Shown: positions 1-64,000, counted from the first letter of the stretch. The stretch is 64,000 nt of DNA from an uncultured Selenomonadales bacterium (GCA_900321035.1 ONUH01000002.1:124001-188000), one strand, 5' to 3'. The notes: generated by a model not told the origin, from the letters alone. Made by a program: numbers and translations.

Positions 1-56
1 CACTTCATGCAGGCCAGCACGCTGACAGTGATCTTCCCATGTTCAAGGTCCGCCAT
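1..56 (-). CDS. 5' end of an unidentified gene (partial)
   Basis: An ATG at 56-54 on the minus strand follows a strong AGGAGG ribosome-binding site (around 61-68) and opens a frame that leaves the window after 18 codons (MADLEHGKITVSVLACMK). It lies downstream of the secreted-protein gene at 96-869 and probably forms an operon with it. Too little is visible to assign a function. Confidence 0.6.
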   Translation of the reverse strand, partial: MADLEHGKITVSVLACMK

Positions 57-95
57 AGTTCTGCCTCCTTTGGTGAATTTTGATTTTTTGGGTCG

Positions 96-869
96 TCAGT
101 GCACCGGGCCTTCGTCCAGTTCTTCTTCGTGGAAGGCCGCATAGGACTTCGCGAAAACTTCCCGAATCTTCTTTTTGTCCCCCATCGCTTTCGCGAGCTC
201 AGAGACGGGCGTCCATCCCATTTTGACCGCAAAGACATGGTATCCGTCGTAGCGTTTGCGGGCGAGGTTTTTGTAGGCCGCTTCGTCGATCAGGTTCGAT
301 TTGCTGTCGGAATAGAGGATTTCCACCGGCGGCAGGTCCCGTTTCTCATGCGCCTCGAAATAGTGACCGAGCGGCTCCTGCCGGACGACGCCGTCCTCCA
401 GGCACAGGCCCACCAGTTTTCCGTCCCGTGCCCAGCCGCCTTCCATGGACGGCGTCCATCGCGCTGTCTCGAAAATATAATGGCGCTTGAGTATCTGACA
501 GGCGAAATACATGCGGACGTCGGACTGCCCGATCTGCGTGGTGTTCGAGCCGTTCAGGAACTGGAGCAGGGAAGCGCCGTCGCCCGTCCGGTTGACCTCG
601 TAGCCCCACGTTTCCACAAATTCTTCTTCGCCGATGGTCGTCGTGAAAAGAATCTCCATTCGCCCGTTGTGGTCGAGGTCGGTCACCGCGAATTTTCCGT
701 CCTGCGCGACCGCCTCCTCGATGGACATATTCTGTTCCCAGATCTGTTTCTGCGCCGAAAGGACGTCCAGTTGCTGCTCTTCGTCCAACGTCATCGCCTC
801 CGCCGTGCCGCCGACAACGACGCCCGCCGCCAGCGCGAGAGACAATACCCTTTTTTTCCACGTCCGCAT
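96..869 (-). CDS. secreted protein with DxDxxGxxE motif, unknown function
   Basis: A 257-residue protein with a clear Sec signal peptide (MRTWKKR, a hydrophobic stretch, then a cleavage-like AEA near residue 25). About 40 residues into the mature part is the segment VTDLDHNGRMEI, an Asp-rich calcium-binding-like motif (DxDxxGxxE). The same arrangement recurs in the proteins at 59990-60793 and 63793-64000, so these are paralogues or at least share a module. The start ATG follows AAGGAG. No catalytic motif is seen. Export to the periplasm or surface is inferred from the signal peptide; function is unknown. Confidence 0.75.
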   Translation of the reverse strand: MRTWKKRVLSLALAAGVVVGGTAEAMTLDEEQQLDVLSAQKQIWEQNMSIEEAVAQDGKFAVTDLDHNGRMEILFTTTIGEEEFVETWGYEVNRTGDGASLLQFLNGSNTTQIGQSDVRMYFACQILKRHYIFETARWTPSMEGGWARDGKLVGLCLEDGVVRQEPLGHYFEAHEKRDLPPVEILYSDSKSNLIDEAAYKNLARKRYDGYHVFAVKMGWTPVSELAKAMGDKKKIREVFAKSYAAFHEEELDEGPVH

Positions 870-955
870 TTTGCCATCTCCTTTTTGTTGTCTATGAGGT
901 TAATATAATGTAGATTTCGCCGAAAAGCAATGGGCTTCGCGTCCGACGTATTTCT

Positions 956-1009
956 TTGTAAACCAATTACATTTTTATAGTTGACGAAAATTTCCGCCTG
1001 CCGTATAAT
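956..1009 (+). promoter_or_regulatory. bioB promoter with overlapping BirA-type operator
   Basis: TTGACG (981-986), a 17-bp spacer and TATAAT (1004-1009) form a good sigma-70 promoter. TTGTAAACC (956-964), 14 bases and AGTTGACGA (979-987) resemble the BirA operator (TTGTTAACC-N14-16-GGTTAACAA); the right half-site overlaps the -35. Repression of bioB by biotinyl-AMP-bound BirA is the expected consequence. Confidence 0.72.
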
Positions 1010-1054
1010 GTTGGAAACTTCACCATATAAATATGAAAAGAGGGTTCCATCCGT

Positions 1055-2056
1055 ATGAGCAATACTATTTCCGAATTGGCGGAAAAAATCATCCGCGGCC
1101 ACCGCGTGAAGCGCGGCGACGACCTTTCCATCTTCCTCGACGGCGATCTGGAAGAACTGCAAAAGGGTGCGGGCGCGATCCAGAAGCATTTCCGCAAGAA
1201 CCATATCGACCTCTGCACCATCATCAACGGACGCAGCGGCCGCTGCCCGGAAAACTGCAAATACTGCGCGCAGGCCGCCTGCCACAAGACCGGCATCGAC
1301 GAGTACAGCTTCCTGCCGAAGGAGGAGATCATCGCCGCCGCGAAAAAGAATCAGGAGGCGGGCGTGAACCGTTTCGCCATCGTGACGGCCGGACGCGCAT
1401 GCAAGGGCAAGGAATTCGACCAGGCCATCGAGGTCTTCGAGGAGATGCACCGGACGCTGACCATCGAGCTCTGCGCGTCCATGGGCTTCATCGACGCCGA
1501 GCAGTTCCGCCGTCTGCGTGCGGCGGGCGTCACCAGCTACCATCACAACATCGAGACGTCGCGGCGCTTCTTCCCGCAGATCTGCACGACGCACACTTAC
1601 GACGACAAGATCCGCACCATCAAGATCGCGCAGCAGGAAGGCATGTGCGTCTGCTCCGGCGGCATCATCGGCATGGGCGAGAACTGGGACGACCGCCTCG
1701 ACATGGCGATCAGCCTCGCGGAGCTCGGCATCGAGTCCATTCCCATCAACGCGCTGATGCCGATCAAGGGCACGGCCCTCGAAGGCCGTCCGCAGATCGA
1801 CGGCAAAGACGTGCTGCGCACCATCGCCTTCTTCCGCTTCATCAACCCCGAGGCGAATATCCGCCTCGCCGCCGGACGGAAAGTCCTGCCGGAAAACGGC
1901 GCGACGGCGTTCCTCTCCGGCGCGTCGGCTACCATCACCGGTGACATGCTGACCACCAGCGGCACCACCATCAAGGGCGACTTCGAAATCCTGAAACGCC
2001 TCGGACTTTCCAACGAAGGGCCGAACGATTTCCCGCCGGAGGAACTTCCCGCATAA
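1055..2056 (+). CDS. bioB: biotin synthase BioB
   Basis: A 333-residue radical SAM enzyme that inserts sulfur into dethiobiotin to make biotin. The SAM cluster motif CPENCKYC supplies Cys64, Cys68 and Cys71, preceded by NGRSGR as in clostridial BioB proteins; length matches the family. The start is the ATG after AGAGGG. It is a single-gene unit: its own promoter with a BirA-type operator lies upstream and a hairpin terminator follows directly. No bioA, bioD, bioF or bioW is in the window, so the rest of the pathway is elsewhere or the cell uses imported dethiobiotin. Cytoplasmic. Confidence 0.95.
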   Translation: MSNTISELAEKIIRGHRVKRGDDLSIFLDGDLEELQKGAGAIQKHFRKNHIDLCTIINGRSGRCPENCKYCAQAACHKTGIDEYSFLPKEEIIAAAKKNQEAGVNRFAIVTAGRACKGKEFDQAIEVFEEMHRTLTIELCASMGFIDAEQFRRLRAAGVTSYHHNIETSRRFFPQICTTHTYDDKIRTIKIAQQEGMCVCSGGIIGMGENWDDRLDMAISLAELGIESIPINALMPIKGTALEGRPQIDGKDVLRTIAFFRFINPEANIRLAAGRKVLPENGATAFLSGASATITGDMLTTSGTTIKGDFEILKRLGLSNEGPNDFPPEELPA

Positions 2057-2072
2057 GCATGACGAACAGACA

Positions 2073-2109
2073 AAAAACGCGCTTCCCGGAACGGGCGGCG
2101 CGTTTTTGT
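2073..2109 (+). terminator. terminator after bioB
   Basis: A 10-bp stem (2073-2082 with 2098-2107, AAAAACGCGC/GCGCGTTTTT) ending in a T-run, directly downstream of the bioB stop. Confidence 0.8.
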
Positions 2110-2128
2110 TTGCCCCTGAAATAAATCC

Positions 2129-2158
2129 TTCGACAATCCGCGCGGGATTTGCTACAAT
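2129..2158 (+). promoter_or_regulatory. probable nfo promoter
   Basis: TTCGAC (2129-2134), an 18-bp spacer and TACAAT (2153-2158), 38 bp before the nfo start. The -35 is weak. Confidence 0.5.
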
Positions 2159-2196
2159 AGATAAGCAACTACGAAACGATTGGAGAGAAATGCCGC

Positions 2197-3051
2197 ATGG
2201 AATCGCTGCATATCGGAAATCATCTTTCCTCCTCGGGCGGGTACCTGGCCATGGGAAAGGAAGCGAAGGAACTGGGCGCGGACGCGTTCGCCTTTTTTAC
2301 CCGCAACCCGCGCGGCGGCAAGGCGAAGGAAATCGACCCGAAGGACGTGGACGCGTTCCTCACGTTCGCGAAGAAAAACAAGATCGTGCGCCTCGTCGCG
2401 CACGCTCCCTATACGCTGAACCCCTGCGCGGAAAAGGACAGCCTGCGGACCTTCGCCCGGGAGACGATGGCGGACGACCTCCGTCGCATGGAGTTCACGC
2501 CGGGCAATTACTACAACTTCCATCCGGGCAGCCATGTCGGACAGGGGACGCAGACGGGCATCGAGCTCTGCGCGGCGTTGCTGAACGCGGTGCTTCGGCC
2601 GACGCAGCACACCACGGTCCTGGTGGAAACCATGTCCGGCAAAGGCTCGGAAATCGGCAAGACCTTCGCCGAGGTGCGGGCGATCCTCGACCGGGTAGAG
2701 CTCTCGGACCATGTGGGCGTCTGCCTTGACACCTGCCATATCTGGGACGGCGGCTACGACATCGTGGACCATCTCGACGACGTGCTGGCGGAGTTTGACG
2801 ACGTGATCGGCCTCGACCGCCTGTTTGCCGTGCATCTGAACGACAGTCTGAACCCGCGCGGCAGTCACAAGGACCGCCACGCGAAAATCGGCGAGGGGGA
2901 AATCGGCCTCGAGGCGCTGGTGCGGGTCATCAATCATCCGCAGCTCCGCACCCTGCCTTTCATCCTCGAAACGCCCAACGACCATGACGGCTACGCGAAG
3001 GAAATCGCGCTGCTCCGGAGCCGCTTCACAAAAGCCGACGGAAAAAAATGA
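2197..3051 (+). CDS. nfo: deoxyribonuclease IV (AP endonuclease)
   Basis: A 284-residue member of the AP endonuclease 2/Nfo TIM-barrel family, which cleaves DNA 5' of abasic sites during base-excision repair. Family motifs are present in order: NFHPGSH (about residues 110-116), LVETMSG, CLDTCH and [22 protein letters not shown], carrying the His, Glu and Asp ligands for the trinuclear zinc site. Full length. The ATG follows GGAGAG. Monocistronic between its own promoter and a bidirectional terminator shared with mnmA. Confidence 0.94.
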
Positions 3052-3063
3052 TCCCGAAACACG

Positions 3064-3102
3064 AAAGCCGTGAAACGTACGCTTATACGTTCCACGGCTT
3101 TT
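3064..3102. terminator. bidirectional terminator between nfo and mnmA
   Basis: An interrupted 16-base stem (3064-3079 with 3086-3101) with A and T tracts on both flanks, positioned between convergent nfo (+) and mnmA (-). Confidence 0.82.
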
Positions 3103-3139
3103 CATTTACCCTTCCGCACCGATAGAAACCATACGGGAT

Positions 3140-4201
3140 TTATTCAAGCCGGATTTTTCCGCCGCCGATGATATAACCATCTTCGTCATAGAATACCGCC
3201 GACTGGCCGGGCGTCGCCGCCCGGACGGGATTGTCGAATACGACGGAAAGCGTGTCGCCGCCGGTCCTTTCCAGCGTCGCCATTTCGCCCTTGTGATTGT
3301 AGCGGATCTTGACGAACGCCCGCACTTTCTCTCCCCGCCCGACATCCCCGACGCTCATGAAATGCAGGTCGTCGCAGAGGATGGACGAGCGGTACAGCGA
3401 CGGCTCGCCGCCAATGACGACCTCGTTCTTTTCCGCGTCGATTTTCGTCACATAGGCGGGGGCTCCCAGCGCGAGGCCGAGTCCCTTGCGCTGACCGACG
3501 GTGTAATGCGTTATGCCCTTGTGCATGCCGAGGACGTTGCCTTCCGAGTCGACGAAATTTCCCGGCGGAGGCAGAGCCTCGTCCGCTTCCCGCTCGATGT
3601 AATCCGCATAGCTGCCCTCCGTGACGAAGCAGATTTCCTGTGAATCCGGCTTCTCCGCCGCCGCAAGCCCGGCCCGGGCCGCAATCGCCCGCACCTCGTC
3701 CTTCTCGTATCCGCCCAGCGGAAGCAGCGTCCGGGCCAGCTGCTCCTGCGTCAGCTTGTAAAGGACGTAGGACTGGTCCTTCCGGAGCGACGCCGCCCGC
3801 TGAATCGCGCAGCGTCCGTTTGCGAGGCGCGCCGTCCGCGCGTAATGCCCGGTGGCGACATACGTCGCGCCCAGCTCGTCGGCGGCGGCCAGCAGCGCCG
3901 CCCATTTCACATGACGGTTGCACTCCACGCAGGGATTCGGCGTCCTGCCGGAAAGGTAATCGTCGATGAACGGACGCGCCACGCATCGCTCAAACTCCGC
4001 CGCCGCGCCGCGGGCATAGTGGGAGATTCCCATCCGCAGCGCCATGGCCCGGGCGTCCGACATCTCACAGCACCGGCTGTCCTCGCCCGTCCACGTCTTC
4101 ATGGTGACGCCGACGACCTCATATCCCGCTTCTTTCAAAAGATATGCCGTCGTCGCGCTGTCCACGCCGCCGGACATACCGACAACCACCCGTGCTTTCA
4201 T
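3140..4201 (-). CDS. mnmA: tRNA-uridine 2-sulfurtransferase MnmA
   Basis: A 353-residue enzyme that thiolates U34 of tRNA-Lys, -Glu and -Gln. It has the PP-loop GMSGGVDS (8-15), the catalytic cysteine in NPCVECNRHVKW (Cys94), ATGHY, and the persulfide cysteine in SQEICFV (Cys191). Length and motif order are typical. Its ATG overlaps the larE stop as ATGA, so the two are translationally coupled on one mRNA. Sulfur probably comes from a cysteine desulfurase encoded outside the window. Confidence 0.95.
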   Translation of the reverse strand: MKARVVVGMSGGVDSATTAYLLKEAGYEVVGVTMKTWTGEDSRCCEMSDARAMALRMGISHYARGAAAEFERCVARPFIDDYLSGRTPNPCVECNRHVKWAALLAAADELGATYVATGHYARTARLANGRCAIQRAASLRKDQSYVLYKLTQEQLARTLLPLGGYEKDEVRAIAARAGLAAAEKPDSQEICFVTEGSYADYIEREADEALPPPGNFVDSEGNVLGMHKGITHYTVGQRKGLGLALGAPAYVTKIDAEKNEVVIGGEPSLYRSSILCDDLHFMSVGDVGRGEKVRAFVKIRYNHKGEMATLERTGGDTLSVVFDNPVRAATPGQSAVFYDEDGYIIGGGKIRLE

Positions 4202-5067
4202 ACCTCACCCGCCGTTTCCCGCGCGTCGCCGCGTATTCTCTTTCCATCGCCGTCCGGGGAGCCTTCCCGCCGCAGCGCCTCGTTCGTGCTTCCCATGCGG
4301 TAGCCGCCCAAATCGAGAGTTACATAGGAAAACCCCAGCGCCTTGATTTTAGCCGCGATTTCCTCCCGCCGCGCCGCGATTCCCTCCATCGCCTCCGGCT
4401 CCGCCTCGATGCGCGCCAAATTTCCATGGTGCCGCACCCGCAGCTGTCCCGGCGCGAACGGGCGAAGGACTTTTTCCGCCGCCTCGACCTGCGCCAGCCG
4501 CTCGACGGTCAGCGGCAAGCCATACGCGATGCGGGAGGCGAGGCAGGCCGCGCTGGGCTTCTCCGCAACGGAAAGCCCCCACGCCCGCGCCTGCGCGCGA
4601 ATATCCGCTTTCGTCCAGCCGCATTCCATGAACGGCGAGATTACTTTTGGGGCGAGTTCCGCGATCGCGCGCATTCCGGGCCGGTAATCCGCCCCGTCGT
4701 CCAGATTGCTCCCGTCGGCGACAAAGGCGAAGCCGTTTTCCTCCGCCCACGCGCAGAGCTTTTGAAACCGCCCGCGCTTGCAGTAATAGCAGCGTTCCTT
4801 ATCGTTGGCGACGATCTGCGGGTCGTCGAGGTCGCGGACGTCGATCACGACATGGCGCAGTCCCGCCGCTTCCGCCGTTTTTCGCGCGTCAATCAATTCC
4901 TCCGCCGCCAAAAGCTCCGAGCGCGCGGTGACCGCGACGGCTTTGTCGCCGAGGGCGAACCCCGCCGCTTTCGCCAGCGTCGCGCTGTCCACGCCCCCCG
5001 AAAGCGCCACGACGAGGCTCCCGCAAGTTTTCAGCCGTTCTATCAGCTGCGCCGTTTTCTTTTCCAC
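4198..5067 (-). CDS. larE: ATP-dependent sacrificial sulfur transferase LarE
   Basis: A 289-residue PP-loop enzyme that builds the thiocarboxylates of the nickel-pincer cofactor by giving up a cysteine sulfur. Visible are ALSGGVDS, the CYYC pair, DGSNLDD, and KPSAACLASR with the likely sacrificial Cys (Cys175 here; aligned by eye with Cys176 of Lactiplantibacillus LarE). I prefer the GTG at 5067 because AAGGGG lies 7 bases upstream; an in-frame ATG at 5085 has a poorly spaced SD and would add six residues. No larA, larB or larC is nearby. Its stop overlaps the mnmA start. Confidence 0.88.
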   Translation of the reverse strand: MEKKTAQLIERLKTCGSLVVALSGGVDSATLAKAAGFALGDKAVAVTARSELLAAEELIDARKTAEAAGLRHVVIDVRDLDDPQIVANDKERCYYCKRGRFQKLCAWAEENGFAFVADGSNLDDGADYRPGMRAIAELAPKVISPFMECGWTKADIRAQARAWGLSVAEKPSAACLASRIAYGLPLTVERLAQVEAAEKVLRPFAPGQLRVRHHGNLARIEAEPEAMEGIAARREEIAAKIKALGFSYVTLDLGGYRMGSTNEALRREGSPDGDGKRIRGDARETAGEV

Positions 5068-5166
5068 CTTCGCGCCCCTTTCCATACAAGTCTTTTCGCT
5101 CCCTAAATCCTTCCGCCGGAACAGCTCCGTTTTTCTATCGACAGTGCCAGGGGATGGAAGCCTATG

Positions 5167-5219
5167 AAATTTCTGAGGTAAGAAAGTAAGAAATACTTAC
5201 TTTCTTACCTCAGAAATTT
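5167..5219. repeat. perfect 24-bp inverted repeat (hairpin element)
   Basis: 24 bases at 5167-5190 are exactly complementary to 5196-5219 around a 5-base loop. It sits between the divergent larE and DUF401 permease genes, so it is not an obvious terminator for either. A degenerate relative sharing TTTCTTACCTCAGA lies at 48771-48814. Confidence 0.85.
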
Positions 5220-5353
5220 TCTGTGCGGATTTTGCAGAAACCGCACCGGCCCTATCGCTTATTGTACTATACTTCCCCGCGCCTTTCAATCGGGAAGGCA
5301 GAGATGCATCCGTCAAATTCACGCCCGTACCGGGGGATTTTTCAGCGGAACTG

Positions 5354-5362
5354 TGCTATACT
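5354..5362 (+). promoter_or_regulatory. extended -10 promoter of the DUF401 permease
   Basis: TG at 5354-5355 one base ahead of TATACT (5357-5362) makes an extended -10; no convincing -35 is visible. The rest of the 5086-5395 gap holds only the 24-bp hairpin element. Confidence 0.5.
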
Positions 5363-5395
5363 ACAGACAACTTTTTGCAAGGTGTGGTGTTTGGC

Positions 5396-6616
5396 ATGGG
5401 TGTCTTTTTGCCGTTGACGGCGGCGTTCCTCCTGATCGTCCTGCTGCTCCGCAAACACGTCCCGATCGGGGCGTGCATGCTGGCGGGCGGACTTTTGCTG
5501 TGGGCGGCCAAGTCCGGGGATTTTTCCGCGCTTTTCGTCGCAATGAAGGAAACGCTTTCGCTGCCGCGCACCTACGATATCCTGCTGGCGCTCTACTTCG
5601 TCATGTGCCTCGAAATCGAGCTGCGCATGAGCGGCACGCTGTCCGGCATGGTGAACGCGCTTCGGCGCGTCTTTTCCAGCGCGAAGGCGCTCCTGGCATT
5701 GATGCCCGCCTTCCTCGGCCTGCTGCCGTCGCTGGGCGGCGCGCGGTTCTCCGCGCCGATCGTGGACGAGCTGTCCGCGGACATCCCGATGCCGCAGGAA
5801 CACAAGGCGGCAATCAATTTCTGGTTCCGCCACATCTTCGAGTTCTCCAGCCCGATCATTCCCGGCATGATCATGGCCTGCAACATCGCGGGCGTTCCCT
5901 TCAGCGAATTCCTGAAGCACTTGAGCTGGCTGACCATCCTCGCCTTTTCCGTGGGCTGGATCATCCTCATCCGTCCGCTCCGCTTGCCGGACGAGCTGAA
6001 ATCGAAAGCCGAAGGCGCGCAAAAAAAGCGCGAGACGATGGATCTCATCCTCGCGCTCGCCCCCGTGGTCTCGACGTTCCTGCTGGTCGTTTTCCTTGAC
6101 ATGAACGCGTCGCTGGCCATGGGCGCGGTGACGTTCGTGCTGTTCTTCGTGCTGCGCGCCACGGACCGGTTCGTCGCAGTGCGGGACACGGTGGTCGGCG
6201 CGCTGGACAAGAAGATGCTGCTGAACGTACTCTGCATCCTCTACTTCATCCAGATATTGACCGTCACCGGAATCCTGCCCGAAATCGTCGCGGCGTTTCA
6301 GGCGTCGCCGCTGCCCGTGCCGGTCATCATCGCCTGCGTGTCCTTCATCATCGGCGTGCTGACGGGCATGTCGCAGGGCCATGTCGCCATCGTGATGCCG
6401 ATCGTCGCGGCCATGGGAACGGGCAATCTGGATTTGGCGGGCGTCGCTATGGCTTTCGGCGTGGCCGGACAAATGCTGACGCCCACCCACATGTGCCTCG
6501 TCGTCACGGTGGATTACTTCCGCTCGAATTTCCTCGGCACGCTCCGCCCCGTCCTGCTCGGCGAAATCATCCTGCTGACGATTTTCAGCATCTACACATG
6601 GTTCACCATGGCATAG
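5396..6616 (+). CDS. DUF401-family permease
   Basis: A 406-residue, very hydrophobic protein with about ten membrane segments, matching the DUF401 group of putative anion/carboxylate permeases (related to GntP/CitM-type carriers). Family-like features include the glycine/serine-rich LLPSLGGARFSAPIVDEL loop and the second half GMSQGHVAIVMPIVAAMG followed by GQMLTPTHMCLVVT. The ATG at 5396 with AAGGTG upstream is preferred to the in-frame TTG at 5375. Substrate is unknown. Single-gene unit with an extended -10 promoter and a strong terminator. Inner membrane. Confidence 0.75.
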   Translation: MGVFLPLTAAFLLIVLLLRKHVPIGACMLAGGLLLWAAKSGDFSALFVAMKETLSLPRTYDILLALYFVMCLEIELRMSGTLSGMVNALRRVFSSAKALLALMPAFLGLLPSLGGARFSAPIVDELSADIPMPQEHKAAINFWFRHIFEFSSPIIPGMIMACNIAGVPFSEFLKHLSWLTILAFSVGWIILIRPLRLPDELKSKAEGAQKKRETMDLILALAPVVSTFLLVVFLDMNASLAMGAVTFVLFFVLRATDRFVAVRDTVVGALDKKMLLNVLCILYFIQILTVTGILPEIVAAFQASPLPVPVIIACVSFIIGVLTGMSQGHVAIVMPIVAAMGTGNLDLAGVAMAFGVAGQMLTPTHMCLVVTVDYFRSNFLGTLRPVLLGEIILLTIFSIYTWFTMA

Positions 6617-6619
6617 AAA

Positions 6620-6659
6620 ACCGGCGCCCGTCTCGTATCGACAGGCGCCGGTCCTTTTT
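6620..6659. terminator. terminator between the permease and rlmH
   Basis: A 9-bp GC stem (ACCGGCGCC at 6620-6628, GGCGCCGGT at 6644-6652) followed by CCTTTTTA. It lies between convergent genes. Confidence 0.82.
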
Positions 6660-7137
6660 ACCAGTGATATTTTTCTCCCCGCAGAATCTTGAACGAGCGG
6701 TAAATCTGCTCCGTCAAAAGCACCCTCGCCATTTGGTGGGTGAAGGTCATCTTCGACAGTGAAAGCCGCAGGCGCGCCGCGTTGCGGACAGCGGGGGAAA
6801 GGCCGAAGGCGCCTCCAATCAGGAACGTGATATGAGACGCGCCCGCCAGCATCCATTCGCCGAGCGCCGCGGAAAATTCTTCGGAGGAAAACTCCTTTCC
6901 CGCCACGTCCAGCACAATCAGTTCGCTGCCCTCCGGCACTCGCGCCAAAAGACGCTCGCCCTCCCGGACGAGCGTCTTTTCCTTTTCCGCCGCAGAAAAA
7001 TTCTCCGGCATCTTTTCCTCGGCAATCTCGATAAAGGAGAGCTTCGCGAACGGAGAGAGCCGCTTCTCATATTCCGCCACGGCGTCCCGCAGGTATTTTT
7101 CCTTGAGCTTCCCCACGGCGAGGATCGTGATTTTCAT
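6658..7137 (-). CDS. rlmH: 23S rRNA (pseudouridine1915-N3)-methyltransferase RlmH
   Basis: A 159-residue SPOUT methyltransferase acting on helix 69 of 23S rRNA in assembled ribosomes. The N-terminus MKITILAVGKLKEKYL, the SAM-binding knot FLIGGAFGL, and the C-terminal LSLSKMTFTHQMARVLLTEQ ending in KYHW are diagnostic. The start lies one base after the htrA stop, so the two genes are one operon, a combination that is common in Firmicutes. Confidence 0.95.
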   Translation of the reverse strand: MKITILAVGKLKEKYLRDAVAEYEKRLSPFAKLSFIEIAEEKMPENFSAAEKEKTLVREGERLLARVPEGSELIVLDVAGKEFSSEEFSAALGEWMLAGASHITFLIGGAFGLSPAVRNAARLRLSLSKMTFTHQMARVLLTEQIYRSFKILRGEKYHW

Positions 7138-7138
7138 G

Positions 7139-8236
7139 TCATTCCTCCGGGATGGCCTCCAGCACCGCGTTCAGCGTCATCTTGTCGCCGTTCCTGACAA
7201 TCTGGATTTCCACGGAATCGCCGACCTGATGGGACGTGATTGCCGCGCGCAGTTCGCCGACGGTATTGGTCTTCTCGCCGCCGACGGAAAGGATCACGTC
7301 GCCGCGCTGAATGCCGGCCTTTCCTGCGGGACCATTCAGCGTGACGTTCTGCACATAGACGCCCGCGTCCACGTTGAGCTGATAGCCGGCCCGCGCCGCC
7401 GTCTCCTTGTCGTACACGCCGACACCGAGATAGGGACGGATCACGCGGCCATGATCCAGCAGCTGATCGACGATGTCGCGCACCGTATTGATGGGAATGG
7501 CAAAACCCATGCCCTCGACGCCGTTGGCGGCGATTTTCGCGCTGTTGATGCCGATGACGAGGCCGTCCGCGTTGGCCAGCGCGCCGCCGGAATTGCCCGG
7601 GCTGATGGCGGCGTCGGTCTGGATCAGTTTCAGATGGCGCTCGGAAATATCCAGCGTGCGGTTCAGCGCGCTGATGACGCCGACGGTGACGCTGCCCTGG
7701 AATTCAAGTCCCATCGGGTTGCCGATGGCAATCGCCGGTTCGCCGACCACGATATCGTCGGAGTTTCCGAAAGCGGCGGTGGGGAAGCCTTCCCCGTCAA
7801 TCTTGACCACCGCGATGTCCGTCAATTCGTCGGCGCCGACCATCTTTCCCTTGACGCTGCGCCCGTCGGAAAGCGAGACCATGATCTCTTTTGCCCCCGC
7901 GACGACATGATAATTCGTCACGATATAGCCGTCCTCGCGGAAAATCACGCCGGAGCCCACGCCCTGCTCCACCTCGAACTGATGATTGAACCAGTCGCGC
8001 GCGACGGCCCGGTTCGTAATGCCGACCACCGCGGGGCCGACGGATTTCGCGACGCGGACGGCGGGCGTGTTGCGCGCGTCCGAAAGAGTGCCGGTCGAAG
8101 GCGCGGGCCGAGAAGTCGCCGGCATCGTCCCCTGCGGCGTATTGTCCGCCAGCGCGCCGCCGCACCCGGCGGCCAGCACAGCGCCGACCACGCTCATTGC
8201 CACTACGGTCTTGCGATATTTTCTCCACATATCCAT
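7139..8236 (-). CDS. htrA: HtrA/DegP-type S1C serine protease with PDZ domain
   Basis: A 365-residue membrane-anchored or periplasmic quality-control protease. After an N-terminal hydrophobic segment (about 10-30) comes a trypsin-like domain with the triad His110 (TNYHVV), Asp140 (TDIAVV) and Ser216 (GNSGG), then one C-terminal PDZ domain (GVYVQNVTLNGPAGKAG, RGDVILSVGG). The ATG at 8236 is favoured because AGGAA lies 9 bases upstream; the longer frame from 8245 would put the SD against the start. It leads the operon with rlmH. Confidence 0.92.
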   Translation of the reverse strand: MDMWRKYRKTVVAMSVVGAVLAAGCGGALADNTPQGTMPATSRPAPSTGTLSDARNTPAVRVAKSVGPAVVGITNRAVARDWFNHQFEVEQGVGSGVIFREDGYIVTNYHVVAGAKEIMVSLSDGRSVKGKMVGADELTDIAVVKIDGEGFPTAAFGNSDDIVVGEPAIAIGNPMGLEFQGSVTVGVISALNRTLDISERHLKLIQTDAAISPGNSGGALANADGLVIGINSAKIAANGVEGMGFAIPINTVRDIVDQLLDHGRVIRPYLGVGVYDKETAARAGYQLNVDAGVYVQNVTLNGPAGKAGIQRGDVILSVGGEKTNTVGELRAAITSHQVGDSVEIQIVRNGDKMTLNAVLEAIPEE

Positions 8237-8290
8237 CAGAAACATTTCCTTTCGCCCCTTAACGTTTCATTTTTAACCGTCTTTATGCAT

Positions 8291-8308
8291 GCCCGCCTGC
8301 AGGCGGGC
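8291..8308. repeat. 18-bp GC palindrome
   Basis: GCCCGCCTGCAGGCGGGC is self-complementary and can form a 7-bp hairpin with a TGCA loop. It lies between the stop of the SnoaL-like gene and htrA; without a T-run it is at most a weak terminator. Confidence 0.6.
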
Positions 8309-8313
8309 TGCAG

Positions 8314-8730
8314 TTACGGCTGCAGCATCCCCGTTTGCATTAAAATCCCGAGAATGTCGGGATTCCCAATATCCGATATGAATTGATTGTTCCTCAGCTC
8401 GTAAAAATTCATGCAGCGGACTTTGAACGGCCTGCCTGTGGCGGGACGCCCCATGAAATCCCCGTCATGCGTTCCCGTGCACTCCCAGCAGACGGCCATC
8501 TTGTTCGGCTCGATCACGCAATCCATTAGCCGCCATTGAATATCAGAAAACGCGGCCCGCATCATGAAAACGATAGAGAGATATCCTTTCGGCCCCCGCA
8601 GCGGCTCCGGCTGCGTCGGCGCATAAAAGATCGCATCGGCCGCGATCAGTTTCTCCGCCAGCGCCTCGTCGGCCGTATTGATCATGGTTTCAAATTCGGC
8701 AATCAACCGCCGCTCCGTTTCATGTGCCAT
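8314..8730 (-). CDS. SnoaL/NTF2-like small protein
   Basis: A 138-residue protein whose pattern (N-terminal helices with LIAEFETMINTADEALAEKLIAADAIFYAPT, then alternating strands ending VRCMNFYELRNNQFISDIGN) resembles the SnoaL-like/NTF2 cone fold used by ester cyclases and small isomerases. The frame is open far upstream, but the ATG at 8730 has AAGGAC and no better signal exists earlier. It follows the MBL gene by 29 bases, so is probably co-transcribed. No specific substrate can be proposed. Confidence 0.65.
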   Translation of the reverse strand: MAHETERRLIAEFETMINTADEALAEKLIAADAIFYAPTQPEPLRGPKGYLSIVFMMRAAFSDIQWRLMDCVIEPNKMAVCWECTGTHDGDFMGRPATGRPFKVRCMNFYELRNNQFISDIGNPDILGILMQTGMLQP

Positions 8731-8759
8731 AGAATCCCGTCCTTTCCCCTGCGGAAGAT

Positions 8760-9518
8760 TCATGCCGTGACCATTTCGTCCTGCAGCGCCACCGCCAGCG
8801 ACAGCGCGGGCACGCCGCTTTCCGCCAGCAGATGGCTGACCGTTTCCTCGGCGATGGACGGGCGATTGTTCGTCTCGCTCAAATGGGCGAGGATGATTTT
8901 TTGCGGCCTCGCCCGAAGCCCCGCGATGGCGCGCCCCGCCTCGTCGTTGGCCAAATGGCCCCGGTTCCCTAAAATGCGCTGTTTCAGCGGCCACGGGTAC
9001 GGCCCTTTGCGGAGCATGGCAAGATCGTGGTTCGCCTCAAACACCAGCACGTCCGAGCCTTCCATCGCCGACCGCACCTCGTCGGTGACATACCCGAGAT
9101 CGGTCGCCACCGTGCATTTGCGGCTGCCGGTAATCTCATAGCCGACGGGATCGGCGGCGTCATGGGGAATACCGAAAGCCGAAACGCGAAGCGGTCCTAT
9201 GTCCACGGCGTCATGGATCGCAAACAGCCGCTCGGCCGGCAAATCGCCGCCGCTTTCCGTAATCGCCCGCAGCGTCCCCGGCCGCGTATACACCGGCGCT
9301 CCGGTATGCCGCAAAAGCGTCCGAAGCCCCGCCACATGATCGCTGTGCTCGTGGGTGATGAAAATCGCGTCGAGGGAATCCAGCGAGGCCGAAAGCGACG
9401 AGAGCGCCCGCCCCACGCGCCGAACGCCGACGCCCGCGTCGATGAGCACCCGCGCGCCGTCCATCTCGACGAAGATCACGTTTCCCTTGCTCCCGCTGGC
9501 GAGAACCGAAACTATCAT
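8760..9518 (-). CDS. MBL-fold hydrolase, WalJ/YycJ-like
   Basis: A 252-residue metallo-beta-lactamase-fold protein starting MIVSVLASGSKGN, the typical YycJ/WalJ opening. The metal motif THEHSDHVAGL (HxHxDH), a later Asp (TDLGYVT) and GHLAND/AHLSETNN supply the ligands. WalJ homologues are exonuclease-like proteins linked to the WalRK system, but no walRK genes are present here, so only the fold and family are claimed. Probably an operon with the SnoaL-like gene downstream. Confidence 0.82.
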   Translation of the reverse strand: MIVSVLASGSKGNVIFVEMDGARVLIDAGVGVRRVGRALSSLSASLDSLDAIFITHEHSDHVAGLRTLLRHTGAPVYTRPGTLRAITESGGDLPAERLFAIHDAVDIGPLRVSAFGIPHDAADPVGYEITGSRKCTVATDLGYVTDEVRSAMEGSDVLVFEANHDLAMLRKGPYPWPLKQRILGNRGHLANDEAGRAIAGLRARPQKIILAHLSETNNRPSIAEETVSHLLAESGVPALSLAVALQDEMVTA

Positions 9519-9605
9519 GCCCGCTCATCCGCTCCTTTTCCCGTTCTGCCTCCACAGCATAAAGAAAAGCTATGGAAACTGTCTGTAAAGTTCATTATAA
9601 AAGGA

Positions 9606-10649
9606 TTACAAAACGCGGCGCCGTCCGCCCGCGCCCTTGCCCACCGTGCGCCCGATGGCGCGTATGCGTCCTTCCATGCAGACGCGGCACTCTTCCGGCG
9701 TGTCGGCCACGCAGGCCTTTCCCGGATACAGCGCGTATTTTTGCCGCGCCTCGCCCTCGGTGACGTTGGGCATCACCACGTTGGCGCCGGAACGCAGGAT
9801 CCATTCCCGCGCGTTCGGCTTCAATGTTTCCATCGCCGTCGTGGCGGGAATATTTGCCTCCGGCAGCAGCAGGCGCGTCGCCGCCACCACCCGGCGCACA
9901 AGATGCATATCCCCGGGCTGCTCGCTTCCGAGGGGCGTGTCGCCGTTGGGCACCAGCGGCCCGACGCCCACCATGTCGGCGTCTATCTCCTGGAAAAACA
10001 AAATATCCCGCGCCAGCATTTCCGTCGTCTGCCCCGGCAGGCCGATCAGGCAGCCCGTTCCCACTTCATAGCCGAGCTCCTTCAAATCGGCGAGACAGCG
10101 GAACCGCGCTTCATGGGACATCCCCGGATCGAGGGCTTCATATATCGCCTTGTCCGTAGTTTCGATGCGAAGCAGGAAGCGGTCTGCGCCCGCCTCCTTC
10201 AACACGCGGTATTCCTCCCGCGTCCTTTCCCCGACAGAGAGCGTCACCGTCAGTCCGAGCTTCTTCACATCACGGACAATCGCCGCCAACCGCTCCGCCG
10301 TAAACCACGGGTCCTCTCCCGACTGCATCACCGCTGTGAAATACCCGTACGCTTTCGCTTTTTCCGCCAAAGCCACGATCTCCTCCGGCGAGAGCCGGTA
10401 CCGCTGCGCGTTCCCGTTATCCCTGCGGAGGCCGCAATACAGGCAGTTCTGCCGGCAGTACGAGGAAAACTCGATCAACCCGCGAAGATGCACCTCGTCG
10501 CCCACGAACGCATGCCGCACCCGATCTGCCGCCGCCGCCAGCGCTTCCTCCGCGCCCGCGTCCGCCAGCAAGGCGGCAAGCTCTTCCGGCGAAAGCAGGT
10601 GCGTCCGCTCCGCTTTTGCAATCAACACGTCCCGCGTTTGCTCCTCCAT
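9606..10649 (-). CDS. hydE: [FeFe]-hydrogenase H-cluster maturase HydE
   Basis: A 347-residue radical SAM enzyme that helps build the diiron site of [FeFe] hydrogenase. The core motif YCRQNCLYCGLRRDN has the CxxxCxxC cysteines (65, 69, 72), and near the end C-x7-C-x2-C (ACVADTPEECRVC) matches the accessory cluster of Thermotoga HydE. The ATG at 10649 is chosen for its GGAAAGGAGG site 7 bases upstream. hydF, hydG and the hydrogenase are not in the window. A terminator stands immediately upstream of its SD. Confidence 0.92.
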   Translation of the reverse strand: MEEQTRDVLIAKAERTHLLSPEELAALLADAGAEEALAAAADRVRHAFVGDEVHLRGLIEFSSYCRQNCLYCGLRRDNGNAQRYRLSPEEIVALAEKAKAYGYFTAVMQSGEDPWFTAERLAAIVRDVKKLGLTVTLSVGERTREEYRVLKEAGADRFLLRIETTDKAIYEALDPGMSHEARFRCLADLKELGYEVGTGCLIGLPGQTTEMLARDILFFQEIDADMVGVGPLVPNGDTPLGSEQPGDMHLVRRVVAATRLLLPEANIPATTAMETLKPNAREWILRSGANVVMPNVTEGEARQKYALYPGKACVADTPEECRVCMEGRIRAIGRTVGKGAGGRRRVL

Positions 10650-10672
10650 CGCGCCGCCCTCCTTTCCGGGTG

Positions 10673-10701
10673 AAAAAAGCCGCAACTTTTACAGTTGCGG
10701 C
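10673..10701 (-). terminator. terminator overlapping the stop of the upstream gene, just before hydE
   Basis: On the minus strand an 8-bp GCCGCAAC/GTTGCGGC stem (10694-10701 with 10679-10686) is followed by six T (10678-10673). The stop codon at 10689-10691 lies in the loop. hydE begins 24 bases further on. Confidence 0.8.
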
Positions 10702-11099
10702 GAATAGATGTATTCGGCGACCGTCTCCATCGCCGAGCCTTTTGCATACCCCTGCGGCTTCAGCGGGACGCTGGAGCCTCCGGTCTTTTCCTTCGTGTCA
10801 TAGGCCGCTACCAGCGAATCCAGGATCTGATACGTCTTCTTTCCACGGTCAAAGGCGATGGTATAGAGATACAGGCAGTTCGCGTCCGCCTTTACGATTT
10901 CCACCCGCGCCTGGGCCTCGTTGTTGTTCTTGATTTCCACCGCGTTCATGTCCACATAATATCCGGTGTCGCCCCGGGCGTCCACAAACCGCAAATCCAT
11001 ATCCGAAAAATCTAATGTTTCCGCGCTGCACAGGCCGCAGGCCAGCGCCCAGACCGCCGCAGCAACAAGCGCTATGAAAAGATCCCGTTTCATTGCCAT
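10689..11099 (-). CDS. secreted protein resembling surface-adhesin E
   Basis: A 136-residue exported protein: signal peptide (MAMKRDLFIALVAAAVWALACGLCSA) followed by an approximately 110-residue domain with strands like DMDLRFVDARGDTGYYVDMNAVEIKNN and YTIAFDRGKKTYQILDS. This resembles the small surface-adhesin-E-like proteins common in Negativicutes, judged by eye. The ATG at 11099 or 11093 may be used. It has its own sigma-70 promoter and terminator. Periplasmic or outer-surface location is inferred; function unknown. Confidence 0.65.
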   Translation of the reverse strand: MAMKRDLFIALVAAAVWALACGLCSAETLDFSDMDLRFVDARGDTGYYVDMNAVEIKNNNEAQARVEIVKADANCLYLYTIAFDRGKKTYQILDSLVAAYDTKEKTGGSSVPLKPQGYAKGSAMETVAEYIYSPQL

Positions 11100-11149
11100 T
11101 TCGCCTTTCCCTGCCTCGGATTTGTCTTCCCTATAAAGGATACCTATTT

Positions 11150-11178
11150 ATTATATATGCATAATCTTGCCGCCGCAA
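11150..11178 (-). promoter_or_regulatory. promoter of the adhesin-E-like gene
   Basis: Minus strand: TTGCGG (11178-11173), 17-bp spacer, TATAAT (11155-11150), about 50 bp before the start codon. Confidence 0.65.
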
Positions 11179-11186
11179 CTGTTTTT

Positions 11187-11222
11187 TCAACAAACAGGGC
11201 GCGAAACTGCCGTTCCGCGCCC
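11187..11222 (-). terminator. pnp terminator
   Basis: Minus strand: GGGCGCG (11222-11216) pairs with CGCGCCC (11203-11197), extended by a G-T and two A-T pairs, followed by TGTTTGTTG. It lies 17 bases after the pnp stop. Confidence 0.72.
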
Positions 11223-11239
11223 CAAAAGCTGTTCAAACC

Positions 11240-13312
11240 TCAGACCAAAAGCGCCTTGTGCGAAACATTGACGCGGCCCTGGCGGTCGATCTCCGTGACC
11301 TTCACGTCGATCTCGTCGCCGACCTTCACCACATCCTCGACTTTCTCCACGCGCCGTTTCGAAAGCTGGGAGATATGGCAAAGCCCTTCCTTGCCCGGCA
11401 GTACCTCGACGAAAGCGCCGAAGCCCATGATGCGCGTTACGCGGCCGCGATACGTCGCGCCCACCTCCACGTCGCGGGTCAGCTCCTTGATGATCTCGAT
11501 GGCCTTCTGCGAGTCCTCCACGCTGACGGCGGAAATATGCACCGTGCCGTCTTCCTCGATGTCGATCTGCGTGTTCGTATCCTCGACGATCTTCTTGATG
11601 ATCTTGCCGCCCGGTCCGATGACGTTCCGGATCTTGTCCACGCTGATGTGCATCGTCGTGACCCGCGGCGCGTACGGGGAAAGCTCCGCGTTCGGCTTCG
11701 GGATGCATTCCAGCATCTTGCCCAGGATGAAGTCGCGGCCCCGCTTCGCCTGCGCCAAAGCCGAGGCGAGAATCTCGCGGGTAATGCCCGCAATCTTGAT
11801 ATCCATCTGAATCGCGGTGATGCCCTGCTCCGTGCCGGCAACCTTGAAGTCCATATCGCCGAGGGCGTCTTCCATGCCCTGGATATCCGTCAGGATCGTG
11901 TAGTTGTCGCCCACCTTCACGAGGCCCATGGCCACGCCGGAAACGGGGCGCTTAATCGGTACGCCCGCATGCATCAGCGACATGGTGCTGCCGCAGACGC
12001 TGCCCATGGAGCTGGAGCCGTTGGACTCCAGAACCTCCGAAACGAGACGCAGCGTGTAGGGGAATTCCTCTTCCGACGGAATCACCGGCAGCAGCGCGCG
12101 CTCCGCCAGAGCGCCGTGACCGATCTCGCGGCGTCCGGGGCCGCGGGCGGGCCGAGCCTCGCCGACGCTGTAGCCGGGGAAATTGTACTGATGAATGTAC
12201 CGCTTCGATTTTTCCGTGCCGAGACCGTCGATGACCTGCTCGTCGCCGAGGGAGCCCAGCGTCGTGACAGTCAGGATCTGCGTCTGCCCGCGGGTGAACA
12301 GCGCCGAGCCGTGGGTCCGCGGCAGAAGCCCGACCTCGCAGGACACCGGACGAACCTCGTCCAGCGCGCGCCCGTCGGGGCGAATCTTCTCAAGGGTAAT
12401 CATGCGGCGCACGATATCTTTTTCGAGATCGTGCAGGATGCCCGCGATTTCCTTCGCGCAGTCGGGATACTCCGCCAGAAAATGCTCCATGGTCTCCGCG
12501 TTGATGGCGGCGATATTCTCGTCGCGGTTCAGCTTGTCGGGATTGCGGACCGCCGCGTCAAGACGTGCCTCCGCATATTCCTTGATGCCCTGCAGGAGCG
12601 CTTCCGGCGGCGCAAAGAGCTTCATCTCTCGCTTCTCCTTGCCGCACTGGCTGATAATGCCCTGCTGGAACTCCACGATCTTCTTGATCTCTTCATGACC
12701 GAAAAGGATCGCTTCCAAGATGACGTCCTCCGGCAGTTCCTTCGCGCCGGCCTCGACCATCATCACCGCGTCATGGGAACCGGCGATGGTGAGATTCAGT
12801 TCGGACTTTTCCCGCTGCTCCACCGTCGGATTGATGATGAACTGTCCGTCCACCCGGCCCACGCGCACGCCCGCGATCGGGCCCGCCCACGGGATATCCG
12901 AAACGGAAAGCGCGCAGGACGCGCCAATCATCGCGGCGATTTCCGGCGGGTTGTCCTGCTCGACGGAGAGCACCGTCGCCATGACCTCCACGTCGTTGCG
13001 GAACCCTTTCGGGAACAGCGGACGGATCGGCCGGTCGATCAGACGCGCGCAGAGGATCGCCTCGTTGGCGGGACGCCCCTCGCGCTTGATGAAGCCGCCG
13101 GGAATTTTCCCGACCGCGTACATTTTCTCCTCATAGTCCACCGTGAGCGGGAAGAAATCCACGCCCTCGCGGGGGCTGGTGGAAGCCGTCGCCGTGACGA
13201 GCACCACCGTGTCGCCGTAGCGCACCAGCACGGCGCCGTTGGCCTGTTTCGCCATCTTGCCCTGCTCGATGGTCAGCGGGCGTCCGCCCACATCCATTGT
13301 AAAGCTCTGCAT
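11240..13312 (-). CDS. pnp: polyribonucleotide nucleotidyltransferase (PNPase)
   Basis: A 690-residue 3'-to-5' phosphorolytic exoribonuclease that acts in mRNA decay. Two RNase PH domains (about 1-230 and 310-540) surround a helical linker; the second contains the catalytic FTRGQTQ and SSSMGSVCG segments. A KH domain ([16 protein letters not shown], about 560-610) and an S1 domain ([28 protein letters not shown]) follow. Slightly short at the C-terminus but complete in domains. The ATG follows AGGAGG. It lies directly downstream of rpsO, the widespread rpsO-pnp order. Confidence 0.97.
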
Positions 13313-13482
13313 TTCTTAATCCTCCTACCTAAAGGAATCGCTGATGATGTATGCGCCTCCGCCGTCTCCCCCGCGGGGAAACAGTCCGGCAGCGGCGCCA
13401 ACTCCGTTGATCATAAGCTTCCCTTGTTTTCGACAAATACCGACATCGGCTTATTGTTGAAATTTTCCCAAAACGATATAGT

Positions 13483-13507
13483 AAAAACGCGGGGCATTGC
13501 CCCGCGT
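13483..13507 (-). terminator. terminator between rpsO and pnp
   Basis: Minus strand: ACGCGGGGC (13507-13499), 3-base loop, GCCCCGCGT (13495-13487), then T's. It follows the rpsO stop by 6 bases and could partly uncouple rpsO from pnp; the 13313-13482 gap may carry a pnp promoter, but no strong one is evident. Confidence 0.82.
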
Positions 13508-13513
13508 CCACTG

Positions 13514-13780
13514 TTACTTTCTGAGGTCGAGCTTCGCGATGATCGAACGATAGCGCTCGATATCCTTATTGCGAAGATACGCCAGCAGGCGGCGGCGATG
13601 GCCAACCATTTTCAAAAGCCCGCGGCGGGAATGATGATCCTTCTTGTGCTCCTTCAAATGCTCGGTGAGGTACGCGATGCGCGAGGTCAGCACGGCAATC
13701 TGGATTTCCGGCGAACCCGTGTCGCCCTCGTGGACGGCATACTGCTTGATAAGAGCGGTTTTTTCTTCTTTGGTAAGCAT
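13514..13780 (-). CDS. rpsO: 30S ribosomal protein S15
   Basis: An 88-residue primary rRNA-binding protein of the small subunit platform. The sequence is textbook: [53 protein letters not shown], ending IAKLDLRK. The ATG at 13780 has GGAGGAG upstream; the frame extends further but that part lies in the leader hairpin. Own promoter at 13879-13907 and a leader hairpin that may serve S15 autoregulation. Confidence 0.98.
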
Positions 13781-13812
13781 GTGTGTATTCTCCTCCTGTT
13801 TGTCATTCTCCA

Positions 13813-13852
13813 GTGACGAAGCACGCGTCGGAGTGCTCGCGCCCCGCGTCAC
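13813..13852 (-). promoter_or_regulatory. hairpin in the rpsO leader
   Basis: GTGACG/CGTCAC (13813-13818 with 13847-13852) and AGCAC/GTGCT (13820-13824 with 13833-13837) stack into a two-part stem just upstream of the rpsO SD. S15 represses its own mRNA through leader structures in many bacteria; that role here is inference. Confidence 0.5.
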
Positions 13853-13878
13853 GGAACATAAAATATGATACGGGAAGG

Positions 13879-13907
13879 ATTATAGCATACGAGGATTATT
13901 TCCGCAA
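13879..13907 (-). promoter_or_regulatory. rpsO promoter
   Basis: Minus strand: TTGCGG (13907-13902), 17-bp spacer, TATAAT (13884-13879), about 100 bases before the rpsO start. Confidence 0.7.
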
Positions 13908-14568
13908 GGGAAAAGGAGGAGGATTTTAACTTTTTTCGCTGTCGCGGGGATAATTTCTTTTTGCGAAAGGCTTTGATAGCGGCTTATACGATTATTTATA
14001 TTCATCTTTGTGGAGTAGATTTGGCGGGGCGTTGCCCCTCCAACCCTCCCCACACAAGGGGAGAGCCCCTTGTGAATCCCCCGGAAGGGCTCTGTGGAGC
14101 CAGAGATTCCGCGACGTACGATTATATTTACCTTGGCGACTATTTATCCCGCGATAAAGGTTGTAGCGACTTATACATTAGCCAAGTTACAGAATTAAGT
14201 GTCTGCTGTGCGAAACCCCAATCCCGCAAAAATGGGCTAAAGCATAAATCGTCAAAACTCTTAGTCGCGGGATAAACTACCCGATAAATTATTCTAAGCT
14301 TTCACCGCGGAATCCCGGGCCCGCAGGCCCCTAAGGAGGGGTGCAAGGGGAGGAACGCCCCTTGCAGGGTTGCAGGGGCAGCGCCCCTGCATGAAATCTT
14401 CACAAGGATGAATCCATGCAATCGTACAAGCCAAGCCACAATCTTTTGCGCAAATGATTAGCCCTTGCATCAAGCGTTGCGATATAACACCGGCGCGTTA
14501 AAGCGCGCCGCTCGACAGTCCGCCAGACTATCTCGCCTTTCAAAGAGAAGAAAATTGGGAGGAAATAC
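13908..14568. repeat. gene-free stretch rich in GC hairpins
   Basis: I see no supportable gene in this stretch. It holds several near-perfect hairpins: GGGGCGTTGCCCC near 14025, CACAAGGGG/CCCCTTGTG near 14055-14075, GCAAGGGG/CCCCTTGC near 14342-14365, TGCAGGGGC/GCCCCTGCA near 14372-14392 and CGGCGCG/CGCGCCG at 14491-14510. The phrase TAGCGRCTTATAC occurs twice (near 13980 and 14165). The 104-codon frame at 13961-14275 lacks an SD and runs through the hairpins. It looks like accumulated intergenic palindromic repeats. Confidence 0.5.
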
Positions 14569-14595
14569 AAAAGGGAGGGCGTCGCCCTCCCTTTT
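14569..14595. terminator. mscL terminator
   Basis: A 13-bp perfect stem (AAAAGGGAGGGCG at 14569-14581 with 14583-14595), ending on the minus strand in TTTTG, 9 bases beyond the mscL stop. Confidence 0.85.
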
Positions 14596-14604
14596 GATTC
14601 TACA

Positions 14605-15033
14605 TTATTCCAGTTCTGAAGTGCAGTGCGGGCAGCGGGTGGCTTCCGCGTCGATCTCCGATTTGCAGTAGGGGCACTTGCGCGGCTCCGGCGCAGGCTC
14701 TTCCTTCGGCATCATCTTGTTGATCTGCTGGATCATCAGGAACACGGCGAAGGCGAGGATCAGGAAATCGATGCAGGCGTTGATGAACTGCCCGTAAGCG
14801 ATGACCGGCACGTTGGCGGCCTTCGCTTCGGCGATGGTCTTGACCGGAACCTTGCCCAAGTTGATAAAGAGATTGGAAAAGTCCACGTTGCCCATCAACA
14901 GGCCCAGCGGCGGCATCAGCACGTCGCTGACGAAGGAGGAAACGATCTTGCCGAAGGCGCCGCCGATGATAACGCCGACCGCCAGGTCCATGACGTTGCC
15001 CCGCATAATAAACTTCTTGAATTCTTCCATCAT
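14605..15033 (-). CDS. mscL: large-conductance mechanosensitive channel MscL with C-terminal zinc ribbon
   Basis: A 142-residue osmotic safety-valve channel. The N-terminus ([31 protein letters not shown]) and first membrane helix are standard, followed by a periplasmic loop and TM2 (about 80-103). Unusually the tail after [13 protein letters not shown] is a CPYC-x10-CPHC zinc ribbon in place of the usual helical bundle end. The ATG overlaps the stop of the upstream secreted-protein gene by 4 bases (ATGA), so the two are coupled. Confidence 0.93.
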
Positions 15034-15710
15034 TTGATATTCTTCCCTTCTTGGTTATTATTGTCCGACAGCGGGAAAATCGCGTCCTTCGGCCGGGCCT
15101 CGCCCAACGCCTCGTCCAGCGCTTCCGCCGCCAGTTCTTCCACTTCGTAAGCGGGATGGTATGTCGTACGCTCAAAGCGCCAGCCCGGGGCCTTGATCAG
15201 CCGGTCGTGCCGCGCGTCGTACCCGTAGACGACAACCCTCGCCGAGGATTCAATGTATGTTTCCCAATCCCAGCCAAAGCTGGGAAGTATCCGCTGATAG
15301 AACTGCTCCACCACGAGGAGCAGCACCAGGTCGGCGTCAAGCACCTTCGCCGCGTCTCTGGCCGCCAGTTCCGGCTTCGCCTTTTTCCCCTGGGCGGCCA
15401 TCGCTTCGCGGAACGCTTCCGCGGCCTCGTCCTCGTTGAGGAACTCCACCCAGTGCATGGAATCGTTCAGCGGGATATGAACCTCCCGGTCCATCCGATC
15501 CATCAGCCGCTCGGCGGCGCTTCGGGTGAGCCAGCCGCCGGTACGGTCGATCAGGGGGATCATCGCCACGCGCCGCGATTTCCGTTCCTGCACCTGCTTC
15601 TGCGGCTGCAAAGGCGGCGCAGGCTGCCCCTCGTCCGCCGCAAAAGCCGCCGCGCCAAATGCCAGCATCAAGATTGCGGCCAGCAAGAAAATAGAGATCC
15701 CGCGTTTCAT
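15030..15710 (-). CDS. secreted protein, unknown function
   Basis: A 226-residue exported protein: signal peptide (about 1-24, AFAA), a proline/glutamine linker, then a compact domain with [22 protein letters not shown] and [21 protein letters not shown]. The VAMIPLID...RLMDRM...DADLVLLL pattern recalls periplasmic proteins of the CsgG/TolB-N type that start with a beta strand and a shared Rossmann-like half, but the match is only by eye. It lies between cdd (7 bases upstream) and mscL (4-base overlap). Confidence 0.65.
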
Positions 15711-15717
15711 AGCGTTC

Positions 15718-16128
15718 TCACTCTTTCCCGTTGATTCTCGCCTTTCCCGTAGCGCAGGGGGCGAGATCCATCAAATCGGCGACTTCCACGTCGCCTTTCA
15801 GGTTCGCCATGATGACGTCGCGAATCTTGAACTCCGCCATGACCTGGCAGCAAGCGCCGCAAGGGACGCAGGGCTCCTCGGTATCCGCGACGATGGCGAT
15901 GGCGTCGAATTCCCGCTTGCTGTCCGCGACAGCCTGGAAGATGGCCACGCGCTCCGCGCAGCAGGACAGCCCGTAGGCCGCGTTCTCCACCGAGCAGCCG
16001 CCGTACATCGTGCCGTCGCTGGCGAGGACGCAGGCCCCCACCGGACGCCCCGAATAGGGACTGTGCGCTTTCTGCATGGCGCTTTTCGCGGTGCGCACCA
16101 TGGCGTCAATGATTTCCTCGTTGATCAT
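15718..16128 (-). CDS. cdd: cytidine deaminase
   Basis: A 136-residue zinc enzyme converting cytidine and deoxycytidine to uridine forms in pyrimidine salvage. Zinc ligands are in CCAERVAIF (Cys with catalytic Glu) and PCVPCGACCQV; the substrate segment is SPYSGRPVGACV and SVENAAYG. Length is that of the homotetrameric type. The ATG at 16128 follows GGAGGAG by 7 bases. Part of the mgtC-cdd-mscL operon. Confidence 0.95.
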   Translation of the reverse strand: MINEEIIDAMVRTAKSAMQKAHSPYSGRPVGACVLASDGTMYGGCSVENAAYGLSCCAERVAIFQAVADSKREFDAIAIVADTEEPCVPCGACCQVMAEFKIRDVIMANLKGDVEVADLMDLAPCATGKARINGKE

Positions 16129-16151
16129 GCATTATCTCCTCCGTCCTCATA

Positions 16152-16820
16152 TCAGTTCAACGCTTCCGCCTTTATGACGCCGTCGATGCCGCGGATCATT
16201 TCCATGATTTCCCCGCGGTCGATCGGGTGTTTGGAGCCGACTTCCACTTCCATCTCCAGCACCGGTTCCGACCGTCGGGCGGTTTCGCTTTCCCGCATGT
16301 GTATCCGGATGCCGTGCAGGGAGTAGTCCTGGGCCGCCAAGAGATCGGTGACGGACCGAATCACGCCGGGCGTATTCTCCGCGACGACGGCGACGGCGAA
16401 GATGTCTTCCTTCACCATCCAGGAGTCAAATCGGCCGAATACGCGAAGCACCAAAGCGACGAATCCCGTCGTCATCACCGCGCCGGGATAGAAGCCAAGG
16501 CCCACGGCCAGCCCCACGCCGGCCACCACCCAAAGGCACGCCGCCGTCGTCAACCCGGTCACGGACAAGCCTTCCTTCATGATGGCGCCTGCGCCGAGGA
16601 AACCGATGCCGCTGACCACCTGCGCCGCGATGCGGGCGGAGTCGACGCCAGACCCATCCCCGATGTCCACGGAGATCATCATCACAAGGCATGAGCCGAG
16701 ACAGACCAGGATATTCGTCCGAAGGCCCGCCGATTTGTGCCGGGCCTCGCGCTCATAGCCAATCAGGCCGCCCAAGATGCAGGCAAGCAGCAGTTTCTCG
16801 AATATGACATCCAGCTCCAT
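16152..16820 (-). CDS. MgtC/SapB-family membrane protein
   Basis: A 222-residue protein with an N-terminal membrane domain of four to five helices (LLLACILGGLIGYEREARHKSAGLRTNILVCLG is the family signature, about 10-42) and a C-terminal ACT-like cytoplasmic domain (from about 140). MgtC proteins modulate F-type ATPase or Mg2+ homeostasis in pathogens; the role of this shorter homologue is unknown. First gene of the operon, with an SD (AAAGGAGG) unusually far (16 bases) from the ATG. Confidence 0.88.
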   Translation of the reverse strand: MELDVIFEKLLLACILGGLIGYEREARHKSAGLRTNILVCLGSCLVMMISVDIGDGSGVDSARIAAQVVSGIGFLGAGAIMKEGLSVTGLTTAACLWVVAGVGLAVGLGFYPGAVMTTGFVALVLRVFGRFDSWMVKEDIFAVAVVAENTPGVIRSVTDLLAAQDYSLHGIRIHMRESETARRSEPVLEMEVEVGSKHPIDRGEIMEMIRGIDGVIKAEALN

Positions 16821-16871
16821 GATACGCTTGCGGACGCCTCCTTTAGCCCAGCGCTTCCGTTTCTTTCTCTA

Positions 16872-16900
16872 CTATAATTACTTTTTTCAGGAAATGCAAC
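16872..16900 (-). promoter_or_regulatory. promoter of the mgtC-cdd-mscL operon
   Basis: Minus strand: TTGCAT (16900-16895), 17-bp spacer, TATAGT (16877-16872), about 50 bases before mgtC. Confidence 0.65.
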
Positions 16901-16940
16901 TTGGAAAAATTTTTCGGAGCCTTCCGGTTTTCCCCATTTG

Positions 16941-17100
16941 TTTTCCACAAGTTATACCCAATTCCGCAAAAATTGGGTACAGGTTTTTTGACAGGATTTG
17001 TGGATAAAGTGGATAAATCGGTGCATAACCCCCATATCTTCGGAACAAAATTTGTCAACCGCTATATTTTGTTCCCGCGCCGAAGGGAATTTGTGGATAA
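16941..17100. promoter_or_regulatory. cluster of DnaA boxes with two dyads
   Basis: Two perfect DnaA 9-mers (TGTGGATAA at 16999-17007 and 17092-17100) and two one-mismatch boxes (TTTTCCACA 16941-16949, AGTGGATAA 17008-17016) lie in one 160-bp AT-rich gap. Two perfect dyads are interleaved: TACCCAATT/AATTGGGTA (16955-16963, 16971-16979) and GGAACAAAAT/ATTTTGTTCC (17042-17051, 17066-17075). Confidence 0.6.
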
Positions 17101-17147
17101 GCTACAAGGCGCCTGAAAAGCGGACACCCGCAGGATTTTCGGCGCGT

Positions 17148-17606
17148 TTACCACTCGGAAAACGGATGCTCGGCCAAATTGGAATTGTAATATCTGGCGT
17201 CGGACGAGACTTCCGCACCGAGCCAATCGGGACGGTCGAAATCTTCGTTCTCATCGGAAAGTTCCAGCTCCGCCACGACCAGCCCCTTGTTCGCGCCGGC
17301 GAAGACGTCGACTTCCCATGTGTAGTCGCCGTGTATAACGAAATAACGCGTTTTCTCCACGACTTTTTTCCGGCAGCGCAGCAAAAGCTCCTGCGCGTCC
17401 TGCACCGGAATCTCGTATTCATATTCGCTGCGGGTGACGCCCTCGGTGCGCCCTTTCAAGGTCAAAAGAGCCCGCTGATCCTCCAGGCGGATACGCACCA
17501 GCATCGGCCCCGTACCCGGCAGATACCCCTGCTTGATGGAAACGGATTCGCCCGTCGGCTGCCATCCTTCCTTCACCAAGAATTTCCGTTCAATCTCAAC
17601 GCCCAT
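17148..17606 (-). CDS. CYTH-domain phosphohydrolase
   Basis: A 152-residue single-domain CYTH protein with the hallmark EIERKFLV at the start (ExExK), then alternating acidic and basic strands RIRLEDQRALLTLKGRT, YEYEIP, WEVDVFAG and VVAELEL. Family members are triphosphate tunnel enzymes: inorganic triphosphatase, thiamine triphosphatase or adenylate cyclase. The substrate cannot be set from sequence; inorganic triphosphatase is most common for stand-alone bacterial forms. The ATG follows GGAGAGGGG. Confidence 0.88.
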   Translation of the reverse strand: MGVEIERKFLVKEGWQPTGESVSIKQGYLPGTGPMLVRIRLEDQRALLTLKGRTEGVTRSEYEYEIPVQDAQELLLRCRKKVVEKTRYFVIHGDYTWEVDVFAGANKGLVVAELELSDENEDFDRPDWLGAEVSSDARYYNSNLAEHPFSEW

Positions 17607-17684
17607 CTTCGCACCCCTCTCCTGTTTCTTTCTTATGCATTATGTTTTATTATACGGCACTGCGCGCGCCTTCACAAGTTTTTA

Positions 17685-17713
17685 TTGACAGAATGTGCAG
17701 GTTCTGTTATATT
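17685..17713 (+). promoter_or_regulatory. promoter of the Mn-riboswitch transcript
   Basis: TTGACA (17685-17690), 17-bp spacer, TATATT (17708-17713). Confidence 0.8.
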
Positions 17714-17721
17714 GTGCAAAG

Positions 17722-17847
17722 TTCTCCGAGGGGGAGTAGTCGGCGGGAAGGCGAACGCGTTCCCGCGGAATGCGTCAACACACTGACGAAATCACTTCGT
17801 CTGGCGTATTCATTGCATGGATTGTGCAAAGGCGAGACTTTTGGAGC
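17722..17847 (+). ncRNA. yybP-ykoY (Mn2+) riboswitch aptamer
   Basis: The GGGGGAGTAG segment (17730-17739) near the 5' end, an internal GTCAACA, and a 3' strand GAGACTTTTGGAG that pairs with 5' CTCCGAGG to close P1 fit the yybP-ykoY class. These aptamers bind Mn2+ and control Mn exporters; the downstream gene is a UPF0016 protein, a classic target. The 3' P1 strand (17839-17846) is also the 5' arm of the terminator, so metal binding should relieve termination. Confidence 0.8.
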
Positions 17848-17877
17848 GGGTTTCCGCTCCGAAGGTCTCTTTTTTTT
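17834..17877 (+). terminator. riboswitch-controlled terminator
   Basis: A 16-bp stem (17834-17849 with 17854-17869, two or three G-T pairs) followed by eight T. Its 5' arm overlaps the 3' strand of aptamer stem P1, giving mutually exclusive folds. Confidence 0.85.
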
Positions 17878-17912
17878 ATAAAAACGTATATGTTTTTGGG
17901 AGGGAGAACTCT

Positions 17913-18473
17913 ATGGAGGGTTTTATTGCGGCTTTCGCGCTGGTTTTTTGCGCGGAAATGGGCGACAAGACGCAGCTGATCGCCATGACGTTCGCTGCGC
18001 GGTATTCCTGGCGTCCGGTGATGGCGGCGGTGCTGGCCTCGACATTGGCGAACCACGGGCTGGCCGTAGGGCTGGGCGTTCTGCTGGGCGGCCTCTTGCC
18101 CGAAGCGGAGATGCGATTCTGCGGCTCCGTCGCGTTTATCCTGTTCGGTCTTTGGACGCTGCGGGAGGGCGGCGACGAAGAAGATGAAAGCGTCTTTTCG
18201 GGATACAGCCCGTTTGGGACGGTGGCGCTGACGTTTTTCCTCGGAGAGATGGGAGACAAAACGCAGCTCGCCGTGCTGACCATCGCCGCGGAGCAGGGCG
18301 CATGGCTGCCGGTGCTGGCAGGCTCCACTTCCGCCATGCTGCTGGCAGACGGGCTCGGCGTCGCGCTGGGAACGAAGCTTCGATATCTCGTTTCCCCAAA
18401 AACGATGAAAAAAATCTCCGCGCTGATTTTTCTCGCCTGCGGCGCGGCGGGGCTGGCGGCCTTTCTTTTGTGA
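17913..18473 (+). CDS. UPF0016/TMEM165-family manganese exporter
   Basis: A 186-residue protein with six predicted membrane helices in two inverted halves, each with the signature EMGDKTQ (about 15-21 and 108-114), the presumed cation site. Bacterial members export Mn2+. The ATG at 17913 follows GGGAGGGAG; an in-frame ATG at 17817 lies inside the riboswitch and is rejected. Control by the yybP-ykoY riboswitch immediately upstream agrees with a Mn-efflux role. Inner membrane. Confidence 0.92.
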   Translation: MEGFIAAFALVFCAEMGDKTQLIAMTFAARYSWRPVMAAVLASTLANHGLAVGLGVLLGGLLPEAEMRFCGSVAFILFGLWTLREGGDEEDESVFSGYSPFGTVALTFFLGEMGDKTQLAVLTIAAEQGAWLPVLAGSTSAMLLADGLGVALGTKLRYLVSPKTMKKISALIFLACGAAGLAAFLL

Positions 18474-18500
18474 CCGCTTTCCCTCGCGGCTTTTTTCCGT

Positions 18501-18506
18501 TATAAT
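18501..18506 (+). promoter_or_regulatory. -10 element before the DedA gene
   Basis: TATAAT at 18501-18506 with no clear -35; it lies 37 bp before the TTG start. Confidence 0.4.
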
Positions 18507-18542
18507 AGAGCAGAAAAAATCATCGGAACAGGAGGAACTTCT

Positions 18543-19139
18543 TTGGCGGACGTTTTTTTGAATTTTATCGACGAGTGGGGCTATTTCGCGGTGGCGCTTC
18601 TGATGGGCCTTGAAAACGCCTGCGTGCCGATCCCCAGCGAGCTGATCCTGGGCTTCGCGGGCTACCTGATCTACGCGGAGCGCATGACCTTCGCGGGGGC
18701 GATGTGGGCCGGCATGATCGGCGGCGTCCTCGGCTCGATCTTCGCATACGAGGTCGGCTGCCGCGGCGGACGGCCTTTCGTGGACCGTTACGGCAAGTAT
18801 TTCTTCGTCAAGCAGTCTCATGTGGACCTTGCCCAGGAATGGTTCGACAAGTACGGGCTGAAGGCCGTGTTTTTCAGCCGGATGCTGCCGGTGGTGCGGA
18901 CGTTCATCTCGCTTCCGGCGGGCTTCGCGCGTATGGACCGGGTGAAATTCCTGGTGCTGACCATCCTGGGCTCGCTGCCCTGGACGGCGCTGATTCTCTG
19001 GCTGGGCCGTCTCCTGGGCGAAGGCTGGGCCATCATGATGAAAGTGGGCCACGAGATCAGCTTGATTTTCGTCGTGCTCTGCATCATCGGCGCGGTTGTC
19101 TTCTGGATTAAATACAACCGCCGGAAAAACAAAAAATGA
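18543..19139 (+). CDS. DedA-family membrane protein
   Basis: A 198-residue SNARE-associated/VTT-domain protein. Family motifs are GLENACVPIPSELIL near the N-terminus and FFSRMLPVVRTFISLPAGFARM in the middle, with the membrane-facing acidic and two Arg residues. Four to five hydrophobic segments; basic C-terminus. DedA proteins act as lipid (undecaprenyl-phosphate or phosphatidylethanolamine) flippases. The start is a TTG with GGAGGA 7 bases upstream. A terminator follows. Confidence 0.92.
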   Translation: MADVFLNFIDEWGYFAVALLMGLENACVPIPSELILGFAGYLIYAERMTFAGAMWAGMIGGVLGSIFAYEVGCRGGRPFVDRYGKYFFVKQSHVDLAQEWFDKYGLKAVFFSRMLPVVRTFISLPAGFARMDRVKFLVLTILGSLPWTALILWLGRLLGEGWAIMMKVGHEISLIFVVLCIIGAVVFWIKYNRRKNKK

Positions 19140-19152
19140 AGATTTCTGCATG

Positions 19153-19185
19153 AATCCCGCCGCCAACCGGACCGGCGGGATTTTT
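19153..19185 (+). terminator. terminator after the DedA gene
   Basis: A 10-bp stem AATCCCGCCG (19153-19162) / CGGCGGGATT (19173-19182) followed by T's. Confidence 0.83.
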
Positions 19186-19225
19186 GTATTGCTATTTTCC
19201 CATAGCCATCTTTGCGTGGAAAGAG

Positions 19226-19231
19226 TATAAT
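19226..19231 (+). promoter_or_regulatory. -10 element before manA
   Basis: TATAAT at 19226-19231, about 37 bp before the proposed start; no clear -35. Confidence 0.4.
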
Positions 19232-19267
19232 ATATATTTACAATGACGAAAACGGGAGGGGAGCATC

Positions 19268-20230
19268 CTGCTGTATCCGCTGAAGCTGATTCCGCCTTTG
19301 AAGGATTACCTGTGGGGCGGAACAAAGCTCAAAGAGCAATATCATAAAGAGACGGATCTGCCGACAGTGGCGGAGAGTTGGGAACTGGCCTGCCGGAAAG
19401 ACGGGCGCAGCGTCATTGCCAACGGCCCGGCAGCGGGCATGGAAATTTCCCGCTACATTGCCATGGAGGGCGACCGCGTCACCGGCACCCACGCGGCGCG
19501 GGTCACGTATTTCCCGCTGCTGATCAAGCTGATCGACACGGCGCAGGATCTTTCAATCCAGGTCCATCCCGACAATCAGAGCGCGCTCTGGGAAAAGGAC
19601 GAGAACGGAAAGACGGAGCTGTGGTACGTGGTGGACGCGGAGCCGGGGGCGACGGTGATTCTCGGCGTGAACCGCAGCGTGACGAAAGTGGAGATGCGCC
19701 AGCGCATTGAGGACGGCACCATCCTCGACGTCTGCAACCGCGTTCCGGCCCGTCCCGGCGACGTCTTCCTGATCGAGGCGGGCACGCTGCACTCGGTGGG
19801 CGCCGGCGTCACGCTGGCGGAAATCCAGCAGAACGCCAACACGACGTACCGCGTGTACGACTACGGGCGGCTGGGCCGCGACGGGAAGCCGCGGGAGCTG
19901 CAGATCGAACGTGCGTTGGAGGTGCTGCGTCTCACGCCCACGCCGCGCCTCGTTCTGCCGCCGTCCCAGAGCTTCTTCGCAGAATACACGGTGCGCCAGC
20001 TGGCCGTCTGCGAATACTTCACCGTCAACCATGTGGCGCTGGACGGCCGCATCCACCTGTTCACCAGCCGCGACAGCTTCCACTCCATCCTCTTGCTGGA
20101 GGGTATTTTGGAACTGGAATATTCCAGCGGCAAGGAAATCCTGGAAAAAGGGGATTCCCTCTTCGTCCCGGCCGGTTACGGACCCTATTGGCTCCGCGGC
20201 CACGGCCGTTTTCTCCTGACAATGGTCTGA
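19268..20230 (+). CDS. manA: mannose-6-phosphate isomerase, class I, with probable CTG start
   Basis: A 320-residue zinc cupin enzyme interconverting mannose-6-P and fructose-6-P; it can supply mannose precursors for the glycan locus. Zinc ligands are seen in IQVHPDN, KTELWYV and AGTLHSVG; length fits the short Bacillus-type family. The family begins MLYPLK...; here that reads from a CTG at 19268, 6 bases after GGGAGGGG, and the first conventional in-frame start (TTG 19298) would delete ten conserved residues including PLKLIPPLKD. A strong terminator follows. Confidence 0.88.
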   Translation: MLYPLKLIPPLKDYLWGGTKLKEQYHKETDLPTVAESWELACRKDGRSVIANGPAAGMEISRYIAMEGDRVTGTHAARVTYFPLLIKLIDTAQDLSIQVHPDNQSALWEKDENGKTELWYVVDAEPGATVILGVNRSVTKVEMRQRIEDGTILDVCNRVPARPGDVFLIEAGTLHSVGAGVTLAEIQQNANTTYRVYDYGRLGRDGKPRELQIERALEVLRLTPTPRLVLPPSQSFFAEYTVRQLAVCEYFTVNHVALDGRIHLFTSRDSFHSILLLEGILELEYSSGKEILEKGDSLFVPAGYGPYWLRGHGRFLLTMV

Positions 20231-20249
20231 TCCTCTCGAAAAGCGAAAC

Positions 20250-20282
20250 GCCCGCCAGACTTGCGCCTGGCGGGCATTTTTT
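20250..20282. terminator. terminator between manA and the DUF2939 gene
   Basis: GCCCGCCAG (20250-20258) pairs with CTGGCGGGC (20267-20275), followed by six T, between convergent genes. Confidence 0.83.
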
Positions 20283-21378
20283 ACGGTATTTCGGGCAGCG
20301 CCTGGCTGACCGTGTTGTGATGGATGATGTCGATGATGCGGAGCTCGATTTCCATTTCCTGCTTCAGCAGCGTCTCCGCCGTGTTGTACTCCATGTTCTC
20401 GCCGGTGGCGATGCCTTTCAGATAATGCGTCCACGCGGCGATGGAGAGGTCGGTGGAAGCGTGGCGGAGATTCGCCAGATAGGCGGCGCCCTTCGGAACC
20501 GCCACGGCGTCCAGACGCGCCTGCCGTTCCTTCAGGGTCGGAACCACCTCGTCTTCAATGAGCGAGGACAGCGTGGCGGCGACTTTGCCCGCGAAACGGC
20601 CCTTCGCCGAGCCGGCGATCGAGGAGAACCGCGATTGCATGCCCGCCAGCTTCTCATTGTATTCGGCTACCAAATCGTGGGTGGCGGCGATATAGTCGGC
20701 GATGTCTTTATTCTGCCGGGGTGCGAGAGTGTCAAGGTACAGCTTGTAGTTGTCCATGCGGATGATCCGCCAGCGTCCGCCTTCGCCGCGTTCCATCTGC
20801 ACCCGCAGCGAGAAGGGCGTTTCCGTCACCCGGTCCCGGATGGCGATCTGCGCGTCCGCGGCGTCGCCCGAAACCTTGATTTTTTCCACTCCCAGCGCTT
20901 CCATATTGCGGATCTGGGATCGTTCCAAAAAGCGCTCGAAATCGATGCCCAGCTGCCGTCCTTTCGTCAGGCTCGCCCCCTGGGGCAGCGACCACTCCCC
21001 GGAGGACACGTAGCCCACGATGACCTCGCGCAGGCCGTCCAGCATCTGGGGCTTGATGACGTCGTAAAACTGCTCGTACTGCACTTTGCTCTCGGCGGTC
21101 AGCGCCGCGTCGTACCGCAGCATATCGTCGGTGAGATCGTCGTACGCCCGGGAGAGCACCCGGTCAAAATCGACGCCGTCCAAGACGGCGGCGGTGTCAT
21201 GACGGCCGCAGGCGTCGGAGAGAGCGCGAAGCGCATGCTCGGGCGTGCGCGTATATACAAAGTAATACCAAAGCCAGAGGCCGAGGATAAGGGCGAAAAC
21301 GAAGAGGACGATCATCATGTTCCTCTTTTCCCGCTCGTGACGGCGGCGCAGCCGGCCTTGCAAAGATCGGCTTTCCAT
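20281..21378 (-). CDS. membrane-anchored DUF2939-like protein
   Basis: A 365-residue protein with a basic N-terminus, one membrane helix (about 22-40, MIVLFVFALILGLWLWYYFVY) and a large extracytoplasmic part. The segment TPEHALRALSDACGRHDTAAVLDGVDFDRVL matches the DUF2939 pattern, in which a short helical pair precedes a cystatin-like fold. The rest is helical (LIEDEVVPTLKERQARLDAV). The ATG at 21378 has AAGGCAGG; the frame stays open 30 codons further upstream without a signal. Function unknown. It is divergent from sstT. Confidence 0.6.
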   Translation of the reverse strand: MESRSLQGRLRRRHEREKRNMMIVLFVFALILGLWLWYYFVYTRTPEHALRALSDACGRHDTAAVLDGVDFDRVLSRAYDDLTDDMLRYDAALTAESKVQYEQFYDVIKPQMLDGLREVIVGYVSSGEWSLPQGASLTKGRQLGIDFERFLERSQIRNMEALGVEKIKVSGDAADAQIAIRDRVTETPFSLRVQMERGEGGRWRIIRMDNYKLYLDTLAPRQNKDIADYIAATHDLVAEYNEKLAGMQSRFSSIAGSAKGRFAGKVAATLSSLIEDEVVPTLKERQARLDAVAVPKGAAYLANLRHASTDLSIAAWTHYLKGIATGENMEYNTAETLLKQEMEIELRIIDIIHHNTVSQALPEIP

Positions 21379-21385
21379 GTATAGA
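21358..21385 (+). promoter_or_regulatory. possible sstT promoter
   Basis: TTGCAA (21358-21363), 16-bp spacer, TATAGA (21380-21385). Moderate match; it would start the leader RNA about 30 bases before its conserved core. Confidence 0.4.
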
Positions 21386-21423
21386 CCTGCCTTATCAGAA
21401 AATTTCCGTCGTGAAAACGCGGA

Positions 21424-21518
21424 AGAAGTCGAGCCGCAGCTCTGCCTGGGGATCGTTTCGTCAGGCAAGGCGAAAGACCCGGCAGGGACTCGACGGGATT
21501 TGTTCAGTCGGCCTTTTT
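21424..21518 (+). ncRNA. structured leader RNA of sstT, shared with serS
   Basis: The core folds as one stacked stem: P1 GTCGAG/CTCGAC (21428-21433, 21489-21494), P2 CTGCC-t-GGG/CCCGGCAG (21442-21450, 21478-21485) and P3 TTTCG/CGAAA (21456-21460, 21471-21475) closed by the loop TCAGGCAAGG. The blocks CTGCCT, TTTCGTCAGGCAAG, CCCGGCAG and GGGAYTTGTTCAG recur in the serS leader at 57828-57968. Five T follow at 21514-21518. Not recognised as a known class. Confidence 0.6.
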
Positions 21519-21639
21519 ATTGTATCATATTTTGCGGCGGGAAAGAAACAAATTTCTGCATCCCCGCCTTGCTATTTCTTCGCAGATTGCATATACTATG
21601 AAGGATTTCTATTTACAGACTGCACAAGGAGGCCTTTTC

Positions 21640-22884
21640 GTGAACCCATTCATCAAGTGGTACGCAAAAAAACCGTTGATCGGCCTGATCGCAGGCGGAC
21701 TCGTCATCGGCATCGTGCTGGCAATCGCCGTGCCGAAGGCAATCCCGCTGCTGGCCATTTTCGGCAAGCTGTTTGTCGGCGCCCTGAAAGGCATCGCGCC
21801 GATTCTCGTCTTCGTCCTCGTCCGCAACGCCATGGCGCGGGACACTTCCCCCGAGAACGCGTCTATGCGCCCGGTCATCGGGCTTTACATGATCGGCACA
21901 TTCTGCGCCGCGCTGGTTGCGGTGGCCGCGTCGTTCCTGTTCCCGACGGAGCTGAAGCTCTCCGTCGCCAACGCAAACCTGACGCCGCCCAGCGGCATCA
22001 TCGAAGTGCTGAAAAACCTGCTGCTGTCCGTGGTGGACAATCCGGTGAACGCCATCATCAAGGCGAACTACATCAGCATCCTGGCGTGGGCGATCCTGTT
22101 CGGCATCGCTCTCCGCAAGACCTCGCCGGCAACCCAGTCTTTCATCGCCGACGTCGCGGAAGGCGTGACGAAGATCGTGCAGTGGATTATCCGCTTCGCG
22201 CCCTTCGGCATCATGGGCCTCGTGGCGGACGCCATCGGCGAGAGCGGCCTCGACGCGCTGCTGGGATACGCAAGGCTCCTCGCGGTGCTGCTCGGCGCTT
22301 TCTTCTCCGTCGCGCTGATCATGAATCCTCTCGTCGTCTTTCTCAAAACGCATAAAAATCCGTACCCGTTAGTCTTCACGACGCTCCGCGAGAGCGGCGT
22401 CTACGCGTTCTTCACCCGCAGCTCCGCCGCAAACATTCCGGTCAATCTGCGGCTCTGCGAGCGTCTCGGGCTGAACCCGGACCTCTACTCGATCTCGATT
22501 CCTCTCGGCGCCACCATCAACATGGCGGGTGCGGCCATCACCATCACGGTGCTGTCGCTGGCGGCGGCGAATACGCTGGGCGTCCAGGTCGATCTGCCGA
22601 CGGCGTTGCTGCTTTCGATTATCTCGACAGTCGGCGCCTGCGGCGCGTCGGGCGTGGCGGGCGGCTCGCTGCTCCTGATTCCGGTGGCCTGCGCCTCCTT
22701 TGGCATCAACAACGACGTCGCCATGCAGGTCGTCGGCGTCGGCTTCATCATCGGCGTCCTGCAGGACTCCTGCGAGACGGCGCTGAACAGCTCCAGCGAC
22801 GTACTTTTCACCGCCACGGCAGAATTCGCCCAGCGGGCCAAGGAAGGCACGCTGAAAGCGGAGGACATGGTGCCGAAAGACTGA
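21640..22884 (+). CDS. sstT: serine/threonine:Na+ symporter SstT
   Basis: A 414-residue DAACS-family carrier with about eight membrane helices and the family re-entrant loops: [14 protein letters not shown] (serine-rich HP1), [14 protein letters not shown] (the NMDGT-like motif as NMAGA), and [17 protein letters not shown]. The NMAGA variant and [20 protein letters not shown] are typical of SstT rather than glutamate carriers. The start is the GTG at 21640, 7 bases after AAGGAGG. Inner membrane; imports serine and threonine. Its long leader carries the same RNA motif as serS. Confidence 0.9.
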
Positions 22885-22898
22885 TTTTGGCAAAAAAG

Positions 22899-22942
22899 TA
22901 CCGCCGACTGCGAAACCATCTCGCGGTCGGCGGTATCTTTTT
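22899..22942. terminator. terminator between sstT and ychF
   Basis: A 10-bp stem (TACCGCCGAC 22899-22908, GTCGGCGGTA 22926-22935) with A and T tracts on both sides; serves convergent genes. Confidence 0.84.
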
Positions 22943-22947
22943 GCCTG

Positions 22948-24060
22948 CTATACGTTGAACCGGAAGTACGTCACGTCCCCGTCCTGCATCACATAATCTT
23001 TTCCTTCGAGGCGGATCTGTCCCTTTTCCCGCGCCGCGTTCATGCTGCCCGCGGCAATCAGGTCGTCGTAGTTCACGATCTCGGCGCGGATAAAGCCGCG
23101 CTCGATATCGGAATGGATCTTTCCGGCGGCCTTCGGCGCCGTCGTTCCCTTCGTGATGGTCCAGGCCCGGCACTCGTCCGGCCCCGCCGTCAGGAACGTC
23201 AAGAGGCCCAACAACGAGAACGCCGCCTTGATGAGCCGGTCGAGGCCCGATTCTTCGAGGCCCAGCGTTTCCAGAAATTCCTTCGCCTCGTCCCCGGACA
23301 GCTCCGCGATTTCCGACTCCACCCGGGCGGAAATCGCCACCACTTCCGCGCCTTCTTCGGCGGCATAGGCTTTGACTTTCTGCACGAAGGGATTTTCTTT
23401 ATCCGCCGTCGCCGCCTCGTCCTCGGCCACGTTCGCCACATAGAGCGTCGGCTTCATCGTCAGAAGGTTCAGATCGCGGAGCAGCGCCCGTTCCTCGTCG
23501 GAAAGCTCCGCCTTCCGCGCGGGCTTCGCGTCGCCAAGCAGCGCCGCGATCTTGGAAAGCGCCGCTTCCTCCGCTTTCGCCTCTTTATTTCCGCTCTTCG
23601 TCAGCTTCTGCGCCTTGACGAGGCGTTTCTCCACCGTGTCGAGGTCGGCGAGGCAAAGCTCCGTCGTGATGATCTCGATGTCGCGAATCGGGTCGATGGC
23701 GCCCTCGACGTGGGTGATATCCTCATCCTCGAAGCAGCGCACCACGTGGGCGATGGCGTCCACCTGCCGGATGTGCTCCAGGAATTGGTTGCCAAGTCCT
23801 TCGCCCTTCGACGCGCCGCGCACCAGCCCGGCGATGTCCACGAAGCGCACCGACGCCGGCGTGGTCTTTTTCGACTGGTACATCTCATGCAGTACGCCGA
23901 GCCGCGCGTCCGGCACGTCCACCACGCCCACATTCGGCTCGATGGTGCAGAACGGATAATTCGCGGCCTCCGCGCCCGCCTTCGTGATCGCGTTGAACAG
24001 CGTGCTCTTGCCCACGTTCGGCAGCCCGACGATTCCCACTTCTAAATTACTCAATGTCAT
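22948..24060 (-). CDS. ychF: redox-regulated ATPase YchF
   Basis: A 370-residue Obg-family P-loop protein that prefers ATP. G1 is GLPNVGKST, switch I NYPFCTIEPN, G3 DIAGLVRGASKGEGLGN, and the G4 position is NVAED (NxxE, not NKxD), which explains ATP preference. A coiled coil (about 135-185) and a C-terminal TGS domain (GTTAPKAAGKIHSDIERGFIRAE) complete it. The ATG at 24060 is only 2 bases from GAGAGG; the TTG at 24054 has better SD spacing. Confidence 0.95.
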   Translation of the reverse strand: MTLSNLEVGIVGLPNVGKSTLFNAITKAGAEAANYPFCTIEPNVGVVDVPDARLGVLHEMYQSKKTTPASVRFVDIAGLVRGASKGEGLGNQFLEHIRQVDAIAHVVRCFEDEDITHVEGAIDPIRDIEIITTELCLADLDTVEKRLVKAQKLTKSGNKEAKAEEAALSKIAALLGDAKPARKAELSDEERALLRDLNLLTMKPTLYVANVAEDEAATADKENPFVQKVKAYAAEEGAEVVAISARVESEIAELSGDEAKEFLETLGLEESGLDRLIKAAFSLLGLLTFLTAGPDECRAWTITKGTTAPKAAGKIHSDIERGFIRAEIVNYDDLIAAGSMNAAREKGQIRLEGKDYVMQDGDVTYFRFNV

Positions 24061-24087
24061 GACCTCTCTATCTGGAAATTTTCCTGT

Positions 24088-25038
24088 CTATTCTAACGAA
24101 TCGGCGCCGCTTTTGCAAGCCAGCACGCCCGTCCCATCAAATTTCGGCACGAATTCCTCCGACGCCGCGCCGCGCTCCTGCACATAGCAGCGCGTAATGC
24201 CAAGACTGAGCGCATGGTCAACGACAGACTGGTATTCAAAGGTCGTCAGTTTCCGATTCAGCCCCTTGACCTCCGACGCGCGATACATCGGCGTGTATTG
24301 TCCCATCAGCGACAGCATGATCTTGTCGCCGAACGTTTCCCACAACCAGTCGAGGAGTTTCATGCTTTCCTTGCGCTTCCCCGGCAGGATCAGATGGCGA
24401 ACGAGAACGCCGCTTTGGAGAATCCCGTCCTCCCGCAGCACCGGCGACCCCTTCGCCTTGACCATCGCCTCAATCGCCGCCGAAGCATACGAAAAACAAT
24501 CCCGCGCGTCCGAGCACTCGGCCGCGCTTTTTTCGTCGAAATATTTCAAGTCGGGCAGGAAGACGTCGATTTCCTCGGCAATCGCATCAATGATTTCCGC
24601 CCGCTCATACCCGCTGCTGTTCCAAACTACGGGCAGCGTCATCCCGCGTTTTTTCGCCATACGGAGCGCCGCCAAAATCTGCGGCGCAAAATGTGTCGGC
24701 GTCACGAGATCGAGAGTCGCCGCCCCCTGCGCCTGCTGCTCCAAGAAGATTTCCGCCAGCCGTTCCTCCGTCACGTCGATGCCGTTTTCCTCATGGCTGA
24801 TCACGGCGTTCTGACAAAACAGGCAGCGCAGGCTGCAATACGAAAAAAACACCGTGCCCGCGCCGTTCTTTCCGGCGATGCACGGCTCCTCCCACAGGTG
24901 CAGAAAAACAAGCGCGGCGCGAACAAGCCGCCCCGCCCCGCAATACCCGCGTTCACCCGCCAAACGGTTCACGCCGCAGCGCCGCGGGCATAGCATACAA
25001 TGCTCCAGAGCGTCCATCGAAAACGTTTCCAAACTCAT
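24088..25038 (-). CDS. radical SAM protein, PflA-like (COG1313 type)
   Basis: A 316-residue radical SAM enzyme. An N-terminal zinc-ribbon-like CMLCPRRCGVNRL...GYCG precedes the core motif YCSLRCLFCQN (CxxxCxxC), then DLVTPTHFAPQI, WNSSGYE and FLPDLKYF. This is the family annotated as putative pyruvate-formate-lyase activating enzymes related to AmmeMemoRadiSam proteins; the true substrate is unknown. The ATG at 25038 overlaps the stop of the upstream gene (ATGA) and has GGAG 5 bases upstream. Confidence 0.85.
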   Translation of the reverse strand: MSLETFSMDALEHCMLCPRRCGVNRLAGERGYCGAGRLVRAALVFLHLWEEPCIAGKNGAGTVFFSYCSLRCLFCQNAVISHEENGIDVTEERLAEIFLEQQAQGAATLDLVTPTHFAPQILAALRMAKKRGMTLPVVWNSSGYERAEIIDAIAEEIDVFLPDLKYFDEKSAAECSDARDCFSYASAAIEAMVKAKGSPVLREDGILQSGVLVRHLILPGKRKESMKLLDWLWETFGDKIMLSLMGQYTPMYRASEVKGLNRKLTTFEYQSVVDHALSLGITRCYVQERGAASEEFVPKFDGTGVLACKSGADSLE

Positions 25039-25376
25039 TTCCACTCCATACTCGTAGCGACGAGCGGCAGCACATTGATCAACGGCTCCTCATACGGATG
25101 CACGGCCTTCACCGCCCGCATCACCGTATCCAAAATCTCCGCCCGGATCGTCACCTCGACCTTCAGCTCCGGCTCCTCGCTGACCTCGCCCTCGGTCCCG
25201 ATAAAAGGCTTCGTCCCAGCAAGCGGCCGCCATGTCCCCGTCACCCGGCTGTAAGAAAGGCACGAATCGTAATTCCCGATATGCCCCGCGTCCGAGTCCT
25301 GCAAAGCCTTTTGCAGCGCGCGAAAATGCGTCTCGGGAATGAAAATTTCAAGTTTGTAATATTGAACGCCCATCAC
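25035..25376 (-). CDS. stand-alone NIF3-associated domain protein (COG3323 type)
   Basis: A 113-residue protein beginning VQYYKLEIFIPETHFRALQKAL and ending VKAVHPYEEPLINVLPL, the small CutA/PII-like domain inserted in NIF3/YqfO proteins but here free-standing. The HIGNYDSC and GTWRPLAGTKPFIG segments are typical. Either GTG 25376 or ATG 25373 could start it. It sits between the TarJ-like dehydrogenase and the radical SAM gene with minimal spacing, so shares their mRNA. Function unknown; a metal or nucleotide sensor role is possible. Confidence 0.8.
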   Translation of the reverse strand: MMGVQYYKLEIFIPETHFRALQKALQDSDAGHIGNYDSCLSYSRVTGTWRPLAGTKPFIGTEGEVSEEPELKVEVTIRAEILDTVMRAVKAVHPYEEPLINVLPLVATSMEWK

Positions 25377-25382
25377 GCTTTT

Positions 25383-26426
25383 TCACTCCGTTACAGTCAT
25401 AATTTTCGCGAAATCCTCCGTTTTGTCCCGCATGATCAGAAGCCCTCGCTCCAAATCTGCCAGCGGCAAGCGATGCGAAATAATTTCCGCAGGCGAAATC
25501 GCACGCGTTTTCAGCAGCCGCAAAACCTCATGCCAATCGTCACCGTCCTCACCCGTAAACGAAGAATTCCATGTTCCTGTAACTGTGAGCTGCCTGCGCA
25601 AAATCTGCCAATACACATCCTTTTTCAGCGTCATATCCGAAGCAGGATTGCCGACAAAAACAACGCGTCCCGACGGCGCCGCGCAGGAGACGCCAAGCTC
25701 CACCGTTTCATTCCTTCCTACACACTCGAAAAAAATGTCTATCCCTTGCCCCTTGCTTTCCCTTGCCAGCCATGCCTGCGGATCTTCCGTCCGCGCATCA
25801 CAAAAAACGGCGTTTTCAACCCCTTCGGCAAACCGCCGCTGGCTATCCTTGTTGCCAATCAAAAGCAAACGTTTAACGCCCGACGCATGCAGCACCATCG
25901 TTAAAAGCCGCCCAATCGTTCCCAGGCCGCAAACCGCAATCGTATCTCCATTATGCAAAGTCACACGCCGCATCGCATGCACAGCCACCGCAAGCGGTTC
26001 CAACATAGCGGCTTCCTCAAACGATACCGTTTCCGGCAAAGCAATCAGATTTGCCGCGGGAACCGCGACATATTCCGCAAATCCTCCGTCCTGACGGGAA
26101 CCAAGATATCCGTACTGCCGGCACATCTCATACTGCTTTTTCTTGCAGGAAGGACACTCGCGGCACGGAATCAATGGAAACACTCCAACCTGCTTTCCCA
26201 GCCACTTTTTGTTTTCCTCGCTCCCCACCTGCTCCACGACGCCTGAAAACTCATGCCCCGGAATCAACGGATGGCGATGCGCGCCGGTTTTATAAATCCT
26301 CGGAATATCCGATCCGCAAATCCCCGCCGCCATGACGCGCACAAGCACCTCATCCATTTCCGGCTCAGGCTTCGCCACATCCTCAAAACGCAAATCGTTT
26401 ACCCCATATAAAACATAAGCTTTCAT
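25383..26426 (-). CDS. zinc-dependent polyol-phosphate dehydrogenase, TarJ-like
   Basis: A 347-residue medium-chain dehydrogenase. Catalytic zinc ligands lie in AGICGSDIPR and GHEFSG, the structural zinc in CRECPSCKKKQYEMC, and the NAD(P) Rossmann motif is GLGTIG. By sequence alone it could be a sorbitol or galactitol-1-phosphate dehydrogenase. The adjacent cytidylyltransferase, pentose-phosphate epimerase and CDP-polyol transferase favour ribulose-5-phosphate reductase (TarJ), yielding ribitol-5-phosphate; that is inference. The ATG at 26426 is used, 20 bases after a terminator. Confidence 0.75.
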   Translation of the reverse strand: MKAYVLYGVNDLRFEDVAKPEPEMDEVLVRVMAAGICGSDIPRIYKTGAHRHPLIPGHEFSGVVEQVGSEENKKWLGKQVGVFPLIPCRECPSCKKKQYEMCRQYGYLGSRQDGGFAEYVAVPAANLIALPETVSFEEAAMLEPLAVAVHAMRRVTLHNGDTIAVCGLGTIGRLLTMVLHASGVKRLLLIGNKDSQRRFAEGVENAVFCDARTEDPQAWLARESKGQGIDIFFECVGRNETVELGVSCAAPSGRVVFVGNPASDMTLKKDVYWQILRRQLTVTGTWNSSFTGEDGDDWHEVLRLLKTRAISPAEIISHRLPLADLERGLLIMRDKTEDFAKIMTVTE

Positions 26427-26445
26427 CTCACACCTCGCCGCCTGT

Positions 26446-26469
26446 AAAAAAGGACGGGCCGCCCCGTCC
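26446..26469 (-). terminator. intercistronic terminator between the TarI- and TarJ-like genes
   Basis: Minus strand: GGACGGG (26469-26463), loop GCGG, CCCGTCC (26458-26452), then six T. It ends 20 bases before the TarJ-like start, so expression of tarJ needs read-through or an unseen promoter. Confidence 0.82.
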
Positions 26470-26472
26470 GAT

Positions 26473-27192
26473 TTATTCCTTCTGCGCTTCCAACCAAGCT
26501 GAATATCGCTCCATATCGGCTGCCGTCGTGATCTTGAAATTAGCCTCATCGCCGGGAACCATCGCAATATCCAACCCCGCAAGAATCGCCGGCTCTGTCG
26601 CGCCATTGATGACAAGCATCTTGTCCCGCGGCAACGCCTCGTTTGCTTGTAAATATTTCCCCAACCTAAAAAACTCCGGCGCCTGTCCGGCAAAAATTTC
26701 GCTGCGCGGCAACAATTTTGACACCGTTTTTCCGTCGCGGCTCAAATACACGGTATCCTTCATCGGTAAAACGGGCATCACGCCGTCATGCTCATTCAAC
26801 GCGGCAAGACACTCCGAGATCAATCGGGCAGATAGGCAGGGCCGCGCCGCATCATGCACCATAACGACGTCGTCATCCTCTGCCCGGTTGGCGATATCCT
26901 GGAGTCCGGAAAGAATCGAAAGCTGCCGTGTCTCCCCCGGCGCGGAAAATCCGAAAAACTTTTCCCGGAAAGTATCGTCGTGAGAAAAAATCCATGATTC
27001 CATTTCCCGCACAATCGTCTCCCGCCACATATCGGCGGCGACAATCTGCACGGCGTCCATCGATGGATGGGAAAACACAGTCTCCATGCAGCGCGTGATC
27101 ATCATACGCCCATCGCAAGCCAGATATTGTTTTGGAACCTTCCCGCCCAAACGGCTGCCCGTCCCACCGGACAAAACAAGCGCAATATTCAT
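26473..27192 (-). CDS. IspD/TarI-family cytidylyltransferase
   Basis: A 239-residue nucleotidyltransferase with SGGTGSRLGGKVPKQYL (glycine-rich loop and catalytic Lys), VHDAARP, MPMKDTVY and LVINGATEPAI. IspD (MEP pathway) and TarI (CTP:ribitol-5-P) are close relatives; SGGTGSRLGG instead of AAGxGxRM, and the neighbours, favour TarI. An independent ispD would be expected elsewhere. The product CDP-ribitol, or a similar CDP-polyol, would feed the TagF-like transferase two genes upstream. A terminator follows immediately. Confidence 0.8.
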   Translation of the reverse strand: MNIALVLSGGTGSRLGGKVPKQYLACDGRMMITRCMETVFSHPSMDAVQIVAADMWRETIVREMESWIFSHDDTFREKFFGFSAPGETRQLSILSGLQDIANRAEDDDVVMVHDAARPCLSARLISECLAALNEHDGVMPVLPMKDTVYLSRDGKTVSKLLPRSEIFAGQAPEFFRLGKYLQANEALPRDKMLVINGATEPAILAGLDIAMVPGDEANFKITTAADMERYSAWLEAQKE

Positions 27193-27224
27193 GCCAATGT
27201 TGCCTGCCTTCTACACATAACCGC

Positions 27225-27887
27225 TCAAAACTCCAGCTTTCGTATCGCCGCCAGCGTTTCCCCGTACGGACGCTTTTTCCCGAAGAGAAGCGTCGTGCCC
27301 AGCACAAAACCTCTCACGCCCTTCGGCGCAAACTCGCGAATCTTGTCCGCGCTGCACGCCCCGTCCCAGTACACATCAAATCCCATCTGATCCTTCAACG
27401 CAAGCAACTTATTGTATTTTTCCCCGACATAGGGCAAATACATCTGCCCCGCATTGCCGGGATTTACCGACATCACCAATACCTTCTTCACGATGCGAAG
27501 CATCTCATAAACCGTCTCCACGCTCGTCCCAGGATTGATAGCAATGCCGGGAGTAATCCCAGCATCAATAACCTTCTGCAATGTTGTGGATGGATGGTAC
27601 TCCGCTTCCGGATGGATATAGATTGTATCCCCGGGTTTGAGTACATTGATGAAAAGGTGCACATTTGTATTCGGATGCTCAATCATCAGGTGAACGTCCA
27701 GAGGCTTCTTCGTCGCCGAGCGGATATACCGCATATCGTTGAGCGACATCGCATAGTTCGGCACATAGCGCCCATCCATGATATCGATATGGAAGGAATC
27801 AATGCCTCCTTCTTCCAGATCCCGAACTTCCTTCTCCAAATGCCCATAATTGGCGCACATCATTGACGCCATCAATTCAAAGTTCAT
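27225..27887 (-). CDS. ribulose-phosphate 3-epimerase-like protein
   Basis: A 220-residue TIM barrel of the Rpe family: ASMMCANYGHLEKEV, the metal/catalytic HIDIMDG, DVHLMI, and VNPGNAGQ phosphate loop. The usual late VDGGI motif reads WDGACSADKI, which departs from housekeeping Rpe and suggests a specialised, glycan-associated pentose- or hexose-phosphate epimerase. Position between the cytidylyltransferase and the CDP-polyol transferase suggests it supplies ribulose-5-P or xylulose-5-P; inference. Confidence 0.78.
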   Translation of the reverse strand: MNFELMASMMCANYGHLEKEVRDLEEGGIDSFHIDIMDGRYVPNYAMSLNDMRYIRSATKKPLDVHLMIEHPNTNVHLFINVLKPGDTIYIHPEAEYHPSTTLQKVIDAGITPGIAINPGTSVETVYEMLRIVKKVLVMSVNPGNAGQMYLPYVGEKYNKLLALKDQMGFDVYWDGACSADKIREFAPKGVRGFVLGTTLLFGKKRPYGETLAAIRKLEF

Positions 27888-27951
27888 TCCGATTCACCTT
27901 TTTCTGTCTCTTTCAAGAAGCGATTCCGATTCAAATGCTTCCCCAATTTTA

Positions 27952-29496
27952 TCACTTTTGAATCCCCAAAGCCATTACCACGCGCTCAGCACTACCATCA
28001 TCAAAATATGCATGAAATGCCTTCCGAAGCCGGATTCGCTTCTCTCGACTCCAATCATTGTCTTCTGACACATCTGCTATAAACCGACAAAAATCGTCAA
28101 AAGTGAACAATTCCTCGCCCGGTAAATAGTCTCGCACATTTGGCCAATTAAACCCGCGGCTATCGCCATATGTCTCGTAATCATCCAAAGTAAATGCAAT
28201 CGGCCTATCCAGTAACGCAAAGTCAATCGCCGCCGACGAATAATCACTGATGAGAGCGTCTGCATGGCCTAATATTTGATTAATCTGCACATCTTCCTGT
28301 CGTAAATCCTCATTCTCTAAAAAAAGGATATGAGACAAGGCGCACCGGCAAACAGCATTCCGTTTTTGGAACGGATGCAACTTCAAAAGCAAGACCATAT
28401 CCTTTTCTGCCAAACGTTGGTCCAGTTGCTCCAACATTTCCATAGATTGAACAATAGGAAGTCCCGTTTCTCCAGAAGCCGCTTCTTCATTTAAATTTTC
28501 TAATCCCGCCGTCCCCGCTGTGCGGAACGTCGGCAACCAAAAAATATACTTTGATGCTTTAGGGATATGGAATCGCTCACGCCAATCCTTGATTGGATGA
28601 AAAATCCAGTCATCCTTAGGATAGCCAGTTACCAATACTTGATCACGGCGCAAACCATAATCCCTCGCATGAAGCTCCGCGTACATATCCCCAATGACAG
28701 TCATATACTCATATCGTTTCTCACAAGGCGAAAAATAAACCCGGCGCTTAATGCCGCAGCCATGCCAAAGCTGAACCCGGACTTGGTCGTGTCGTGCATT
28801 TCTTGCAAAACCATACGCGTCGGTGAAAAAAATATATTTCGCAAGGCAAAGCGTCTCATAGTATTCATCCCGAACCGTTTCGTTCTCCGCTGTCGATCCG
28901 CTATACGGCAAGAAACGGACACGTGGATGCGTCGCATACCTCGCCTCGTATTCCGCTGGGTCATTTACGAGCCAAACCAACTCATATTTTTCATCGAAAC
29001 CTTCCCTCAACATATATTCAAATAAAGCGCGCGCGTTGTCGGCAAAATCCAGCCCCGGTACATAGCCGGAAGCGTGCGGCCCACTGCGAAAAAGAATCAA
29101 ATCCCGAAGCGGAACATCTTGATATTTTTTTCGATACGCTAAATCATACCGAGTTTCCTTATTGGGGTAAAAATAAATCCGTTGAAAGCGATTCCGCACC
29201 GATTGAATTGTTTGCAGCTGCTTATAAATCTCCCAAAAATAGTCGTCAGTAATTATGAGAATAGAATCATCTAGCAATCGTTCTAAAATATCAAAGCCAA
29301 CCACACTAATATTTTTCCCACGAAAAGAACAACTCCCCTGCCTGCGCTTTGCACTGTCAAAAGCGCTTGCAATACAGGGAAGAATGTCGAATGTATCGCA
29401 TAACTCATCCCAATATGCCTCGGAACGTCCAATAAGATACACCTTGGAATGCCTTATCACATCAAACACTTCGTGTGTAAAACGAATGAGTTCCAT
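27952..29496 (-). CDS. CDP-glycerol/ribitol glycerophosphotransferase family protein
   Basis: A 514-residue TagF/TarL-type polyol-phosphate transferase. The catalytic region (about 200-510) has QLWHGCGIKRR (His245), KLHPF (372-376) and ISDYSSAAIDFALLDRP (416-432). Residues 15-115 (KVYLIGRS...KNISVVGFDILERL...ILIITDD...RIYFYPNK) look like a degenerate copy of the Rossmann-like module in the neighbouring enzymes. It should transfer polyol-phosphate from a CDP donor to a glycan. Because the cell is probably diderm, the acceptor is more likely an O-antigen, capsule or protein glycan than a wall polymer. Confidence 0.82.
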   Translation of the reverse strand: MELIRFTHEVFDVIRHSKVYLIGRSEAYWDELCDTFDILPCIASAFDSAKRRQGSCSFRGKNISVVGFDILERLLDDSILIITDDYFWEIYKQLQTIQSVRNRFQRIYFYPNKETRYDLAYRKKYQDVPLRDLILFRSGPHASGYVPGLDFADNARALFEYMLREGFDEKYELVWLVNDPAEYEARYATHPRVRFLPYSGSTAENETVRDEYYETLCLAKYIFFTDAYGFARNARHDQVRVQLWHGCGIKRRVYFSPCEKRYEYMTVIGDMYAELHARDYGLRRDQVLVTGYPKDDWIFHPIKDWRERFHIPKASKYIFWLPTFRTAGTAGLENLNEEAASGETGLPIVQSMEMLEQLDQRLAEKDMVLLLKLHPFQKRNAVCRCALSHILFLENEDLRQEDVQINQILGHADALISDYSSAAIDFALLDRPIAFTLDDYETYGDSRGFNWPNVRDYLPGEELFTFDDFCRFIADVSEDNDWSREKRIRLRKAFHAYFDDGSAERVVMALGIQK

Positions 29497-29510
29497 GGGA
29501 AAACCTCACT

Positions 29511-30938
29511 TCAACTTTGCGCACGCATATATTCCGCAATCGCGTCCATGACCATCTCCGGCGTAATCGACCTCATGCATTCCGGCTCCGTCTGCTCCTT
29601 AGCGCAATGATTTAAATCCTCGTACAAGCCATGACATCCTGAACACTTCGGAGCAACAACATTGATATTCTGCGAATACCCGAAGAATTCAACAGGCGTC
29701 GGCCCAAACAACACGGCACATTTTGTCCCAAGCTGCGTCGCTAGATGCACAAGCCCGCCCTCAATATCGACATGAAGGATTGCATTTTTCAAGACATATT
29801 TGACAAGTTCCAGACTCTGTCCAAATAAATAATAGTCAACATTTGGGAACCGCTCTTTCCCTGTAGCCCCCAGTTGCACGATAGCAATATCCGGATAAGC
29901 TTCCTTAAACAAACGAACAAACGTAATAAACGCATTTACAGGCCATTGCTTCGGAAGTAAGCAAGCGTCGTCCATTGGGGAAATTCCGGTCTCACAGTTC
30001 ACGGTAATGTATTTCCCGAAATGCAATTCCTTATATTTTTCCTCAAATTCCCTCTGAAGCGGAATCTCGATCCGCCTGTTATCTTTATCGAAAAAATGCG
30101 AATACTGACTATAGGAAGCATAGTAGTCCATGCCTTGATACCGCATCCGGCCGTAATGAATGAAATTCTGTGTGAGATTCCCTTCGCCCAAGCCGTACGC
30201 TTTAATATTTTCAACCATCTCGGACACCATAGCAAAAAGGCGCGGGCTCTTTTTCTCTATCTCCTTGTCCCAGAAATCTACAGTTAATCGGGGATTGATG
30301 GAAGATATTGCCAAGGCATAACGATGCATATATTTCTGGTACAACACCCCCGCATCGTCAATAATGCAGTTGAGATTGGGATGATTTCCATAGACTGCCA
30401 TGATATAGTCCGATGCGTAAGGCGCATAAATATCGAAAACACAATTCGATTCAATGCGCAGGAGCTCATCAAACACCTTCCTGCGGACAATCAAGTCCCC
30501 CAACGCCGCACTCAACCGCATCGCGACCGGAATGCGCCCTTCCTGATGAAATGCCAGTTCTCGTTCCGGCACCGCTATACTTTCCACATTTTCCATGCAT
30601 ACGGAAACCTGCTTTCGAGCTCCCACATACACGATTTTCTCCCAAGGAACCCCATACTGTTCCAACGTCCTTCGGATAGACTCCACATAAACGGCCGTTT
30701 TCATCGCAATGACGACATAATCAAAGCTTATATTTCGCACCGCTTCCGGTGGAAATATTGGAACAACGGTCAGCGGACACTTATCATAAGCACGATCCAA
30801 AAAACCGATACATTCGCAATACCCAGTCATCAATATCTGCGTCAAGTAATCATGCCCGACATCCCCCGCACCGTAAATCAAGATGCGAGAGCCAGACGGT
30901 ATTTTTTCAAACGGGAAAAGATAGCTGAAGTCGGCCAA
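29511..30938 (-). CDS. GT9 (heptosyltransferase-like) enzyme with N-terminal Rossmann module
   Basis: A 475-residue protein. Residues 1-115 are the locus-specific module (FSYLFPFEKI, RILIYGAGDVGHDYLTQI, YDYVVIAMK, KIVYVG); the remainder is GT-B family 9, with LGTKCAVLFGPTPVEFFGY and the C-terminal cysteines CSGC...C...PECM. The frame is open to a TTG at 31010, but the TTG at 30938 has AAGGGGG upstream and aligns with the starts of sister proteins. Sister of the 32610-34025 protein. Substrate unknown. Confidence 0.78.
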   Translation of the reverse strand: MADFSYLFPFEKIPSGSRILIYGAGDVGHDYLTQILMTGYCECIGFLDRAYDKCPLTVVPIFPPEAVRNISFDYVVIAMKTAVYVESIRRTLEQYGVPWEKIVYVGARKQVSVCMENVESIAVPERELAFHQEGRIPVAMRLSAALGDLIVRRKVFDELLRIESNCVFDIYAPYASDYIMAVYGNHPNLNCIIDDAGVLYQKYMHRYALAISSINPRLTVDFWDKEIEKKSPRLFAMVSEMVENIKAYGLGEGNLTQNFIHYGRMRYQGMDYYASYSQYSHFFDKDNRRIEIPLQREFEEKYKELHFGKYITVNCETGISPMDDACLLPKQWPVNAFITFVRLFKEAYPDIAIVQLGATGKERFPNVDYYLFGQSLELVKYVLKNAILHVDIEGGLVHLATQLGTKCAVLFGPTPVEFFGYSQNINVVAPKCSGCHGLYEDLNHCAKEQTEPECMRSITPEMVMDAIAEYMRAQS

Positions 30939-31047
30939 CCATATCCCCCTTTTCCAGCATATAGCTTTTTCTGGGACATAAGAACCCAAATTCTCTTCCG
31001 AAGGATGCAATTACGAACTTGACCGCTGTGTAATCAATAATTACCTA

Positions 31048-32556
31048 TTATTGATGTGATTTCAGATAACGCTTGTCATCCACATCCAGGATTTTATCTT
31101 TTGGTATGCCAAACCCAATGCACGCCTGATAAATCTGCTCATAATAATCCGTACTGCAAATAAGTATTTTATCGAAAACAGCCTCTGCTATCTCTGATGG
31201 TTTCATATAGAGCCCCCCGAAGCCTTCATCCGGTACTTTGTAGCTGTCGGTTACACCGATAACTTCAAACTCCCGCTGTATCCATCTCCACAAATCCCCG
31301 AACCGCTTGCCCATACCATAAACGATAACTTTTTCCTTGGACGCCTCTCTTCGCGTTATTTCATCCATCATATTGTTTAACGCCTGCAACCTCTTGTTCC
31401 ATCTGCCAAGACCTATCTCACAAACCTCTTTCCGACATGGTGCGTCAATTGCAATCGGCAGAATAACGTCATCGGCATTCTCAAAAGAATACTTGTCCTT
31501 ATTGGCAAATGTCAATTCGTAAGTATCGGGAAACACCATCCCGTCAATATAACATACCCTGCCATAATTATTCGCATGAACATGAATAAGCTCGTGGGTA
31601 ATGCTTATCTTTTCAAGCGCTTTCAGCAATTTAACCGGATCACTTAATACGTTGTGAAATTCAAACACCATCTGATTAAATCGCTTCAGGACTGCCGATG
31701 CAGTCATCTCGAGAAATCCGTACTCGGCTCCTTCCACGTCCATTTTTAATACCATGTGCTTTTTTTCGGAATGCTCGTTCATTTCTATAAGATGAGCTAA
31801 CGTATCGTATTGTTTCCCTACCGCTTCAAATGTGTCGGCTATCCCTATTTTAAAAAAGAAGAATGAGGGAGACTCATAAGGCAACGCGGAAATTGTCGGG
31901 TCGTACATAAACACCTTATATCCCAAATCGGCTATCGCGGCATCCCATGTAACATCATTGGATATGCCGAAAGAATATGCCGTTTTCTCCCCCCCTGAAA
32001 AATCGTCCAGCATGACATAACCGCCATCGTTGGCATTTCCCATTCTGACAAGCCCAAACCCCTTAACCTTCTTCAGCGCCATAAGCGTTTGTATTTCCAG
32101 AAATTGTCTTAACTTCTCTGTCGAGGACGGCTTCTCCATATCATAGGATGTCATATACGCCCCCTGCCTCATAGATTGAAAACCCTCCGGCATTTCGACC
32201 ACACAAACCCTATCATCGTACATAATATTTCCATCGGGGATCCCAATCCGTCGTAAATATTCCCGCATTTCTTCCGCAACGACTCCAGATTGAGCAGCAA
32301 TGACAATTTTCCTGTGCTCGCCCTCCAATGCAGTCAACGCCAATATAGGCACACCAATATTTACTCCCGCCAGTTCCCTGTATTTGATATCTACCACATA
32401 AGCGATCCTGCAATACGACTCGCGCATAACCTGCGCTATATATTGCCGTCCGACAAGCCCTGCCCCGTAAATCACAATTTCGCTCCCCGGCTCAATTTCT
32501 CTATACGGGAAGGGATGCCATTCATAGATTGAGGTTCTCACAGTCCTTACAACCAC
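31048..32556 (-). CDS. FkbM-family methyltransferase flanked by two Rossmann-like modules
   Basis: A 502-residue three-part protein. Residues 13-120 carry the locus module (PFPYREIEPGSEIVIYGAGLVG). The middle (about 145-370) is an FkbM methyltransferase, with YSFGISNDVTWDAAI and VLKMDVEGAE (269-278). Residues 405-495 are a second nucleotide-binding-like module (KVIVYGMGKRFGDL...FDKILICSTD...KILDVDD). It should O-methylate a sugar of the glycan. The start is unclear: GTG 32556 or GTG 32541. Confidence 0.75.
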   Translation of the reverse strand: MVVRTVRTSIYEWHPFPYREIEPGSEIVIYGAGLVGRQYIAQVMRESYCRIAYVVDIKYRELAGVNIGVPILALTALEGEHRKIVIAAQSGVVAEEMREYLRRIGIPDGNIMYDDRVCVVEMPEGFQSMRQGAYMTSYDMEKPSSTEKLRQFLEIQTLMALKKVKGFGLVRMGNANDGGYVMLDDFSGGEKTAYSFGISNDVTWDAAIADLGYKVFMYDPTISALPYESPSFFFFKIGIADTFEAVGKQYDTLAHLIEMNEHSEKKHMVLKMDVEGAEYGFLEMTASAVLKRFNQMVFEFHNVLSDPVKLLKALEKISITHELIHVHANNYGRVCYIDGMVFPDTYELTFANKDKYSFENADDVILPIAIDAPCRKEVCEIGLGRWNKRLQALNNMMDEITRREASKEKVIVYGMGKRFGDLWRWIQREFEVIGVTDSYKVPDEGFGGLYMKPSEIAEAVFDKILICSTDYYEQIYQACIGFGIPKDKILDVDDKRYLKSHQ

Positions 32557-32609
32557 CCTTCTATACTTATGCGCGGAGTGCGCCCAAAAAACTGCCTTTG
32601 ATCTGTATA

Positions 32610-34025
32610 TTATCGTTTCTTTATATTATTGTCCTCATCCACAAAACACTCTATCTTCTGCATCACCCGTTCAGGAGCAATCGACCACATACATTCCGGC
32701 TTTTCCAACCCACGGTAGCAACTATAACAGTCCATCGGGAGCCAACAGCAATTAGAACAGGTTTCCGACAAGATATTGATATTATCCCGATAAGCGTAAT
32801 AATGGATGGGCGTCGGCCCGAAAAGCACGACGCATTTTGTCCCAAGCTGTGTTGCTAGGTGCACCATGCCGCCTTCGCAATCCACATGCAACATGGCGTT
32901 TTTGAGGACATACTTTATCAGTTCAATGCTTTCGCCAAATATGTACTTATCCATCCCCGATATTTTCGGCGTATCTCGCAATCCTATCTGCACAAGACTG
33001 ATACGAGGATATCTGGACTTGAACAACTTGGCTAGCTGGGAATAATACTCCAATGGCCAAACCTTAGCCAATATCACATTATCATTGTTCTTTGGTTTAT
33101 CAGCGCCGTAATTAAATATCACATATTCACCAAGATGCAAATTGCGAAACGGCTCGCGAAACTCGTCAAGCATAGGAATGCTAACATTTACATCCTTAAC
33201 ATTGAATTCTTTATAACGATTGTACGACGTATAGCAATTCAGCCCATCTTTTTCACAACGTGCGAAATGAATCGCCCACGGAATCTCCCCATACGGATAA
33301 TATTTTGTTACTCGCTCCTTTACGGTAACAATAATTTCCCGCAGTAAACCTGCTGCTGCTAAACTCTCCTCGTTGATTGAGTCAACTACAAGTGCCGCCG
33401 TGAAAAGAAACGCAGCCAAATATTCCTTCTTCTTTACATGGTATATCCAAAGATTTCCAATAATCCCGTGAATATGTGGCACATCAGAGAAAAGCACTTT
33501 CGCGTATTCGAGCATTTTGCTCTCCACAAAAATATCTATTATGACATTTTCATCCCATTGGACAACTTCTCTTACTTTATTCTTTGCGATAATGTAATCC
33601 CCAAACCCGCCGTTCAGTCTTATTGCTATTGCATACTTGCCTTTTCCCTCGATAGCGAGGCTTGGAAAGTCATCCATTTTGCCTTCAATTTTCTCTATCG
33701 GCCTAACATATTGTATATCATAAACCATTTTCTCCCGCGGGACGTGGTATTGCTCTTGCAGCATCCGTATAATCGCTTTTGCTGTTTTTTCATTTTCATT
33801 TGCCACAACAACAACATCATAATCCAGTGTCTCGATAATTTCTACCGTTGCCACCTGCACAGGAAGCATCTGATACAATTCCGCATCGCGGTCTATCATG
33901 CAAACGATCTCGCAATACTTCGTCATCATGACCTGTTGCAAATATGTCTGTCCTGACATCCCCGCACCATAAATAATAATCCGCGCATCCCTCTTTACGG
34001 ATTTGAAGGGAAATAAGAATTCCAT
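32610..34025 (-). CDS. GT9 (heptosyltransferase-like) enzyme with N-terminal Rossmann module
   Basis: A 471-residue protein built like its neighbour at 29511-30938: module 1-115 (MEFLFPFKSV, RIIIYGAGMSGQTYLQQV, YDVVVVANE, KMVYDI) then GT family 9 with LGTKCVVLFGPTPIHYY and C-terminal CSNCC...C...PECM. The two probably arose by duplication and now differ in specificity. The ATG at 34025 follows GAGGGAG. Codon use is AT-rich. It presumably adds a sugar to the locus glycan. Confidence 0.8.
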   Translation of the reverse strand: MEFLFPFKSVKRDARIIIYGAGMSGQTYLQQVMMTKYCEIVCMIDRDAELYQMLPVQVATVEIIETLDYDVVVVANENEKTAKAIIRMLQEQYHVPREKMVYDIQYVRPIEKIEGKMDDFPSLAIEGKGKYAIAIRLNGGFGDYIIAKNKVREVVQWDENVIIDIFVESKMLEYAKVLFSDVPHIHGIIGNLWIYHVKKKEYLAAFLFTAALVVDSINEESLAAAGLLREIIVTVKERVTKYYPYGEIPWAIHFARCEKDGLNCYTSYNRYKEFNVKDVNVSIPMLDEFREPFRNLHLGEYVIFNYGADKPKNNDNVILAKVWPLEYYSQLAKLFKSRYPRISLVQIGLRDTPKISGMDKYIFGESIELIKYVLKNAMLHVDCEGGMVHLATQLGTKCVVLFGPTPIHYYAYRDNINILSETCSNCCWLPMDCYSCYRGLEKPECMWSIAPERVMQKIECFVDEDNNIKKR

Positions 34026-34069
34026 TTTCTCCCTCGCCTCGCTTTAATCAGAAAATACCAACATTTTTT

Positions 34070-35713
34070 CTATACTCTATCCCTGTAAAACTCGATTCCG
34101 CTAACGCACGGATCGTCAAATACGGGATCATCGAAAAACTCCCTATATTCCGGTTTCAGGCACCCAATCCCCTCATCCTCGCACAGAGTTATATCCCGTG
34201 AAAACTCTTCCCTTGTATAGGTTCCAAGATTGCTTATCCGCAAAAAAGCAATCGCGTCGCAATGCCATTCTTTCCCAAGCTCCACGAATCGCTTCATGTC
34301 TCTGTAATTTTTCTGTTGTACGACAAAACTAATTGCGAGATGACTCACTTCTCCCTGTCGCCTTAATTCAGCGGCCCTCCGCATGTTGCTGACTATTGTT
34401 TCCCATTTCCCGCCTCTTCTGACCTGCTCGTATATCTCCTTTGATGCTGCGTCGATACTGAACGACAGTCTGATATCCTTATATCCTTCGCGCAGGAGTC
34501 TCCAGTTTTTCTCATTGAACAGCATCCCGTTGGACAGAATCTGTATTTTCTTTCTCTTTTTTCCCGTCGTATTGATCCAAATTTTTCTATACAGCGGGCT
34601 GTAAAACACTTCTCCCATTCCGGCGATAAAAAGCAAATCCGCGTGAGGTAGAAAATCTCTGCTGATTTTATCCGCAAGCAGCTCGTATCTTTTGTATTCC
34701 TCTTCCGTCGTGCGGTTGTACTCCTTGCGACAGGACTCGCACCAAAGGTTACATGTAGTATCTATGGCAACCGACGGCATCGGCGGATATGGTTTTCCCT
34801 TGTTATCATAGTCGCCGTCTGCAAACGTTACATCCTTATACTCTATATTCCCTTCGCTTTTAAAAAGCAATATGCATTTTTTCCGGTTGCAAAAAGAAAA
34901 GGTGTGATTCACAAATGACAACTTCAATATCCTCGCGCTGTATGAGTTCCATTCATCCAGCGCGCTCTCGCTGCGGAACAAATTTCCCATGGGCATACGT
35001 ATGTACACACCGCAACAAGACCATATCCTCCCATCCGGCCCAATATCAATTTTCGTCATCCCTTTAAGACATCTAATATTCTTCATAGGCCTGTCATGAA
35101 TGGTTTTCCATAACATCCTAGAAGGCCACTCTTCCAACAACGGGGAATCAGCCATAAAATAATCATTCCCCGCGCGAAGACCTTTCGCTTTTAGGAAGGT
35201 TTCGATTTCTTCACGATGATCATTTCTTAGCACGATTATAAACACACAAATTTCTTTCCATGAGGTTACCTGATCTGGATTGAATACAGGCTTGCCCAAA
35301 AATTTCGTGCCACGAAGCGACGGATTGTTGTCGATATAAAAATCGCAAAGATATTCCCGCTCAAAACGCAAAGCAAAATCGCCGCAACCCCAAAAAGCGA
35401 TTTTGCGCCCAACGGGAATAACAGGCAGTCCAACCGCGCTGTCCATTTTTAAGAAAAACTCCATTGCCGATATATAATCTCTGCCGTGTTTCATGCCACG
35501 CCGAGTCAATTCCCGTTCGGCAGCTTCCTCATCGTATGCGCATAAAACGATAAGCCCGTCCATTTGTTCAAGCTTGGATGCCTCATTCAGAAGAACGCAC
35601 TCATATCCCCCCCCAATAGACAAGATGTCACTGCATACATATTCGACTTCTTTTATGAATCGTTGATCCCCAAAAAGAACTATCCGCTGTTCTTGTTTGT
35701 TGTCGTCACTCAT
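34070..35713 (-). CDS. radical SAM protein with extra N-terminal cysteine region and Rossmann-like module
   Basis: A 547-residue protein. The first 180 residues contain two Rossmann-like stretches (RIVLFGDQRF and RKIAFWGCGDFALRF...FYIDNNPSLRG). Then comes a SPASM-like cysteine region (RCLKG...WSCCG...FCNRKKC, about 215-280) and only after it the radical SAM core DTTCNLWCESC (Cys321, 325, 328), with AGMGEVFYSP and ILSNGMLF. SPASM domains normally follow the core. It may modify a sugar or a peptide linked to the glycan. The ATG at 35713 has GAGGA upstream. Confidence 0.75.
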   Translation of the reverse strand: MSDDNKQEQRIVLFGDQRFIKEVEYVCSDILSIGGGYECVLLNEASKLEQMDGLIVLCAYDEEAAERELTRRGMKHGRDYISAMEFFLKMDSAVGLPVIPVGRKIAFWGCGDFALRFEREYLCDFYIDNNPSLRGTKFLGKPVFNPDQVTSWKEICVFIIVLRNDHREEIETFLKAKGLRAGNDYFMADSPLLEEWPSRMLWKTIHDRPMKNIRCLKGMTKIDIGPDGRIWSCCGVYIRMPMGNLFRSESALDEWNSYSARILKLSFVNHTFSFCNRKKCILLFKSEGNIEYKDVTFADGDYDNKGKPYPPMPSVAIDTTCNLWCESCRKEYNRTTEEEYKRYELLADKISRDFLPHADLLFIAGMGEVFYSPLYRKIWINTTGKKRKKIQILSNGMLFNEKNWRLLREGYKDIRLSFSIDAASKEIYEQVRRGGKWETIVSNMRRAAELRRQGEVSHLAISFVVQQKNYRDMKRFVELGKEWHCDAIAFLRISNLGTYTREEFSRDITLCEDEGIGCLKPEYREFFDDPVFDDPCVSGIEFYRDRV

Positions 35714-35746
35714 AGCCGTCCTCACACCTTCTCGGCCTATCACGGA

Positions 35747-37717
35747 TTAGACGATCCCCTTCGTCTGTTGCAGACAGAATGTGTCATGCGTTTCCTGTAA
35801 AATCTCGATAAATCGCTCAAAACTGCCCGACCTGCGCTCCTCCATGAGCTCTTTCATCAGCTTGCTTTGTCGCGCGTAAAGCACAGGGTCTCCAGCCAAC
35901 CGCTCTATGTAATGCATCAGGTCATCATATCCGCCCTTGATGCGGTTTTCGGAATGAAGATGCACCGTCACATCCGAAGACCATTCCCCCGTAACAATCG
36001 GCAATCCTTCCAACATTGCCAATCTCAAGCTGACGCCGCCGCCCATTCTCTCAGGGTTCAAGCAGGCGTCGCAAATCTTATACAACGCAGGCAAATCCTC
36101 CTCCCAGCCTCGAAGGATGATCCGCCCTTGTTCCAACAAATCTTTATGGTTTCGCACCACATCGCCAATATCACCACTATATACTAAAAGCCATTTAATA
36201 CGGCGGGTACGCCTCAGCATATTTGCCACACTCGCTACAAATCGCGGCGAAAGTTCAACGTCCAGCCGAAGCCCGACGGTTACAACTACGAAATCCTCTT
36301 CATTGAGCCCAAATTCCTTCCGCTTATAACTTTTATTCTTCAGATATTTCAAAAAGGGAACTCCCGACCCCACTCTCTCAACGATTTTTTCTTCGGGTAT
36401 AGAATTAAATATACGGTTCATTTCCATACAATATTGCTTATTCCCCGTAATATAGGCATGAGCGAAAATCGCTGTCTGCGCACCTCTCATAGACATGAAG
36501 ACGGACGGATAATACTTTGCGATGACATACGACAAGAGAAACCGATCATCTGTATAATATACAACCACATCAGGGCCAAATTGAGCCATCTGATCTAAAT
36601 AATACTCTGCCTTATTTTGCAAAGGCAGCTTATACATACAATGTACAGAGATTCCCTTGCTATAACAGTTACGTTCCCGCTGATACATAGCGTAAGAGCC
36701 GTCATCCTCATGTATGCCCTTTTGACCCAAGGGCTGCCAAATATATGCCTTTGTCTCGTCTTCATCAAAAAAATCGCTATCAAAATCAAAAAGTGCAACC
36801 TCATATCCACGCTCACACAATTCATTCATCAGCGGTAAGACGGCGCCAATAGAATATCGAATACTACTTAACAATGGTATACAAAAAGCAATGCGCCGTA
36901 TAGGTTTCTCCACTAACGTCCCAGTCTTTGGATACATGGTAAGCCCGGATTTATCAAAGATTTGAACAGCCGCCCGCCGAAAGTCATGATAATATTCTGG
37001 ATAGCGCAATTCCTTATGTGCAGACAGGCTAAGCGAAATCATGAGCGCAAGACGGTGCAGCATCGCATACCCGTCCTGCCACCTTGGCATCATTGTCGCA
37101 ATGTCCAGCATGAGCTTTACAAGATCACCATCAAACACGTCGGCCAAATCAAGCCTCTGAAGCAACGTAGCTTTTTCCTCTGTCGTCAGAAAAGCCTTAT
37201 CAAGCAATACCTCCTTCAATCGACGAACAATGTCGGCGGTTCCACATTCCCGCAGATATATCACAGAAGGCCAAAGCATATCGGCCCTTTTTTCTTCACA
37301 TGCGCAATATGCAGACAATAGCTTTTTCAATTCTCTCGTATTGCCAAATATCCGCTCATAATCCTCATTCGCTGATAAATAGCTTGGCAATGCGTCTTCT
37401 CCTGCCCGAAGTATTTTGTTCTCATTGGCACCTGCTACCAACATATCCCGCCGCACGGCCGCAGCCGTTGCGTCGTCATGCAAAGCAATCAAAAGATGAT
37501 CATACTCTAATTCTTCCCATTCAACCTCATCAGGATGCAAGACCTTTATCGGCCAATTCTCGTAGTCCTCAGCCAATCGATCAACGGCAAACAGAACATA
37601 ACAGTAACTCGTTTGCTTTATCTGGGCTAAAAACTGTTGACCAACATCCCCGCAACCATAAATGATAATTTTCTCACCCGGCTTTATTGCACCAAAAGGA
37701 AAAAGATACGTCGCCAA
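35747..37717 (-). CDS. glycosyltransferase (GT-B) with N-terminal Rossmann module
   Basis: A 656-residue protein: module 1-115 (ATYLFPFGAIKPGEKIIIYGCGDVGQQFLAQI, YDHLLIALH, KILRAG), a helical middle (about 120-270), and a C-terminal GT-B enzyme with RRIAFCIPLLSSIRYSIGAVLPLMNELCERGYEVALFDFD and the donor-side DACLNPERMGGGVSLRLAMLEGLPIVTGEWSSDVTVH. The start is a TTG 8 bases after GGAGG. It likely transfers a sugar in glycan assembly; donor and acceptor are unknown. Confidence 0.72.
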   Translation of the reverse strand: MATYLFPFGAIKPGEKIIIYGCGDVGQQFLAQIKQTSYCYVLFAVDRLAEDYENWPIKVLHPDEVEWEELEYDHLLIALHDDATAAAVRRDMLVAGANENKILRAGEDALPSYLSANEDYERIFGNTRELKKLLSAYCACEEKRADMLWPSVIYLRECGTADIVRRLKEVLLDKAFLTTEEKATLLQRLDLADVFDGDLVKLMLDIATMMPRWQDGYAMLHRLALMISLSLSAHKELRYPEYYHDFRRAAVQIFDKSGLTMYPKTGTLVEKPIRRIAFCIPLLSSIRYSIGAVLPLMNELCERGYEVALFDFDSDFFDEDETKAYIWQPLGQKGIHEDDGSYAMYQRERNCYSKGISVHCMYKLPLQNKAEYYLDQMAQFGPDVVVYYTDDRFLLSYVIAKYYPSVFMSMRGAQTAIFAHAYITGNKQYCMEMNRIFNSIPEEKIVERVGSGVPFLKYLKNKSYKRKEFGLNEEDFVVVTVGLRLDVELSPRFVASVANMLRRTRRIKWLLVYSGDIGDVVRNHKDLLEQGRIILRGWEEDLPALYKICDACLNPERMGGGVSLRLAMLEGLPIVTGEWSSDVTVHLHSENRIKGGYDDLMHYIERLAGDPVLYARQSKLMKELMEERRSGSFERFIEILQETHDTFCLQQTKGIV

Positions 37718-37816
37718 ACGCTACGCCTCCTTGAAATTGTCATGACAACACTAGCCGCTCCTATACGATTCATAAAAGCCATGTTCAAAATGCCGATACA
37801 GTCTATACACTGTACT

Positions 37817-38956
37817 TTATCCGTCTTTTCGATAAAAACGCATCACTTCAGCCACAATCCTTCGAACATTCTCCTCACCAATCCCATACCACATCGGCAG
37901 TCGCAAAAGTCGCTCGCTTTCCCGGGTCGTATATCTGTCCTCCCCGTGGAATCGTCCGTACTTGCGTCCCGCTATAGACGAATGAAGCGGCACATAATGG
38001 AACAGCGCAATAAACCCTTGTTCCTTTAAGTATGCAATCAGCGCGGTGCGCTCTTCGATATCTTTCACTTTGATATAGAATAGATGGGCATTGTGCTTGC
38101 ATCCTTCCGGTACAGACGGGAGTTCAATCCGTCCGCTTTCGGCCAGAGGAGATAAAAGCTCATAATACAGGTTCCAGCTACGCAACCGGTTTTCATTGAT
38201 TTCTTCCGCAATTTCAAGCTGCGCGTAAAGATACGCCGCCGCGAGGTCGCTCGGCAGATACGAAGAGCCAATATCCACCCAAGAATACTTGTCCACCTGC
38301 CCACGGAGAAATTGGGAACGGTTCGTCCCTTTTTCGCGAATGATCTCGGCACGTTCGACAAGCTCCGAACGATTTACAAGCGTCGCTCCGCCTTCGCCCA
38401 TGCTGTAATTTTTCGTTTCATGGAAACTGTAACAACCGATATCGCCAATAGTCCCGAGCGCTTGCCCACGATATGTACTCATAACTCCTTGCGCGGCATC
38501 CTCTACCACAAAAAGATTATGTCGCTGAGCAATGTCTAGAATGGTATCCATTTCACAGCTCACGCCGCCGTAATGGACGATTGCAATTCCACGCGTGCGA
38601 TTTGTTATCGCCGCTTCAATCAGCTTTTCATCAATATTCATCGTATCCGGCCGAATATCGACAAAAACGATATGCGCCCCGCGAAGGACAAATGCATTTG
38701 CCGTGGAACAAAATGTAAACGATGGCATGATAATCTCGTCGCCAGGTCGGACATCGCATAAAATCGCCGCCATCTCCAACGAATGCGAGCAAGATGGCGT
38801 CAGCAGTACTCGCTTCGCATGAAAGCAATTTTCTAACCAAGCGGCGCATTTTTTACAAAAAACACCATCACCGCGTAATATTCCTGTTTGTGCCGCTTCC
38901 TGCAGGTACAGAACACTTTTGTCTAATTCTATCGGTTTATTAAATGGAATCAACAT
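37817..38956 (-). CDS. DegT/DnrJ-family sugar aminotransferase (WecE/RffA-like)
   Basis: A 379-residue PLP enzyme. The cofactor lysine is in YSFHETKNYSMGEGG (Lys182), with VVEDAAQGV and the GDIGCYSFH context typical of dTDP-4-amino-4,6-dideoxygalactose transaminases. It would make a 4-amino-4,6-dideoxyhexose from a nucleotide 4-keto sugar; the dehydratase is not in the window. The ATG at 38956 has AGAGGA 7 bases upstream. The amino group is a plausible acceptor for the acyl chain made by the FkbH/ACP genes upstream. Confidence 0.88.
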   Translation of the reverse strand: MLIPFNKPIELDKSVLYLQEAAQTGILRGDGVFCKKCAAWLENCFHAKRVLLTPSCSHSLEMAAILCDVRPGDEIIMPSFTFCSTANAFVLRGAHIVFVDIRPDTMNIDEKLIEAAITNRTRGIAIVHYGGVSCEMDTILDIAQRHNLFVVEDAAQGVMSTYRGQALGTIGDIGCYSFHETKNYSMGEGGATLVNRSELVERAEIIREKGTNRSQFLRGQVDKYSWVDIGSSYLPSDLAAAYLYAQLEIAEEINENRLRSWNLYYELLSPLAESGRIELPSVPEGCKHNAHLFYIKVKDIEERTALIAYLKEQGFIALFHYVPLHSSIAGRKYGRFHGEDRYTTRESERLLRLPMWYGIGEENVRRIVAEVMRFYRKDG

Positions 38957-39016
38957 TGCAATGTCCTCTTTAATTATTAATTCCAAGATACAGAGCCTGC
39001 GCTCATGAAATACATG

Positions 39017-39250
39017 CTACCCACGTTTCTTTTGAATCAGTTTAATCATTTCTCCGACATTTGACGTATTCTGCAATTCTCCAAAAGCAAACTTGATACC
39101 AAACTGTTTCTCTATTGCTACCACCAGACGAATCTGCGCCAAGGAATCCCAATCCTCAATATCGGCTGCAGTCGTCTCGTCTGTTATCACCAAGGTTTCA
39201 TCGTCAAACACGTCCTGAAAAATCGGCTGCAATTCCTTTAAAATATCCAT
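39017..39250 (-). CDS. acyl carrier protein
   Basis: A 77-residue acidic four-helix carrier protein with the phosphopantetheine attachment site in DWDSLAQIRLV (Ser41). It differs from housekeeping AcpP (which reads GADSLD), and it sits 13 bases after a methyltransferase and two genes after an FkbH protein, so it is probably a dedicated carrier that holds a glyceryl-, lactyl- or similar acyl group before transfer to an amino sugar. Confidence 0.88.
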   Translation of the reverse strand: MDILKELQPIFQDVFDDETLVITDETTAADIEDWDSLAQIRLVVAIEKQFGIKFAFGELQNTSNVGEMIKLIQKKRG

Positions 39251-39263
39251 TGTCTTCTTCCTC

Positions 39264-40184
39264 CTAAATCTTTTTCAAAATATAAGCAACATTGATAGGC
39301 AGTTTTTGCCGTTCGCTTCTCTCTATTGTGGTATTCTTATACGGTACATAGAGTTTTTCGTCGATTCCCAATCCAGCGGACGCAAACAAATCTTCCACTT
39401 CCTGTATTTTCCTGAAAAGATAAATATGATCTATCTCCGGAGCATTAACACACGTCGACAGATATAGCCGCCCATCGTCCTTCAACAGCCTTCGGCTCTT
39501 GTCCAAAAACATCTGCGGCGTTTCCACATGTTCCAATACCTCGCCGATAGAAATTGCGTCATATTGTTCCTTTCTTGCAAAATTTAAAAAATCCGAATGA
39601 ATAAACCGTATATCATGCGTATCAACAAACTCAGCCGTCATTTTTTTCGTTAGGTCTAAAGATGCTTCGCTGAGGTCTACAACGTCGTACCGAGAAAATC
39701 CTCCTGCGCGTATTGCCTCCAAACAAAACACTCCATGTCCCGCACCCACTTCAAGGTATGCGCCTTTGCTTTTACCATGTGTTTGTAAAAAAGTACGGAA
39801 AAACACAAAGAACCGTTTATGCTGCGGCCAAAGGAGAAGAGACACGGCAAGTCCAGTCATATATTTTTTCATATACACTTCATCATCGTAAACCGAATGA
39901 AAAACTTCTTCAAGTTTTGAGTAGCGATAATGTCCCTCCGAATAAAAATACCGCTCTTCTTTTTCCGTTTCATCAAGGAAAAACGCATAGCTTTCTGCCA
40001 TAAAAGGAATGGTGTCACCATTCTTTTGGGCGATATAAATATATCGTTCCATGATTATCGCCAACTCTTTATCCATATCCGCAAAGGCTTTCAACACTGA
40101 CGTTTGTCGCGGGGTTCGTTCACTTGTCGCTGCGCCAAAAGTGCGAAGCAGTTCTTCTTTCAGTATTTGCAACGAATTTTCCAT
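39264..40184 (-). CDS. class I SAM-dependent methyltransferase
   Basis: A 306-residue protein. A helical N-terminal part (1-140) precedes a Rossmann methyltransferase with motif I YLEVGAGHGVFCLEA, an acidic strand-2 end VVDLSEASLDLTKK, and YDAISIGEVLEHVETP (motif post-I/II). The target is unknown; in FkbH/ACP contexts methyltransferases often modify the hydroxyl of the acyl group or the sugar. Spaced 10 bases from the VOC gene, so the same operon. Confidence 0.82.
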   Translation of the reverse strand: MENSLQILKEELLRTFGAATSERTPRQTSVLKAFADMDKELAIIMERYIYIAQKNGDTIPFMAESYAFFLDETEKEERYFYSEGHYRYSKLEEVFHSVYDDEVYMKKYMTGLAVSLLLWPQHKRFFVFFRTFLQTHGKSKGAYLEVGAGHGVFCLEAIRAGGFSRYDVVDLSEASLDLTKKMTAEFVDTHDIRFIHSDFLNFARKEQYDAISIGEVLEHVETPQMFLDKSRRLLKDDGRLYLSTCVNAPEIDHIYLFRKIQEVEDLFASAGLGIDEKLYVPYKNTTIERSERQKLPINVAYILKKI

Positions 40185-40194
40185 ATCGTCTTCC

Positions 40195-40584
40195 TCATGT
40201 TTCTACAAGTTCTATCATTCCGACAGAAGCACTATATAAAAAAGCCACTCGGTGATTAGCGATTGCAGAAGCCGGACTAGGCGGCCGCAAGAGCAAAAAA
40301 TTATGCTCTTGCAAATTCTTTATAGTTTTTTCTATATTTTCACACTCATAGCAAATATGATATGGCGACGCCCCTATTTTTCTCATGCTTTTAGGAAATA
40401 GTGAACACCCTTCAGCAGGTGCGACCAGTTCTACGAGCGCACTTCCATTACGAAGGAATTGAACATAAATCCGTCGTTCTTCATCATGCGTACAAATCCC
40501 TTCCGTCGTATAACCAAGCGAGATAAATTCTTGCTGTGCTTCCTCAAGGTCTGTCACATAATAACCTATATGATGAACTTTCAA
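40195..40584 (-). CDS. VOC-superfamily protein
   Basis: A 129-residue vicinal-oxygen-chelate (glyoxalase-like) protein with two beta-alpha-beta-beta-beta modules: MKVHHIGYYVTDLEEAQQEFISLGY with a metal His, ALVELVAP with a metal Glu, SPYHICYECENIEKT, and a final GMIELVE. This resembles methylmalonyl-CoA epimerases and glyoxalases. Coupled by ATGA overlap to fkbH, so it may epimerise or isomerise the FkbH-derived acyl group; inference. Confidence 0.8.
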   Translation of the reverse strand: MKVHHIGYYVTDLEEAQQEFISLGYTTEGICTHDEERRIYVQFLRNGSALVELVAPAEGCSLFPKSMRKIGASPYHICYECENIEKTIKNLQEHNFLLLRPPSPASAIANHRVAFLYSASVGMIELVET

Positions 40585-42404
40585 CTTGCATTCTCCTGTA
40601 CACGGATGAATTGATTTTTCCTCTCATAGCTTATCAAGGGCAATTCCCAAATCGTTCCCTCGTCATTCTCTTCGAGAAGTGTGAAGCCAAAATCGCTGTA
40701 CATATCCGCTACCACTTTATTCTTCTTAGTAGGGAAATAATACCCGACCAGTGCTTTACAGCCTTTTCCTCTCGCCCGGGCTACCAATTCATCCAGCATC
40801 AGGTCCTCCACGCCGCGCTTTAACACTCGACAGCTCATAAGCCAGAGCAATATATGCGCCTCATCGTCACGTTTTTCGGCAATGATTTCCGAAATGAGTC
40901 CATTGTCGCCAAATTTATCCTTTAGGCGACAATAAAGCGTGATGTAGTTTTCATCGTTGGTCATTTGCCGGATATCTGCCAATGTACAGCGGCGCGTCGT
41001 CAAATTGAACTGATTTGTTTTGTTCGTGAGTTGTGCGATGCGGTCAAAGTAAACATCACGAAAAACGCCGACCTCTGCTTCCATTTGCAAAGATCGAAGG
41101 AAATCATCGTAGTTCGTTACCGACTCCGCAAGTTCTTCGCGCTGGCGATTCTCATGATAAGTTTGGCTCCGTCGGAAATCGTCAGCGGAAAGTGAGGCTG
41201 TGTCGAAATATCCGTTGCCCTCGATTGCCCGGATATATGAGGATATATCCTGTGGGTCAACTTCCGGGACAGAAACTTCCGGCACCAACTCTCGGACAAT
41301 GGCACGTTCCGCCGGATTATCATCAATGAACACGAAGCTGTCGAGGCCAAGATTTAGTTCATGCGCAATTTGGCGGATATTGATATTCTTTGGTTCCCAG
41401 TTCGCATGAAATGCGACGAAATCTTCCAAGTGCAAAACACTGTCCGGATGAGAAAAGCCTTCTTTCGCGGTTTCTTCGTCATTTTTCGAGCAGACGGCCA
41501 AGAGAACGCCTCGTTCTTTCAGATGCCTGACATACTGTTGCCACTCTGTAAACGCTTCTCCTGTGGGCGTTTCGTGCCCCAGTGCAATGCCATTTACCCC
41601 GTCGTCGCCAATGACACCGCCCCAAAGGGTATTATCGAGATCAAGAACAAGGACTTTCTTGGTTTTCCCTAGAATCGCGCGAATCAACCGTGCCGCACTC
41701 CATGCCACATCCGGAATCACGTCGTAATTCATCGCAAACTTGTAAGCGTGATACTGAAAGCGATTATGCCATTTCGCAAGGCCGATTTCGGCAGCAACAC
41801 GCGCAAAGTCATGAACGTAAAAGCCGTCATTTGTCGTCGCATAGACGGCAAATTTTTCATTCAGTACAGAAACAAACCGTGCCATACTCTGCGGAAGTGT
41901 CGCGTCCAAATGACCTTCCGGCCGAAATGGCGGCGGGTCAAAATTGTTTTGAATGATGACGGCAGGATATTTCGCGGCAAGGCTCTTCCATATCGTCTCA
42001 TATCGCTGATATTCCGCATCAAGTTTTTCCTGCACCACCTTCTCAGAGTCCTTGATGTCGGGCAGATGAAGAAGATTCGCTACACCGGTAAAAAGGAAGA
42101 CAATATCCGGCGCAAAGTCATCAAGCGCGGCATTAGGGAATACACTGTCTTCATAATATTTATTATATTCGGATTCATAGAAGGTTGGACGAATGCCCGA
42201 ATCCAACAAGAATATTTCTAAAAGGTTCTTGAATTCTGCCGTCGTCACACCGCCAAGAAGGGCGATTTTTTTGTCTATGTAGTGAATATTTTCGCGTGTA
42301 AGCAGTCTGCGACGCAGAAACTTTTGCTTTCGAAGAAGCGCGTCATTGTCTAACGGATAACAAATCGCAACCCTCTCATCTTGACTTTGTAACATTGCAA
42401 TCAT
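40581..42404 (-). CDS. FkbH-like HAD-IIIC protein
   Basis: A 607-residue protein in the FkbH family: N-terminal SGNH-like region (about 40-240, GVANLLHLPD, IIQNNFDPPP), the HAD domain with DLDNTLWGGVIGDDG (Asp255, Asp257), CSKNDEETA and FIDDNPAERA, and a GNAT-like C-terminus with LTNKTNQFNLTTRR. Relatives load a glyceryl group from 1,3-bisphosphoglycerate onto an ACP, or make related hydroxyacyl-ACPs. The start overlaps the GNAT stop and its stop overlaps the VOC start (both ATGA), indicating stoichiometric expression. Confidence 0.9.
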   Translation of the reverse strand: MIAMLQSQDERVAICYPLDNDALLRKQKFLRRRLLTRENIHYIDKKIALLGGVTTAEFKNLLEIFLLDSGIRPTFYESEYNKYYEDSVFPNAALDDFAPDIVFLFTGVANLLHLPDIKDSEKVVQEKLDAEYQRYETIWKSLAAKYPAVIIQNNFDPPPFRPEGHLDATLPQSMARFVSVLNEKFAVYATTNDGFYVHDFARVAAEIGLAKWHNRFQYHAYKFAMNYDVIPDVAWSAARLIRAILGKTKKVLVLDLDNTLWGGVIGDDGVNGIALGHETPTGEAFTEWQQYVRHLKERGVLLAVCSKNDEETAKEGFSHPDSVLHLEDFVAFHANWEPKNINIRQIAHELNLGLDSFVFIDDNPAERAIVRELVPEVSVPEVDPQDISSYIRAIEGNGYFDTASLSADDFRRSQTYHENRQREELAESVTNYDDFLRSLQMEAEVGVFRDVYFDRIAQLTNKTNQFNLTTRRCTLADIRQMTNDENYITLYCRLKDKFGDNGLISEIIAEKRDDEAHILLWLMSCRVLKRGVEDLMLDELVARARGKGCKALVGYYFPTKKNKVVADMYSDFGFTLLEENDEGTIWELPLISYERKNQFIRVQENAS

Positions 42405-42949
42405 TCTCCCACAGAAAACGCGGAGTTAAATTCATCTCGCAAAATGGAAACAGCTATCAAATTATGATATTTCCCCTTTTTAAAAATCTGTTGCCGTAAT
42501 ACCCCGTCTTCATGAAAACGTAATTTATGAACCAATTTCCGAGAAAAAATATTTTCTTCTAAAATAGTGCCGTAAACACAATTCATTCCTAATTCGTTAA
42601 ACAAGTAATCCAAGAATCCAATTCCGGCATCAAATGTGTCACCTTTCATCCTTGAATTTGCATCCGCGCAAGTCTTCATGCCATAAACAGCTTTTCTGTT
42701 CTTCCAATCAATATTTTCTGCAGTGACCATACCGATGGTTTTCCCATTAGTCAATTCAATCATAAGCTTTATATGCTTGTCATCGTTACGAAATGTCCGC
42801 ATATAATCCTTTTGTTGCTCCTTACTGACCGGATAACTCCAACCTCCCGATAGATATTCTATTTCTGAATCATTAATCATAAAATAGAGTAAATCAAAAT
42901 CCTTTTCTTCTATTGAACGCAATATTGCACAACCATGCTTGATAATCAT
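42401..42949 (-). CDS. GNAT-family N-acyltransferase, PseH-like
   Basis: A 182-residue RimJ/RimL-type GNAT protein: ILRSIEEKDFDLLYFMINDSEI at the start, the core strand KTIGMVTAENIDWKNRKAVYGM, and YLFNELGMNCVYGTILEENIFSRKLVHKLRFHEDG, a pattern shared with amino-sugar acetyltransferases. The start is the ATG at 42949, which overlaps the WbqC stop. It could put an acetyl group, or the FkbH-derived acyl, on the amino sugar made by the DegT enzyme. Confidence 0.83.
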   Translation of the reverse strand: MIIKHGCAILRSIEEKDFDLLYFMINDSEIEYLSGGWSYPVSKEQQKDYMRTFRNDDKHIKLMIELTNGKTIGMVTAENIDWKNRKAVYGMKTCADANSRMKGDTFDAGIGFLDYLFNELGMNCVYGTILEENIFSRKLVHKLRFHEDGVLRQQIFKKGKYHNLIAVSILRDEFNSAFSVGE

Positions 42950-43644
42950 TGGCACTCCCTCCAACCCCAAATATAATTTGGAGCATTTTCCCCTACGTTG
43001 AACAATAAATCCAAGATAGAAACCTGATGTGTAAACGCTTCACCCCTCTGCGGATATTCTGGATAGCCTGCATAGTCCTTCCACATAAGTTCAATCCCCG
43101 CTTTTTCATAGTCTTCCACAATAATATAATCCTTTGCGGCGGGGCCGGATACATATATATCTGCCCCTGATGCCTGTACAAGGCTCAAAAGCTTCTCATG
43201 TTTTACACCATGCGTTGAATAATCTCGACTATCCGAGAATTTTGTACAAATGTGCAGAAAATCGGTTGATATATGCTTTATCAAAAAACGATTGAGTTCG
43301 TATAGATAATTCCACGTTCTTTCCATATACACATAACGAAAGAAGCTTTCGTATTTCTTCCAAAAAGGTGCTTTGTGGTATGCCATTTCAAATGTCTGAA
43401 AATGTTTCTGCTGCCATTTCGAATCTTTTATATCCACATCAAGGATTAAGCGTTTTTCATTGCTCCCTACTGGCACCGAAAGCCATATTTTCCCCTGTGG
43501 AGTAAGAATTTGATTTCGATTTCTCCAATCATTTTTCGTAAATTGTACTTCGTCATAAAAAATGAATTCGTCAACGTCATGGATAATATCAAAGTAGCCT
43601 TTCCATGGAATATAATTAGATTGCAACACTGCAACACGTTTCAT
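42946..43644 (-). CDS. WbqC-family protein
   Basis: A 232-residue protein of the WbqC-like family found in O-antigen and antibiotic glycosylation clusters: AVLQSNYIPWKGYFDIIHDVDEFIFYDEVQFTKNDWRNRNQI is the diagnostic N-terminus. Its reaction is poorly established; context suggests transfer of an amino-acid or acyl group to an amino sugar. It overlaps the GNAT start (ATGA), placing both on one message. Confidence 0.86.
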   Translation of the reverse strand: MKRVAVLQSNYIPWKGYFDIIHDVDEFIFYDEVQFTKNDWRNRNQILTPQGKIWLSVPVGSNEKRLILDVDIKDSKWQQKHFQTFEMAYHKAPFWKKYESFFRYVYMERTWNYLYELNRFLIKHISTDFLHICTKFSDSRDYSTHGVKHEKLLSLVQASGADIYVSGPAAKDYIIVEDYEKAGIELMWKDYAGYPEYPQRGEAFTHQVSILDLLFNVGENAPNYIWGWRECQ

Positions 43645-43720
43645 TGTATGCTCCCTGTTATCTGTTTACCAAGATCGCGATCCATGTCTTATTGACATTC
43701 CTCACTCCAAATCTCCTGTT

Positions 43721-46237
43721 TTAACGTGATAGCACGTAATGAAGGATATTGGCTCCACATAAATCAAAAGCAACTTTTCGTTCTTGCCGTTCTCCCACAA
43801 GATTAAAAAATGTCTCATAAAAATCTTCAAGACCAGATGTATGGGTTAACTGAGGTTCATATACTATTTCATTCGGGGACAGCGATTTTTTTAAACTCTT
43901 TGAAAAAAAATCTACCATTTCTCTATAATCGTCAGTTGTTTGAAAAATCTCTGCCATCGTTGCCTTTTTTGTCGATTTGTCAATTCGGATGAGATATTTC
44001 CCTTGATTCGGATACAGTAAAATCTCATTGCCACGCTTCGCTAAAGACGGATAACCTATATCTATTTCACCCCCTAAGTATCCTCGATGCATTTCGATTT
44101 CGCCTGTGTGAATATTTATACAGGCAAAATCGTCTTTATTCGAAGAGATTACCCATAAGCAGCCGTCATCCCACAGGAGTCCAGCTGAAGCCCTTCTGTC
44201 ACCAAATAAATTCTCATACGTCCGAAGGATTGTTTGAGTACCGTCCCATTGCAACAAATCACCATTTTGGGAATATATCCAAAAAGATGAACCATCAAAA
44301 GTCATCGTCTCAAACTTATAGCTCGACGCGCCTATAGAGTAAATTAGATGCGTTTTTTCTTGTGTATCAAAACAAATCACCTTATTTCCCAATCGGAACG
44401 TAAAGTACAATTTTGTTCCAACAAGTGCGTCGCCGCCAAAAAGAGGTCCTTCCTCATTGCCAATCTCTTTCTCGATTTCCCTGAACCAATCAGAATAATA
44501 AAAAATTTGAGCATTATGAGGGGTGAACGACACAATCGCATGCGCACAATATGGTTTTAGCCATATCTTATTATCTATAAGATGCGCATTTGTAAACTGT
44601 GGTCCGGCTGTTTGAATTTTTGTCTCATCAAGTAGAAAGCAGCCCCATTTTTTCTTTCCAATTTCATACGACAAAATATTTTTTCCATTCGTGGGAATAA
44701 AATAAAAAACGCCATTATATTCAATGATTTTACTATATAAGAATCTTGTTGCTATTTCTTGATTCGGGAAAAAGTCGATACGTTTCGTATCAGTCCAATC
44801 CTCTCTCACTCGAAACAGTCCGTTGGTATTCCACGCAGGGAAATAAAAACCGTCTTCTTTATGTACTCCACTGACAAAGTTCAAACAGAGAATATCTTCC
44901 TGTGTAACATCAACTGTGGTTATATCCTCAATAATCACAGGCTTACCGGTCTTTCGGTACAACTCAACTACGCTGCTGCCATCACCATAATATGCATTGC
45001 TTAAAACGATGGCTCGATTCATATCCGCACTGTCATCGTAAATTCCCCAGCCTTCCGCGTTATACCGCGTAACGATTCCATCATATTCTTCTGCCAACTC
45101 AGGGCGCATTGATTTCAACGTGGCCTGCAGGAGAGGGTGAGGGCGCCAAAGGAGCGCTACTTCATCTTGATGTTCTTGAAAAGTCCTAAATACTTGACGG
45201 ATTTTCGCAAGCATCTTTTCATTATGTTGAAGCATGGCGGAAAGCCCAGTGTTATAAAAGACAATCTTTTTCCAGCTTCCATCGGGCTTCTGGATAATCT
45301 TCAGCCATTCATCAGGAATGTCTAACTCTTCTTGCTTTGTCATAGCCACTTTGTCAAACTTCGGCGAGCCCATTCCCAATATCCGCTTTTCCCAAAAGGT
45401 GCGTTCCGTTTGATTCGTCCGTTTTGTCAGCACGTCAATATAAACCCGCCGCATAGCTTCGGACTGGACGATAACTTGATGCGCATTTAACACCGCCGGT
45501 GTCGTAACAAAGTGCGCAATGCCCTCTTCCATCGTTTCGATTTCTTCCTCGCTCTTGCCTTCAAACTCCGGCTCGGCTAAGACGAAATAAGGGATGTAGA
45601 CCAGCTTGTCTGTTTGGCCCTTTAATTTACTGGAAAAGTATCTGCTTTCCACAGACGTGACACGATTATATTCGTCATACGGATTATGAATAAAAATGAC
45701 GTCAGGGGTTATTTCCTCCAAATTGAAGTCTTCCCATTTCACCGTCGGCACGTCTTTCGGGAATTGGTCCCTTTCGCAGTGCCACTCCGCAACGGTGTGC
45801 TCTGGCGTGAGATCGGCGTAAGGAATCGGCATGACGTAGGCGATGCAGTGCGCCTTGTCCTCGTCCGCCGCTCTCCAGACGCTTTCAAGGCTGTCCCACA
45901 TGCTGGCTTTATAGGGCAAGAAGAAGATTTCTTTTTTGAAGGAGGTTTCCTTTTGCGTTTGCGTAATCATATATTGCAGCAAGTCGCTGCACAGGGAGAC
46001 AATCTCGTCTTCGTCCGGCGCGTCTGTCGCCAACTGTTCCAAGGCAAGCAATAGTCCGTCGTATGTGTCCTTATACTCAGCAAAGCGACTCTCGGAAAGC
46101 CCCCGAAAACACAAATCGCGTGCCTGCAGGAGCGCATTGCGCATCGCATTCAGGTCACGCGAATGAAAGGGCGGCATGGCGTGCAAGCCGTCCTGGACGA
46201 TGTTCAGTTGTTTGAGCAATCGTTCCTTGATCGCCAT
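43721..46237 (-). CDS. CDP-glycerol-transferase-like protein with C-terminal beta-propeller-like region
   Basis: An 838-residue protein, first gene of the glycan operon. Residues 100-440 look like a TagF-type GT-B fold (KEIFFLPYKASMWDSLES, FIHNPYDEYN, LGMGSPKFD, LLWRPHP at 362-368, and YGDGSSVVELYRKTGKPV at 417-434 in place of SDYSS). Residues 440-800 contain repeated strand patterns such as KVICFDTQEKTHLIYSI, SFWIYSQNGDLLQWDG and CLWVISSNKDDFACI, resembling a beta-propeller. The combination is unusual. Polyol-phosphate or sugar transfer is plausible, not shown. Confidence 0.62.
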   Translation of the reverse strand: MAIKERLLKQLNIVQDGLHAMPPFHSRDLNAMRNALLQARDLCFRGLSESRFAEYKDTYDGLLLALEQLATDAPDEDEIVSLCSDLLQYMITQTQKETSFKKEIFFLPYKASMWDSLESVWRAADEDKAHCIAYVMPIPYADLTPEHTVAEWHCERDQFPKDVPTVKWEDFNLEEITPDVIFIHNPYDEYNRVTSVESRYFSSKLKGQTDKLVYIPYFVLAEPEFEGKSEEEIETMEEGIAHFVTTPAVLNAHQVIVQSEAMRRVYIDVLTKRTNQTERTFWEKRILGMGSPKFDKVAMTKQEELDIPDEWLKIIQKPDGSWKKIVFYNTGLSAMLQHNEKMLAKIRQVFRTFQEHQDEVALLWRPHPLLQATLKSMRPELAEEYDGIVTRYNAEGWGIYDDSADMNRAIVLSNAYYGDGSSVVELYRKTGKPVIIEDITTVDVTQEDILCLNFVSGVHKEDGFYFPAWNTNGLFRVREDWTDTKRIDFFPNQEIATRFLYSKIIEYNGVFYFIPTNGKNILSYEIGKKKWGCFLLDETKIQTAGPQFTNAHLIDNKIWLKPYCAHAIVSFTPHNAQIFYYSDWFREIEKEIGNEEGPLFGGDALVGTKLYFTFRLGNKVICFDTQEKTHLIYSIGASSYKFETMTFDGSSFWIYSQNGDLLQWDGTQTILRTYENLFGDRRASAGLLWDDGCLWVISSNKDDFACINIHTGEIEMHRGYLGGEIDIGYPSLAKRGNEILLYPNQGKYLIRIDKSTKKATMAEIFQTTDDYREMVDFFSKSLKKSLSPNEIVYEPQLTHTSGLEDFYETFFNLVGERQERKVAFDLCGANILHYVLSR

Positions 46238-46264
46238 TTCCCTCGCCTCCGAATCCTTTCTTCA

Positions 46265-46290
46265 GAGAAGGTCTGTGAAGACAGACTTCA
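46265..46290 (-). other. hairpin in the 5' UTR of the glycan operon
   Basis: GAAGTCTGT/ACAGACCTTC-type stem with a CTTC loop and one bulge, between the promoter and the SD of the first gene. No T-run follows, so it may affect mRNA stability or translation only. Confidence 0.4.
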
Positions 46291-46313
46291 CCTCTTGTTA
46301 CAAATATATTTAT

Positions 46314-46342
46314 ATTTTACAGGGAATATACCTTTTTGTCAA
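46314..46342 (-). promoter_or_regulatory. promoter of the glycan operon
   Basis: Minus strand: TTGACA (46342-46337), 17-bp spacer, TAAAAT (46319-46314). The genes down to 26473 follow with gaps under about 110 bases and no strong terminator between them. Confidence 0.75.
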
Positions 46343-46345
46343 ACA

Positions 46346-46394
46346 ATTCAAAAAGCCTGCCGACGACGTCGAAATGCAGTCGCGGCAGGCTTTT
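46346..46394 (-). terminator. aroF terminator
   Basis: A 12-bp stem (AAAAGCCTGCCG 46351-46362 / CGGCAGGCTTTT 46383-46394), ending on the minus strand in TTTTTGA, 6 bases after the aroF stop. Confidence 0.8.
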
Positions 46395-46399
46395 CATGC

Positions 46400-47431
46400 T
46401 TACAAATCTTGCGTCTTGATGCCCGATTCTTTCATGAACTTCGCCAGCTTCGTGACGCTGTCCATCAAATCGGTGTAATTCTCCGGCGTCAGCGACTGCG
46501 GCCCGTCGGAAAGAGCCTTGGCCGGGTTCGGGTGCATTTCCATGATCAAACCGTCCGCGCCGCAGGCGACGGCGGCGAGGGCCATCGGCTTGATGAAGCG
46601 CCATTTGCCGGTGCCGTGGCTCGGGTCCACGATAATCGGCAGGTGTGAAAGGTGCTTGATAGCGGCGACGGCGGAAAGGTCGAGGGTATTCCGCGTATAG
46701 GTCTCGTAGGTGCGGATGCCGCGCTCGCAGAAGATGACGTTCGGATTGCCTTCGTTCAGGATGTATTCGGCAGCGTTCAGCCACTCGTCGAGGGTGGCGG
46801 CGAGGCCGCGCTTCAGCATGACGGGCTTCTGGGTGCGGCCGACTTCCTTCAGCAAGCGGAAGTTCTGCATATTGCGGGCGCCGATCTGCAAGAGGTCGGC
46901 GTATTCGGCGACAGTCTCGACGGCGTCGACCTCGGTGACCTCGGTGACGATGCGGAGGCCGGTCTTTTCCTTCGCTTCCGCAAGATATTTGAGGCCTTCT
47001 TCTTCCAATCCCTGGAACGAGTACGGCGAAGTGCGGGGCTTATAGGCGCCGCCGCGCAGGAATTGGGCGCCGCCCTTTTTCGCGATTTCGGCGGCTTCGA
47101 GAAGCTGCTCGCGGCTCTCGACGGCGCAGGGGCCCGCCATCACGACGAATTCGTCCCCGCCCACCGGCACGCCGTCCACGTCGATGACGCTGGACTGGGG
47201 ATGGAATTCGCGGCTGGCCAGCTTGTAGCTCTTCGAGATGGAAACGCTGCGCTCGACGCCCGGCAGCGCGTCGATGGCGCAGGAGGCAAGGCGCGTCTTG
47301 TCGCCGATGACGCCGACGATGCGCTGCTGGGAGCCCTCCATGACCTTCGCGGAAAGGCCCGCGTCCTGGATCATTTCGATGACACCCTTGATATTTTCGG
47401 CGGTGGCGTCGGGATTCATGATGATAACCAT
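46400..47431 (-). CDS. aroF: 3-deoxy-7-phosphoheptulonate synthase (type I-beta)
   Basis: A 343-residue enzyme condensing PEP and erythrose-4-phosphate, the first step of aromatic amino acid synthesis. An N-terminal ferredoxin-like regulatory domain (1-70) precedes the barrel with VMAGPCAVES, KPRTSPYSFQG, LLQIGARNMQN, MLKRGL and IVDPSHGTGK. The N-terminal domain usually mediates feedback control in this subtype. It follows pheA on the same strand; a heptamer-repeat dyad separates the two. Transcription from the pheA T-box promoter is likely. Confidence 0.95.
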   Translation of the reverse strand: MVIIMNPDATAENIKGVIEMIQDAGLSAKVMEGSQQRIVGVIGDKTRLASCAIDALPGVERSVSISKSYKLASREFHPQSSVIDVDGVPVGGDEFVVMAGPCAVESREQLLEAAEIAKKGGAQFLRGGAYKPRTSPYSFQGLEEEGLKYLAEAKEKTGLRIVTEVTEVDAVETVAEYADLLQIGARNMQNFRLLKEVGRTQKPVMLKRGLAATLDEWLNAAEYILNEGNPNVIFCERGIRTYETYTRNTLDLSAVAAIKHLSHLPIIVDPSHGTGKWRFIKPMALAAVACGADGLIMEMHPNPAKALSDGPQSLTPENYTDLMDSVTKLAKFMKESGIKTQDL

Positions 47432-47502
47432 AAGAAATCGCTCCTTTATAATTATTGATTGGAATAAACAGAATTTCTGCTCCGAAAAGCGTTCTTGAAA
47501 CA

Positions 47503-47585
47503 GTGTGGAGTGTGAAGAGTGAGGAGTGAAGTGATTACAGGGTCAAAAGGCAATATCTCCACTCTTCACTCTTAACTCTCCACTC
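47503..47585. repeat. inverted arms of tandem AGTGRAG heptamers
   Basis: 29-base arms (47503-47531 and 47557-47585) are complementary at 24 of 29 positions. Each arm is four tandem heptamers close to AGTGRAG. It fills most of the pheA-aroF gap and resembles the short tandem heptamer repeats known from cyanobacteria, in a different phylum. Confidence 0.65.
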
Positions 47586-47589
47586 TTTT

Positions 47590-48432
47590 TTATTTTTCCA
47601 GCACCGGAAACCTTCCCAAGTCCTTGAGCCAGATGCTTTTCTGTCGCACGGCTTCGATGGACGCCTCCAGCGGCTCGCGGGATTTTCCCGCCTCGATTTC
47701 GAGGTCGAAGAAAAAGATGTAGACGCCGAGGCCGGTACGGGCCGGGCGCGAGACGATGCGCGTCATGTTCACGCCGCGGCCGGCGAATTCCTCCAGCACG
47801 GCGCAAAGGCTGCCCGCCCGCGCGCCGTCGATCTGGCAGACGATCAGCGCGCGCCCGCCCTTCGATTCGTCCACCACGGGGACGGGGCGGCGGCGCAGCT
47901 GGTAAAACCGCGTGGAATTCGTCATGCTGTCCTGGATCTCCGTAGCGACGGCGGAAAGGCCGTACAGCTCCCCTGCCCGCGCCGTGCATATGGCCGCCGC
48001 GCCCGGCTCGCCCTTCGAGACGATCTCGGCGGCTTTCGCGGTGCTCTCGGTAGCGACGAGCTTCGCTTTCGGAAAGTGCTCCTTCAGATAGCCGCGGCAT
48101 TGCGCCAGCGGCTGCGGATGCGAATAGATGGCGTGGATCTCGGCGGCAGCGTCCTTCGCCATGAGCTGGTTGTGGATGTCCCAAATCAGCTCGCGCTCGA
48201 TGGCGAGGTCGTCGGCTTGGGCCAGCGTGTCCATCGTCACGTTCACCGCGCCCTCCAGCGAGTTTTCCACCGGCACGACGCAGGAATCCACTTCCCCGTC
48301 GGCGGCGGCCTGCATCACCGAAAAAATATCCGGATACGGGCGAAGCTCCGCGCCGCCGATTTTGTCGCTGAGGAACATCGCGGCCGCCTCGCTGTGGGTG
48401 CCCCGCGGCCCCAGAAAACCTAATGTCTGCAA
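47590..48432 (-). CDS. pheA: prephenate dehydratase with ACT domain
   Basis: A 280-residue enzyme converting prephenate to phenylpyruvate. The catalytic domain has GFLGPRGTHSE, VPVENSLEGAV, YSHPQPLAQC, ESTAKAA and NSTRFY (the Thr-Arg-Phe motif); the ACT domain (about 190-260) should bind phenylalanine. The ACT signature ESRP reads VSRP here (NMTRIVSRP), which may weaken feedback inhibition. The start is a TTG at 48432 with GGAGGG upstream; the ATG at 48465 lies inside the T-box terminator hairpin and is rejected. Confidence 0.93.
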   Translation of the reverse strand: MQTLGFLGPRGTHSEAAAMFLSDKIGGAELRPYPDIFSVMQAAADGEVDSCVVPVENSLEGAVNVTMDTLAQADDLAIERELIWDIHNQLMAKDAAAEIHAIYSHPQPLAQCRGYLKEHFPKAKLVATESTAKAAEIVSKGEPGAAAICTARAGELYGLSAVATEIQDSMTNSTRFYQLRRRPVPVVDESKGGRALIVCQIDGARAGSLCAVLEEFAGRGVNMTRIVSRPARTGLGVYIFFFDLEIEAGKSREPLEASIEAVRQKSIWLKDLGRFPVLEK

Positions 48433-48440
48433 CTTATCCC

Positions 48441-48727
48441 TCCTAACAAAAAAAGTCCCGTCCATGAAAGGACGAGACTTCCTCGCGTTACCACCTTATT
48501 TATCCGCCGAAGCGGATCGCTCAGTTCCGACGGGTCTATAAAAACCGATCGGCCTCCCCTCATAACGGCAGGGACTCCGGCATCGCCTATTGCGTTTTCA
48601 CGCGTTCAGCGAGCGGCTCACAGGCGAACTTCCTCCGCGCATCCCCGGCCGGCTTCCAGCTGCCCCGGCTCTCTGTGCGCTTCCGCGCGGCATACTTTTC
48701 CTGTTCATTGCCATTTTCGATATGATT
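48441..48727 (-). ncRNA. T-box leader, phenylalanine-specific
   Basis: Minus strand: an AGTATGC S-turn-like element, AGAGAGCCGGGG with GCTGGAAGCCGG of stem I, GAAGTTCGCC giving specifier TTC (Phe), then the T-box AAGGTGGTAACGCG (48497-48484) whose TGGT bulge matches the ACCA end expected for tRNA-Phe. A terminator stem AAGTCTCGTCC/GGACGGGACTT with seven T (about 48480-48444) follows. Uncharged tRNA-Phe should permit pheA expression. Confidence 0.9.
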
Positions 48728-48731
48728 TCGT

Positions 48732-48760
48732 ATCATAGCACGGCTTTCTTGTTTGCGCAA
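48732..48760 (-). promoter_or_regulatory. promoter of the pheA T-box transcript
   Basis: Minus strand: TTGCGC (48760-48755), 17-bp spacer, TATGAT (48737-48732). Confidence 0.65.
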
Positions 48761-48770
48761 GTCGTTTTGG

Positions 48771-48814
48771 AAAATTCCGAGGCAAGAAAATAAGAATTTC
48801 TTACCTCAGATTTT
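48771..48814. repeat. hairpin element related to 5167-5219
   Basis: An imperfect stem (48771-48789 with 48797-48814) with a 7-base loop. Its 3' arm TTTCTTACCTCAGA is identical to part of the perfect hairpin at 5167-5219; the 5' arm has two C-A mismatches. It lies between the divergent pheA and kor transcripts. Confidence 0.6.
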
Positions 48815-48939
48815 TTGCGCACAAATCTGTTTAGTTCCAATCCCAGCCATAGCAAAGGTTTCAGCCGGCACGTCCAAAACGAAGCATTCTTTTATGTAAA
48901 ATTTTATATATTTTTTATATAATATTTTGCATAAAACTA

Positions 48940-48968
48940 TTGAATTGCCCTGCGTACGATGTTATGAT
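48940..48968 (+). promoter_or_regulatory. kor operon promoter
   Basis: TTGAAT (48940-48945), 17-bp spacer, TATGAT (48963-48968), preceded by a long A/T-rich stretch (48891-48940) that may act as an UP element. Confidence 0.68.
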
Positions 48969-49010
48969 AGACAAACATGGTAAAGGCGCGAAAGATAGGA
49001 GAGTATGGCA

Positions 49011-49205
49011 ATGCTGAAATTTTACACAAAGCGATGCAAGGGCTGCGGCATTTGCGCGCATTTTTGTCCGCGCGGCGTCCTTGAAATCACGGAGCTGAAC
49101 AAATCGGCCATCGTGCCGGGCAAAGAAAACGATTGCATTTCCTGCGGCCAGTGCGAGATGCGCTGCCCGGACTACGCGATTTTCGTGAAAAAGGAGGGAG
49201 CGTGA
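49011..49205 (+). CDS. korD: 2-oxoacid:ferredoxin oxidoreductase delta subunit (ferredoxin)
   Basis: A 64-residue 2[4Fe-4S] ferredoxin-type subunit with CKGCGICAHFCP and CISCGQCEMRCP. It carries electrons from the TPP subunit to free ferredoxin. The ATG at 49011 has AGGAGAG 7 bases upstream; an ATG at 49005 is too close to the SD. The stop TGA shares one base with the korA ATG. First gene of korDABC. Confidence 0.93.
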   Translation: MLKFYTKRCKGCGICAHFCPRGVLEITELNKSAIVPGKENDCISCGQCEMRCPDYAIFVKKEGA

Positions 49206-50362
49206 TGAGCCGCGTTCTTCTGATGCAAGGCAACCAGGCGGTAGTCGAGGGCGCGATCGCTGCGGGCGTCCGCTTTTACGGCGGCTACCCGATTACGCCG
49301 TCCACGGAAATCGCCGAGGGTATGGCGAAGCGGCTGCCGCAGGTCGGCGGGAAATTCATGCAGACGGAGGACGAGCTGGCGGGCATCGGTACGGTCCTCG
49401 GCGCGTCGCTGGGCGGCATGAAAGCGATGACCGCAACCTCGGGACCGGGCTTTTCCCTGAAGCAGGAGATGATCGGATTGGCTTGCAGCGCCGAGATTCC
49501 CTGCGTGGTCGTGAATGTGCAGCGCGTGGGCCCCGCCACGGGGCAGCCGACGTCCCCCTCGCAGGGCGACGTGATGCAGGCGCGCTGGGGCACCCACGGC
49601 GACCATTGGCTGATCGCGGTATCGCCGTCCAGCGTGCCGGAATGCTTCGACCTGACTCGGCGCGCCGTGGCGCTCAGCGAAAAATATCGCTGCCCGGTCA
49701 TCCTTTTGATGGACGAGATCATCGGCCACATGCGGGAACGTATCGAGCTGCCGGACAATTACGAGGGTCTTGAGGCCCCGCGCCGGAAGCAGCCCGACGT
49801 GTCGCCGGAAAACTATTTGGCCTACGCCGTCACGGACGGCTCGAAAGTCCCGGCAATGGCGGACTTCGGCAGCGGCTACCGCTGGCATGTGTCCGGCCTC
49901 ATCCACGACGAGACGGGATTCCCGAAGGGGACGCCCGCCGCCACAAAGAATTCCCAGGACCGCCTGCATGCGAAGCTTCGTGACCATGAGGACGACATCA
50001 TCCAAGTGGAAAAATACAAGACCGAGGACGCCGACGTCATCGTCATCGCATATGGCGGCGCGGCGCGGACGGCATACGACGCCGTGGACATGGCGCGGGC
50101 CGAGGGAATCCGCGCGGGGCTGCTCCGTCCGGTGACCATCTGGCCCTTTGCGGACAACGCCGTCAAGGAGGCCGCACAGACGGCAAAATGCCTGCTGGTG
50201 CACGAGCTGAACTGCGGCCAGTATGTGCGCGAGGTCGGACGCGCGGCGCGGGGGCTCGTACCCGTCGATCTGTACGCGAAATACGACAACGAACCGGCAA
50301 CGCCGGAGCAGCTGCTGGAAAAGATCCGCGAGTCTGCGGAAAAGATAAAGGGGGCGAAATAA
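49205..50362 (+). CDS. korA: 2-oxoglutarate/2-oxoacid:ferredoxin oxidoreductase alpha subunit
   Basis: A 385-residue subunit containing the pyrimidine-binding and core domains; the motif YGGYPITPSTEIAE is diagnostic and the C-terminus (AYGGAARTAYDAV, LLVHELNCGQYVREV) is the transketolase-C-like part. With KorB it makes or oxidises 2-oxoacyl substrates with CoA and ferredoxin. 2-Oxoglutarate is the most likely substrate given the four-gene KorDABC layout, though branched-chain 2-oxoacids are possible. Reductive 2-oxoglutarate synthesis would fit an anaerobe. Confidence 0.92.
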   Translation: MSRVLLMQGNQAVVEGAIAAGVRFYGGYPITPSTEIAEGMAKRLPQVGGKFMQTEDELAGIGTVLGASLGGMKAMTATSGPGFSLKQEMIGLACSAEIPCVVVNVQRVGPATGQPTSPSQGDVMQARWGTHGDHWLIAVSPSSVPECFDLTRRAVALSEKYRCPVILLMDEIIGHMRERIELPDNYEGLEAPRRKQPDVSPENYLAYAVTDGSKVPAMADFGSGYRWHVSGLIHDETGFPKGTPAATKNSQDRLHAKLRDHEDDIIQVEKYKTEDADVIVIAYGGAARTAYDAVDMARAEGIRAGLLRPVTIWPFADNAVKEAAQTAKCLLVHELNCGQYVREVGRAARGLVPVDLYAKYDNEPATPEQLLEKIRESAEKIKGAK

Positions 50363-50363
50363 C

Positions 50364-51209
50364 ATGAAAAGCATGGAAGAGCTTGTCAATGAATATTTCC
50401 GCCCCAACCGTCTGCCCCACCTCTGGTGCCCCGGCTGCGGAAACGGCGTCGTGCTCGGCGCGCTCCTCAAAGCCATCGACGCGGAAGGTCTTGCGAAAGA
50501 CGACGTGGCGGTGATTTCCGGCATCGGCTGCTCCAGCCGCGCTTCGGGCTATGTGGATTTCAACACCGGAAACACTCTCCACGGCCGCGCGCTGCCGATT
50601 TCCACCGGCCTGAAAATGGCGCGGCCCGACCTCAACGTCATCACGCTGTCCGGCGACGGCGACTGCTCGGCCATCGGCGGCAATCATCTGATCCATGCCG
50701 CCCGCCGCAATATCGGTCTGACGCTGGTGGTGTTCAACAACAGCATTTACGGCATGACCGGCGGCCAATACTCGCCGCTGACCCCGCAGGGCGCCCGCGC
50801 GACCACCGCGCCGTACCTGACCATAGAGCCCAGCTTTGACATCCTGGCGCTGGCGGAGGCGGCGGGAGCGACCTTCACGGCCCGCGCCACGACCTACCAT
50901 GTGCCGATTCTCGTGGACGTGCTCCGCAAAGGCATCCGTCACGAGGGCTTCAGCATCATCGAGGCCGTCACCGGCTGCCCGACGAACTTCGGACGGCAGA
51001 ACAAGCTCGCCGCGCCTGCGATGATGATGGAGTGGCAGAAGGAACACGGCGTCATGAAAGCGGCGTGGGACAAGATGGACCCGGCGCAGCGGGAAGGGAA
51101 ATTCCCCATCGGCGTGCTCTCCGAGCGCACCGACCTGAAAGAATACACGAAAGCCTACGATGAAATCATCGAACGGGCGCAGTCCGGAAAGGAGGCGGCG
51201 TCGGCATGA
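50364..51209 (+). CDS. korB: 2-oxoacid:ferredoxin oxidoreductase beta subunit (TPP-binding)
   Basis: A 281-residue TPP-binding subunit. WCPGCGNGVVLGAL and SGIGCSS supply cluster and substrate-site residues; the thiamine diphosphate motif is LSGDGDCSAIGGNH...NN (GDG-x22-28-NN). The ATG lies one base after the korA stop codon. The C-terminus overlaps korC by ATGA. Cytoplasmic heterotetramer partner. Confidence 0.94.
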   Translation: MKSMEELVNEYFRPNRLPHLWCPGCGNGVVLGALLKAIDAEGLAKDDVAVISGIGCSSRASGYVDFNTGNTLHGRALPISTGLKMARPDLNVITLSGDGDCSAIGGNHLIHAARRNIGLTLVVFNNSIYGMTGGQYSPLTPQGARATTAPYLTIEPSFDILALAEAAGATFTARATTYHVPILVDVLRKGIRHEGFSIIEAVTGCPTNFGRQNKLAAPAMMMEWQKEHGVMKAAWDKMDPAQREGKFPIGVLSERTDLKEYTKAYDEIIERAQSGKEAASA

Positions 51210-51748
51210 AGCAGAATTTCCGCTTTTCCGGCACCGGCGGGCAGGGCCTGATCACCGCCGGCATCATCCTCGCCGAGGCCGCGCTGCTCGACGGAAAGCT
51301 CGCCGTCCAGTCCCAGTCTTACGGGCCGGAAGCCCGGGGCGGCTCCTCCAAGGCCGAGGTCATCATTTCCGACGAGCCGATCCGGTTCGGCCGTGTCACG
51401 CACCCCGACACGCTCCTCGTCATGAGCCAGGAGGCGGCGGACAAATTCTCCGGCGACTGCGACGGGTCGAGCCTCATCATCACGGACAGCCTCTTCGTCG
51501 AGGAAGTCCGCGCCAAGGACGCGCGGCGCGTCGACCTCCCGATTACCCATACCGCCCGCGAGGCCTGCGGCAAACCGCTCTTCGCGAACATCGTCGCCCT
51601 CGGCGCCGTCGTCGAGCTGACGAAATGCGTGACGCCGGAGGCTCTGGAGCGCGCCGTACTGGACCGCGTGCCAAAGGGAACCGAGGACGCCAACAAAAAA
51701 GCCCTCGCCGCCGGCTACGAGCTGGCGAAAAAAGCCGGGGGAAAATAA
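51206..51748 (+). CDS. korC: 2-oxoacid:ferredoxin oxidoreductase gamma subunit
   Basis: A 180-residue gamma subunit with the glycine-rich FSGTGGQGLITAGIILAEAA and SQSYGPEARGGSSKAEVIISDEPI, both family signatures. Overlaps korB by 4 bases (ATGA) and ends the operon before a terminator. Confidence 0.94.
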   Translation: MKQNFRFSGTGGQGLITAGIILAEAALLDGKLAVQSQSYGPEARGGSSKAEVIISDEPIRFGRVTHPDTLLVMSQEAADKFSGDCDGSSLIITDSLFVEEVRAKDARRVDLPITHTAREACGKPLFANIVALGAVVELTKCVTPEALERAVLDRVPKGTEDANKKALAAGYELAKKAGGK

Positions 51749-51777
51749 GAGGACGGCAACTATTTGTCGTTTTCACT

Positions 51778-51809
51778 ATCGGCTCCCTCTTCGAGGGGGC
51801 CGATTTTTT
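51778..51809 (+). terminator. kor operon terminator
   Basis: ATCGGC-t-CCCTC / GAGGG-g-GCCGAT stem (51778-51804) followed by a run of T. Confidence 0.82.
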
Positions 51810-51841
51810 AATTTCATAAGAAAAAAGTTTTATTTTGGGTA

Positions 51842-51870
51842 TTGCAAAAAAGAACAAAGTTCTATATAAT
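51842..51870 (+). promoter_or_regulatory. promoter of the 42-residue-repeat protein gene
   Basis: TTGCAA (51842-51847), 17-bp spacer, TATAAT (51865-51870). The transcript has an approximately 95-base leader with a small hairpin GCATTT/AAATGC near 51892-51912. Confidence 0.68.
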
Positions 51871-51973
51871 GTGCACAAGGATAGGATAGGCATTTTGTCT
51901 AAAGAAATGCTTTGGGAGGGAACCTGCGGGCGCACGCACAGCCTTCCTGCAAGGATGAAAGCGAGGGATTATC

Positions 51974-52516
51974 ATGTCGATCGGAGGTATTTCCGGAGGG
52001 AACGGTTTTTTGCAGGTCAACAACGCAATTAACCAATTGGGGGAGCAAAAGGCTTCCATGCTGACCCAGCGCGGGAAAGCGATTACGGACGTGTCCAACT
52101 TCGGCAACGAGACAAAGCTCGGCCACAGTAAATTCCAGCAGGAAAACGAGAAAGTCCTGAACACCGGCGAGCAGAAGACTTCCATGCTGACTGCGCGCAG
52201 GAAAGCGATCACGGACGTGTCCAACTTCGGCAACGAGACGAAGCACGGCCACAGCGCATTCCAGCAGGCAAACGAGAAAGTCCTGAACACCGGCGAGCAG
52301 AAAACTTCCATGCTGTCAGGACGGGGCCGCGCCATCATGAACGTGTCGAATTTCGGCAACGAGGTCAAGATTGGCAAAGGAAAGTTCCAAAACCTGCAGA
52401 GCCAGGTCGCGCATGAAGGCCAGTCCAGCGTCTCCGCCGCGATGCGTTCCGCGAAGCAGGCCTACAATAAAGGCCGCGCGCCCATGGGAAAAGGCGGCGT
52501 CGATCTTTCCGAATAA
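51974..52516 (+). CDS. orphan protein with three tandem 42-residue repeats
   Basis: A 180-residue soluble, Gln/Asn/Lys-rich protein. After a 21-residue head come three 42-residue repeats of the form GEQKTSMLxxRxKAITDVSNFGNExKxGHSxFQQxNEKVLN (about 22-63, 64-105, 106-147), then a basic tail (SAAMRSAKQAYNKGRAPMGKGG). Repeats 1 and 2 are nearly identical in DNA, so the duplication is recent or maintained. No signal peptide or membrane segment. Helical prediction suggests an elongated or self-assembling protein. I do not recognise the family. Own promoter, SD GAGGG and a terminator; single-gene unit. Confidence 0.75.
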   Translation: MSIGGISGGNGFLQVNNAINQLGEQKASMLTQRGKAITDVSNFGNETKLGHSKFQQENEKVLNTGEQKTSMLTARRKAITDVSNFGNETKHGHSAFQQANEKVLNTGEQKTSMLSGRGRAIMNVSNFGNEVKIGKGKFQNLQSQVAHEGQSSVSAAMRSAKQAYNKGRAPMGKGGVDLSE

Positions 52517-52531
52517 CAACTGTAAAACGCA

Positions 52532-52564
52532 AAATCCCCGAACCGTTTGGTTCGGGGATTTTTT
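52532..52564 (+). terminator. terminator of the repeat-protein gene
   Basis: A 13-bp stem (AAATCCCCGAACC 52532-52544 / 52549-52561) with a 4-base loop, followed by T's. Confidence 0.85.
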
Positions 52565-52576
52565 CGCGGAATCCGT

Positions 52577-52617
52577 AAAAAACGGCTGCGTGCCGAAAAA
52601 ACACGCAGCCGTTTTTT
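52577..52617. terminator. bidirectional terminator
   Basis: AAAAAACGGCTGCGTG (52577-52592) pairs with 52602-52617; A and T tracts on both ends. On the minus strand it ends the gene at 52630-53073. Confidence 0.84.
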
Positions 52618-52629
52618 GTCAACGACCGG

Positions 52630-53073
52630 TCAGAAATACGAGCCCATGAAGCGCGCCGCCATCGCCGAAGCGTATGCCGTCTGAAACTTGCGGTTCAGCG
52701 CCATCATATCCGCCTGCGAGACGGAGCCCTTCATCACGCCGAGACTGTTCAGATGGTTGAGCATCGACACGTTCTGCGCCAGCGCGTTCAGCGCCTCCGT
52801 GCCGTGCTTGCCCTGGCGGCGCTCAATGTAACTCGAAATATACTTTTTCGGGTCGGCCTGCTCGCTCCAGAAGCTGTCCGCCAGCGCCAGCTTGTACTGC
52901 GCGATGTCCACCCGGTCCATCAGCTCGTCCCATTTTTTCTGTTCCTCTTCCATCTTCGCGAGAACTTCGCTGAACGAGTCCTTTTCTTCCGTCTGTTTTT
53001 CCGTCCTGCCAGAAGCGGTTTTCGCCGCCAGCGCCTGCAAAGCCGACAACGCGGCCATCGAGTCGACGCCCAT
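52630..53073 (-). CDS. uncharacterised helical protein
   Basis: A 147-residue cytoplasmic protein, mostly helical, with a charged segment (GRTEKQTEEKDSFSEVLAKMEEEQKKWDELMDRVD, about 25-60) likely forming a coiled coil, and an alanine/methionine-rich C-terminus. The ATG at 53073 is chosen because GGAGGA lies 6 bases upstream; the ATG at 53094 has a weak SD. Neighbour of the repeat protein (convergent). The size and composition recall flagellar hook or chaperone accessory proteins, but no motif supports that. Confidence 0.6.
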   Translation of the reverse strand: MGVDSMAALSALQALAAKTASGRTEKQTEEKDSFSEVLAKMEEEQKKWDELMDRVDIAQYKLALADSFWSEQADPKKYISSYIERRQGKHGTEALNALAQNVSMLNHLNSLGVMKGSVSQADMMALNRKFQTAYASAMAARFMGSYF

Positions 53074-53133
53074 ACCGATTCCTCCTGTCGCCATACTGTT
53101 TCTACTCTATATATCGGAGAAAACGCCAAAAAC

Positions 53134-54657
53134 TTAAACGGATTTTTCGCCTTCCGGTTCTGCCTCCGCCAGCGGCACCGTCAGGCATATCGTCGTGCCT
53201 TTCCCCGGCTCGCTTTCAAGATGGATGCCGATATCGTGGGTATCCGCGATCCATCGGGCGATGGACAGGCCGAGACCCGTGCCGCCCGCATGGACGTCAT
53301 CGCCGCTTTTCGTTCGGGACACGTCCACCCGGTAGAACCGGTCGAACACCTTGGCCTGATGCTCCGGGGCGATGCCGACGCCGTTGTCGCGCACTTCCAC
53401 GCGGAGCGCGTTCCCCGCCCGCCGCGAGGACAGCGTGATCGTCCCGCCGGCCGGCGTGTACTTGAACGCGTTCTCGATGAAAATGCGGAGCATTTGCCGC
53501 ATGATCACCTCGTCGGCGAAAATCACGCCCGGTTCGTTGGCTTCGAGGACCAGCGCGTGGTCGCCCTTGACGAGGTCGGCTTTCTTCGCCACGTCCGCCA
53601 GCAATTCCTGGAAATCGAGGGGCTCTTTTTTCAGCACCTGCCGCTTTTGATCGGCCCGCGCCAAAAACAGCAGCCGCTCGATCAGGGCTTTCATATTTTC
53701 CGCTTCAGTGCGGATGGCGGCTATGCCCTCGTCCAGCGTCTCCTCGTCCTCGCGGCCCCAGCGGCTCAGCATATCCGAATAGCCCAGCATGACCGTGACC
53801 GGCGTGCGCAGCTCATGGGAAGCGTCGGAAACGAACCGCCGCTGCTGCTCAAATCCGGATTCCAAGCGGTCCAGCATATGGTTGATGGTCTGCACCAGCT
53901 CCGAAAGCTCGTCCTTCGCGGGCGGCAGCTCCACGCGGCGGCTCAGGTCGGAAACCTCGATGGCCCGGGCGGCCTCGGTGATGGCGCGGATCGGCGCCAG
54001 CGCTCGGCGGCTCACATAGTAGCAGGCACAGAGGGCCAGGACGACGCCCAGCAGGTTCGTCAGCAGCAGCCCGTGCCCCAGCGAGCGCAGGAAATCGCGT
54101 TCCGCCGTAATCATGCGGATGAAATGAAGCTGATACGCCTTTCCGCGCCAGTTCAGCGTCATCGGCTCGTAGTACATATAGAAATTGTCGAAGCGCGAGA
54201 CCTGCATTTCCTCGTTCGCCCAAAAAGGCGGATCGGGAATGATATGGGAAGATACTTCCTCCACCGTCGGATAGTGGATCGCGCTGTCGAAGATTTTCCG
54301 CCCGTCGGCGTCCACGACCCGGAGCACCACCCCCGGCGTCAGCACGCCTTCCCGGTACAGCAGCCGCAGGAACGGCGGCGGCGGCACCCAGTCGGGGTTT
54401 TGCCGAAGCGCCCATTCTTTCGCCTCCGGTGGCAGCGGCTCCGGCAGTTCCTCGTCCCGCATGACCTCCGAGCGCTCCATGGAGCGGCGCACCTCCGTGA
54501 TGCTGTGCTGCAGATCCATTTCCGCCTGATGATAGACGGAGAAATAAAGGCCCGCAATGGTCAAAAGGCTCGTCAGCAACAAAATGCCGATCAGGATCAC
54601 CGCGTTGACCAGCATCAGCTTCGTCGAGACGCGCAGGCTCTTAATCTTTGATGACAT
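53134..54657 (-). CDS. sensor histidine kinase
   Basis: A 507-residue two-component kinase: TM1 (about 13-40), a periplasmic sensor region (41-190), TM2 (196-216), HAMP (217-270), the H-box FVSDASHELRTPV (His281) and the ATPase domain with FIENAFKYTP, VEVRDNGVGI and GGTGLGLSIA. This is the ArlS/EnvZ-like architecture. Its start overlaps the response regulator stop by 17 bases. The ligand of the periplasmic domain is unknown. Confidence 0.93.
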   Translation of the reverse strand: MSSKIKSLRVSTKLMLVNAVILIGILLLTSLLTIAGLYFSVYHQAEMDLQHSITEVRRSMERSEVMRDEELPEPLPPEAKEWALRQNPDWVPPPPFLRLLYREGVLTPGVVLRVVDADGRKIFDSAIHYPTVEEVSSHIIPDPPFWANEEMQVSRFDNFYMYYEPMTLNWRGKAYQLHFIRMITAERDFLRSLGHGLLLTNLLGVVLALCACYYVSRRALAPIRAITEAARAIEVSDLSRRVELPPAKDELSELVQTINHMLDRLESGFEQQRRFVSDASHELRTPVTVMLGYSDMLSRWGREDEETLDEGIAAIRTEAENMKALIERLLFLARADQKRQVLKKEPLDFQELLADVAKKADLVKGDHALVLEANEPGVIFADEVIMRQMLRIFIENAFKYTPAGGTITLSSRRAGNALRVEVRDNGVGIAPEHQAKVFDRFYRVDVSRTKSGDDVHAGGTGLGLSIARWIADTHDIGIHLESEPGKGTTICLTVPLAEAEPEGEKSV

Positions 54658-55330
54658 ACCCTACGCCCCGCATCGTGTGGATGTATTTCTCGCCGAACCG
54701 TTCGTCGATCTTGGCCCGCAGATAGCGGATGTAGACGTCCACCACGTTCGTATCGCCGATGTAGTCGTAGCCCCAGACCGTCGAAAGGATCTGGTCCCGG
54801 GACAGCACCGTGCGCTTGTTGCGGAGCAAATACTCCAAAAGCTGGTATTCCTTTTTCGTCAGCTCCACCGGCTCCCCCTTGACCTTCACCTCGTACCGCT
54901 CCGGGTACATCACGAGGTCCCGCGTCACGAGGATCTCCCCGTCCGCGGCAGGCTCCGCCGGCTTGTGCGCCCGAAGCACCGCGCGGATGCGGGCTAAAAG
55001 CTCCTCGATGGCGAAGGGCTTCGTGATATAGTCGTTGGCCCCGATGTCGAGCCCGTGCACCTTGTCCTCCAAATCGTCCTTCGCCGTCAGCATGATGATC
55101 GGCACGTCCGACAGCTTGCGGATGTTTTGACAGATTGTCAGCCCGTCCATCTCCGGCAGCATCAGGTCCAAGAGCACCAAATCATAGTTCTCCTGCAATA
55201 TCCGTTCATAAGCGCGCCGCCCGTTGGACTCCGTCGCCGCCAGGAATCCCTCGTGCTCCAGCTCCATCTGCAAAAACCGCGCGATGCGCTTTTCGTCTTC
55301 CACGATCAGTAACCGCGTCTTTTCTTCCAT
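54641..55330 (-). CDS. OmpR-family response regulator
   Basis: A 229-residue regulator: receiver domain with acidic pocket IVEDE, phosphoacceptor Asp55 ([11 protein letters not shown]) and TKPF, then a winged-helix DNA-binding domain ([51 protein letters not shown]). Closest in look to ArlR/CssR-type regulators. The ATG follows GGGAGGGA. Operon with the kinase downstream; target genes are unknown. Confidence 0.95.
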
Positions 55331-55436
55331 CGCTATCCCTCCCGTCCTGTTCTTCGCTTTTTATCTTATCGTTTCTTTCGGGAAAAGGGAAGTGTTTCCC
55401 GCGACTTTTAAGGCATTTTTAAGAAAAACACGGGTG

Positions 55437-55445
55437 TGCTATAAT
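55437..55445 (+). promoter_or_regulatory. extended -10 promoter of ung
   Basis: TG at 55437-55438 one base before TATAAT (55440-55445), 28 bp before the ung start. Confidence 0.6.
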
Positions 55446-55472
55446 GGAAGAAGTGAAAAGGGGCTTGATACT

Positions 55473-56147
55473 ATGGAAATCTTTCACAACGACTGGGCGA
55501 ATTATTTGAACGAGGAATTGCAGCAACCTTACTACCGCGAACTGCGCGCGTTCCTGATTCAGGAATACCGCACGACGCGCGTTTATCCCGACATGTACTC
55601 GATCTTCAACGCGCTGCACTACACCAGCTACGCCGACACGAAAGTGGTCATCCTCGGGCAGGACCCCTACCACGGGCCGGGACAGGCTCACGGGCTGAGC
55701 TTCTCCGTGCAGCCCGGCGTCGCCCCTCCCCCTTCCCTGTTGAACATCTTCAAGGAGCTGGCTTCCGACCTCGGCTGCCGTGTGCCGAACAACGGCTGCC
55801 TGAAGCCGTGGGCCGACCAGGGCGTGCTGCTTCTGAACACGGTGCTGACCGTGCGGGAGCATCAGGCCAATTCCCATCACGGCCGCGGCTGGGAAATCTT
55901 CACCGACAAGATCATTTCCCTCTTGAACGAACGGGAGAAGCCCATGGCCTTCATTCTCTGGGGCAGCCCCGCCCGGAAAAAGAAAGCCATGATCACGAAT
56001 CCCCGTCATTTCATCGTGGAGTCCACGCACCCCAGCCCGTTTTCGGCGAGCAACGGCTTTTTCGGCAGCCGCCCGTTTTCAAAAGTAAACGCATTTTTAG
56101 AAAAAATAGGAGAAAAGCCTATCAACTGGCAACTCCCTGACCTATAA
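55473..56147 (+). CDS. ung: uracil-DNA glycosylase
   Basis: A 224-residue family 1 UDG that removes uracil from DNA. Motifs: the catalytic water-activating GQDPYHG (Asp64), [21 protein letters not shown], and the DNA-intercalating HPSPFSA. The ATG at 55473 is used; the frame runs upstream across the promoter without a start signal. Full length. Confidence 0.97.
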
Positions 56148-56196
56148 TCTCCCTTAATATGGGCCGAAAGGCACAATTTCCTCTCCTGCCATTCTG

Positions 56197-56205
56197 TGGT
56201 ATAAT
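56197..56205 (+). promoter_or_regulatory. extended -10 promoter of the M23 peptidase gene
   Basis: TG (56197-56198) one base before TATAAT (56200-56205). A perfect 8-bp hairpin (GCGGACGA 56220-56227 / TCGTCCGC 56233-56240) follows in the 5' UTR. Confidence 0.58.
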
Positions 56206-56287
56206 GTGAATACTTCGCGGCGGACGATGGGGTCGTCCGCTTACGTTTCTAAGTATATGCAACAGGACGTTTTTGGGGGCGTTATCT

Positions 56288-57241
56288 TTGGATCATCGTT
56301 CATCATCGGACGAGAATCGGGAATACCTGATCAAGATTATTCCCGATAAAGGCGAAAAGATGCACAGCATCCGCCTGCCGATGCATTTGATTAAATACGG
56401 CGCGGCTTCCTGCGCGGCGGCCGCCGTTCTCTTTGTCGGTTCCTTCGGCTTTTCCGTTTACAGCGCGTTCACCGCGGCCAGCGACAAGCAGGAGCTTCAC
56501 GATTTGCGCACCGTGAACGCGACGCAGCAGGAGCAGCTCACGCAGCTGGCCAAGAAAGCCAACGAGCTGCAGGATGAAATGGAAAAAGTAAACGAGATCG
56601 AGCAGGAGCTTCGGCAGATGGCCGGCGCCGCGCCTGCGGAAGAACCGCAGGACGTCTCGGCCCAGCCCGCTGCTCCTTCCGGAGAGTCTTTCGACGGTCA
56701 GGGCGGTCCGTGGATCGAGCCCAGCGTGAGCCACGTGAACAACGCGCTGGACAATATCCGCAATCGCCTCGCGTACAGCCGGGCCAATTTAGAGAATGTC
56801 CGCGAAGCGCTCAAAGAGCAGCAGCGGGTCATCGGCTATCAGAACCAACTTTCCGCAGCCCTGCCTTCCCTTTGGCCGGCCAGCGGCGAAGTCAGCTCGC
56901 CCTTCGGCCTGCGCTGGGGCGGTTCGGATTTCCATCCGGGCATCGACATCGCCAACGACTACGGCACGCCCATCGTGGCGGCGGCGTCCGGCACGGTGAC
57001 GGCGGCGGGCTGGAATTCCGGCGGATACGGCAACATGGTGGACATCGATCACGGGAACGGCATTTGGACGCGTTACGGTCATGCCGAAGCGGTGGTCGTC
57101 ACCGTCGGCGAGACGGTGCAGAAAGGCCAGCTGATCGCCTATATGGGCAGCACCGGGTTCTCCACCGGGCCGCACGTCCATTACGAAGTACACGCCAACG
57201 GCGAGCTTGTCAATCCGATTCTCTATTTGGGCGGCGAGTAA
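56288..57241 (+). CDS. M23 (LytM) peptidoglycan endopeptidase, membrane-anchored
   Basis: A 317-residue bitopic protein: short cytoplasmic N-terminus, TM helix (about 34-60), periplasmic coiled coil (70-120, TQQEQLTQLAKKANELQDEMEKVNEIEQEL), a linker, a second helical stretch and a C-terminal LytM domain with FHPGIDIAND (His and Asp zinc ligands) and GPHVHYE (HxH). All four zinc ligands are present, so it should be active. The start is a TTG at 56288, 8 bases after GGGGG. The bactofilin gene follows directly, a conserved pairing in cell-shape control. Confidence 0.9.
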   Translation: MDHRSSSDENREYLIKIIPDKGEKMHSIRLPMHLIKYGAASCAAAAVLFVGSFGFSVYSAFTAASDKQELHDLRTVNATQQEQLTQLAKKANELQDEMEKVNEIEQELRQMAGAAPAEEPQDVSAQPAAPSGESFDGQGGPWIEPSVSHVNNALDNIRNRLAYSRANLENVREALKEQQRVIGYQNQLSAALPSLWPASGEVSSPFGLRWGGSDFHPGIDIANDYGTPIVAAASGTVTAAGWNSGGYGNMVDIDHGNGIWTRYGHAEAVVVTVGETVQKGQLIAYMGSTGFSTGPHVHYEVHANGELVNPILYLGGE

Positions 57242-57295
57242 AGGCACGTTATCAAAATAACTTCCTATAGGCAAATGGGAAAGAGGCGTCACAGT

Positions 57296-57700
57296 ATGTT
57301 TGGAAGCGTAAAAAAACATGTGGATAATCCCGCAGGGGATATCGAAACGATTATCGGGAAGGGCACCACGATCACAGGCAAGCTGAAAAGCATGGGAAAT
57401 ATCCGCATTGACGGAACCGTCGACGGCGGCGTAACCGTTTCGGGCGACGCGGTCATCGGCGAGAGCGGCTCCGTGAAGGGCGACGTCAAAGCGGGGAACC
57501 TGACCATCGCGGGCACCGTTACGGGAAACGTGGACTGCGACGGCAATCTCAGCATCCATGCCACGGGGCAGCTCATCGGAGACGTCCGCGTGCACAGTCT
57601 GAACATCGCCGACGGCGGCATATTCAAAGGCCGCAGCGAAATGGACACCCGCTTCGGGACGAATGTTTCCACAGCGCCGACGTTTTCCCCCGCATCGTAA
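57296..57700 (+). CDS. bactofilin
   Basis: A 134-residue polymer-forming protein: an unstructured head, a right-handed beta-helix of glycine-spaced strands (ETIIGKGTTITGKLKSMGNIRIDGTVDGGVTVSGDAVIG...LIGDVRVHSLNIADGGIFKGRSEM, about 22-118) and a short tail. It should form cytoplasmic, membrane-associated filaments that position the M23 hydrolase encoded upstream. The ATG at 57296 has AGAGG at suitable spacing; the in-frame ATG at 57275 lies upstream of the SD. Confidence 0.92.
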   Translation: MFGSVKKHVDNPAGDIETIIGKGTTITGKLKSMGNIRIDGTVDGGVTVSGDAVIGESGSVKGDVKAGNLTIAGTVTGNVDCDGNLSIHATGQLIGDVRVHSLNIADGGIFKGRSEMDTRFGTNVSTAPTFSPAS

Positions 57701-57724
57701 AACTATCACAGCAGGAAAAGGCAG

Positions 57725-57753
57725 CCGCCGCACGATTATGTGCGGCGGTTTTC
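57725..57753 (+). terminator. terminator after the bactofilin gene
   Basis: CCGCCGCAC (57725-57733) pairs with GTGCGGCGG (57740-57748), followed by TTTTC. Confidence 0.78.
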
Positions 57754-57756
57754 TGT

Positions 57757-57785
57757 TTGACAGTCCCGCGCCATACTTATATAAT
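57757..57785 (+). promoter_or_regulatory. serS promoter
   Basis: Consensus TTGACA (57757-57762), 17-bp spacer, TATAAT (57780-57785). It gives a leader of about 200 bases before serS. Confidence 0.85.
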
Positions 57786-57827
57786 TAAAATAATTTTTAC
57801 AGGACAAAATCGGGAGCCGATGAATAA

Positions 57828-57991
57828 GTCAAGTCGTGCCCCTGCCTAGGAATTTTTTCGTCAGGCAAGAAAAAGTGCTCGAAGTCGTAGCCGGGGCGCT
57901 ACGTCGAGAGCACTTTGCCGCCGCATGACGGAAAAAGGCCCGGCAGAGGCGCGGCGGGACTTGTTCAGCGGCTCCCACAGGGGGCTTTTTT
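57828..57991 (+). ncRNA. structured leader RNA of serS, shared with sstT
   Basis: P2 pairs CTGCC (57842-57846) with GGCAG (57942-57946); P3 is TTTTT/AAAAA around CGTCAGGCAAG; P1 is AAGTC/GACTT (57831-57835, 57958-57962). Compared with the sstT copy it carries an extra arm (AAGTGCTC/GAGCACTT 57873-57880 with 57908-57915; CGTAGC/GCTACG inside). GGGACTTGTTCAG follows, then GCTCCC/GGGGGC (57971-57976, 57980-57985) that hides the serS SD AGGGGG and ends in six T. No T-box sequence. Confidence 0.6.
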
Positions 57992-59269
57992 ATGCTGGAC
58001 ATGAAATTTGTACGCGACCATTTGGACGAAGTGCAGGCGATGCTGGAGCGCCGCCACAACCCGATGAAGCTGGACGACTTTAAGGAATTGGAAAAGCGCC
58101 GCCGGGAAATCCTCGGCGAAGTCGAAGGACTGAAAGGAAAGCGCAACGCGGCGTCGAAAGAAATCAGCGTGATGAAGAAGAACGGCGAGAACGCCGACGC
58201 GCTGGTGGCTGAGATGCGCGCGGTCGGCGACAAGATCGCGGCTCTCGACGGCGAGCTGAAGGAGACGGAAGGCAAGCTGCACGACCTCCTGCTCCGCATC
58301 CCGAACATGCCGAAGGAAGACGTGCCGCTGGGCGTAGACGACAACGACAATCCCGAGCTTCGCAAATGGGGCGAGCCGCGCAAATTCGACTTCGAGCCGA
58401 AGGCGCATTGGGACGTGGGCGAAGGCCTCGGCGTCCTCGACGCGGAACGCGCGGCGAAGGTTTCCGGCGCGCGGTTCACGTTCTACGTCGGCCTGGGCGC
58501 TCGCCTCGAACGCGCCTGCATCAATTTCATGATGGACCTCCACGCGAAGCAGGGCTACACGGAAATGCTCGCGCCTTACATCGTCAGCCGGGACAGCATG
58601 ATCGGCACCGGGCAGCTCCCGAAATTCGCCGAAGACATGTTCAAGCTGGAAGGCCTCGATTCCTACCTCGTGCCGACGGCAGAGGTGCCGGCCACGAATT
58701 TCCATCGCGAGGAAATCATCGACGGCGCGAAACTGCCTGAGCATTACACGGTTTACACGGCGAGCTTCCGCGCCGAGGCGGGCAGCGCGGGCCGCGACAC
58801 CCGCGGGCTGATCCGCCAGCATCAGTTCAACAAGGTCGAGCTGATCATGTTCGAGAAGCCGGAAAACTCCTGGGCGGCCCTGGAACAGATGGTGGACAAC
58901 GCCGAGGAAGTGCTGCGCCAGCTTGAGCTCCCCTATCACGTCGTAACGCTCTGCACCGGCGACATGGGCTTCACTTCCGCGAAGACCTACGACATCGAAG
59001 TCTGGTTCCCGAGCCAGAACCGCTACCGGGAAATCTCGTCCTGCTCCAACTGCCTCGACTTCCAGGCGCGCCGCGCGAACATCAAGTTCCGCCGCACGCC
59101 GAAGGACAAGCCGGAGTTCTGCCACACGCTGAACGGCTCCGGTCTCGCGGTGGGCCGCACCGTCGCCGCGATTCTCGAAAACTATCAGCAGGAAGACGGC
59201 TCCGTCGTCGTGCCGAAGGTTCTCGTTCCGTACATGGGCGGCGAGACGGTCATCAAGAAGCTGGAATAA
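57992..59269 (+). CDS. serS: seryl-tRNA synthetase
   Basis: A 425-residue class II synthetase. A two-helix coiled coil (about 28-100) that grips tRNA-Ser precedes the catalytic core; motif 2 [25 protein letters not shown] and motif 3 [17 protein letters not shown] are clear, as is [10 protein letters not shown] for serine binding. The ATG at 57992 is 8 bases after AGGGGG, which is embedded in a hairpin. Expression is probably controlled by the preceding leader RNA. Confidence 0.97.
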
Positions 59270-59288
59270 CGCCCCAATACAGAGTCAT

Positions 59289-59330
59289 AATCCGTGCCAT
59301 TCCTCGTAAGACGAAGGGCACGGATTTTTT
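59289..59330 (+). terminator. serS terminator
   Basis: AATCCGTGCC (59289-59298) pairs with GGCACGGATT (59317-59326), followed by T's. Confidence 0.83.
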
Positions 59331-59359
59331 GTGCCTTTTGTCGAAATTTCAAAAAATTT

Positions 59360-59388
59360 TTGCTTTTCGTTTGCCGTTTTCCTATAAT
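59360..59388 (+). promoter_or_regulatory. promoter of the small membrane protein gene
   Basis: TTGCTT (59360-59365), 17-bp spacer, TATAAT (59383-59388). Confidence 0.65.
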
Positions 59389-59419
59389 AGAAGCGAGAAT
59401 GATGCTTGGGGGTTCGTTT

Positions 59420-59797
59420 ATGCAAAAATTGGCTGTGGCCTTCGCCGCGTCGCTTATCGTCTGCCTTGTCAGCATGTACGTCAATTATCAGGCCTATCAA
59501 GAAAGACACTATATGGAATGGAGCTATCGAAGCCACGGCGGCGAGATCACCATCGAGTTCGCCCCCGGCTGGCATTCGGTGCATATTTACGCGATGTCGT
59601 CAGAGGACCAGGACTCCCACAAGCTGGTATTCTCGCCTGCGCTCCTCGCAGTCTCTCTGTTCGTGCTCACGCTGGCCGGCCGGGCGGTGCTCGCGATATA
59701 TTCCACCGGCGAACCGATCAAGGACTTTTTCATCCTTCTCGCCTGCTATGTGGCCGTCTTGCTCGGCTATCTGGTCTACGACGAGCTGCGGGATTAG
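59420..59797 (+). CDS. small membrane protein, unknown function
   Basis: A 125-residue protein with three hydrophobic segments (about 5-25, 72-92, 98-118) and a periplasmic loop (YQERHYMEWSYRSHGGEITIEFAPGWHSVHIYAMSS) between the first two. The ATG at 59420 has GGGGG 7 bases upstream; the frame is open further upstream, over the promoter, which excludes a longer protein. No family recognised. Confidence 0.65.
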   Translation: MQKLAVAFAASLIVCLVSMYVNYQAYQERHYMEWSYRSHGGEITIEFAPGWHSVHIYAMSSEDQDSHKLVFSPALLAVSLFVLTLAGRAVLAIYSTGEPIKDFFILLACYVAVLLGYLVYDELRD

Positions 59798-59887
59798 TTT
59801 TGGGCAACATTCCCCTTGAGGTGTCACCCGAAACGCGCCGATAAACTAAACGTATTGATGATGTATTAATGCAACATTACAAGACCT

Positions 59888-59957
59888 CACCCACCGCTTA
59901 CGCGGTCCCCTGTCCAGGGAGTCCACTGGACTCCCGCGCAAAGCGCCCCCATGGGGG
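59888..59957. repeat. intergenic palindrome cluster
   Basis: ACCGC/GCGGT (near 59893-59906), GGGAGTCCA/TGGACTCCC (59917-59925, 59927-59935) and CCCCCATGGGGG (59946-59957) follow one another in the gap before the secreted-protein gene. No T-run. Confidence 0.55.
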
Positions 59958-59989
59958 AGGGCAAGGAACATACTAAAGGAGGAAACGAC

Positions 59990-60793
59990 ATGACAAAAGG
60001 GAAGAAACTTGCCGCCACGATTCTCGCGACCCTCGCTCTTTCGGCGACGGTCTGCGCCGCGCCGCGCTCGGCCTCGGAGCAGATCCAGATTTTTGCGGAG
60101 ACGGTGAACTCCGGGCAGGAAGGCGGCTGGTTCGTCTCTCCGGAAAAGGACGCGAACTGGAACCGTTGGTTTTACGCCGTGACCGATCTCGACCGCGACG
60201 GGCGGCTGGAAATCTTCAAGGCGAAGCGCGGCGGCGAGGGAATCGCGCCGGAGATCCGCTGCGAGGAATTCAACGAGAACGGCGGACGGACCTGGGGACT
60301 CTTTTTCGCGGGAGGCTCCGACGTCCCCGACATCATGACGAACGAGTCGGCGGCGGAGCCCCGTGTATTTTATGAACGGTCTGACGACAGGTATAACTAT
60401 ATTTTTGTCAGCTCAAAGGAGCTCGACGGGGACGAATGGGATTATGTCGATACAAAAGTCGCAGTCACGCTGCGCGGCGATCTCCAAATCGAAGATCTTG
60501 CCATGGTGAAAGCGAAACTTCCGGCTCCCGGCTCCGACCTGGCGGAACGGAAATTCTTCCTGCCCGGATGGCTGAAAGTCGAGGCCGAGAGCGGGCAGGT
60601 CGGCACGCCGGAGGAGATCGACGCCGTGCGCTACGCGAATCTGGAAAAAGAGCATTTCCCGGACGCCGAGGAAACCTACGCGATCATTTCATGGTACCGC
60701 GCCGAGGAGATACAGAAGCGCATCGGAACGGCAGAGCTGCCGAAAGTGCTGGAAAGTTCGTACAACGCATTTGAGAACAGCGGAAAACGGTAA
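59990..60793 (+). CDS. secreted protein with DxDxxGxxE motif
   Basis: A 267-residue exported protein: signal peptide (1-23, TVCAAPRS), then WFYAVTDLDRDGRLEIFKAKRGGEG (about 60-84) with the DxDxxGxxE motif also found at 96-869 and 63793-64000. The C-terminal third is helical (AEETYAIISWYRAEEIQKRI). A strong SD, AAAGGAGGAAA, precedes the ATG. It leads an apparent operon with the next two genes (gaps of 9 and 33 bases). Function unknown. Confidence 0.72.
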   Translation: MTKGKKLAATILATLALSATVCAAPRSASEQIQIFAETVNSGQEGGWFVSPEKDANWNRWFYAVTDLDRDGRLEIFKAKRGGEGIAPEIRCEEFNENGGRTWGLFFAGGSDVPDIMTNESAAEPRVFYERSDDRYNYIFVSSKELDGDEWDYVDTKVAVTLRGDLQIEDLAMVKAKLPAPGSDLAERKFFLPGWLKVEAESGQVGTPEEIDAVRYANLEKEHFPDAEETYAIISWYRAEEIQKRIGTAELPKVLESSYNAFENSGKR

Positions 60794-60802
60794 GGAGAAC
60801 GC

Positions 60803-62050
60803 ATGATGAAAAGAAGCAAAAGACTTGTCGCTGCAATCGTCGCGTCGCTTTCGCTTTTCAGCGCGTTCCCCGGCACGCCTTCATTTTTCGCGCCCGCCGT
60901 GGCCGAGGCGGAGGCCACGGGACCGCTGTTCATGGAAAATCTGGGCTGGGGTCTGCCGCTCAGAGTATACGAGACGTATTCCGGCCCGGAGTGGATGACG
61001 ATCAAGCGTCACTTCCCCGGGATCATGTTCAAAGGGAAATTCGAGGAAAAATACCTTCCGATTATAGGCGCGTTGGAAGGATACAGCGTGGATCAGTCCA
61101 AGTTCACGGAGGAGGACGGACCGGACATTATCACGAAGCTCCGGGTGCGCCGTGCCGACAACCGCGTGGTCAGCTTCGTCGAGTCCCGTTCCTGCTTTAC
61201 GGACGGGAAACACGGGCGCTACGGCATATTCGGAATAAACTACGATACAGCCACGGGCAGCGAGCTTGCCTTTGACGACGTATTTGTCAATCGGGAGCAG
61301 CTCGCCAATGAAATCGCCCCTCGGATGAGCGCCCTCTATCCGGAACGTTTCCCGGCCGACAGCTTGGGCAGCGGCGAATATGACGCCTTCTGCGCGAAGG
61401 TGAAGCGCGTAATGGCAAACAACGAGTTTTCGTGGAGCCTCGATCCCTTCGGCGCGACGTTCTACTTCAACCCCGGCTCGCTGACGCCGGAATCCGACGA
61501 CAATATTTACACGATTACGTTCTGCTTCGCCTATACGCCCTATCATTTCCAGCCGAAGTACCGGTCCTGCCCCGAGTCGTTTTGCATGGACGTGGAGCCG
61601 CGGCTGCCGACCATGCTTTGCTTCGACGAGTCGAGCGACAAGCTGACGGAAGTCACGGTCAATACGCAGGGCGTCGTGATCCGGCGGAACGGCGAGGAAT
61701 TTGTCGATCCCGGCGAGCTGGAAGGCATTCGCCCGGTCTTCGTCATGACCGGCGACCGGAGGAAATATCTCTATGCGGACTGCGAGACCGCCGCGATGAA
61801 TCCGAAGCACGAGCTTCGCGTCTACGACCTGAACGGCGACAATATCTTCCGCGTGGCGTACGAGGGCGAGTTCACGATGCTCGCCACCGAGCCGTCGGAA
61901 GAAGTCCAGCGCATTTGGCACGTCATGACCGATCCGGACGCGTTTACGCTGACCCGCACGAATACGCCGTTCCTGGAAGACTACGTCGACTGCAAAGTCG
62001 GCCCGGACGGCGCGCCCGTAGTCTTAGGCTCCGCCTCCGTCCGGCCGTGA
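60803..62050 (+). CDS. secreted DUF3298/RsiV-like protein
   Basis: A 415-residue exported protein with a signal peptide (1-33) and, in the middle, YGIFGINYDTATGSELAFDDVFVNREQLANEIAPRM, the strand-helix pattern of the DUF3298 domain found at the C-terminus of the lysozyme-binding anti-sigma factor RsiV and in many secreted Firmicute proteins. FAYTPYHFQPKY and a second segment NRVVSFVESRS agree. No membrane anchor beyond the signal, so not itself an anti-sigma factor. Ligand unknown. Confidence 0.7.
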   Translation: MMKRSKRLVAAIVASLSLFSAFPGTPSFFAPAVAEAEATGPLFMENLGWGLPLRVYETYSGPEWMTIKRHFPGIMFKGKFEEKYLPIIGALEGYSVDQSKFTEEDGPDIITKLRVRRADNRVVSFVESRSCFTDGKHGRYGIFGINYDTATGSELAFDDVFVNREQLANEIAPRMSALYPERFPADSLGSGEYDAFCAKVKRVMANNEFSWSLDPFGATFYFNPGSLTPESDDNIYTITFCFAYTPYHFQPKYRSCPESFCMDVEPRLPTMLCFDESSDKLTEVTVNTQGVVIRRNGEEFVDPGELEGIRPVFVMTGDRRKYLYADCETAAMNPKHELRVYDLNGDNIFRVAYEGEFTMLATEPSEEVQRIWHVMTDPDAFTLTRTNTPFLEDYVDCKVGPDGAPVVLGSASVRP

Positions 62051-62083
62051 CGTAACGATATTTTATAAGGAAGGGAAATTGCC

Positions 62084-63688
62084 ATGAGCGAGACGAAGAA
62101 CAATCCGCTTGCCGTCTACTGCTCCTACTGCGGAGCGCCGGCGGAGTACGACATCGTGCATCAGGAGTACCACTGCGGATACTGCGGCGGCACGACGGAC
62201 ATCCACGAGCCGGTGCAGCGGCTCGGCGAATGGCGGGACGCCCGCAAGAAGGAAGTCCTGAAGGACAAGAGCGTCGCCGAGGAGAAATGCGTCTGCCAGA
62301 ACTGCGGCGCGGAGGTCGTGATTCCCGAAGGCGAGGCCATGGGAAACTGCGAGTTCTGCGGCGGCAAGTTTGCGCGGCGGGCTTTCGCGGCCTCGGAGCT
62401 GCCGGAGGTCATCATCCCCTTCGTGCTGACCGAGGACGAAGCCCGGGCGCGGCTCCAGGAATGGGCGCAGAAAAACCAGAAGCAGGAAGAGGCCAAGACG
62501 GTGCTGGCGTCCATCAAGAACCTGCGCGGCTATTATCTGCCCTACGAGCTGATCCGCGGGCCGGTGAGCGCCGAGGCGGAGCGCATGGAGACCTTTTCCG
62601 ACTACAAATATCATGTGGGCGGCTTTTTGAACGGCCTCGCGGTCAACACCTCGAAGCAGCTTGACAACTTAGTGCTGGACGCCATGGAGCCCTTCGAGTG
62701 GACGGCGGCGCGCACCTTCGAGTTCGCCTTCATCGCGGGCCAGCGGGTCAAGCTCTCGGACATCGACGCGAAACAGACGGAGGCGCGGGTGCTGGAGGAA
62801 GTCAGAGAGGGCTTCCGCCCCGACGTGGAAAAACAGCTGCAGACCACGGGCGTCACGATGAGGATGCACGCGGGGGACATCCTGCGCCTGCCCGCGCTGC
62901 TCCCCGCCTATGTGCTGAAGATCGGCCCGGTGCTGGCGGTGGTCAACGGCCAGACGGGCCGCGTCGCCGTCTCGAAGGCAAAAGCGGAAAAGGTGCTGTC
63001 ATGGCTCATCGAGCCGACGCTCATGACGCTGCTGGTCACGCTGCTGATGTGGCTCTGGCAGCCGAACATCGAGCTGGCGGGCATGACGGCGGTGGTCTTC
63101 GGCCTGATCTTCTTCACGGCGTTCAGCGACGGGCGCGGCGAGGAATTCCGGCGCGTCGTGTTCAAGTCCGAAAAGAGCCGCGCCGAGCGGGTGCAGTCGA
63201 AGCTCAGCGTCACGCAGGGCGAGGATACCATCGAGGACACCACGACGAAGGCGGTCTTCATGGAGCCGGTGAACGGCGAGATGGTTCCGGTCACGATGGC
63301 TTTCTATACGCCCTTCCGCATCATCATGACACTTTTAGGCGTTGTCGTGTTCAACGGGCTGCCCGCGATCTGCGCGTGGATGCTGGACTTCGACGGCGTC
63401 GCGCAATACCAGTACAACGGCGTTTGGATGGTACTCACCGTTCCCATCACCATCATCCTCTGGATTGCCGTCGGGCGAATCCGCGTCTACAATTACCCGG
63501 TCTTCCGGATGATCCTGCCCGACGGGAAGACGAAGCCCGTGAAGTCGGACAACGCGCGAAACAGTTCCCTCTGGGCCACGATCAAGGACCTGAAAGAGAT
63601 TGCGGGCTTAGGACCGCTCCTGGCTGTGGGCGGCTTCCTGCTGTTCATGTTCCTGGGAACGCTGGCCGCGATTTTGACGCCGGACTGA
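62084..63688 (+). CDS. membrane protein with two N-terminal zinc ribbons
   Basis: A 534-residue protein. Two four-cysteine zinc ribbons open it (CSYCG...CGYCG, about 13-33, and CQNCG...CEFCG, about 69-91), followed by a soluble domain (ELPEVIIPFVLTEDEARARLQEWAQ, as in TFIIB-type zinc-finger membrane proteins) and four hydrophobic helices (about 305-345, 410-440, 445-465, 500-530). The N-terminal part resembles zinc-ribbon TPM/DUF-type proteins that couple to a membrane domain. Function unknown; inner membrane. Confidence 0.72.
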   Translation: MSETKNNPLAVYCSYCGAPAEYDIVHQEYHCGYCGGTTDIHEPVQRLGEWRDARKKEVLKDKSVAEEKCVCQNCGAEVVIPEGEAMGNCEFCGGKFARRAFAASELPEVIIPFVLTEDEARARLQEWAQKNQKQEEAKTVLASIKNLRGYYLPYELIRGPVSAEAERMETFSDYKYHVGGFLNGLAVNTSKQLDNLVLDAMEPFEWTAARTFEFAFIAGQRVKLSDIDAKQTEARVLEEVREGFRPDVEKQLQTTGVTMRMHAGDILRLPALLPAYVLKIGPVLAVVNGQTGRVAVSKAKAEKVLSWLIEPTLMTLLVTLLMWLWQPNIELAGMTAVVFGLIFFTAFSDGRGEEFRRVVFKSEKSRAERVQSKLSVTQGEDTIEDTTTKAVFMEPVNGEMVPVTMAFYTPFRIIMTLLGVVVFNGLPAICAWMLDFDGVAQYQYNGVWMVLTVPITIILWIAVGRIRVYNYPVFRMILPDGKTKPVKSDNARNSSLWATIKDLKEIAGLGPLLAVGGFLLFMFLGTLAAILTPD

Positions 63689-63792
63689 GTTTCTGCCGGT
63701 TCTTTTTCCGCCATGCTGCGTCAGATGACGAAAAAATCCCTCGACAGAATCACGAACTGCCTTGTCCATCACTTCCTTGAAGGGAGAACAAA

Positions 63793-64000
63793 ATGAAACT
63801 TGCTAAAATTTTTGCGCTGCTTGCGGCCGGGGCTGCGGCCCTTTCCGCCACGGCTTTCGCCGCGCCTTACGAATACGGGCTGGAGCTTGTCGCGCTGCAG
63901 AACAGTCCCGTCGTCAACAACATCGACTTCGAGGACGCGAAAGCGAAGAAAGCCTGCTTCTGCGTCAGCGACATGGACGGCAACGGATGGCTGGAATTCA
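63793..64000 (+). CDS. secreted protein with DxDxxGxxE motif (partial, runs off the window)
   Basis: Sixty-nine codons are visible: a signal peptide (MKLAKIFALLAAGAAALSATAFA) and, further on, CVSDMDGNGWLEF with the same DxDxxGxxE motif as the proteins at 96-869 and 59990-60793. The ATG follows AGGGAG. It is 104 bases after the zinc-ribbon gene. The C-terminus lies outside the window. Confidence 0.7.
   Translation, partial: MKLAKIFALLAAGAAALSATAFAAPYEYGLELVALQNSPVVNNIDFEDAKAKKACFCVSDMDGNGWLEF

Follow-up and report, generated by a model that had tools for sequence, protein, structure and literature searches.

Gene content of the locus

The window analysed here is a stretch of 64,000 nucleotides from an uncultured Selenomonadales bacterium (GCA_900321035.1, ONUH01000002.1:124001-188000). 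Six consecutive genes on its minus strand (27952-37717) carry seven copies of one Rossmann-like module of about 105 residues. In order of coordinates these genes encode a TagF/TarL-like CDP-polyol phosphotransferase (27952-29496; PF04464, E 2.5e-49), a GT9-like glycosyltransferase (GT9a, 29511-30938; PF01075 at E 0.0011, below the cut-off), an FkbM-type methyltransferase with a module at both ends (31048-32556; PF05050 at the cut-off), a second GT9-like glycosyltransferase (GT9b, 32610-34025; PF01075 above the cut-off), a radical SAM/SPASM-like enzyme (34070-35743; PF04055 at E 7e-10, PF13186 just below the cut-off) and a group 1-like GT-B glycosyltransferase (35747-37717; PF13692 at E 1.5e-4, below the cut-off). 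Compared along its length, GT9a shares 37% identity with GT9b.

The genes on either side are untagged, by which we mean that they carry no module. One flank holds an IspD/TarI-like cytidylyltransferase, a zinc alcohol dehydrogenase and a ribulose-phosphate-epimerase-like protein; the other holds a WecE-type transaminase, a methyltransferase, a glyoxalase-like protein and FkbH, GNAT and WbqC proteins. These neighbours are genes for precursors or small modifications. The combination of an IspD/TarI-like cytidylyltransferase, an alcohol dehydrogenase and a pentose-phosphate-epimerase-like gene beside the TagF-like gene (25383-29496) suggests a CDP-polyol precursor pathway.

Elsewhere in the window, an 838-residue protein (43721-46237) has no match in Pfam, NCBIfam or the PDB; inspection of the sequence by eye hints at a glycerophosphotransferase-like part in the first half and a beta-propeller-like one in the second. 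A T-box leader (48465-48717; Rfam E 1e-24) lies upstream of genes for prephenate dehydratase (47590-48465) and DAHP synthase (46400-47431).

Strong and divergent copies of the module

Four copies, all on the minus strand as are the other three, are strong and can be aligned pairwise, with blastp E-values between 2e-11 and 3e-24 for alignments of 41-104 residues. They form the N-termini of GT9a (30615-30929; FPF type, profile A3 E 3e-37), the FkbM methyltransferase (32209-32520; profile E 4e-26), GT9b (33711-34025; profile E 1e-33) and the GT-B protein (37397-37714; profile E 2e-30). The initial annotation had proposed a common N-terminal module for precisely these proteins, and the motifs it quoted are present. 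A profile of the four strong copies, run against the whole 2.4 Mb genome, recovers exactly those four, all inside 8 kb; at this sensitivity the genome contains no fifth strong copy.

The weaker copies were assessed with a divergent-type profile, built from 127 divergent copies of other genomes and including no sequence of the window. It confirms the second copy that had been noticed at the C-terminus of the FkbM protein (31084-31377; E 2e-13, hhalign 97.9%). For the radical SAM protein a weaker copy had likewise been claimed, and it exists (35162-35410; E 1.5e-11, hhalign 98.2%), but it occupies approximately residues 100-185 of the N-terminal part rather than the extreme N-terminus. The first 100 residues of this protein were tried separately: they appear unrelated by the strong-type profile, reach 29% with the divergent-type profile and were not counted. 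The copy suspected at the N-terminus of the TagF-like protein (29206-29454) is the most divergent and remains tentative. It is detected with the divergent-type profile (hmmsearch 6e-4; hhalign 90.9%, E 1e-6) but unsupported by the strong-type profile (1.7%), and is for that reason the least certain of the seven.

In a scan of the whole window the divergent-type profile finds only these same six proteins significant, with the next match (E 0.8) falling on the zinc alcohol dehydrogenase, and 14 control segments of other window enzymes stay at or below 2% in hhalign; the two profile types are not independent, because the divergent copies were collected with the strong-type one. Divergent copies keep the first two glycines of the module at 95-97%, and the Asp less well.

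Predicted fold and conserved pocket

AlphaFold, given a 90-sequence alignment, predicts the GT9a module to be an alternating beta-alpha, Rossmann-like domain (pLDDT 93). The FkbM N-terminal module reaches a pLDDT of about 75-93 across most of its length, and the secondary structure predictions of these two modules match element by element. When the whole FkbM protein was predicted from eight sequences, its C-terminal copy stayed at a pLDDT under 50, so that the fold of this copy is taken from profile comparison.

Among the matches listed (Foldseek, VIA-align 2), the top structures are 2g6t (Z 11.4), 3nkl (11.1) and Rex (10.3), together with succinyl-CoA synthetase alpha (10.1), WbaP 8t53 (10.1, with an rmsd of 3.1 over 98 residues) and PerB (9.6). 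The best sequence match among structures is 3nkl (E 6e-6). Several of the nearest solved structures are nucleotide or CoA binders. Judged from the predicted model, the module belongs to the fold class of the nucleotide-binding domains of PglD_N, the WbaP DUF, Rex and succinyl-CoA synthetase alpha. Its size and context mark the module as non-catalytic, and its predicted fold is of the nucleotide-binding type.

Across 142 non-redundant modules, conservation amounts to 99% for G23 and G25, 96% for G28 and 96% for D48, where strand 2 ends, with the caveat that the profiles used to collect the homologues favour this pocket motif. Conservation of the GxGxxG...D pattern is about equal between N- and C-terminal copies and across all enzyme classes. 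An N-terminal arm of the form F-P-aromatic is conserved at 81-92% in both N- and C-terminal contexts; outside the core of the module the consensus is variable. Conservation of the pocket motif could also serve folding instead of binding.

A PglD-type acetyltransferase binds UDP through its N-terminal domain, in which one Asp comes within 3.2 A of the hydroxyls of the ribose and the next Asp is placed at the uracil (PMC8040287). We read D48 as the equivalent of the ribose Asp. The following position, which is the uracil-binding Asp in the PglD type, is mostly Lys or Arg in the module, which makes UDP in this pose an unlikely ligand. On this mapping, which is our own, any ligand that the module may have is probably something other than UDP held as in the PglD type.

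Module architectures and tagged loci

The module is found together with GT2, GT9, GT8, GT4, GT90, FkbM, TylF and other methyltransferases, radical SAM, LicD, TagF, Capsule_synth and deacetylase domains. It is N-terminal on GT9, FkbM and TylF, C-terminal on GT2, GT8 and LicD, and at either end on radical SAM proteins. The position described initially was N-terminal; among relatives a C-terminal one is just as frequent.

Stand-alone modules exist as well (for example L046:6527-6907), and one protein from a Selenomonadaceae glycan locus (L033:3369-5096, minus strand) consists of three tandem modules (residues 139-243, 285-390 and 430-533) with no recognised enzyme domain. Three Lachnospiraceae proteins of 137-168 residues (L098:7450-7875, L105:6035-6538 and L106:7668-8078) combine a divergent module with a similar N-terminal extension and possibly form one conserved stand-alone family. 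At L034:3474-6701, an 866-residue GT4 protein with three modules and an adjacent 209-residue protein have closely related C-terminal modules, likely the result of a recent gene-to-gene copy.

In 82 loci, 341 of the 633 tiled ORFs (54%) have a strong or divergent copy, a figure that describes these loci and is no unbiased rate, because they were chosen for at least one copy and the ORFs were tiled mechanically. The longest run comprises ten consecutive genes. These loci strengthen what was noticed in the window, namely that consecutive, unrelated glycan enzymes share a non-catalytic module; many of their genes have none. One row of ten tagged genes (L054:2-13503) encodes, according to Pfam, a SPASM protein, a deacetylase, a methyltransferase, two GT9-like proteins, a radical SAM protein, FkbM, TylF and two unknown proteins. 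Pfam finds no dehydrogenase among these ten, nor among ten tagged genes from L063 and L068.

Tagged enzymes and untagged precursor enzymes

The leading families among those listed for 110 tagged proteins, which were picked by their strong copies, are GT2 (53), GT9 (14), FkbM (8) and GT8 (7). For 138 untagged same-strand neighbours in the same loci the leading families are nucleotide-sugar epimerases or dehydratases (11), nucleotidyl transferases (9-11), DegT aminotransferases (5), UDP-glucose dehydrogenases (4) and GT2 (9). Precursor-type matches amount to 29 among the 138 untagged proteins, presuming that the four precursor families never overlap within one protein, against none among the listed families (the best 25 of 30) of the 110 tagged proteins (Fisher 1.6e-8). 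Because the tagged families are the best 25 of 30, including three CTP_transf_like proteins, we also applied a pessimistic bound of 8 precursor-type proteins in 110, for which the Fisher test gives 0.004. Within the loci, the module occurs on transferases and on enzymes that modify the glycan, here called acceptor-side enzymes; enzymes that make nucleotide-sugar precursors have it rarely or not at all. The tagging pattern of the window agrees with this rule.

Taxonomic distribution

Strong copies are present in 52 of 189 genomes of the window's family, which to judge by its relatives is Selenomonadaceae, and in 56 of 397 Lachnospiraceae genomes. A 300-genome sample of the window's class gave 35 positives, all in the window's own family, and 291 genomes sampled from the class to which the Lachnospiraceae genome belongs gave 3, all already within the Lachnospiraceae set. 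At E 1e-12, the sampled genomes of the two classes contain no strong copies outside these two families, and the idea of a universal family was rejected at this threshold and within this sample.

The module tree is based on just 112 columns and is for that reason poorly resolved; the two families are intermingled on it (28 changes, against 38 when shuffled). This fits exchange among bacteria that would have gut and rumen habitats in common. Changes of enzyme class on the same tree, which speak for mobility of the module, number 34 (minimum 20, shuffled mean 60). A search of phages and plasmids with GT9a matched the catalytic part only and never the module. Without its module, this catalytic part is 27-30% identical to hypothetical proteins encoded by large Caulobacter phages, such as one of Caulobacter phage CcrBL9 (MH588546.1, 122990-123604) and those of related phages.

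Relation to known systems

PglD_N (PF17836), the N-terminal domain of PglD/NeuD/VioB/PerB acetyltransferases, and the module are alike in their Rossmann-like fold, glycine-rich loop and Asp after strand 2. The window copies score at most 16.8 bits and are below the gathering threshold of 23.4 bits, and some relatives reach 25.8-28.0 as a whole-protein score. The module differs in its extra FPF arm, in the Lys or Arg at the uracil-binding Asp and in its many unrelated partner enzymes; the left-handed beta-helix acetyltransferase domain is found neither in the tagged proteins of the window nor in the families listed for the 110 relatives.

The WbaP DUF (PF13727, 8t53) resembles the module in its fold and in its accessory place on a glycan enzyme. 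This domain binds uridine nucleotides, holds most of the dimer contacts and has been assigned a regulatory role (PMC10942596). The members of the module examined, however, lack a phosphoglycosyl transferase domain, many enzymes per locus carry the module, and the window proteins give no sequence match to PF13727 at E up to 1.

The closest structures, the N-terminal domains of 2g6t (Clostridium acetobutylicum) and 3nkl (Vibrio fischeri, deposited as UDP-quinovosamine 4-dehydrogenase), are only 17-20% identical to the module. C2185-like_N (PF22674) is a family described without a function. The FkbM C-terminus and many relatives match it with scores under its cut-off of 27 bits, which none of the members scanned individually attains (20.8 at best in the window, for the FkbM C-terminus, and 26.4 at best among relatives). 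A Gfo/Idh/MocA or SDR catalytic domain does not follow the module, its partners being transferases, methyltransferases and radical SAM enzymes. Published fusions of this kind were not found in the open-licence papers searched. The fold and the nearest families are known; for a single module common to most acceptor-side enzymes of a locus, those papers gave no earlier description.

Discussion

The explanation we prefer, with a probability of about 50%, is that a mobile non-catalytic Rossmann-like module marks acceptor-side enzymes, holds a nucleotide-type ligand and self-associates into a shared assembly. What the analysis shows is a common sequence, a fold class, a pocket motif kept in all enzyme classes, mobility, and occurrence on acceptor-side enzymes. 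The conserved pocket would hold a nucleotide or a similar ribose-containing ligand, and module copies would pair with one another. The transferases for one glycan, together with the enzymes that modify it, would thereby sit in a shared assembly, the association or activity of which would depend on the bound ligand. We infer the ligand binding, the contact between modules and the effect on activity, partly by analogy with the WbaP DUF, whose nucleotide binding and dimerisation may carry over to the module. The acceptor-side restriction, the rows of consecutive tagged genes and the protein with several modules favour an assembly, and conservation of the pocket motif favours a ligand; it is this evidence together that leads us to the combined reading. 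Stand-alone modules and the three-module protein, which has no recognised enzyme domain, suit an assembly role. Against it counts that TagF, FkbM and radical SAM enzymes have no common substrate or product, and that many genes of the loci are untagged. Modules of different enzymes in the same locus are slightly more alike than within-class permutations, a degree of likeness reached by 40 of 1000 (p about 0.04). As this signal is weak, strict partner specificity is disfavoured, and co-adaptation within loci was rejected as proof of pairing. A more elaborate version can only be offered tentatively: here the module would be an assembly tag, whose copies pair mutually and with multi-module proteins that lack an enzyme, gated by a bound nucleotide; a glycan would come from such an assembly line, and enzymes would be exchanged through recombination of the tag.

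Each half of this combined reading might also account for the data by itself. The module could be a nucleotide sensor only, as proposed for the WbaP DUF, in which case each enzyme would be regulated separately by one and the same nucleotide, such as the UMP, UDP or CMP that transferases set free, and no assembly between enzymes would be needed. The fold match to WbaP speaks for this, as its DUF is stabilised by UMP, UDP and UTP and UMP inhibits the full-length enzyme (PMC10942596); so do the conservation of the pocket motif whatever the enzyme class and the tendency of modules to follow enzyme class more than locus. Against it, methyltransferases, radical SAM enzymes and a deacetylase are tagged although they set free no nucleotide of this kind, stand-alone modules and the three-tandem protein have no enzyme of their own to regulate, and the Asp that binds uracil in the PglD type is not kept. 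We regard a sensor without assembly as rather unlikely, although it should be taken seriously. The reverse would be a former nucleotide-binding fold that has become a scaffold, bringing consecutive enzymes to one carrier-bound acceptor purely by protein-protein contact. Up to ten consecutive tagged enzymes, the enzyme-less three-module protein, the restriction to acceptor-side enzymes and the FPF arm conserved in both contexts could all be understood in this way, but docking would not need a near-invariant GxGxxG and Asp, and similarity within loci is weak. Pure docking therefore appears unlikely to us.

The initial annotation itself raised the alternative of a widespread catalytic domain with an incidental fusion; the module would then be an ordinary catalytic Rossmann domain, a fragment of a dehydrogenase or acetyltransferase. 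Sub-threshold matches to GFO_IDH_MocA and PglD_N speak for this. The domain has only about 105 residues, however, the members scanned contain no catalytic partner domain of those families, and it occurs at either end of many unrelated folds as well as in stand-alone and tandem form. Moreover, precursor enzymes, including the true dehydrogenases of the same loci, are rarely or never tagged. We consider this explanation very improbable.

A shared module on unrelated surface-glycan enzymes suggests that these enzymes are kept together, or that one signal switches them all. The general question behind this is how separate, soluble surface-glycan enzymes act in order on one scarce carrier, for which a shared tag would give a handle. 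If the ligand-dependent assembly is true, pull-down of one module should recover the others, and the ligand should reveal the signal that governs the pathway. The module is also a natural model for building enzyme assemblies, and in the glycan loci of Selenomonadaceae and Lachnospiraceae it offers a prediction of which uncharacterised genes act on the acceptor.
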